The position numbers were made by a program, and so were the translations under genes. The notes beneath the pieces were generated by a model that worked only from the letters and a program-made list of their open reading frames with translations, was not told the origin of the DNA and searched no databases. 24,733 nt of DNA from a virus, in IMG/VR virus record IMGVR_UViG_3300047557_001132, positions 1 to 24,733 of that record. The stretch is one strand, 5' to 3'. Positions 1 to 24,733 of this stretch are shown here, one piece after another; position 1 is the first letter of the stretch, and each line of letters starts with the position of its first letter.

Positions 1-2
1 AC

Positions 3-134
3 CAAGCGCTTGGTGCTGCTGGCACTAAGGCAGACCCCAACAATCAAAAACGCATCCTTGATGCATTTCCAGAACTAGCAGCCACCTATGGCCCCGCTAG
101 TCGCTTTCACAAACAACTACTTGAGGGTTCATGA
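3..134 (+). CDS. 3' end of an unrecognised gene (partial)
   Basis: An open frame enters from the left edge and ends at a TGA that overlaps the ATG of the next gene (ATGA at 131-134). The visible 43 residues read QALGAAGTKADPNNQKRIL and continue to FHKQLLEGS. They are mildly basic and probably helical. I recognise no family from this fragment. The tight stop/start overlap with the RecE-like nuclease suggests that it belongs to the same early recombination/replication operon. The start lies outside the window. Confidence 0.75.
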   Translation, partial: QALGAAGTKADPNNQKRILDAFPELAATYGPASRFHKQLLEGS

Positions 135-922
135 TCAGCAACTCTGACTATCACGCAGATCCAGCAATCAGCGCCAGTCATCTACATGCTGTTGCACGCA
201 GTCCCTATCACTACTGGAGTCGCTACCTCGACCCACAACGGCAGCCGGTAGAACCCACTGCTGCGATGCGTCTTGGTTCATTGGTGCATTGCGCAGTACT
301 GGAACCTGATGAGCTGCTGCAACGCTATGGCATTTGCGCACCACGCAACACCAAAGCGGGGAAAGAGCAGGCCGAGCAGATGGCAGCAGAAGGCATTGAG
401 GTGGTCACTGCTGCTGATATGGCAATGGCGATGAGCATGAGGGCTGCAGTACAGCAGCATCCAGCAGCGTCTGCATTGCTTGCGCAAGGCAAAGCTGAAC
501 AATCATTTTGGTGGACTGACAGCACCACTGGTCTGCGTTGCAAATGCCGCCCAGATTGGTATCACCAAACCACCGTGGTTGACCTCAAAACCACGACAGA
601 TGCCAGCCCGGCTGGGTTCGCCAAATCCGTGGCAACCTTCCGCTACCATGTGCAAGCCAGCCATTACCTCGCTGGCCTTCACGGCGCTGAGCGTTTTGTG
701 TTTATCGCCGTCGAAAAAACTGCACCCTATGCGGTTGCGGTGTATGAGCTGGATGCTGCGGCCTTGGCTGCTGGCGAACAGCTCCGGCAGCGTGATATAC
801 GTGTCATTGCTGATTGCCAAGCCACTAAAGAATGGCCTGGCTACGGCGATGATTGCCAAACGCTTGCCTTGCCATCTTGGGCATTACGCACTGATGGCGC
901 CTTTACATCTGATGACTTTTGA
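131..922 (+). CDS. RecE-like PD-(D/E)XK exonuclease (exodeoxyribonuclease VIII type)
   Basis: This 263-residue protein matches the putative exodeoxyribonuclease 8 PDDEXK-like family (PF12684, DUF3799), which resects double-stranded DNA ends so that an annealing protein can load. Visible hallmarks are His53 in GSLVHCAVLEP, Glu123 in AEQSFWW, Asp142 in CRPDW, the D-x-K pair Asp151/Lys153 in VVDLKTT, and the Q-x-x-x-Y motif Gln175/Tyr179 in HVQASHYLAG. These make up the RecB-type nuclease core with its extra QhxxY motif. The ATG at 131 is supported by GAGGG a few bases upstream and by the ATGA overlap with the preceding gene. It lies directly before a Bet/RecT gene, the usual nuclease-plus-annealase pairing. 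The family call is firm; its in vivo activity is inferred. Confidence 0.92.
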   Translation: MISNSDYHADPAISASHLHAVARSPYHYWSRYLDPQRQPVEPTAAMRLGSLVHCAVLEPDELLQRYGICAPRNTKAGKEQAEQMAAEGIEVVTAADMAMAMSMRAAVQQHPAASALLAQGKAEQSFWWTDSTTGLRCKCRPDWYHQTTVVDLKTTTDASPAGFAKSVATFRYHVQASHYLAGLHGAERFVFIAVEKTAPYAVAVYELDAAALAAGEQLRQRDIRVIADCQATKEWPGYGDDCQTLALPSWALRTDGAFTSDDF

Positions 923-925
923 ATC

Positions 926-1675
926 ATGCGCACTGCATTAACGCTTTGGACACCAGAGCAAACTCAACTGATCAGCACCACGATTGCACCAGGCTGCAGT
1001 AATGATGAGCTGCGACTGTTTGCCTATGCTTGTCAACGCACTGGGCTAGATCCGTTCAGCAAACAGATCTATGCCATCAAACGCGGTGGCAAGATGACCA
1101 TCCAAGCTGGTATTGATGGTTTGCGTGCCATTGCAGAACGCACCGGCCAGCTTGATGGCAGCGAAACCTACTGGTGTGGTGAAGACGGCGATTGGAAAGA
1201 TGTGTGGCTTGGCAACAAGCCACCTGCCGCGGCCAAAACCATCATTCACCGCAAAGGCAGTCAGCATCCATTTGTTGGTGTTGCACGCTATGCCGACTAC
1301 AACGCTGGGCAAGGATTGTGGTCCAAGATGGGTGCTGCAATGATCGCCAAATGCTCTGAGGCATTAGCACTACGTAAGGCATTTCCTGCAGATCTTAGTG
1401 GTGTCTATGGCGCCGAAGAAATGCAACAGGCAGATGTAGAGCCTGTTACGGTCAGCACCGCACCACCGGCAAAGGGTGATGCCAAAATCTTCCAAGCTGG
1501 CAAGGCTGCCATTGCCAAAGCTGACACCTTGGACAAGCTGAAAGATGTCATTGATCGCATGGAAGCCCGCAAGGCAGACCTAAGCGATGAGCAATACAGC
1601 ATCTTGCTGGAACTTGCTATTGCACGTGAATCTGATTTTGCGGCACCAACAACGGATCCATTTGCTGATGATTGA
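926..1675 (+). CDS. bet: Bet/RecT-family single-strand annealing protein
   Basis: The 249-residue product matches the phage recombination protein Bet (RecT superfamily, PF03837). These proteins bind single-stranded DNA left by the partner exonuclease and anneal complementary strands during recombination or replication-linked repair. The family core is clear: the N-terminal segment LFAYACQRTGLDPFSKQIYAI (about residues 31-51), MTIQAGIDGLRAIAERTG (57-74), and WSKMGAAMIAKCSEALALR ending in KAFP (132-154). The C-terminal 80 residues are more polar and rich in Ala, Lys and Asp, with an acidic end (DPFADD), typical of a variable tail. The gene begins 3 bases after the nuclease stop and overlaps the next gene by 8 bases. 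I see no strong Shine-Dalgarno site, so coupling to the nuclease is likely. Confidence 0.95.
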   Translation: MRTALTLWTPEQTQLISTTIAPGCSNDELRLFAYACQRTGLDPFSKQIYAIKRGGKMTIQAGIDGLRAIAERTGQLDGSETYWCGEDGDWKDVWLGNKPPAAAKTIIHRKGSQHPFVGVARYADYNAGQGLWSKMGAAMIAKCSEALALRKAFPADLSGVYGAEEMQQADVEPVTVSTAPPAKGDAKIFQAGKAAIAKADTLDKLKDVIDRMEARKADLSDEQYSILLELAIARESDFAAPTTDPFADD

Positions 1676-1880
1676 ACCGTATCTGACGACAGAACAACTA
1701 GCAGAGCGTTGGGGCTTGAAGCCAGCAGCGATCAAAAACCAACGCGCACGTGGTATTGGCCCTAAATACATCACCATGCCACGTATTGCGTTGCCTGCTG
1801 GCACACCACGCATTCGCTATCCCCTTGCTGAAGTCCTGGCCTTTGAAGAGGCCAACAACATCACTCCTTTAAACCCATGA
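1668..1880 (+). CDS. small helix-turn-helix DNA-binding protein (excisionase/AlpA-like)
   Basis: A 70-residue protein beginning MIEPYLTTEQLAERWGLKP. The first half, LTTEQLAERWGLKPAAIKNQRARGIGP, has the winged helix-turn-helix layout of MerR/excisionase/AlpA-type small proteins: a strand, then the helix TTEQLAERWG, then the recognition helix KPAAIKNQR. A wing follows (PRIRYPLAEVLAFEEA). An open frame extends upstream to 1587, but that part is antisense-like sequence inside bet and has no ribosome site. The ATG at 1668 overlaps the bet stop by 8 bases, which fits this compact operon. Without an integrase nearby, a role as excisionase is not supported. A transcriptional or replication accessory role is equally possible. 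Confidence 0.8.
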   Translation: MIEPYLTTEQLAERWGLKPAAIKNQRARGIGPKYITMPRIALPAGTPRIRYPLAEVLAFEEANNITPLNP

Positions 1881-2230
1881 GCCTTTACGCATCTGGTATT
1901 GTTCGCATCATCAGCGAGCCTCAACTGCGCACTTTTGATAGTGGCACGATGGTTGTCAACTTTGCAGGTGGCATCCAAGAAGGAAAGGACAAAGACGGTA
2001 ATTGGATCAACAACGCAATTGATTGCGAAGCATGGGGCAAATCCGCTGAATTGATTACAGATCGCCTCAAAAAAGGTGACAGCGTATTTGTTACTGGCGC
2101 CGTGCGGCGTCAGGAATGGAACGATAAAACCACTGGTGATAAGCGCAGCAAGCATGTGCTGAGCATCCAGCGGTTTGAGTTCATGCCACGCGCCAATGGT
2201 GGCGCTGCAACTGAAGAGCCAGTGTTCTGA
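1877..2230 (+). CDS. ssb: single-stranded DNA-binding protein (SSB, OB-fold)
   Basis: The 117-residue protein has the bacterial/phage SSB pattern: an N-terminal strand MSLYASGIVRIISEPQLRTF, the segment MVVNFAGGIQEG, an aromatic core segment NAIDCEAWGKSAELITDRLKKGD (about residues 46-68), and the strand VFVTGAVRRQEWNDKTTGDKRS. This is a single OB-fold that would coat single-stranded DNA. The C-terminus ends in AATEEPVF: it keeps an acidic, proline-containing and phenylalanine-terminated tip like the canonical SSB interaction tail, but it is very short. The start overlaps the preceding stop (ATGA at 1877-1880), and the stop overlaps the next start (TGATG). Its place after nuclease and annealase genes suits a recombination/replication module. 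Confidence 0.93.
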   Translation: MSLYASGIVRIISEPQLRTFDSGTMVVNFAGGIQEGKDKDGNWINNAIDCEAWGKSAELITDRLKKGDSVFVTGAVRRQEWNDKTTGDKRSKHVLSIQRFEFMPRANGGAATEEPVF

Positions 2231-2547
2231 TGTTGCGTTACCTGTGCTTGCTGCTGCTGCTGCCTAGTGCAGCGGCGGCACGGCCGGTAACGGCCACCGT
2301 GTATGACAGCTGGTATCACGGTCGCACCACCTATTGCGGCCAGACCTATCAGCACTGGGGTGTGTCCGCAGCGCATCCATGGCTGCCTTGCAACACACCA
2401 GTGCGCGTCAGCCACAAGGGACGCACCATCACCGTTCGCGTGACGGATCGGTGTGACTGCAACAGCATCGACCTGAGCGCCGGCGCTGCCTACCGTCTGG
2501 GCGTGCCGCTGGACGGCGTTGCCACTGTTGCCATCAGCCACCCATGA
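2230..2547 (+). CDS. secreted RlpA-like double-psi beta-barrel protein
   Basis: A 105-residue protein with a short signal peptide: MLRYLCLLLLLPSAAAA gives a hydrophobic core followed by an Ala-rich cleavage region near residue 17. The mature part is a double-psi beta-barrel of the RlpA/expansin type: TATVYDSWYHGRTTYCGQTY, then GVSAAHPWLPCNTPVRV, then ITVRVTDRCDCNSIDLSAGAAYRLGV. Asp73 in VTDRC and Asp81 in IDLS align with the conserved acidic residues of RlpA, a peptidoglycan-binding or lytic transglycosylase domain. Four cysteines in the exported part (36, 54, 75, 77) could form disulfides. It could help cross or remodel the host cell wall. Its position between ssb and small unknown genes, far from the lysis cassette, is unusual. 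The start overlaps the ssb stop. Confidence 0.85.
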   Translation: MLRYLCLLLLLPSAAAARPVTATVYDSWYHGRTTYCGQTYQHWGVSAAHPWLPCNTPVRVSHKGRTITVRVTDRCDCNSIDLSAGAAYRLGVPLDGVATVAISHP

Positions 2548-2744
2548 GCACTGAACACCCGATCACCCCGCCGCCTGAGCTGGTAGGCGAGTGGCTGTGC
2601 CAAGACGGTTACCCGTGGGATCCAGATCTTCTAGCCACCCAAGCCGCCCGTTGGGGCGCTGATCAGGAACTGGATGCCTGTTGTAAGTGGGCTGACGAAA
2701 CTGGCTGGATTGCTGGCGGCAAACAACTTCGTCACGGCTGTTGA
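2544..2744 (+). CDS. small hypothetical phage protein
   Basis: A 66-residue product with the sequence landmarks ITPPPELVGEWL, ARWGADQELDACCKWAD and TGWIAGGKQLR. The motif WGADQELDACCKWAD resembles a short helix pair that recurs in small uncharacterised phage and cyanobacterial proteins. I cannot attach a function. It starts by ATGA overlap with the RlpA-like gene (2544-2547) and ends in TGA overlapping the TTG start of the next gene (TTGA at 2741-2744). That arrangement supports real translation. No membrane segment or signal peptide is seen. Confidence 0.75.
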   Translation: MSTEHPITPPPELVGEWLCQDGYPWDPDLLATQAARWGADQELDACCKWADETGWIAGGKQLRHGC

Positions 2745-2968
2745 GCGAGCTTGAACACGCCACCCATGACGACTATCAGCAGGCTCTCAAAGACCGCGCC
2801 CGCGCCGCCCTGGCCGAGCCCCAGCCGGAGGGTCCGAGTGGCGATGAAATCTACAAGCTGGCGCTGGAAGGAGACTTTCTTGTCGATGTGGGTGACGGCT
2901 TCACTTGCATGGTTCAAGACGAAGTTGAGTTTGCCCGCGCCGTTCTCGCCCGCTGGGGCAACTCCTAA
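2741..2968 (+). CDS. small acidic hypothetical protein, TTG start
   Basis: A 75-residue acidic protein (SELEHATHDDYQQALKDRAR, then GDEIYKLALEGDFLVDVGDG, then DEVEFARAVLARWGNS). The TTG at 2741 overlaps the preceding stop as TTGA, so translation is probably coupled. An out-of-frame alternative at 2751 gives a basic, low-complexity product and is rejected. The C-terminal segment EFARAVLARWG is a pattern I associate with small cyanophage proteins of unknown function. The stop codon (2966-2968) lies inside a perfect 9-bp hairpin at 2962-2986, so the RNA structure begins before the gene ends. Confidence 0.72.
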   Translation: MSELEHATHDDYQQALKDRARAALAEPQPEGPSGDEIYKLALEGDFLVDVGDGFTCMVQDEVEFARAVLARWGNS

Positions 2969-2986
2969 TTAGGCGCAAATTAGGAG
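2962..2986 (+). other. perfect hairpin over the stop codon of the early operon
   Basis: CTCCTAATT (2962-2970) pairs perfectly with AATTAGGAG (2978-2986) around a 7-base loop. The TAA of the upstream gene lies in the 5' arm. No run of T follows, so it is not a standard intrinsic terminator. It may protect the 3' end of the operon RNA or act as a processing or partial termination signal. Confidence 0.6.
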
Positions 2987-2990
2987 AAAT

Positions 2991-3020
2991 TAGCTGTCAG
3001 CCCTAAATATGGCTGAGCTA
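2991..3020 (+). other. hairpin with 2-base bulge
   Basis: TAGC-TG-TCAGCC (2991-3002) pairs with GGCTGAGCTA (3011-3020): ten base pairs with a TG bulge and an 8-base A/T-rich loop. No T-tract follows. It is the second of a series of hairpins between 2962 and 3230. Confidence 0.55.
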
Positions 3021-3230
3021 TAAACCGGTGAAAAACTGGGTCGGTGGCTGTGGCTCACGCGCCTAACCAGCCTCACCGCTGCCGACCCACCAACGGCCAT
3101 ATCCATAGGAAATCTATGGAACCGCCATCGTAGCGGAAATAGTTGGTCGGTGATTGGTCCGCACGAGGTGCCAACCTCACTGCCGCCGACCACGGCAGAC
3201 CCCGCACCACGCCTTAGGTGGTACTGCGCA
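3021..3230 (+). ncRNA. candidate structured RNA with two related tandem elements
   Basis: This gene-free stretch holds two copies of one design. Element A has an outer stem TGGGTCGG (3037-3044) / CCGACCCA (3082-3089). Element B has TGGTCGG (3144-3150) / CCGACCA (3186-3192). Both continue GTCGGTG, then a variable inner hairpin, then CTCAC-Y-GC-Y-GCCGACC. One G-C pair in A is T-A in B, a compensatory change, and the inner hairpins differ in sequence yet both fold. Between the copies lie hairpins CCATAG/CTATGG (3103-3119) and CCGC/GCGG (3122-3136). After them comes ACCAC/GTGGT (3206-3222). No open frame longer than a few codons was seen. It sits as a leader upstream of the gene at 3245. Strand is assumed from the flanking genes. 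I match it to no known RNA family. Confidence 0.5.
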
Positions 3231-3244
3231 ATCTTACATGAACC

Positions 3245-3910
3245 ATGGCAGCAAAATGGACTGATGCAGAAATGAACCGCTTGCATGAAGCAGCCGGTGA
3301 TCTTCCCAGGTGTCAACTGGTGAGAACTTTCAACCAATGGGCCAAGGAAAATGGCTATCCACAACGTTCGGCAAAGGCAATTTTTGTCAAAGCAAATGTG
3401 ATGGGCCTATCGCTTGCTGCTGTTGGTGAATCAATCACTACTGGCGGCATCGCAAAAATCCTTGAAATCAAAGAAACCACTGTGCAAGGTTGGATGATTA
3501 GATACCCTGATTTACCACGCCGCAAAATCAGGGGTTATTACTACATCAAGCGACGTGAATTGATGCGTTGGGCGATGCAGCATCCACATTTATTTGGCGG
3601 CTTGAAATGGTCTAATCTTGTCCAACTATTTGAAACAGAAGACATTGCAGATTACATCTGCGACAACTTTCCAAATCGCCCCGTTGGGCTAGAGGCAACT
3701 GCTCGCCCTGTCCGCTGCATCACAACAAATGAAATATATCCATCCCTTTCTGCTGCAGCGCGTGCAACGCATATGACGTATCAAGCCATTAGCCTTGGCA
3801 TCCGCGAACAACGACCTGCTTGTGGTTTGCGGTTTGAATTCATCAATGACCCATCAATGCAACAAATGCAAAAGCCGCAAAACCAAGGTAATAGTCACAA
3901 AGCAGCATGA
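3245..3910 (+). CDS. multi-domain DNA-binding protein (HTH plus NUMOD1-like)
   Basis: A 221-residue, basic protein. Residues 4-55 (KWTDAEMNRLHEA and on to KAIFVKANVMGLS) resemble a Myb/SANT-like helical DNA-binding unit. Residues 64-110 (TTGGIAKILEIKETTVQGW, then IRGYYYIKRRELMRWAM) look like a MerR/excisionase-type helix-turn-helix with a wing. Residues 155-199 (PVRCITTNEIYPSLSAAARA, then GLRFEF) match the pattern of NUMOD1, a small DNA-binding repeat commonly attached to homing endonucleases. No HNH or GIY-YIG catalytic motif is present. It may be a regulator or a homing-nuclease relic. It begins just after the structured RNA region, without a clear Shine-Dalgarno site, and its 3' end overlaps the zinc-ribbon gene by 65 bases in another frame. 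Confidence 0.78.
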   Translation: MAAKWTDAEMNRLHEAAGDLPRCQLVRTFNQWAKENGYPQRSAKAIFVKANVMGLSLAAVGESITTGGIAKILEIKETTVQGWMIRYPDLPRRKIRGYYYIKRRELMRWAMQHPHLFGGLKWSNLVQLFETEDIADYICDNFPNRPVGLEATARPVRCITTNEIYPSLSAAARATHMTYQAISLGIREQRPACGLRFEFINDPSMQQMQKPQNQGNSHKAA

Positions 3911-4052
3911 GGATATAATTTTTCGTCGGCGGCAATGCCTTGACTGTGATCACCGCTGGTATACGGCGCAATACACAGAAAAGGACATCCCAAATCATTA
4001 CATTCACTGGACACACACCGAAATCAAACCCAATGATTCTTTCCGACTCTGA
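3846..4052 (+). CDS. zinc-ribbon protein resembling the N-terminus of NrdR
   Basis: A 68-residue protein starting MTHQCNKCKSRKTKV. It has two C-x-x-C pairs (Cys5/Cys8 and Cys31/Cys34), separated by a strand and followed by DHRWYTAQY. The layout CxxC - V.T - D.I.RRRQCxxC - .WYT is very close to the zinc ribbon of the ribonucleotide reductase repressor NrdR, but the ATP-cone that follows in NrdR is absent. The frame stays open upstream to 3795. I prefer the ATG at 3846 because it puts the first CxxC at the N-terminus, as in NrdR. It overlaps the previous gene by 65 bases and the following deaminase gene by 20. A role in DNA or RNA binding is likely; control of nucleotide genes is only suggested by its neighbour. 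Confidence 0.75.
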   Translation: MTHQCNKCKSRKTKVIVTKQHEDIIFRRRQCLDCDHRWYTAQYTEKDIPNHYIHWTHTEIKPNDSFRL

Positions 4053-4563
4053 AATCAAACAACTGATTGTTGATCACGGCATGGTGCAAAACCATGATCC
4101 AGAGCTGATCAACCCAGCCAGCATTGATCTGCGACTTGGCAATATCATCATGCTGGAATCAGTGGAATCACATGCCATGATTCCGCTTGATATCAGTAAC
4201 TACACCAAAGATCATCCATATCCATTGGTGCCAGGGCAGTTCATCCTTGCTGACACCATTGAGGTTTTTAACATGCCAGAAAGCATTGCTGGCTTGTTTT
4301 TTCTTAAATCCAGTCGTGCACGTGAAGGTTATGAAAACCTCCATGCCGGTTATGCAGATCCAGGTTGGAATGGCAGCACCCTGACGCTTGAGCTAAAAAA
4401 TGCTCGTCAATTGCAAAGCCTTCCTATTTGGCCTGGCTTAAAAATCGGTCAGATGGTATTTTTTCGGATGAGTGCACCGCCACAAACCAGCTATGCCGTG
4501 GTGGGCCATTACAACGCAGACCTAGGCCCGCGCGCATCTAAGGCAAATGAGTTCGATCAATGA
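4033..4563 (+). CDS. dcd: dCTP deaminase-family enzyme (possible bifunctional Dcd/Dut)
   Basis: A 176-residue enzyme of the dCTP deaminase/dUTPase fold, which supplies dUMP/dUTP for dTTP synthesis or removes dUTP. Landmarks are MILSDSEIKQLI at the start, NPASIDLRLGN (27-37), KSSRAREG (92-99), and HAGYADPGWNGSTLTLELKN (104-123), in which Glu120 matches the catalytic Glu of dCTP deaminases. GLKIGQMVFF (135-144) follows. The His-Arg of E. coli Dcd (TAHRIDPGW) is Gly-Tyr here (HAGYADPGW), closer to the AGWID pattern of dUTPases and of bifunctional deaminase-dUTPases. Upstream in-frame codons to 3940 read through the zinc-ribbon gene; the ATG at 4033 gives the canonical N-terminus. It overlaps the next gene by 17 bases. 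Confidence 0.88.
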   Translation: MILSDSEIKQLIVDHGMVQNHDPELINPASIDLRLGNIIMLESVESHAMIPLDISNYTKDHPYPLVPGQFILADTIEVFNMPESIAGLFFLKSSRAREGYENLHAGYADPGWNGSTLTLELKNARQLQSLPIWPGLKIGQMVFFRMSAPPQTSYAVVGHYNADLGPRASKANEFDQ

Positions 4564-5434
4564 TTACCTCAATGCCATTGCACGGCATCCATTGCTGACG
4601 GCTGACCAAGAAATCCAACTGGCGCGTCGTATCGCCCGTATGCAAGAGCTGCGGGCGTTGGATCGTGAACTAACCATTGATGAACGCCGTATTGTTCGCA
4701 GCGGTGAACGCGCACGGCAGACATTTATCAACAGCAATCTGCAGTTGGTGGTTCATGTTGCCAAGAAATATGAACGCCGCAGGCGTCATAGCCTTGAGCT
4801 GATGGACTTGATCCAAGAAGGCAATATTGGCCTTGCGCGTGCAGTTGAATTGTTTGATCACACACGTGGCTATAAGTTTTCAACTTATGCCTATTGGTGG
4901 ATTAAACAGGCAATAACACGCGCCTTGTCGCAAGCTGATGCAATGATCAGGCTGCCAGTTAACTTACATGATCAGCTTGCAAAGTTAACTAGGATGCGCA
5001 CGCAATTAGCGCACGAACTGGGACGCGAACCACGGCTTGCTGAACTTGCAGAAGCAATGGAAATAACCGTAGATCAAATATGTAATATGATCCAGCACAG
5101 CTATAACGTTACTAGCCTTAATTCAACGCCAAACGGCAATGATGATGTTTGCCTAATCGACATGATTGCCGATCCAGCAAGCGTTGATGACGATGAAATA
5201 TCCGAAGCTGAAATAGCTTTAATTTCTTCCTTGTTAGATAAATACGTCGATGAAAACGCCAAGCAAGTGCTATATGCACGTCATGCCGCAAATCCAATCA
5301 GCTGGGCTGAACTTGAAAAGCAAATGGGCATCAGCAAATTTCGCCTTCAAGAACTATCGCGTCGCGCGATCCTTCGGTTGCGTATGTTGACATCCATTGG
5401 CGAATATCAGCCTCACGAAAAGCGGACCATGTGA
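4547..5434 (+). CDS. group 2 sigma-70-like RNA polymerase sigma factor
   Basis: A 295-residue sigma factor with region 1.2 (NDYLNAIARHPLLTADQEIQLARRI, about residues 5-29), region 2 (59-130, including FINSNLQLVVHVAKKY, LDLIQEG-like LMDLIQEGNIGL, and YKFSTYAYWWIKQAITRAL), region 3 (137-215) and region 4 (225-281). There is no region 1.1, so it resembles the alternative group 2 factors of cyanobacteria rather than T4 gp55. Region 2.4, which reads the -10 element, is canonical. Region 4.2 is not: ISWAELEKQMGISKFRLQELSRRAILRLR keeps the fold but changes the recognition helix residues. It probably redirects host polymerase to phage promoters, perhaps those of the late operon on the other strand. 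It is the last clear gene of the plus-strand group. Confidence 0.95.
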   Translation: MSSINDYLNAIARHPLLTADQEIQLARRIARMQELRALDRELTIDERRIVRSGERARQTFINSNLQLVVHVAKKYERRRRHSLELMDLIQEGNIGLARAVELFDHTRGYKFSTYAYWWIKQAITRALSQADAMIRLPVNLHDQLAKLTRMRTQLAHELGREPRLAELAEAMEITVDQICNMIQHSYNVTSLNSTPNGNDDVCLIDMIADPASVDDDEISEAEIALISSLLDKYVDENAKQVLYARHAANPISWAELEKQMGISKFRLQELSRRAILRLRMLTSIGEYQPHEKRTM

Positions 5435-5681
5435 TTTGCTGCCTAAACCATTCCGTCCATTCTTCACTTCCTTTGTTCCGATTGCATCGCTGGCAAGCTG
5501 GCACAAGATTTGCAATCACCGTTGCACCACCGCGATGTCGCGGCCTGATATGGTCCAATGTGTCAGCATGGCTTTTACAATATGCACACCGATGCTGCCA
5601 TGCATCGAAAATTGATTGCCTAAATTGATGCTTTGCTGTTCGCTTCGTGATCAGCTTTGCGCCATCAATTTGGTGATCCAA
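5331..5681 (-). CDS. HNH endonuclease
   Basis: A 116-residue HNH nuclease. Zinc ligands are Cys32/Cys35 (CAYC) and Cys63/Cys66 (CQRC). The active-site strand is TLDHIRPRHRGG with Asp43-His44, and NLVPACQRCNRNKG carries Asn58 and Asn69. The frame offers no ATG, and the TTG at 5681 is the best available start. The 3' end overlaps the sigma factor gene tail-to-tail by 104 bases. Family-like sequence reaches WSAFREADIRQWM (residue 97), so at least 50 bases of the overlap encode recognisable protein in both directions. It could be a packaging-associated nicking enzyme, as HNH proteins near terminases are, or a free-standing homing nuclease. Its insertion between plus-strand genes favours the latter. 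Confidence 0.88.
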   Translation of the reverse strand: MDHQIDGAKLITKRTAKHQFRQSIFDAWQHRCAYCKSHADTLDHIRPRHRGGATVIANLVPACQRCNRNKGSEEWTEWFRQQITWSAFREADIRQWMSTYATEGSRDAIVLEGEIC

Positions 5682-5711
5682 GCATCGGCCTGCACCTTCC
5701 TCACTGTATCG

Positions 5712-5882
5712 ATGATCAACGAAGCACTAGCAGCAGATCAAATCCGACAGCAACAACTTGAAACTTGGTATGACCAAGATGGTCGTCATGATCCAGCCCA
5801 TCCATGGCACGCTACCTATACCGGTCTTGCGTTGCAATATGCAAATTCTCAGCAGCTTCACGAATTGCCCATCGAACCTTAG
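5712..5882 (+). CDS. small hypothetical protein
   Basis: A 56-residue reading frame, MINEALAADQIRQQQLETWY and on to LHELPIEP. The composition is balanced, with one predicted helix (AADQIRQQQLETWYDQ) and a polar segment DGRHDPAHPWHATYTGLALQY that looks like real protein rather than antisense noise. The frame extends upstream to 5616, but that part is Cys/Leu-rich and lies antisense to the HNH gene, so I start at the ATG at 5712. I see no ribosome site. The last 71 bases overlap the minus-strand gene at 5812-6027 tail-to-tail. The function is unknown and its reality is moderately supported. Confidence 0.55.
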   Translation: MINEALAADQIRQQQLETWYDQDGRHDPAHPWHATYTGLALQYANSQQLHELPIEP

Positions 5883-6027
5883 TGCGTTCTTGGTGATATA
5901 GCAAATTAAGCAAAAGGGCTGCCTCAAGCAGCCCATTAATATCATTGTTTTGATGACATTCGCGCAACCACCGAGCATTGCCCTCTTCGCTTAGTTCAGA
6001 TTCAAGGGAGCGCTCTAGTGGATTCAT
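5812..6027 (-). CDS. small helical hypothetical protein downstream of endolysin
   Basis: A 71-residue, strongly helical product beginning MNPLERSLESELSEEGNARW, with LLEAALLLNLLYHQERTK and VRWAIREAAENLHIA. The alternating charged and leucine-rich pattern suggests a helical bundle. No transmembrane segment is convincing, although GLLEAALLLNLL is hydrophobic. Its ATG lies one base after the endolysin stop, so it is the next cistron of the late operon. A 7-bp GC-rich hairpin followed by TTTT lies inside it (5912-5934). I do not recognise a function. Similar short proteins occur in cyanophage lysis/late regions as far as I recall. Confidence 0.68.
   Translation of the reverse strand: MNPLERSLESELSEEGNARWLRECHQNNDINGLLEAALLLNLLYHQERTKVRWAIREAAENLHIATQDRYR
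5912..5934 (-). terminator. possible intrinsic terminator inside the 5812-6027 gene
   Basis: On the minus strand GGGCTGC (5934-5928), loop TTGAG, then GCAGCCC (5922-5916) form a perfect 7-bp GC-rich stem followed by TTTT (5915-5912). On the plus strand no T-run follows. It would end late transcription before the HNH gene and before collision with the sigma operon. It also encodes GLLEAALLL, so it could be coincidental. Confidence 0.4.
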
Positions 6028-6028
6028 G

Positions 6029-7117
6029 TCAGTAATCCCAACGTACCCTTGGGCGTCCTTGTCGTATCCCTAGATGCACAAACCCTTTTTGTGCGCCATA
6101 GCCAACGGAATAGTTCCAATACTTATCACAAAATAATTGCACGGCATTAATGTCGGTGCCATCAATGTAAAAATCAACTGCGCCAACACCAACTGCGTCA
6201 TATAGGTGTTCAGAACCAGATGCGCCGCCAACTGATGCATTCACCGCTGGTGGTCGATAACCAGAAGTAATAACAATTGGCTTGTTGCCAAAATTACGCC
6301 GTACACGTTCAAGAAATGCCGCCAACTCGGCAGCGGTATCAACTTGATATTGATGCTTGAAACGCCGCACCTCTTGATCAAGCGCAAACTCACCTAGGCG
6401 GATGTGTGGAGTCATCCGCGCGGTGAATGGGCTGGTGGGACTCAGTTTCGCCGTTTGCTGCTGCGGTGCTGGTAGCCCCAACCCCTGTAACCAAAGGCCA
6501 CCCTCCGCTTCACGGCGGCGCTTCAGGCCAGCTTCGACGTTGGTGCCAGGATTGCGGTAGAGCAGCAGCGCATCGGGCACCTTTGCCCAGTCCTTTTCGC
6601 GCAGCCTGGCGCTGATTGTCTCAAACCCGTTGGCGCCGTAGAAGCCTGCGCCGAGGTTGTAGGCGAAGCTCACCAGCGCCGACTGCTGCTGATCGCTCAT
6701 CGCCTGCCAGAATGGCACGGTGGTGCGCAGCTTCTCGGCAATCCGATCCACCTCTTGCCGCAAAAGCATGTCGGCTTCAACGGCATTGATCTTGTCGCCG
6801 CGTTCTACCTTGCGGCCGTCTTGATAGCGCGTGGTTCCATAACCAATTGTCCACGGCTCACCGCCACTTAATGGATCTGGATATGCCTCAAGATGGCAAC
6901 CTTCAAATTGTTTGATCAATTTCAGGCCAGCGGAAAGATCCGTCTGCTTGCCGTTTTGACTCCATGTTTCAAACCACGCCCGATCGCGGCGCATTGCTGC
7001 GGCATAGCCATTCAGCGCTAGGTCTTGCTCCAGTAGCTGGATAGCAGCCTGCTGGTGCGGCAACGCTTTGTAGTACCGGAACAGTTGATCGAGTGTGATC
7101 GGGCTGGTATTAGCCAT
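6029..7117 (-). CDS. bifunctional endolysin: GH24 lysozyme plus M15-type peptidase
   Basis: A 362-residue cell wall hydrolase with two catalytic domains. Residues 1-60 are a polar helical N-terminus. Residues 61-212 are a T4-type lysozyme (GH24) domain: KQFEGCHLEAYPDPLSGGEP then WTIGYGTT gives the Glu72, Asp81, Thr90 triad, which cleaves the glycan backbone. FAYNLGAGFY (151-160) and the closing RRREAEGGLW fit the fold. After a Pro/Gln/Thr linker, residues 232-362 form a D-Ala-D-Ala carboxypeptidase-like (Peptidase M15) domain: TSGYRPPAVN (284-293), and probable zinc ligands His304 (GSEHLYD), Asp315 (VGAVDFY) and His348 (GFVHLGIR). It would cut both sugar and peptide bonds. There is no signal peptide, so release would need a holin. 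It follows a 46-residue membrane protein gene by three bases. Confidence 0.93.
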   Translation of the reverse strand: MANTSPITLDQLFRYYKALPHQQAAIQLLEQDLALNGYAAAMRRDRAWFETWSQNGKQTDLSAGLKLIKQFEGCHLEAYPDPLSGGEPWTIGYGTTRYQDGRKVERGDKINAVEADMLLRQEVDRIAEKLRTTVPFWQAMSDQQQSALVSFAYNLGAGFYGANGFETISARLREKDWAKVPDALLLYRNPGTNVEAGLKRRREAEGGLWLQGLGLPAPQQQTAKLSPTSPFTARMTPHIRLGEFALDQEVRRFKHQYQVDTAAELAAFLERVRRNFGNKPIVITSGYRPPAVNASVGGASGSEHLYDAVGVGAVDFYIDGTDINAVQLFCDKYWNYSVGYGAQKGFVHLGIRQGRPRVRWDY

Positions 7118-7120
7118 GGC

Positions 7121-7261
7121 TCAGCGCTTTTTGGGGAAGATCATCCGCAGGGCTTGAAGCAGAAGCTGCAGCCAGCTGTTGGACTTAAGCGGGGTCAAGG
7201 CAATCAGCTCGCTGCCAGCAGCAACAATGATCGCAATAATCGCAATGGTTTCAGGGCTCAT
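7121..7261 (-). CDS. 46-residue single-span membrane protein, holin candidate
   Basis: A short frame encodes MSPETIAIIAIIVAAGSELI, then ALTPLKSNSWLQLLLQALRM, ending IFPKKR. Residues 5-22 form one hydrophobic segment, and the C-terminus is a basic tail (PKKR), a topology seen in very small holins and related lysis proteins. GGAG lies 7 bases before the ATG. The ATG overlaps the preceding stop as ATGA, and the endolysin ATG follows 3 bases after the TGA. The position immediately before the endolysin gene strongly suggests a lysis role, as holin or accessory. Sequence and overlaps support it as real despite its size. The exact function is inferred. Confidence 0.75.
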   Translation of the reverse strand: MSPETIAIIAIIVAAGSELIALTPLKSNSWLQLLLQALRMIFPKKR

Positions 7262-7434
7262 TGAGGACTCCATCCCATCTGGGCGGCGTACATATGGGCA
7301 TAGTATTCATCCTCGCAGTACCTGCAAACCCCGCGATGACACACGCGGTAGTACAGCGCACCAGCGTGGTCTTGCAGTTGCTCGATGGTGTAGCCACCGC
7401 CGATGTCAGTTTTGCTGATAACTGCTGATTCCAT
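7258..7434 (-). CDS. small cysteine-containing hypothetical protein in lysis cassette
   Basis: A 58-residue frame: MESAVISKTDIGGGYTIEQL, then QDHAGALYYRVCHRGVCRYC, ending YYAHMYAAQMGWSPQ. The cluster C-x4-C-x2-C (Cys32, Cys37, Cys40) with His33 could bind a metal or form a disulfide. It is rich in Tyr and aromatic residues. No membrane segment is seen. It overlaps the upstream coiled-coil/membrane gene by 29 bases and the downstream 46-residue membrane protein by ATGA. Codon structure and overlaps are like its neighbours. The function is unknown; the context is the lysis cassette. Confidence 0.68.
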   Translation of the reverse strand: MESAVISKTDIGGGYTIEQLQDHAGALYYRVCHRGVCRYCEDEYYAHMYAAQMGWSPQ

Positions 7435-7684
7435 GCGGAGACTGCTGAGGTAGATGAATCTTGGGACCGATGGCCGAAATAATCATCGGCACGATGACAC
7501 TTACGATGGCTACTGCCCCCATGCCCCAGGCCATCTTATTTTCGATTTCACGGACCCGAGTAAATAAATTATTAACGTCGCTACGTTTTTCTGCTAGCTG
7601 AAGCAAGACCGATTCGATCTTGCCTTCCATTGTGCCGAGCTTGTGGTAAATGTCCCCGTGGGAGACTGATTCGTTATCTGCCAC
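7406..7684 (-). CDS. coiled-coil single-TM protein, XhlA/holin-like
   Basis: A 92-residue protein beginning (from GTG) MADNESVSHGDIYHKLGTME, with a predicted coiled coil across GKIESVLLQLAEKRSDVNNL and FTRVREIENKM (about residues 20-50). One transmembrane segment follows, WGMGAVAIVSVIVPMIISAI (53-72), and then a short tail. This coiled coil-then-membrane layout matches hemolysin XhlA-type and other phage holin-associated proteins. The frame is open upstream to a GTG at 7819 (137 residues), but that stretch is Lys/Pro-rich and overlaps a better-supported small gene at 7713-7850, so I prefer the GTG at 7684. The longer start is possible. A role in lysis is inferred from topology and position. 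Confidence 0.72.
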   Translation of the reverse strand: MADNESVSHGDIYHKLGTMEGKIESVLLQLAEKRSDVNNLFTRVREIENKMAWGMGAVAIVSVIVPMIISAIGPKIHLPQQSPHGISSYQQN

Positions 7685-7712
7685 GGGGATTAGCTGGGGC
7701 TTTGTTAGAAGT

Positions 7713-7850
7713 TTAGCGACCTTGCCCTCGATACGCCTTTTTGCCTTTTCGCCGTGGTCGGCTATTTGTGCCACTGCCGATTGAGGTGGTTTTGGGGCGG
7801 CCGGACTTGTGTTCAACACGCCCCAATGCAGTTTTGGATTTAACGGCCAT
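7713..7850 (-). CDS. tiny basic protein (GRVEHKSGRPK type), conserved in cyanophages
   Basis: A 45-residue, very basic protein: MAVKSKTALGRVEHKSGRPK, then TTSIGSGTNSRPRRKGKKAY, ending RGQGR. I recognise the pattern (start, GLGRVEHKSGRPK-like core, RYRGQGK-like end) as a small protein recurring in cyanophage genomes, with no assigned function. The composition (about a third Lys/Arg) suggests nucleic acid or cell-envelope binding. Its ATG overlaps the stop of the fibre-assembly gene (TGATG at 7848-7852), which is the junction type used throughout this operon. It uses a different frame from the membrane protein gene downstream. The recollection of homologues comes from memory, not from a search. 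Confidence 0.72.
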   Translation of the reverse strand: MAVKSKTALGRVEHKSGRPKTTSIGSGTNSRPRRKGKKAYRGQGR

Positions 7851-8386
7851 CAGAATCCTGAAGAGACGACATTGCCAGTAAAGCCCATCCCATCAGAAGA
7901 AGCAGGCTCAGTAGGAACGGAAGGATCACTGGGCCATGCCGGGTAATCGGGACCAGTAATGTAGGCCGCCAATGCTGGTGTATCAGCAGTGTGTTCGATT
8001 TCGTAGATCTTGCTTCCGGCCGCTAGTCGAATTGCTTCACGCCAGGTGCGCCATTCGCTCGGTACGGGGATGCCGTTGTCCACTTCACGAACAACGAGCC
8101 AGTCGGAGTTCACCAAGATTGCGTTGGCATTACGGCGTACATGGCCTACATATTCCACCACAAGTGGTGCATGATCCTTCCAAATAAGTTTGCCTTGGCC
8201 GTCATAGCCCCATGCCCACCGCTGGTCATACCAAGCGGGTTCTGGCAGTGGACCTTCGATGCCAAGCTCTTTGCGGTCTTCAGGCGAAGATAGTGTTAGC
8301 CAGTTACTGGGGTATTGAATACCGTTGAGAGTGAACGGCATGTCTGTGGACACGGTGCGTCCATCCGAAAGTTGATAGGTGGCCAT
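7850..8386 (-). CDS. tail fibre assembly / chaperone-like protein
   Basis: A 178-residue protein beginning MATYQLSDGRTVSTDMPFTL. The first part (to about residue 70) has the pattern of small phage proteins that describe tail appendages: LNGIQYPSNWLTLSSPEDRKELGI. The second part contains NSDWLVVREVDNGIPVPSEW and RTWREAIRLAA (about 93-123), the signature of the phage tail assembly chaperone / fibre assembly family (PF16778-like, DW...R...G..vP..W..yR..lR). A Gly/Ser/Pro-rich C-terminus ends in GNVVSSGF. A GAGGA site lies just before the ATG. It directly follows two fibre genes, as fibre-assembly genes usually do. It likely helps fold or trimerise those fibres. Confidence 0.8.
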   Translation of the reverse strand: MATYQLSDGRTVSTDMPFTLNGIQYPSNWLTLSSPEDRKELGIEGPLPEPAWYDQRWAWGYDGQGKLIWKDHAPLVVEYVGHVRRNANAILVNSDWLVVREVDNGIPVPSEWRTWREAIRLAAGSKIYEIEHTADTPALAAYITGPDYPAWPSDPSVPTEPASSDGMGFTGNVVSSGF

Positions 8387-8392
8387 GTGTCC

Positions 8393-10051
8393 TCAAGGAT
8401 TGGATTGGGCGCGGGCAACATTGAACTTGTCACCCGTAGTGGTTATTGAGTAAGTATTGCTGCCGCTTGTGTTATAGCTGATGCTGTTAGTACGAACTTT
8501 AAAGCCATTGGCTAGTTTGTCGGCATCTGTGCCAAAAGTGACAGCATTGCCATTGATGGTCATTGCAGAAGGAACGCCATTAAGCCAGACAAATGGGCCA
8601 TCCGCATTTGCATTGCCAGTAAAGCTGCCGCTGGTAGTAATAGTACCTGCCGAAAGGTTTGCGGTGCAGAGGGCTTTGAAGCCGCTGGGGGCTGCATAAG
8701 CCCAACTACGAGCACCGAAGTTATATGAGACTGCTCCTGCATCAGCGCCGCCAACGCCAGCCATTGGGGCGACCGTGTTATTGGCAAGATTAGAAAATGC
8801 TGCGTTGGCTCCTGTTGCCGGGTTGCCGGACCCCAGCCAAGTGCCGTTTCTTCCCCACCAGATTTTTCCATTATCCATATCAAGCGCAACCATCACAACA
8901 TCGTTCTGGGCACCTGCTCCAGTGATGTTTGTGAATGACGCATTGTTTGATTTATTGCCAGAGCTATTTGAAAAACCCCAGCTTGTTGCTATGGCTCCAG
9001 GGAACGCCAATCCGCCAGTCAGGGCTTGTGTTTCACGAGTTGCAACACCATGCTCACCAATAAGATTTGATTGGTTGTAAGTGATCTCCCAGTACCATTT
9101 CCCAGACGAGACAAAGAAAGTGCTGCGTGTGCCCTGGTTGCCAATAGAATCCCAATCCAGATTTCCATTAGTTAGCACGGCACTGCCGTTGTCTAATGGG
9201 TTAAAAGTACAGTAGTTTCCTTTAACTTCTCCCCCCGCGCCTGTATCCGTGCCACTAGAAACCGGGGTGTCTACGAGGGAATCGTTACCTGCACCAGCCG
9301 TGACGCTGATGTTGTTTGCGGTCCAATGGTTGTTATTGCCTGAGCTGTCTTGCGAGACCGTTGTAGTACTCGCATTGTTGGAGAAATCGAGTTTAAAACC
9401 ATTCGTTCCATAGCTGCCGGTGTAGGCCTTGGGCACCCATTGGCCGGTGGTGGCGTTGGTCTCAGCGAAGCTGCTGGGGGTCAAGGCAGACCCGTCAATC
9501 AAGTGACACTCAGCCAGCAAGCCATCGAAATACTGAGCTGCAGAAACGCGACCAATACCGTGCTCGACGGTCGAATTGACCAGCGAATCATAGTTTTGAG
9601 TTGGATAAGATGCTGTGCCGAAGGTCGTGACTTGGGCGCCGTTAACGTATAGCTTTGCCCGTTCTGCGCTTGTGGCTTGCGTAGAGTCAACGACGGCAAC
9701 AATGTGATACCAAGCGGATGGGTCGCGAAATACTTGGGTTGTTACAAGCCGCCAGTTAAAGCCACCACCAGAATATTGATAGAACTCCAGTGCGTCTGCT
9801 GGGCTGTCCGTAAAACGCAAAGAGCACTCATTTGCTGCGCTACCAGCAGAAAATAGCATTTTGTAAGCGGCGCCGAGAGTGCTTCGCTTGGCCCACAGCG
9901 ATAGGGTCCAGGTGCGCCTGTTGCCCGCAGAGCCGGGGGTTCTGGATAGGTAAGCCGAGTCCGGTGCGTTAAAACGCAGGCTTCTAGAGACGTTGTAGCC
10001 GGTGTCTTGGGCTGCTGCCATCAGCAGCGGATTGGCGCTTCCGGGAATCAT
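8393..10051 (-). CDS. tail fibre/receptor-binding protein with LamG and SPRY-like domains
   Basis: A 552-residue structural protein. Residues about 20-220 form a laminin-G/concanavalin-like jelly roll: SRSLRFNAPDSAYLSRTPGS, TWTLSLWAKRS, WYHIVAVVDST, AKLYVNGAQV, and FDGLLAECHLIDGSALTPSSF. Residues about 280-470 look like a SPRY/B30.2-type beta-sandwich: CTFNPLDNGSAVLTNGNLDW, GKWYWEITYN, VVMVALDMDNGKIWWGRNG. Such modules often bind glycans or surface proteins, so this is the best receptor-binding candidate here. The C-terminal 80 residues are Ser/Thr/Gly-rich. Its ATG overlaps the stop of the preceding long fibre gene (TGATG at 10049-10053). The paired domain types are clear in pattern; the receptor is unknown. 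Confidence 0.85.
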   Translation of the reverse strand: MIPGSANPLLMAAAQDTGYNVSRSLRFNAPDSAYLSRTPGSAGNRRTWTLSLWAKRSTLGAAYKMLFSAGSAANECSLRFTDSPADALEFYQYSGGGFNWRLVTTQVFRDPSAWYHIVAVVDSTQATSAERAKLYVNGAQVTTFGTASYPTQNYDSLVNSTVEHGIGRVSAAQYFDGLLAECHLIDGSALTPSSFAETNATTGQWVPKAYTGSYGTNGFKLDFSNNASTTTVSQDSSGNNNHWTANNISVTAGAGNDSLVDTPVSSGTDTGAGGEVKGNYCTFNPLDNGSAVLTNGNLDWDSIGNQGTRSTFFVSSGKWYWEITYNQSNLIGEHGVATRETQALTGGLAFPGAIATSWGFSNSSGNKSNNASFTNITGAGAQNDVVMVALDMDNGKIWWGRNGTWLGSGNPATGANAAFSNLANNTVAPMAGVGGADAGAVSYNFGARSWAYAAPSGFKALCTANLSAGTITTSGSFTGNANADGPFVWLNGVPSAMTINGNAVTFGTDADKLANGFKVRTNSISYNTSGSNTYSITTTGDKFNVARAQSNP

Positions 10052-12432
10052 CAGCTAAAAGCCTTCAAGAGACGGCAAACGATAGATGTGCTGCTTCTCA
10101 CCGAATACACCAGCACATCCACACTTGATGCGGCAGTGCTAAGTGTAGGTGCCGTACCGCCCTCAAAGTCATATTGCGATCCATACGCGAGTGTTCTACT
10201 GCCAGTGCCATCCTGCACCAGATAGATCACACCACTTTGTCCAGCCGTTAGGTTGCTGGGATTGGCCAATGTCGCATTGCCGGTCAGCGTCAATGTGAAC
10301 TGGTTGGCGACTGCGAAGTCAGGCGTAACCGTGGCGCCATAGCTGAGCGTGCTAATGGCACCCCTAGTGGCAGCATCGAATGTGCCGATGCCCGTGACAT
10401 CCAGCGTGCCAGGGACATCAACATTGCTGGTCCACTCCACATCCGTGCCATTGGCGGCTGTCTGCAGAAGCTGACGAGCTGCACCATCAGCCAACTTGGA
10501 GACAGCAATCTCGGCAGTGGCGCTGATGTCTGCATCAACAATGACGCCACTAGCGATGGCAGCCACACCGGCATTGCTGAGCGTGATGTCACCGCTAACA
10601 GCAACAGAAGCTGCGACGTTGCTGCCGTTACCAACAAGAATATTGCCGCTGCTTAGCGACGCCAGCTTGCTAAACGCAATCGCGGCACTGGCGCTGATGT
10701 CTGCATCAACAATAGAAGCGTTGCCCGAGATCAGGAAATTACCGCTTTGATCAGGGATGGTGACGGTGCGATCCAGCGTTGGATCAGTGACAGCGATCTC
10801 TGTTTCGTAGGCGTTAGCGGTGGCGCCTTCAAACTTGAGTGAACCAGTAGTGCCGATTAGCAGCTCACCAGTGATCGTGTCACCGGCTTTGGCTACCTTT
10901 TCGTCGTCCAGCTCCTGCAGTGCGGTCTGGACGTTGTTTGCGGCAAGATTGCCGTAAGGCGTAAAACTAATGTTTCCAGCCGTCTGGCCCGCAATGGCGT
11001 TCGATACGTCGATCAGCTCCCATGTGCTGCCGTTCGACAGCAGCATGTCGGGCGGGGCCAAAGACTCGACTGGAGCTGGGCTCGCACCTGTGCCGCTCTC
11101 GGAAACCACCACGTAGTAGCGGGAGTTGGTGTCGCTCGCGGCAGGCAGGGCGCCGCCAACCGTCAGGCCAGCAGCGCCGCCGGCTGTGGTGATCGAATCA
11201 ACGAGGTTGGTATCAGCGGAGTAAGTGCCGCCAAACACCAGCTCACCGCTGGTGATCGTGACAGCCTGCCAGGTGTTGCCGTCATAGAGGTAGAGGTCAT
11301 TATTGCTCGCATCCCAGAAGTATTGCCCGGCAAACTCCGGCGTCGGAAATGTGACCACGCCTGTGGTGCTGCCTGCACCGCCGAACTTCACCGTCGAAGC
11401 ATTACCCAGCTTGGCACCAGTGATTGCGTTGGTGCCGATGCGGTCGATCGACAGCGTGCCTGAATTAAGGCGTTCTGCTGGGATTCCAGGAATATCCGCT
11501 GCGACCAGTGACGTACCCGTTATAACGTGTCCTTCGCCATCAATTTCAATTTTTGTGTACGTGCCAGGTGTTGTTGTGTTGCTATGTGATAGCTGACCAT
11601 TTGCATCAACAGCGAGTCCGGTGCCGGGATAGACACCACCGATGCTGCCAGCACTCGCTACAGGTAAATCGCCGCTTGTAATTGCACGCCCATCGGTTAC
11701 AAGGCCTTTGGTGTCATAAGTAACAAGGCTATAGCTAGTGCCAGCAGCAATATCATTGTCAATTTCAATCTTGGTTCCATCAAGTCTTAGGCCTTCGCCA
11801 TCGACAGTAACAGCACCTTTTGCTGTATCACTGGCAGTCGGCAGATCATCGCCACTGATCGTGCGGTATGCCACTGCACCGCCAGTACCGACGGGACCAG
11901 CCAAAAATTGGCTGCCTGCTGTCGTGTTATCTAAATTAACGTCTAATGCTACGCCGCTACTTGTAGTAGAAACAGTAATATTGACAATATTGCCGGTGCC
12001 ATTTCCGAGCACCTCATTGATAGATCCAGGTGCTTTTACCTCAACCCAACTACTGCCACCCCATACATACAAAAAGTCGCCCGAAGTAAAAGCGAGCTGG
12101 CCACGAAAATCACCGCTAGCAGGTAGCGTCGTGGCTACAACACAACCACTATCATCGGACAGCTTAACTGCTGTAACCGCTCCGGTATCTAATTTATCTG
12201 TAACGACACTGCCATTGATTAGCGCTGAACCATCGACACTTTGAGCAGTAAATGCAATACTTCCAACTGGAATACTGCTTCCTGCTGCAAGTGCCAGTAC
12301 GCGTGACGCCAAACTGCCGGCTTCAATCTTTTTGTCTTCACTGGCGCTGACATCAACAACCAGTAACAAATCTGTTGAAGCCAGATCGACGCCAGCCAGT
12401 AACGTCAGGTCGGTTATCTGCTTGTCAGCCAT
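10051..12432 (-). CDS. long tail fibre-like protein with repetitive stalk
   Basis: A 793-residue protein. The N-terminus MADKQITDLTLLAGVDLAST then DLLLVVDVSASEDKKIEAGS is like the attachment end of phage fibres. The middle is a Ser/Thr/Gly/Ala-rich beta-structured stalk with phrases such as ITSGDLPVAS, YDGNTWQAVTI and VQTALQELDDEKV. Repeated units IVDADISATAEIAVSKLAD and IVDADISASAAIAFSKLAS lie about 60 residues apart; the DNA repeat at 10513-10542/10684-10713 encodes part of them. The C-terminal 100 residues (VTPDFAVANQFTLTLTGNAT and on to STSIVCRLLKAFS) look like a compact beta tip domain. It would form a trimeric fibre. It lies between tail proteins and the LamG fibre, with a 26-base gap upstream. 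Confidence 0.82.
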   Translation of the reverse strand: MADKQITDLTLLAGVDLASTDLLLVVDVSASEDKKIEAGSLASRVLALAAGSSIPVGSIAFTAQSVDGSALINGSVVTDKLDTGAVTAVKLSDDSGCVVATTLPASGDFRGQLAFTSGDFLYVWGGSSWVEVKAPGSINEVLGNGTGNIVNITVSTTSSGVALDVNLDNTTAGSQFLAGPVGTGGAVAYRTISGDDLPTASDTAKGAVTVDGEGLRLDGTKIEIDNDIAAGTSYSLVTYDTKGLVTDGRAITSGDLPVASAGSIGGVYPGTGLAVDANGQLSHSNTTTPGTYTKIEIDGEGHVITGTSLVAADIPGIPAERLNSGTLSIDRIGTNAITGAKLGNASTVKFGGAGSTTGVVTFPTPEFAGQYFWDASNNDLYLYDGNTWQAVTITSGELVFGGTYSADTNLVDSITTAGGAAGLTVGGALPAASDTNSRYYVVVSESGTGASPAPVESLAPPDMLLSNGSTWELIDVSNAIAGQTAGNISFTPYGNLAANNVQTALQELDDEKVAKAGDTITGELLIGTTGSLKFEGATANAYETEIAVTDPTLDRTVTIPDQSGNFLISGNASIVDADISASAAIAFSKLASLSSGNILVGNGSNVAASVAVSGDITLSNAGVAAIASGVIVDADISATAEIAVSKLADGAARQLLQTAANGTDVEWTSNVDVPGTLDVTGIGTFDAATRGAISTLSYGATVTPDFAVANQFTLTLTGNATLANPSNLTAGQSGVIYLVQDGTGSRTLAYGSQYDFEGGTAPTLSTAASSVDVLVYSVRSSTSIVCRLLKAFS
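10513..10713. repeat. pair of 30-base direct repeats in the fibre gene
   Basis: Copies at 10513-10542 and 10684-10713 differ at one base (GGCA[G/C]TGGCGCTGATGTCT and on). They are spaced 171 bases apart (57 codons), keep frame and encode the DADISA unit. Recombination between them would delete exactly 57 codons without a frameshift. Confidence 0.85.
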
Positions 12433-12458
12433 GCTTACTGGTGCCCGATGAAGACAGT

Positions 12459-13868
12459 CTAGGGGCTAATAGAAGTCAAGCTTACGGTATTGCTCCGACC
12501 TAAAACACTACCAGCACTATCGTAGGCTTCCACGTAAAACTCGTACAAGTGGCCATTCGGCAGCGGGCCTCCCCAGCCATTAGCACGTTGGATATCAGCG
12601 CTGGCTGTAAGACCTGCTGCAATAATCCAATCGTTGTTGTTGACGATTGCACCAGCAGGCCATGTGCCGTTTTGTGCGATTGAAGTTGTTGCGGCCGGAA
12701 TTGCATCCACACTCCAATGAATCCACCACGGTGGGCCGCCTTGCGGATCCGGTTGTGAGCCGTTACCACTTCTGTCGTAGCAGCGAAGTCGCCACGTGCT
12801 GATTGTGCCGGACGGAGTGCCACTGGTGCTCCATGACAGATCTGGGCTTGTATTGGTAGCAGTAGCGGGGGATCCGGGCTGATTTGCGACTTTGTAGATG
12901 TCGCCAATTGTGCCCGACAGCGAAGTGCTAAGCGTAATGAGAAATGGTGTTGGCGGCGCCGGGAGTGCTGGCGTAGCTGGACTGGTAAGAGATAACGCAC
13001 CGCCACCCGATGCAGGTTGTAGTGCGATGGCACCGCCGCCACCTTGAAGGCTAACAACACCACGTGGCACGGTCCGCGCCAAGAGCTGAATTGCACCAGT
13101 TGTTACAAAATCAATACCAATACGAACAACATTTTCAGTGTCAAATTGGACGCCACTAGCCGTAACAATTGCCGTTACGTCATACCAAACCAAGTCATCA
13201 AATGTTGCCGTTGATCCTTGTGTGTTAGGTGCTTTTAGATATAAACGTGCTCTAAACTCTTGGCCAATTTCGGTACGAATGGCTAACTGCTGCAGGTAAT
13301 AAGGAATTTCACCGTCAACATTGGTGTAATCCCACAGACAGTTGAGGCGACCGCTACCTGTTTTCAGCGTATCTACATTGCTGCGAAATTCATCACCAAG
13401 GCCACTTGTATCTGCTGTTTCAACATTGGTGTTTAGTTCGTAATCAGTTACTTGGGCCAGTTGTCGCCATGTGTTTGATGTAGGGTCAACAGTTATTTGA
13501 ATATCCCTATTAATAGCAACAAGTGTTACAGCCGATGCCGGCTCTCCTGCTAACGCAGCCTCAAATGTATTAAAAAGGCGTATTCCGCCAATATCATCAA
13601 CACTAACCCAACCGCTCCACGATGATTGAACTATATTGTTGCCCCAACCGCTGGCCGCAATAAAATCTAAATTACTGCCGGCATTAATACCGGCGGTTGT
13701 TATCGTGACACGATCTCCTGTAATCAAACGCGTGTTGGTGTCATCAAACGTAAACCGCCTAGCGGCTGCGTTTACATCCGCTTGATTCACAGTCGTTGTA
13801 AATATTTCGCTTGCGCCGCCATTACGCTGCAGCTCAACAAGACCGTAGTAACCCAGGTAAACAGCCAT
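12459..13868 (-). CDS. tail protein with tail-tube-like N-terminal region and Ig/FN3-like C-terminus
   Basis: A 469-residue virion protein. Residues about 40-60 (FTFDDTNTRLITGDRVTIT) and 139-175 (QVTDYELNTNVETADTSGLG, then TLKTGSGRLNC) share a pattern with the major tail protein at 22244-23002 and the protein at 13868-14314, suggesting a tail-tube fold. After about residue 260 comes a Gly/Pro/Ala linker (VSLQGGGGAIALQPASGGGA). A C-terminal beta domain follows, with TWRLRCYDRSGNG and LYEFYVEAYDSAGSVLGRSN, like Ig or fibronectin type III modules on tail surfaces. The start overlaps the stop of the previous gene (TAATG at 13866-13870). It is probably a distal-tail decoration or adaptor. The specific role is inferred. 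Confidence 0.75.
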   Translation of the reverse strand: MAVYLGYYGLVELQRNGGASEIFTTTVNQADVNAAARRFTFDDTNTRLITGDRVTITTAGINAGSNLDFIAASGWGNNIVQSSWSGWVSVDDIGGIRLFNTFEAALAGEPASAVTLVAINRDIQITVDPTSNTWRQLAQVTDYELNTNVETADTSGLGDEFRSNVDTLKTGSGRLNCLWDYTNVDGEIPYYLQQLAIRTEIGQEFRARLYLKAPNTQGSTATFDDLVWYDVTAIVTASGVQFDTENVVRIGIDFVTTGAIQLLARTVPRGVVSLQGGGGAIALQPASGGGALSLTSPATPALPAPPTPFLITLSTSLSGTIGDIYKVANQPGSPATATNTSPDLSWSTSGTPSGTISTWRLRCYDRSGNGSQPDPQGGPPWWIHWSVDAIPAATTSIAQNGTWPAGAIVNNNDWIIAAGLTASADIQRANGWGGPLPNGHLYEFYVEAYDSAGSVLGRSNTVSLTSISP

Positions 13869-14314
13869 TAGAGCGTCTGACTGGTGATGTCGCCGTTAAC
13901 AGTAAAGCTAATCTGCGCAGTTGAAATCTCGCCCACTGACGCACCAAGTTGTGCGCTATTTATATAGCACGTAAATTCTATATCTCTATTAGCATTTGTT
14001 GTGTTATCAAAAAAGCGTAAAACAAGCGTTAGAGTATCAGTTGGTTGCACACCACCCGTTCTAATGATTCGATCTAGTAATCGCACTGATGCCCTGGTGT
14101 TTACAGCGTCTTGGTAGTAAAGAAGTGTGCAGCTACCTGAATAACTTTTAAGACCCGGTACATAAGTACGGCTATTTTCGGCAAGAGATGTAGTCTCCAG
14201 CATTTCAACTTGCGCGTCAATACTCCAGTTCTGAACTTTTGCAAGCGTATCGTCGCCAGCAGCCGTTCTAATAATTAAACTGCCGTCCCGGCCGGTATAT
14301 ACTTTTTCAGCCAT
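13868..14314 (-). CDS. tail-tube-like tail protein
   Basis: A 148-residue beta-rich protein: MAEKVYTGRDGSLIIRTAAG, then KVQNWSIDAQVEMLETTSLA (26-45), YVPGLKSYSGSCTLLYYQD and QISFTVNGDITSQTL. The VQNW..., then ETTSL, then P-G-x-x-S-x-S-G-S pattern matches that of the major tail protein at 22244-23002 (VQSW..., VTTIG, PGFADGSGS), so I read it as a tail-tube-fold paralogue placed after the tip protein. Start and stop overlap neighbours (TGATG and TAATG). It may form a ring at the distal end of the tail or a thin extension. There are no cysteines other than two isolated ones. Confidence 0.75.
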   Translation of the reverse strand: MAEKVYTGRDGSLIIRTAAGDDTLAKVQNWSIDAQVEMLETTSLAENSRTYVPGLKSYSGSCTLLYYQDAVNTRASVRLLDRIIRTGGVQPTDTLTLVLRFFDNTTNANRDIEFTCYINSAQLGASVGEISTAQISFTVNGDITSQTL

Positions 14315-14697
14315 CAGACCACTCCAGTCAATCTAACTGTAACAGTGCTTCGCCCAACGCCGACTGAGCGAATTTGAGGTGGTTCAGCATAGCGCCATTG
14401 AATCGCATTGCCACCAGAAATTTGAAGACGCGTGGTATGAGCCCATCCATTAAAAACAGGAGCCAGTTCACCGGCTGGAATTTCCCGAAACGTGCCTGTT
14501 TTCTGGTCGTAGTCATCAAAAAACTCGTAAGCCAAAGCATCCGTGATGTTTTCGTAAGTGAGATCTATTGATCTGTCGGTCCGCCGATCCCCATACAATA
14601 TGCGCGTATCTTTACCGTTATTAGTGCGGAACGTCTTTATAGGAAAGTCACCGGCACTGAATGATCTGCCAGTGGGGGTGATATTTGGGAAGGTCAT
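14314..14697 (-). CDS. minor tail protein
   Basis: A 127-residue protein: MTFPNITPTGRSFSAGDFPI, then DRSIDLTYENITDALAYEFF, DDYDQKTGTFREIPAGELAP and QWRYAEPPQIRSVGVGRSTV. The pattern (TFP-x-P-TGR-x-F at the start, Y-x-N-I-x-D-x-x-A in the middle, a W-R-Y-A-E-P-P segment, and a short beta strand VTVRLTGVV at the end) looks like small tail proteins found beside tip proteins in siphophages. I cannot name a characterised family with confidence. It overlaps the J-like gene by ATGA (14694-14697) and the next gene by TGATG, so it is expressed with the tail tip. Confidence 0.7.
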   Translation of the reverse strand: MTFPNITPTGRSFSAGDFPIKTFRTNNGKDTRILYGDRRTDRSIDLTYENITDALAYEFFDDYDQKTGTFREIPAGELAPVFNGWAHTTRLQISGGNAIQWRYAEPPQIRSVGVGRSTVTVRLTGVV

Positions 14698-17600
14698 AGT
14701 GTCACAAAGGCAGAAGCGTTAAGGACATCTTGGGCGATAACACTGCGGCCCGTAGCATCAACAGGAAAATTGCTGGCCTTTACTGTTGCAATGCCGTCAT
14801 TATCTAGATCAATCGCTTCTACTTGATAGACTTGGCGAGCGTTAAAATTAGCACCTCGCAGGCTGAACAAGCTATTGCGAAGATTCTGGGCAACATTACC
14901 AGTCACTTGGAGCTGTTGCTGTGTCACCTGTGTTTGCCCTCGCGCCCAGCTCCATACATCATAATTGCCATCTGCCAATCTAGACGTTGAAACAATCGAC
15001 CCATCAGGCCTAACGATTCCATTGTTTGTTGGGCGATACGGTGACATTTCAACGGCAACACGGATCCAATCGCCAGGGGAAAGCGACAGCCCGTATGGCA
15101 GCGTTTTGAATGTCACACTATGTGTTATATACCTGCGTACCGCAAGAAAATAGCGTGCCGCCATTTGTGCGTGCCCGAGATGTGTAACATGTGACAGATC
15201 AAACTGCTCTAAAGGCAGCGTTGAACTTCCCGGCAAGGCCGTGTCGTCGTAGCGAACTACTATGGTCCGCCGCTCAGGGAATTGATTAACAGAAGATGTG
15301 TTATAAGTGATCGCAGCTTGGAACATTTGGCGCTCTTCTTGTCCTAGCCACTCCAGTGCAAAGCTGCCTTCAAGAATGTTGCCATCAGTAAACATTGCAC
15401 TAATTGGCACTGTTACTGTATTGCTGATGGTTCCATCTGCGTTTTGCGGTAGCGCTGGATTTAAGGACAGCTGACCATTTCTAATTGCGACATAACACAA
15501 GACAGAAGGAGCCTTTTCTGCGAGCCAGCTACGAAGATTGACGGGTTCCGTTATGGCATCATCAAAGAACAAACGATTTGCCCGCAAGTACGTTCCACAG
15601 CGCTCTAGCTGTGCTCTGTCAATCAGAGATGAGTCAATAATCTCCCCCAAACCCGTATCCCTATTGGTCATCATGTACCACAGCAGATCGGTCAACAAGT
15701 TGGACGGACCGGGCGTTGGCTCATTAAGCCTTTCAACTTCAATGCCATTGCTCAGATATACGCGAAGCTGATCGAGTGCATTAAAGGAATTACTTGCTTG
15801 TACCTTTAAGCCAAATATCGCGCAGTTGTTGTATGGAGGAGCAACGGTCTCCGACAGGCTTTCATTTACATATACCACTTCGTGTTCCGGGCCTTGATCG
15901 CAGCTACGTGTGATTAAATCGCCATAGTGAGATACTTCTGCAATGGCGCTAAATTGCTCCCACACGCGCGTACTGGCAACTGGTGTTTGGAACTGAAACC
16001 ATTCCTGTCTAGTTGTGTTGACGATGTAATTAAAGCTGTATTGGTTGCCTTCAACATCACGGGCGCGTTTGCCAAATGTCTCACCAGGAGACCAGAATCC
16101 TGAAGAGCTAATCACGCGAGTGCCAACGATTCGCCAGAATCTATTGCGTGCACCGCCAAGTAAGTTTGGAGCAGAAAAGACTTCTAAGGTGAGTTCCATC
16201 CTGATGGATTTACCACCTTGGCTGTATTCCCAATTACTGTATGTACGCCTAAATCCAACGGGTTGATTTTGTGAATCGTTGGCTGGATCGGTCCGACCAA
16301 GCTGCTCCCAGATGATATTACTAATGCGTTGGTAGTCAGCAGGATCAGAAGCGGAAGCAGTTGCCCTCGCTGCCAGGGTTACATTGGTAAAGCCAAGGTT
16401 CTGTGGTTCTCCAGTATCCCTGAATTCACCAGTTCGTAACGTACCCAAGGCGTCTGGTCGCGCAACCATCTGAGAATGGGTATACAGCCTAGGAAGATCA
16501 GCGGCATCAATAAAGCGTCCACGGCCACCAATTGTGAAAGTACCCATTGAGTTATTTGCCCACTGCCATTCTTGATACGGTGTAGTACCGTTTAATTGAA
16601 AGACACTTGTTGCGCCTTGTTCTGCAAAAACGGTTGAAGGCAGTGGGCGAAAACGATATTCAAACTGTCCCCGACGTGGGTGCCTAACGCGGATAAAGGT
16701 AAAAATGTCCTGTGGCGTTGAGCCAGTAATGGCAAAGAAAAATGGTGAGGTTTCCCAGCCTTGATTTGGACGAGAACGGATAGCTTCATTGTTGGCCGGC
16801 CGTATGTCCATCGCAAAAAAGCTGGTTCTCATTCCATACGACTGATTTTTGCCTTCGCGAACGGTAACGCTTCGACGATTTAAGTCAGCAAGAGTTGACG
16901 GATTGGGTACAGTATTGAAATTAGTTATGCCATTGAATCTTGTCCATACTTGGCTCTTGATGCCAATTTCAGTTACATCGCAGTCTCGATTGTTCGTGAT
17001 CTGGCCGATGTTGTAGCGGAGTAATGGATACCAAGTCTCGCGTACATCAGCAGGAAAAGGTATCCAATTCTGCTCGTCTACAACAGCTTGAGCGACAAGG
17101 CCAACAACGTTATTGTTTCTACTCCATGTCTCCATGCACTGCAAAGTAATCGTTACTTCCTCTGGGGTGATCGTGTCATAAGGGCCACCCCGCCTTGCAA
17201 TTACGCGCCAAGTGCTGCGACCGATCATAAACGTTGCGCCGATATTCATCAGCTCGTCATACTGCTGCAACGAGCTTTCAACTGAGCTGCGGACATCGGT
17301 TAAGTCAACTGGAGTGCTATCAACTGAATTGCGAGGAATCGGGCTAATGCTTTGACGAGCATTGCTAATGCGAAGCTGAATTGTGTCCCCAATGTTTACT
17401 GTGCGCTCTTCGGTAACTGCGTCGCTCCAGGTGCGATAACCAAATGGATTGGTTAGGTTTCTTGGATTGGCGATGGAATAGCCATTGTGGGAAATCAAGC
17501 CAATATGCGTGGAATAATTCCTTCCGGTGCCTGGCATTCCCGCATTTGTCGACGGGCCACGAGTGCCGCCAAAGGGATGCTCGGAAGCCTGTGCTTCGTC

Positions 17601-18497
17601 AATGAACTTTCCTTGATTAGTAATTGCCTGGCTTTTTGCGCTGCCGGATGCTTCATCAACGATGCTGACTACTTCCCAGTTCGGCCTAAATGGCGTGCCG
17701 TTTGGAATGCCATTAAACACGCCAAATAAAGTCTGATTCTGCGGAGAAAAACTTCCGCAAAATGCCGTATCAGCATTGGCATTAAGAGAAGGTGCCGTAA
17801 AAGCTTCTTCTGTAGCTGCTGGTAGAGGAGGCGTGGATAATGTGCCAGCTCTTAACGTATTACCGCGAAGGCGACTGTCTGCTCCAAACCCGCCTGCCCA
17901 ATAAAGCTGAAAAGAGCTATCGTAAATGGCATCAAGAGCATTATTGCCAAGGAAAATTCCCGCTAAATCTGGACGCTGCATTGGCCCTTGTCCGGCTAGC
18001 AGCATGATTTGCGCTACTTGAAATGCACCCCAAGATGTGACGCGCGACCAAATCAATGGGGGCGAAATCAGTAGTCCGCCGCTGCCGACCGCTGCATCAC
18101 GACGAGTAAAAACAATGGGTACTGCAGCGCCGTATTGAGCTAAATCTTGGAATGAGTCAAATCCGAATGAAGGCGCATAACGCTGCCTTCCTGAAACAGA
18201 AGCAAGGTCAAGAGATGAGGCCCTTGATTCACGAGCTTCAGGTGCCTTAGGTTTTGGCGTTAAAAGATATGATGCTGCCGATGAAGCAATACCAATAACA
18301 AGTGATATGACTGCAAGAGTGCCGGGGTCGTTTCTTACATCAACAATATGGGCATATTCCGCAGGACGTGCCCACGGCTTACGTTGTACTTCGCGGACAA
18401 AAGCGCAATACTCCTCTTCATTGATCTCTAGCGCAGCAGCTAGCTGTCTTTCCCACGGAAGTAACGGGATGAGCCGATCAAGTGCAGGGGGCACCAT
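14694..18497 (-). CDS. J-like tail tip / host-specificity protein
   Basis: A 1267-residue protein, the largest in the window, in the position of lambda gpJ: after tape measure, an L-like protein and an NlpC/P60 protein. The N-terminus PPALDRLIPLLPWERQLAAALEI with EEEYCAFVRE matches the start of J-type tip proteins. A hydrophobic segment follows at about 59-79 (GTLAVISLVIGIASSAASYLL). The region near residue 990 (VNLRSWLAEKAPSVLCYVAI) is the phage-tail_3-like part that helps build the tip hub. The rest is beta-rich with many Asn/Ser/Thr. The frame extends to an ATG at 18545, overlapping the NlpC gene by 106 bases. I prefer the ATG at 18497 (58-base overlap), with AAGG upstream and the conserved MVPPALDRL start. 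Confidence 0.88.
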   Translation of the reverse strand: MVPPALDRLIPLLPWERQLAAALEINEEEYCAFVREVQRKPWARPAEYAHIVDVRNDPGTLAVISLVIGIASSAASYLLTPKPKAPEARESRASSLDLASVSGRQRYAPSFGFDSFQDLAQYGAAVPIVFTRRDAAVGSGGLLISPPLIWSRVTSWGAFQVAQIMLLAGQGPMQRPDLAGIFLGNNALDAIYDSSFQLYWAGGFGADSRLRGNTLRAGTLSTPPLPAATEEAFTAPSLNANADTAFCGSFSPQNQTLFGVFNGIPNGTPFRPNWEVVSIVDEASGSAKSQAITNQGKFIDEAQASEHPFGGTRGPSTNAGMPGTGRNYSTHIGLISHNGYSIANPRNLTNPFGYRTWSDAVTEERTVNIGDTIQLRISNARQSISPIPRNSVDSTPVDLTDVRSSVESSLQQYDELMNIGATFMIGRSTWRVIARRGGPYDTITPEEVTITLQCMETWSRNNNVVGLVAQAVVDEQNWIPFPADVRETWYPLLRYNIGQITNNRDCDVTEIGIKSQVWTRFNGITNFNTVPNPSTLADLNRRSVTVREGKNQSYGMRTSFFAMDIRPANNEAIRSRPNQGWETSPFFFAITGSTPQDIFTFIRVRHPRRGQFEYRFRPLPSTVFAEQGATSVFQLNGTTPYQEWQWANNSMGTFTIGGRGRFIDAADLPRLYTHSQMVARPDALGTLRTGEFRDTGEPQNLGFTNVTLAARATASASDPADYQRISNIIWEQLGRTDPANDSQNQPVGFRRTYSNWEYSQGGKSIRMELTLEVFSAPNLLGGARNRFWRIVGTRVISSSGFWSPGETFGKRARDVEGNQYSFNYIVNTTRQEWFQFQTPVASTRVWEQFSAIAEVSHYGDLITRSCDQGPEHEVVYVNESLSETVAPPYNNCAIFGLKVQASNSFNALDQLRVYLSNGIEVERLNEPTPGPSNLLTDLLWYMMTNRDTGLGEIIDSSLIDRAQLERCGTYLRANRLFFDDAITEPVNLRSWLAEKAPSVLCYVAIRNGQLSLNPALPQNADGTISNTVTVPISAMFTDGNILEGSFALEWLGQEERQMFQAAITYNTSSVNQFPERRTIVVRYDDTALPGSSTLPLEQFDLSHVTHLGHAQMAARYFLAVRRYITHSVTFKTLPYGLSLSPGDWIRVAVEMSPYRPTNNGIVRPDGSIVSTSRLADGNYDVWSWARGQTQVTQQQLQVTGNVAQNLRNSLFSLRGANFNARQVYQVEAIDLDNDGIATVKASNFPVDATGRSVIAQDVLNASAFVTL

Positions 18498-18802
18498 TGC
18501 ACTACCTTGGAAAGGTCGTTGATATACAAAGCGCCCTGCTGCCATGTCACACCGAATGCGTGGGCCTCTTTTGAAAAGAGGATGATATCACCATCATAAA
18601 GCGGTTTATCAATCCGATTACCCCAGCGAAGCAGTTCGCGGACAATCCCAAGCCGTGACATGCTGTACCAAGCTTGGTTTACTGGCGGGCGTTTAATGTC
18701 CAAGTCATCAAGAACAGCAATACATAGATGAATGCAGTCAATAGAAGGGCCAGATCCATCGGCTCCTAGCTCGTAAGACTTGCCAAGCAGGGCTTCAATC
18801 AA
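18440..18802 (-). CDS. NlpC/P60-type tail peptidase (lambda K-like)
   Basis: A 120-residue cysteine peptidase domain: MIEALLGKSYELGADGSGPS, then IDCIHLCIAVLDDL with catalytic Cys23, and FSKEAHAFGVTWQQ with His81. The G-x-D-G...DC-x-x-L and DGDIILF motifs are typical of NlpC/P60 hydrolases that cut cell wall peptide stems during phage entry. Length and position (just before the J-like gene) match lambda gpK and related tip-associated peptidases. The start is TTG, overlapping the previous stop as TTGA (18799-18802). The C-terminus WCPLHLIGSSRYFRG overlaps the J-like gene in another frame. It is likely carried on the tail tip. Confidence 0.87.
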   Translation of the reverse strand: MIEALLGKSYELGADGSGPSIDCIHLCIAVLDDLDIKRPPVNQAWYSMSRLGIVRELLRWGNRIDKPLYDGDIILFSKEAHAFGVTWQQGALYINDLSKVVQWCPLHLIGSSRYFRGKDS

Positions 18803-19293
18803 TTCAGCCTCACGCGTGCTGTGACGGGCAAAGTTCCAACAAGCTGTTGTGTGATGCGCTTACGTGGCGTATCCGCACCAACCGCGTCTAGCACGGAACT
18901 AAGGATTAGTGTCAATGCCGTTTCGTCCCATGTGCCGGATGTTATCTGTGCTACATATCTATTTAGCTCAACATAACCAGCCGTATTTGCAGGGTCAGTG
19001 AAGATACCCGTGCGTACAGTAGCAATCCACTGTTCGGTTACAGCCTGCTCAGCCCAACCACGGCTAAGGTCGTTATTAGGAAATGCAAGTGTTGCCGGCT
19101 GATTATCGCCAGATTTTGTTACTGTAATTCCACTAAACGCGAATGGCATAAAACCAAACAATCGGGTCAAGCCAGTAAGAGGTGAGGTGTAGTCAAGATC
19201 AGCATCAATGCGAAAGTTCTGAAATTCAAATCGAGTTGTATTCGCTCGATTGCGAAGTGTCAAAAACTGAACGTATCCAAATGCACTACTCAC
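18799..19293 (-). CDS. minor tail protein (lambda L-like position, DUF1833-like)
   Basis: A 164-residue protein: MSSAFGYVQFLTLRNRANTT, then DYTSPLTGLTRLFGFMPFAF, AFPNNDLSRGWAEQAVTEQW and YVAQITSGTWDETALTLILS. The pattern, with short strands and a segment listing valid first and last residues of a beta sandwich, resembles DUF1833/minor tail L-type proteins. No cysteine cluster, which marks the lambda L iron-sulfur domain, is visible. The GTG start at 19293 overlaps the tape measure stop (GTGA) and its own stop overlaps the NlpC start (TTGA). It probably joins the tape measure end to the tip. Confidence 0.75.
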   Translation of the reverse strand: MSSAFGYVQFLTLRNRANTTRFEFQNFRIDADLDYTSPLTGLTRLFGFMPFAFSGITVTKSGDNQPATLAFPNNDLSRGWAEQAVTEQWIATVRTGIFTDPANTAGYVELNRYVAQITSGTWDETALTLILSSVLDAVGADTPRKRITQQLVGTLPVTARVRLN

Positions 19294-21617
19294 AGTCCGA
19301 TGCTCCTACGGGTTGATGTGTTTTGGCGCAGTTGTGCCAGTGCGCGGCGTTCGCCTTGGCTGGCGCCTTGCTGTGCTGCCATTGCCATACCGCGCTGGAA
19401 CTGATCGGCGGTGACGTAATCCACCGAGTTGATCCTTTCCACGGTGTAGCGCACGTCGATCGCACCGGCAGTTGCTGCAACTGGAGCTGCACCAGCGCCA
19501 CCGGCATCGCGTCCCTCGGGAATGACGGCGCTACCCCTTGCACCAGCGGCATAACGCTGCATGGCGCCACGCATTTTGGACTGCGGGATGACAAATTCTG
19601 GTTCGCCACCTTCACCAATAAGACCAAGCGTCGGTTTTGTAACCATGCCGCCATTGGCGAAGGCTTGGAAGCCGCCAGGCCAATACGCACCGTCTTTTGC
19701 AGGCTGAAAGCCGAAACCCTTGGCGAGAAAACCAAATACACCTTTTGTATCACCACCACTCAATGCACCAAGTGCTTGGCCAATTGAATACACGATGAGC
19801 ATCTTGCCAATTGTTGCAAGTAACTGTTGGCCGATATCACCCAATGCTTCGCCAAGAGATTTAGTGCGATCAGTAACCGCATCAAGAGCAGAAGAAAAAG
19901 CATTGGCGACACCACTTGCCATGCTGTCTAGAATTGCCTCGTTTTGATTATTTTCGTTTTTAATTTTTTCGGTAGTCATCAATATTTCACGCAAGCGTTT
20001 TAGCTGCTCATCGGTGAGGTTCAGCTTTGTAATTGCATCTGACTTAAGTTGCTGATCAATCTGCAATTCAGCGCGCTTGAGCGGATCTTTTTCACGCGCT
20101 AGGTTTAGTTCTGTTTGTGATTTGCTCAGTAGTTCATCAACTGCCTTAAGGCGCTCGCTTTCAGCTTCTGTTGCTTGGTTGTATTGTGTTTGCAGTTGTA
20201 CATTTAAATCTGATGCAAGATTAAGCCTTTCTGCGTTTAGATTGCGTAATTTTTCGTTTACATTTTCGCCATTAGCTTGCAATACATTCCGCTTTGCTTC
20301 TACCACAGCAATGGTTTCATTAATGGCAAGAATCTGATTGGCAATAGAGCGATATTTGCCAATAAACTCAACCATGCGCTTGGCTTGCTCAGTGCCAGCA
20401 CCGCCCATGCGTTGAGCTGTCTGCAATTCATTTAATGCTTCTCGCGCGTCAAGCCTGCGTTTGATGTCACCACCAATCAATTCATCAAGCGACTTGCGGC
20501 GTGGTTTTGGCTGGGTGCCAGGCAATAACTCTGGTGTTGCTGGCGTTTGTTGCGCTTTTGGTTTTTGCGTTGACCGCAATTCATTAATGCGATCCTGCAA
20601 TTGCTTGGCTTCTTTTTGCAGTTGCTGCAATTCAAATTTCAACCCAGGGAGTGCCGGCACACCACCGCCCAAAACTTGTCCATCAACGCCTAAGATCTGC
20701 GGTCCAGCGGCTGTGCCAATTCCAGCTTTTTCGCCAGCAGCAATTGATTGTCTTAACTCTTTTATTCTTGCATTGATGTTAAACAGTCTGTCATTTGCTT
20801 TTTTAAGATCAGGGCCAGCCAGTGCATTATTAATCGCATTAATTGCTTGATTGGCTAAATCAAGCACTCCTTTTAATGCTGGTGTAAGCACTTGGCCAAT
20901 GCGCTTAGCAAGCATTTCAACGCCATCGGTCAAGGTGCTGAACTTGCCAGCAAGCGTTTCGCTTTGCGCAATTGCGCCATTGGCGTATTTACCGCCGGTA
21001 TTTGTAAGACGAACAATTGCAACCTCAACCGCTTCTGCGCTAATCCGGCCTTTGCTTAATGCATCTTGTAATTCTTTGCCCGAAAGGCCATACATTTTTT
21101 GGAGTTCTTTTTGTAAAGCAACTCCACGTTCTTGAAACTGCAGCAGTTCTTCGCCTTGCAAGCGACCTTTGGCTTGCACTTGGCCATAAGCCGTTACCAG
21201 TCCTTGCAGTTCAGCGCCAGTGGCGCCACTGACATCAGCTAGGCGCCGCGTGGTTTCAACAACATTTTCCGCTTCAACGCCAAATGCATTAAGACGCTTG
21301 GCTGCATCAATTAGTTCAGTGCTGGTGAATGGCGTTACTGCACCAAGTTGCTGCAACTCTTGGATAATTTTTGTTGCCTTTTCGGCGCTACCAGTTAATA
21401 CCTCAAGGCTTTTTGTTTGGCTTTCTAATTCGGATGTTTTGGCAATGATAAATCGACCTGCTTCTAGCGCGGCAAATGCAACGGCAAGTTTGCCTGCAAC
21501 AGCAGTAATAGCGCCAAATGCTTTTTCTGTGCGGCCTGCCTGCGCTTCAACTTGCCGTAACTTGCTGACGGCATCGCGGCTGTCAACATTGATCGCAACA
21601 TTAGCGACGACAGACAC
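19290..21617 (-). CDS. tail tape measure protein
   Basis: A 775-residue tape measure protein, which sets tail length and is ejected ahead of DNA. The N-terminus is a coiled-coil start (VSKLRQVEAQAGRTEKAFGA) followed by the classic tape measure block TPFTSTELIDAAKRLNAFGV, VETTRRLADVSGATGAELQG and GRLQGEELLQFQERGV. The middle (about 280-560) is long charged coiled coil. The C-terminus has a Gly-rich region and FANGGMVTKPTLGLIGEGGE then PEFVIPQSKM near 653-682, a well-known phage tape measure motif. It starts at GTG 21617, supported by a strong AGGAGG 8 bases upstream. About 1.5 angstroms per residue would predict a tail of roughly 115 nm. Confidence 0.93.
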   Translation of the reverse strand: MSVVANVAINVDSRDAVSKLRQVEAQAGRTEKAFGAITAVAGKLAVAFAALEAGRFIIAKTSELESQTKSLEVLTGSAEKATKIIQELQQLGAVTPFTSTELIDAAKRLNAFGVEAENVVETTRRLADVSGATGAELQGLVTAYGQVQAKGRLQGEELLQFQERGVALQKELQKMYGLSGKELQDALSKGRISAEAVEVAIVRLTNTGGKYANGAIAQSETLAGKFSTLTDGVEMLAKRIGQVLTPALKGVLDLANQAINAINNALAGPDLKKANDRLFNINARIKELRQSIAAGEKAGIGTAAGPQILGVDGQVLGGGVPALPGLKFELQQLQKEAKQLQDRINELRSTQKPKAQQTPATPELLPGTQPKPRRKSLDELIGGDIKRRLDAREALNELQTAQRMGGAGTEQAKRMVEFIGKYRSIANQILAINETIAVVEAKRNVLQANGENVNEKLRNLNAERLNLASDLNVQLQTQYNQATEAESERLKAVDELLSKSQTELNLAREKDPLKRAELQIDQQLKSDAITKLNLTDEQLKRLREILMTTEKIKNENNQNEAILDSMASGVANAFSSALDAVTDRTKSLGEALGDIGQQLLATIGKMLIVYSIGQALGALSGGDTKGVFGFLAKGFGFQPAKDGAYWPGGFQAFANGGMVTKPTLGLIGEGGEPEFVIPQSKMRGAMQRYAAGARGSAVIPEGRDAGGAGAAPVAATAGAIDVRYTVERINSVDYVTADQFQRGMAMAAQQGASQGERRALAQLRQNTSTRRSIGL

Positions 21618-21625
21618 GATGCCAG

Positions 21626-21631
21626 CCTCCT
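21626..21631 (-). promoter_or_regulatory. strong Shine-Dalgarno site of the tape measure gene
   Basis: AGGAGG on the minus strand lies 8 bases before the GTG at 21617. It is the strongest ribosome site seen in a late operon where most genes depend on overlap, and it fixes the tape measure start. Confidence 0.85.
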
Positions 21632-21643
21632 GTTACAGCAATT

Positions 21644-21790
21644 CTAGCGACGACGCTTTAACGCCTTTTCTTGCTCTTCATTTAATATCTCAAAATAACA
21701 GCTCCAAAGCAATAACTCCTCAAACGTGATTTCCTGCTGCAACCTGATCAGCGTATAACCAAGTTCCTTGGCAACACCAAGTTGCAGCAT
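21644..21790 (-). CDS. second tail assembly chaperone reading frame (gpT-like)
   Basis: A 48-residue frame from ATG 21790: MLQLGVAKELGYTLIRLQQE, then ITFEELLLWSCYFEILNEEQ, ending EKALKRRR. The phrase A-x-x-L-G-x-T-L-x-x-L-x-x-E-I-T-x-E-E-L-x-L-W is typical of the C-terminal part of lambda-like tail assembly chaperones, which lie between the first chaperone and the tape measure. An AAGGA site lies 10 bases before the ATG, so it could be translated alone. The frame is also open upstream to join the first chaperone by a +1 shift at its AAA-TGA end (see findings). It is highly charged and soluble, and is not expected in the virion. Confidence 0.72.
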   Translation of the reverse strand: MLQLGVAKELGYTLIRLQQEITFEELLLWSCYFEILNEEQEKALKRRR

Positions 21791-21812
21791 TAAAAGGCTA
21801 TCCTTTTTTAGT

Positions 21813-22163
21813 TCATTTTTCAGTGCTTTTCATGTCAATTTCTTGTTCCTCCTGATCTTCCATGATCACCGCAAGCATCAATGATTGCAGATCCGAATCA
21901 AGCACTTCATTTTTCAATTCAGCAATTTCACCAGCTTGAAACAACCGCTGGCCTGCATCATCCATTGCTTTGGTAATCAGCAAATTGATACCAAGGCCAT
22001 TGGCATTATCGCCGCCAGGCATTTTTTGCGCCCGCTCGCGTTCCGCCATGGTCAACGGCGTAACATAAAACTCAAAATTACTGCCATCCGACAACTTGAC
22101 AACACGCTTAATCGGTTGCAGGTTGGCTGCTTTTTTCAGCCGCGCAAGAGCATTATTGGCCAT
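21813..22163 (-). CDS. tail assembly chaperone (gpG-like)
   Basis: A 116-residue protein: MANNALARLKKAANLQPIKR, then VVKLSDGSNFEFYVTPLTMA, ERERAQKMPGGDNANG, GLGINLLITKAMDDAGQRLF, and an acidic end MEDQEEQEIDMKSTEK. The beta start (FEFYVTPLTMAERERA) followed by helices matches tail assembly chaperones that coat the tape measure before the tube forms. The frame extends upstream to 22214, but that would run through the terminator hairpin, so I use the ATG at 22163. It lies just downstream of an intrinsic terminator (22198-22222) and before the second chaperone frame and the tape measure, exactly the usual order. Confidence 0.85.
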   Translation of the reverse strand: MANNALARLKKAANLQPIKRVVKLSDGSNFEFYVTPLTMAERERAQKMPGGDNANGLGINLLITKAMDDAGQRLFQAGEIAELKNEVLDSDLQSLMLAVIMEDQEEQEIDMKSTEK

Positions 22164-22197
22164 AGGTGCCACTAAAGACTGACGTAGTTTAGACAGT

Positions 22198-22222
22198 AAA
22201 AAGCCCCGGTGCAACCGGGGCT
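22198..22222 (-). terminator. intrinsic terminator after the major tail protein gene
   Basis: On the minus strand AGCCCCGG (22222-22215), loop TTGCA, then CCGGGGCT (22209-22202) form a perfect 8-bp GC-rich stem followed by TTTT (22201-22198). It lies 21 bases after the major tail protein stop and before the chaperone start. It would make the major tail protein mRNA more abundant than downstream tail genes. Confidence 0.9.
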
Positions 22223-22243
22223 AAACATTCCGCCTAGAGCGTA

Positions 22244-23002
22244 TCAGGCAGAAGTGCTGAAGTCAAACGTCGGGGCATTGGTGGGGCGGAAGGTGATTTC
22301 AACCTGTTGGGCGTCATCAGGATTGATGTTCAAGCTGGCAGTCAGCAGCACAGCATTCATGGAGATACTGCGGCTCAGCGTTTCACTGGCGCCTTTGTCG
22401 ATATAAAGTTTAAAAGCACAACCCACTTGCTGACGTTGCAACACGTCTTCCACCATGCGGTTAGAAAGCGCTGCATCCTCATTGGTCACATACACCGTGG
22501 CGCTACCAGAACCATCGGCAAAGCCAGGAATGTAAGCGCGGAAAGGCGCATACTGTCCAGCAGTCTGACCAATGGTGGTGACATCAATTTCAGCACGGCT
22601 GATTTCAAATGACCATGACTGCACCTGACCGACTGCTGCATAGTCGGCGTAATACACCTCAAACTCATTAGGTGCAACAGCAGTGCCATCATCAGTGATG
22701 GCAAGGATAGTGCCACCGGCGGCAGTCGAAACCGTCAGTGCGCCACTGGAAGCGGTGTAAGACAGCACGTAATAAGTGGTGGAAGCATCAATGGGCGAAG
22801 GCAGCGTGCCGGTGCCAGAACCGCCCGTTTGGGAGTTCACCACGCGAAACTTAACAGGATCACCAGCCTTGAAATTCAGATAAGTCTGAACCGTGATGGT
22901 ATCGCTTCCAGCATTCACACCAGCTTCACCAAAGGTGCCAGTGGTGCCAGCGGGCTTGTAGTAGAGGGCGCCGGACGTACCGGACAAAACAGTAACAGCC
23001 AT
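22244..23002 (-). CDS. major tail (tube) protein
   Basis: A 252-residue, beta-rich, Gly/Thr/Ser-rich protein: MAVTVLSGTSGALYYKPAGT, then YADYAAVGQVQSWSFEISRA, EIDVTTIGQTAGQYAPFRAY, IPGFADGSGSATVYVTN and QVEITFRPTNAPTFDFSTSA. VQSW-x-F...-E-I-D-V-T-T-I-G followed by a P-G-x-x-D-G-S-G motif is the tail tube signature. An insertion at about 30-110 (NAGSDTITVQTYLNFKAGDP and on) may form an exposed surface domain. Its place after the tail terminator gene and before the assembly chaperones is standard. A strong terminator directly follows it, consistent with a protein needed in many copies. The start is 21 bases from the previous stop. Confidence 0.87.
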   Translation of the reverse strand: MAVTVLSGTSGALYYKPAGTTGTFGEAGVNAGSDTITVQTYLNFKAGDPVKFRVVNSQTGGSGTGTLPSPIDASTTYYVLSYTASSGALTVSTAAGGTILAITDDGTAVAPNEFEVYYADYAAVGQVQSWSFEISRAEIDVTTIGQTAGQYAPFRAYIPGFADGSGSATVYVTNEDAALSNRMVEDVLQRQQVGCAFKLYIDKGASETLSRSISMNAVLLTASLNINPDDAQQVEITFRPTNAPTFDFSTSA

Positions 23003-23023
23003 GTTGAACGGTAGTGGCTAGTG

Positions 23024-23443
23024 TCAGTCTAGATACGCTTCAAATGTAATTGTTACTTGAGTTTGGAAGTAAGGCTCCGGTGATGCTGGTGTCACCTGCG
23101 TAGGGCCAGAAGCTGCGTCAAAAATAATGCTGCTCAGCTTGACGCGATCAAATAAATCTTTCAAGCGTTCAGCAATGGTGTAATTAGCTGCTGCACCTTG
23201 GCCTTGTGGTGTAAATACATTCAAAACCAGCGTTCCGGTTTGGCGGTTAAAGCCAGTGCTAGGACCAAGTAGTGTGGCGTAATTATTGTCGCCAAAACGA
23301 ATTGATGCTTGCACCCATGGTGCATTGTTGGGTGGTGTGAACGGTACGTTTTGATAGCTGACAGGGTATGACGGTGCCAGTGCCATTTCAATGGCGATGC
23401 GGCCTTCAATTGCCGCACGGATGTCGTTGTAGGTGCTGCTCAT
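23024..23443 (-). CDS. tail terminator / tail completion protein (DUF4128-like)
   Basis: A 139-residue protein: MSSTYNDIRAAIEGRIAIEM, then PVSYQNVPFTPPNNAPWVQA, TGFNRQTGTLVLNVFTPQGQ and PEPYFQTQVTITFEAYLD. The pattern Y-x-x-I-x-x-x-I-E-x-R, V-x-Y-x-N-V-x-F-x-P-P-x-x-x-P-W-V and G-x-L-x-L-N-V-F-x-P-x-G is typical of the DUF4128/tail terminator family (gpU-like fold), which caps the tube at the head-proximal end. It lies between the neck protein and the major tail protein, as expected. It overlaps the upstream gene by 4 bases (ATGA at 23440-23443). Confidence 0.85.
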   Translation of the reverse strand: MSSTYNDIRAAIEGRIAIEMALAPSYPVSYQNVPFTPPNNAPWVQASIRFGDNNYATLLGPSTGFNRQTGTLVLNVFTPQGQGAAANYTIAERLKDLFDRVKLSSIIFDAASGPTQVTPASPEPYFQTQVTITFEAYLD

Positions 23444-23880
23444 GATTCCCTCCCGATGCGATCAGCGTTGACGCGCACAAATTGCTGGATGTCCTTTGCG
23501 ACGCCTTGCACCCAACCTTTATCTGGTGCCTGCTTACTGCTGCCATTAGCGAGCTTTTCGGCATATGGCAAGTTGTTGTGCACGCTGTAGATATTACCGA
23601 GCTTTTCTTGCTGGTAGTTCATCCTGCGCAATGGCACGATTAATCCGCCTGGCGGAGATGTTTTTGAGCGATCCGCATTGGAAGGCTCTTGTTGCGGTCC
23701 GCCGTCGTAAGAGCCTGCCGCATTCTCTCCTACCTGCCAGCTAACACGAAATCGCCCCGTATCGACTGGACTGGCTTGCTTAAGCCTTGCATCAGTTTCA
23801 AGTACCGCAACACGCAGCAACTGCTCAAGTTGCTGATTGCAGTAATCACCCATTTGCGACAGCCGGATTTGACGTGTCAT
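23440..23880 (-). CDS. neck / head-tail joining protein (HK97 gp10-like)
   Basis: A 146-residue protein: MTRQIRLSQMGDYCNQQLEQ, then QASPVDTGRFRVSWQVGE, a disordered Gly/Pro/Ser segment, VPLRRMNYQQEKLGNIYSVH and NNLPYAEKLANGSSKQAPDK. The S-P-V-D-T-G-R-x-R-x-S-W motif followed by N-x-L-P-Y-A-x-x-L-x-x-G is the signature of HK97 gp10/minor tail Z-type joining proteins. It ends in a helix (VKDIQQFV-like AKDIQQFVRVNADRIGRES). It overlaps neighbours by TGATG-type or ATGA junctions. It is expected at the head-tail interface. Confidence 0.87.
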   Translation of the reverse strand: MTRQIRLSQMGDYCNQQLEQLLRVAVLETDARLKQASPVDTGRFRVSWQVGENAAGSYDGGPQQEPSNADRSKTSPPGGLIVPLRRMNYQQEKLGNIYSVHNNLPYAEKLANGSSKQAPDKGWVQGVAKDIQQFVRVNADRIGRES

Positions 23881-24236
23881 TATGCCCTCAAGATCAATTC
23901 ATAAGTAATAGCGGTGTTGTCCTGTTCGATCGTATTAACCTGCACCACTTGGTAGGTGATGTTTTCAATAATTACCTCTTCTGCTGTTGTTGGTGCAAAA
24001 ACAATATCAGCTGCAGCAATCAGCAATCGCTTGTCGTTTGCTTGTACAAGATCATTCACCTCACGCAGGCTGACATCTTCCAGCACGCCGCGCACCATTG
24101 CATCGGTGATGGCTTTACTGGCAGTGCCAGTAGTGGGGTTGTAGGCGCCAGTAGTGACACGGCGGATTGTTGCACTGCCGCCAAAGCGACTCATCAGCTT
24201 TGATGCAACCTTTCGTAGCGGTCCGGCAAGTGTCAT
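23880..24236 (-). CDS. head completion / head-tail adaptor protein
   Basis: A 118-residue protein from ATG 24236: MTLAGPLRKVASKLMSRFGG, then SATIRRVTTGAYNPTTGTAS, DAMVRGVLEDVSLREVN, KRLLIAAADIVFAPTTAEEV and YQVVQVNTIEQDNTAITYEL. The order is a short helix, strand (ATIRRVT), then Y-N-P-T-T-G-T, strand, loop, D-K-R-L-L-I-A-A, strand. This is the fold pattern of head closure proteins of siphophages (gp16/SPP1-like or DUF-type stoppers). An ATG seven codons upstream exists, but TGATG coupling at 24234-24238 favours 24236. It lies directly before the neck protein gene. Confidence 0.78.
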   Translation of the reverse strand: MTLAGPLRKVASKLMSRFGGSATIRRVTTGAYNPTTGTASKAITDAMVRGVLEDVSLREVNDLVQANDKRLLIAAADIVFAPTTAEEVIIENITYQVVQVNTIEQDNTAITYELILRA

Positions 24237-24481
24237 CAGAGTCTGTAGGCCGCGCAATGGCCGCTGGATAGTTTAATGCTAGTAAATACCCCGTAAACAA
24301 TTGTGCCCTTGTCAAATTGATGACCGCTTAGGCCACCATTGACCCAATTAGATGAAATTGAATCCACCTGAGCGTTGCTAGTGAATTGAATTGCACACCA
24401 GCGGCCAGTATGCGTGTCAGTATCATCAATGAATTCAGCGCCTTTGGCGTAATCAATTCCCCAGACGCCTGCGTAATTCAT
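24236..24481 (-). CDS. small head/neck-region protein, paralogue of the next gene
   Basis: An 81-residue protein: MNYAGVWGIDYAKGAEFIDD, then TDTHTGRWCAIQFTSNAQVD, GGLSGHQFDKGTIVYGVFTS and IKLSSGHCAAYRL. It shares a layout with the adjacent upstream gene (24484-24714): [FY]IDDT-x-x-HTGR[FW] near the start and GVFTSI-x-L-[TS]-SG-x-x-x-AY at the end, so the two are tandem paralogues. The beta-rich short fold could be a capsid decoration or spike-like protein. I do not recognise a characterised family. Only 2 bases separate it from its paralogue, and its stop overlaps the adaptor start. Confidence 0.75.
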   Translation of the reverse strand: MNYAGVWGIDYAKGAEFIDDTDTHTGRWCAIQFTSNAQVDSISSNWVNGGLSGHQFDKGTIVYGVFTSIKLSSGHCAAYRL

Positions 24482-24483
24482 GA

Positions 24484-24714
24484 TCAGATCTTGTAAGCAA
24501 CAACTTTGCCGCTGGTTAGCGTGATGCTTGTGAACACACCATTGATGCTGTCGCCAGCCTTCAGCGGCACTGCGCTAAAGGTATTGCCGGTCTGGTTTTC
24601 AATGGTGGCGGTATTGATCACCGCATCAGCCAATGCGTAGATTTCCCAGAACCGTCCGGTATGGGCAACAGTGTCATCAATGTATTCAAAGCCGATGGCG
24701 TAGGCGCGATCCAT
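24484..24714 (-). CDS. small head/neck-region protein, paralogue of 24236-24481
   Basis: A 76-residue protein: MDRAYAIGFEYIDDTVAHTG, then RFWEIYALADAVINTATIEN, TGNTFSAVPLKAGDSINGVF and TSITLTSGKVVAYKI. It is beta-rich with a single hydrophobic strand pattern. Phrases FEYIDDTVAHTGRFWEI and GVFTSITLTSG match those of its downstream paralogue. GGAG lies 6 bases before the ATG, a good ribosome site. It lies at the right edge, presumably after the major capsid gene (outside the window), so a decoration or head protein is a reasonable guess. The role is unproven. Confidence 0.75.
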   Translation of the reverse strand: MDRAYAIGFEYIDDTVAHTGRFWEIYALADAVINTATIENQTGNTFSAVPLKAGDSINGVFTSITLTSGKVVAYKI

Positions 24715-24733
24715 AGTCAGCTCCGCTTGATGG

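Follow-up and report, generated by a model that had tools for sequence, protein, structure and literature searches.

A pseudoknot-type family of structured units in cyanophage-like siphoviruses, present as a tandem pair in one virus record

The best reading of one intergenic gap in an IMG/VR-type virus record of 24,733 bases (the window, meaning the whole stretch of DNA analysed) is that it holds two members of an undescribed family of ~100-nt structured units carried by cyanophage-like siphoviruses. Comparison of homologues makes it almost certain that the family has a conserved, selected structure of pseudoknot type. The same comparisons, confined as they are to sequence, establish the borders of the unit, its abundance of about one copy per genome, its gain or loss at fixed junctions and its residence at many junctions in either operon. 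Tentatively, and with rather less than even confidence, we read the unit as an accessory non-coding RNA gene, probably trans-acting, that is carried as a cassette.

The phage and its gene order

On the plus strand, the window opens with genes for an exonuclease (DUF3799), RecT, SSB and a double-psi-beta-barrel protein, followed by the gap studied here. Beyond the gap lie genes for a helix-turn-helix (HTH) protein, an NrdR-like zinc ribbon, a dCTP deaminase and a sigma-70 factor; HNH, lysozyme and structural genes are encoded on the minus strand. By RecT and sigma factor, the nearest cultured relatives are Synechococcus siphophages (S-H1 RecT is 75% identical to that of the window; the sigma factors of S-CBS1 and S-CBS3 are ∼40% identical), and the host of the window phage is therefore likely to be a picocyanobacterium. 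Phages carrying the unit are probably cyanobacterial phages in general. A RecT search of genome contigs returned no cyanobacterial genome. The HTH protein found no relatives when used as bait among viral contigs; a homologue of its gene also comes after a unit in contig L378. A small HNH endonuclease gene sits at the convergence of early and late operons in most mapped phages, often adjoining the unit (window 5331-5681, minus strand).

Architecture of the unit

Comparison of flanks among homologues puts the full unit at ∼100 nt. The earlier note was right to see two copies of one structured plan in the gap, but the extent that it described is about half of the true unit and misses two helices, P5 and P4. 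Conservation runs from AAWGGG, just 5′ of P1, to AANNTTAGC ∼45 nt past P1 and then stops abruptly; in a sequence logo, information is high at the conserved letters of AANNTTAGC and low in the bases beyond. Along the strand, the order is AAWGGG, P1 5′ arm, P2/P3 hairpin, P5 5′ arm, P1 3′ arm, P5 3′ arm, P4 and CAANNTTAGC. The window holds two complete units separated by 2 nt, and the last ORF upstream of the gap ends 62 nt before the first of them. The features are as follows.

3031..3134, plus strand: unit 1, complete, ∼104 nt (R2 match, 68.9 bits, E 2.9e-20, model positions 1-105)
3039-3044/3082-3087, plus strand: unit 1 P1, GGTCGG/CCGACC, the outer stem as first noted
3047-3050/3068-3071, plus strand: unit 1 P2, paired hairpin stem
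3052-3054/3061-3063, plus strand: unit 1 P3, loop TCACGC
3076-3081/3091-3096, plus strand: unit 1 P5, CCGCTG/CAACGG, 5 of 6 pairs, with covariation in the family
3103-3108/3114-3119, plus strand: unit 1 P4 hairpin, CCATAG/CTATGG, a perfect stem with loop GAAAT
3126..3134, plus strand: unit 1 3′ tail, CATCGTAGC (family form CAANNTTAGC), where conservation ends
3137..3238, plus strand: unit 2, complete (R2 match, 66.2 bits, E 2.2e-19)
3145-3150/3186-3191, plus strand: unit 2 P1, GGTCGG/CCGACC
3154-3157/3171-3174, plus strand: unit 2 P2, TTGG/CCAA
3159-3160/3167-3168, plus strand: unit 2 P3, loop GCACGA
3180-3185/3193-3198, plus strand: unit 2 P5, CTGCCG/CGGCAG, 6 of 6 pairs
3203..3228, plus strand: unit 2 P4, an irregular hairpin CGCACC...GGTGGTACTGCG assigned by inspection, which matches the P4 consensus only weakly in the R2 alignment
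3229..3237, plus strand: unit 2 3′ tail, CAATCTTAC (R2 match)
3245..3910, plus strand: HTH protein gene downstream of the units (weak HTH_17/phrog_668 match)

Covariance model R1, which covers the core, matches 3037-3089 within unit 1 (73.6 bits) and 3143-3193 within unit 2 (64.5 bits). The outer stems proposed in the earlier note, TGGGTCGG at 3037-3044 with CCGACCCA at 3082-3089 and TGGTCGG at 3144-3150 with CCGACCA at 3186-3192, lie exactly where it placed them, and the right-hand sequence that it described as common to both copies is present. Its inner hairpin for copy 2 (TTG/CAA plus GCAC/GTGC) gives way to the family plan, TTGG/CCAA plus CC/GG, at the P2 and P3 coordinates listed above. 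Likewise, CTCAC-Y-GC-Y-G, taken there as a conserved unpaired motif, contains CCGCWG, the P5 arm that pairs with CWRCGG after P1.

Against 200 dinucleotide shuffles, the fold of each copy surpasses 198 (z −2.95 and −2.74) and that of the whole gap all 200 (z −3.83). An extra hairpin upstream of unit 1, at window 2991-3018 (TAGCTGTCAGCC...GGCTGAGCTA, z −3.18), lies outside the family unit. In the gap's minimum-energy fold (−104.5 kcal/mol), copies 1 and 2 pair with each other as a long rod, which could suggest that the two units form a single long, imperfect hairpin or are a pair of inverted repeats that arose by chance; this can safely be dismissed, since single units, each covarying within itself, are the rule among homologues and the two window units come from different subfamilies. 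Because nearly all relatives carry a single unit, the rod is a side effect of there being two copies here.

Unit 1 is 78-80% identical to the units of L083 and L378 and 50% identical to unit 2. The window pair, divided between subfamilies, is thus not a recent duplication. In one subfamily (L219, L220, L236 and related units), 3-4 extra bases (GGTG, TTTTTT) in the P2-P5 linker replace CUCAC, which is therefore not essential there. On the minus strand of L083, a 33-bp direct repeat, TGCCGAGCAGATGGTGGGTCGGTAGCCGTGGCT, occurs at ∼1953-1985 and again within ∼2470-2530. It duplicates the 5′ half of the unit where another ORF (MADEIRER...) begins, a layout that recombination within the unit could have produced.

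Homologues and copy number

A pattern taken from the common right arm led to one real homologue, L083, and the RecT relatives of the window to three more (L168, L170 and L127). Apart from L083, nearly all matches of the first 16-mer pattern scan were due to chance. R1 was built from six sequences: these four and the two window copies. It detected a unit at E <1e-6 in 25 of 79 records of RecT relatives, and in L083. Two further patterns combined with R1 gave at least 98 matches at E <2e-5, a few of them in records already seen; matches under 20 bits (L221 to L225, L237 to L241) were left out. The covariance model and search proposed in the earlier note thus yielded more than 100 covarying homologues in viral contigs, which are uncultured phage sequences.

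Scans of four cultured relatives (S-LBS1, S-H1, S-CBS1 and S-CBS3) with the models gave no credible unit, and blastn of the gap, the core and the full consensus against cultured phages and plasmids gave no convincing match. As the earlier note had suspected, no named RNA family fits: the window has no match in Rfam 15 (4,227 families). A relaxed Rfam search (E up to 1) of 12 loci with up to 3 kb around the units also returned no family match, its sole match being an unrelated miRNA far below threshold.

Copy number is low. Of the 23 records of 35 kb or more that give a clear match, 22 contain a single unit, and among 13 RecT relatives of at least 36 kb, seven have a unit and six do not. L366/G081 (37,720 bases) is the only long record with two separated units, which lie on opposite strands.

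Covariation and the predicted pseudoknot

Across 70 distinct sequences, 12 of 16 pairs show two-sided changes, with a covariation score of 0.379 as against 0.128 in column-shuffled alignments and at most 0.10 in slid ones. In 33 units aligned over all five helices, P5 and P4 included, two-sided changes affect 20 of 26 pairs, 87.8% of cells are paired and the score is 0.387 (shuffled 0.143; slid at most 0.10), figures to be read with the caveat that alignments fitted to a model lean toward that model. By helix, two-sided changes occur in five of six pairs of P1 (99.5% of cells paired), four of five of P2 (97.6% paired), three of six of P5 and all seven of P4, whose sequence varies freely while its pairing is kept. 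From alignment A6, made with MAFFT without structure, RNAalifold recovers P1 and P2 unaided. Compensatory changes thus exceed both kinds of control. Because the stems have been preserved by repeated matching mutations, their shape appears to be under selection, and the homologues covary strongly in the way that the earlier note had anticipated, with changing stems and conserved loops. The compensatory change on which that note had relied, from G-C (3038/3088) to T-A (3144/3192), is present but lies at the frayed end of P1, where the position is paired in only 53 of 70 distinct homologues. The convincing covariation is elsewhere.

P5 pairs CCGCWG with CWRCGG immediately past P1. It takes the forms CCGCAG/CTGCGG, CCGCTG/CAGCGG and CTGCCG/CGGCAG; the last, in window unit 2, has two compensated changes relative to the family form CCGCWG/CWGCGG. 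The P1 columns (9-14/56-61) cross those of P5 (50-55/65-70), and both helices covary. Since P5 crosses P1, the predicted fold is an H-type pseudoknot with P2/P3 inside, in which the loop of a local hairpin, P5, pairs with the P1 arm upstream. This loop is short, comprising the P1 3′ arm and 1-3 nt, so P1 and P5 would either form a kissing-like stack or alternate. In unit 2 and L227, the computed energies of these alternatives differ little. We infer that P1 and P5 form simultaneously, although mutually exclusive forms are possible.

The strongest single case in P5 is the pair between columns 54 and 66, which is A-U in 44 rows, U-A in 12 and C-G in one, without exception among 57 rows. It ranks fifth among all column pairs. 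On a tree built without these columns, parsimony counts eight and seven switches in columns 54 and 66, respectively, and the pair appears to have switched independently about seven to eight times. Two sister rows, L362 and L363, differ in P5 by a compensated swap of this pair.

We assume that the element acts as RNA, made from the plus strand. Counts of G-U and A-C mismatches are in balance when two positions are disregarded. In 40 of 57 rows the middle pair of P5 reads C-A, equivalent to G-U on the minus strand, whereas other positions favour the plus strand by this count. Scoring P4 by its best hairpin seemed to favour the minus strand, an effect that disappeared when only flanked internal mismatches were counted (41 G-T versus 30 A-C).

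Placement, gain and loss

The unit is co-directional with the gene upstream, whose stop codon is often only 3-13 nt away. Genes downstream encode a dCTP deaminase, a sigma factor, a hemolysin XhlA-like protein, a VRR-NUC protein, an HTH protein or the product of a small orphan gene. After about 30 of 98 units among the matches listed, the next gene is a convergent HNH gene and no co-directional gene follows. Operons were mapped by marker genes in 20 record stretches and the window. The convergence of early and late operons is recognizable in 17 of these 21, and in all 17 a unit lies in one of the operons and points toward the convergence. Late-operon placement follows the order tail, unit, XhlA, lysozyme, HNH; early-operon placement runs from exonuclease to the unit and then a convergent HNH gene, or has the unit before sigma. 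The orientation of the unit with respect to genes hardly varies, an argument for its being transcribed together with the upstream gene. ORF length failed as a guide to the coding strand near the unit, as antisense ORFs are long.

Relatives with flanks ∼77-94% identical have the same junction without a unit: unit-bearing L217 can be set against L177, L159, L174 and L201, and L209 against L338. Of these, L177, L159 and L174 retain CCAGCCTCAC and TATTTACC, perhaps what is left of a deleted unit. Sharp borders, together with junctions found with and without the unit, fit a cassette.

In five records (L275, L294, L296, L307 and L308), a tRNA-like sequence is found ∼100 nt upstream, directly before the unit, with a T-arm (GCGGGTTCGAGTCCCGC) and an acceptor-like segment (CTGGGTGC). 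ARAGORN called no tRNA next to units, including at the L275-type sequence.

Possible functions

As an accessory cassette, a small non-coding RNA gene could be transcribed within phage operons, as phage tRNAs are, and the unit RNA cut out of the mRNA. It might then act in trans, and the simplest way would be to bind a protein of the host or of the phage; candidate contacts are the conserved apical CUCACG loop, the P2-P5 linker, the A-rich loop of P4 and the UUAGC tail. The window phage would carry two different members of the family in tandem. Placement in one copy, independent of particular genes and in either operon, fits a trans-acting RNA better than an element that controls one gene. Three findings count against an RNA gene. 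No sigma-70-like promoter or intrinsic terminator was found at 2900-3300 of the window. The closeness and shared direction of the upstream gene would also suit a cis-acting mRNA element. Finally, with wobble counts balanced, the active strand is not fixed by sequence. Nor was a T run, as expected of an intrinsic terminator, seen after P4 in the aligned units. A bolder and rather doubtful proposal is that of a movable, pseudoknotted RNA gene of ∼100 nt, gained, lost and repositioned by cyanophages like an accessory protein gene, that serves as a trans-acting decoy or inhibitor in host takeover or counter-defence and of which a single genome can stack different alleles.

The main rival, possible though not probable, is a cis-acting intercistronic mRNA element that affects processing or stability: a pseudoknot after the upstream stop codon would be an RNase processing site, like the RNase III sites of T7, or would block 3′-5′ exonucleases and so stabilize the upstream mRNA. 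The position just after a co-directional gene, the pointing of units toward the early/late convergence, a hairpin whose internal loop is asymmetric, and the presence of a stable pseudoknot at a 3′ end all suit such an element. It accounts poorly for a single copy that appears in either operon beside different neighbours and is absent from the same junction in close relatives, and the loop sequences are conserved beyond the needs of an RNase III site.

The accessory RNA gene that we prefer must also be weighed against an element acting at the DNA level, whether a small mobile unit of the non-autonomous type or a site of recombination that adopts its fold in single-stranded DNA. Sharp borders, presence or absence at junctions, varying positions and two unlike units side by side would be natural for such an element, as would wobble types that favour neither strand, the frequent adjacency of an HNH gene and the partial repeat of the 5′ half of the unit in L083. 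Yet it is unlikely: copies are nearly single and almost constantly oriented with respect to transcription, neither a terminal inverted repeat nor a target duplication is seen at empty sites, core sites of the integron attC type were not seen, and no transposase was noticed, in passing, nearby.

Poorer still are the prospects of a riboswitch-like or protein-responsive leader for the next gene, its response sharpened by the tandem pair. The aptamer-like plan with conserved loops does bring such leaders to mind, as does a second hairpin near the start codon, and an ATG often lies 6-30 nt past the unit in holin-like, sigma and dCTP deaminase contexts. But many units, namely those with a convergent HNH gene after them, lack a gene that they could control, which makes a leader switch the least likely of the live options. 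The downstream genes share no common pathway, and none of the Rfam families matches. The likeness to tandem riboswitches drawn in the earlier note does not hold up either: tandem copies are exceptional, the two window units share just 50% identity and belong to different subfamilies, and at least six unrelated genes, or no co-directional gene, come after the unit. Single copies, changing junctions and distinct subfamilies argue against a riboswitch tied to one gene.

Relation to known systems

Intercistronic RNase III sites of T7 are numerous in the genome and show little loop conservation. The unit resembles them in lying between co-directional phage genes and in having an irregular hairpin with an asymmetric internal loop, but differs in its conserved loops, its pseudoknot and its presence in about one copy. 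Integron attC sites are ∼100 bp long, follow the stop codon of a gene in the same direction and conserve structure over sequence, all of which holds for the unit as well. Unlike attC, it has no cassette array, is nearly single-copy and varies in the sequence of its outer stem. It also lacks the terminal RYYYAAC/GTTRRRY core pair; its borders, AAWGGG and AANNTTAGC, are not mutual inverted repeats.

The promoter-early-stem-loop (PeSL) cassettes of T4-like phages (Arbiol et al. 2010; Comeau et al. 2014; both cited in PMC4503421) are described in PMC4503421 as composite promoter-terminator motifs found at high density in shuffled regions. As there described, they share with the unit a small intergenic cassette with a stem-loop and changing gene junctions. 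By the same description, a PeSL combines a promoter with a terminator stem-loop in many copies per genome, whereas the unit has neither a promoter nor a terminator signature, is present in about one copy and forms a pseudoknot with covarying stems.

Among non-coding RNAs reported in cyanophage genomes are the antisense RNA CfrI and abiF, the latter identified through Rfam (PMC9964418). Compared by description, CfrI is akin to the unit as a cyanophage non-coding RNA; abiF is set apart because none of the 4,227 Rfam families matches the unit. The RNAs wcaG, manA and PhotoRC-II are cyanophage structured RNAs that lie in 5′ UTRs belonging to defined classes of genes (Weinberg et al. 2010, PMC2864571). 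Like the unit, they are conserved structured RNAs of cyanophages and environmental DNA that were found by comparative genomics; the unit differs in that the gene downstream of it is not fixed and no Rfam family matches it.

Few structured RNAs of cyanophages have been named, and most lie in leaders of metabolic genes. The present family turns up commonly among uncultured siphovirus contigs; comparative support for it is strong, and its behaviour resembles that of a movable accessory gene. Should it prove to encode a trans-acting RNA, it would open a testable question of how these phages use RNA to control their hosts. If it is no more than an mRNA element, its structure and model would still allow such regions to be annotated, and P1 and P5 offer clean mutational tests. 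Because wcaG, manA and PhotoRC-II are leaders, PeSLs are dense and Rfam has no match, the unit is classed not with any of these but as a new family among phage-borne structured non-coding elements.
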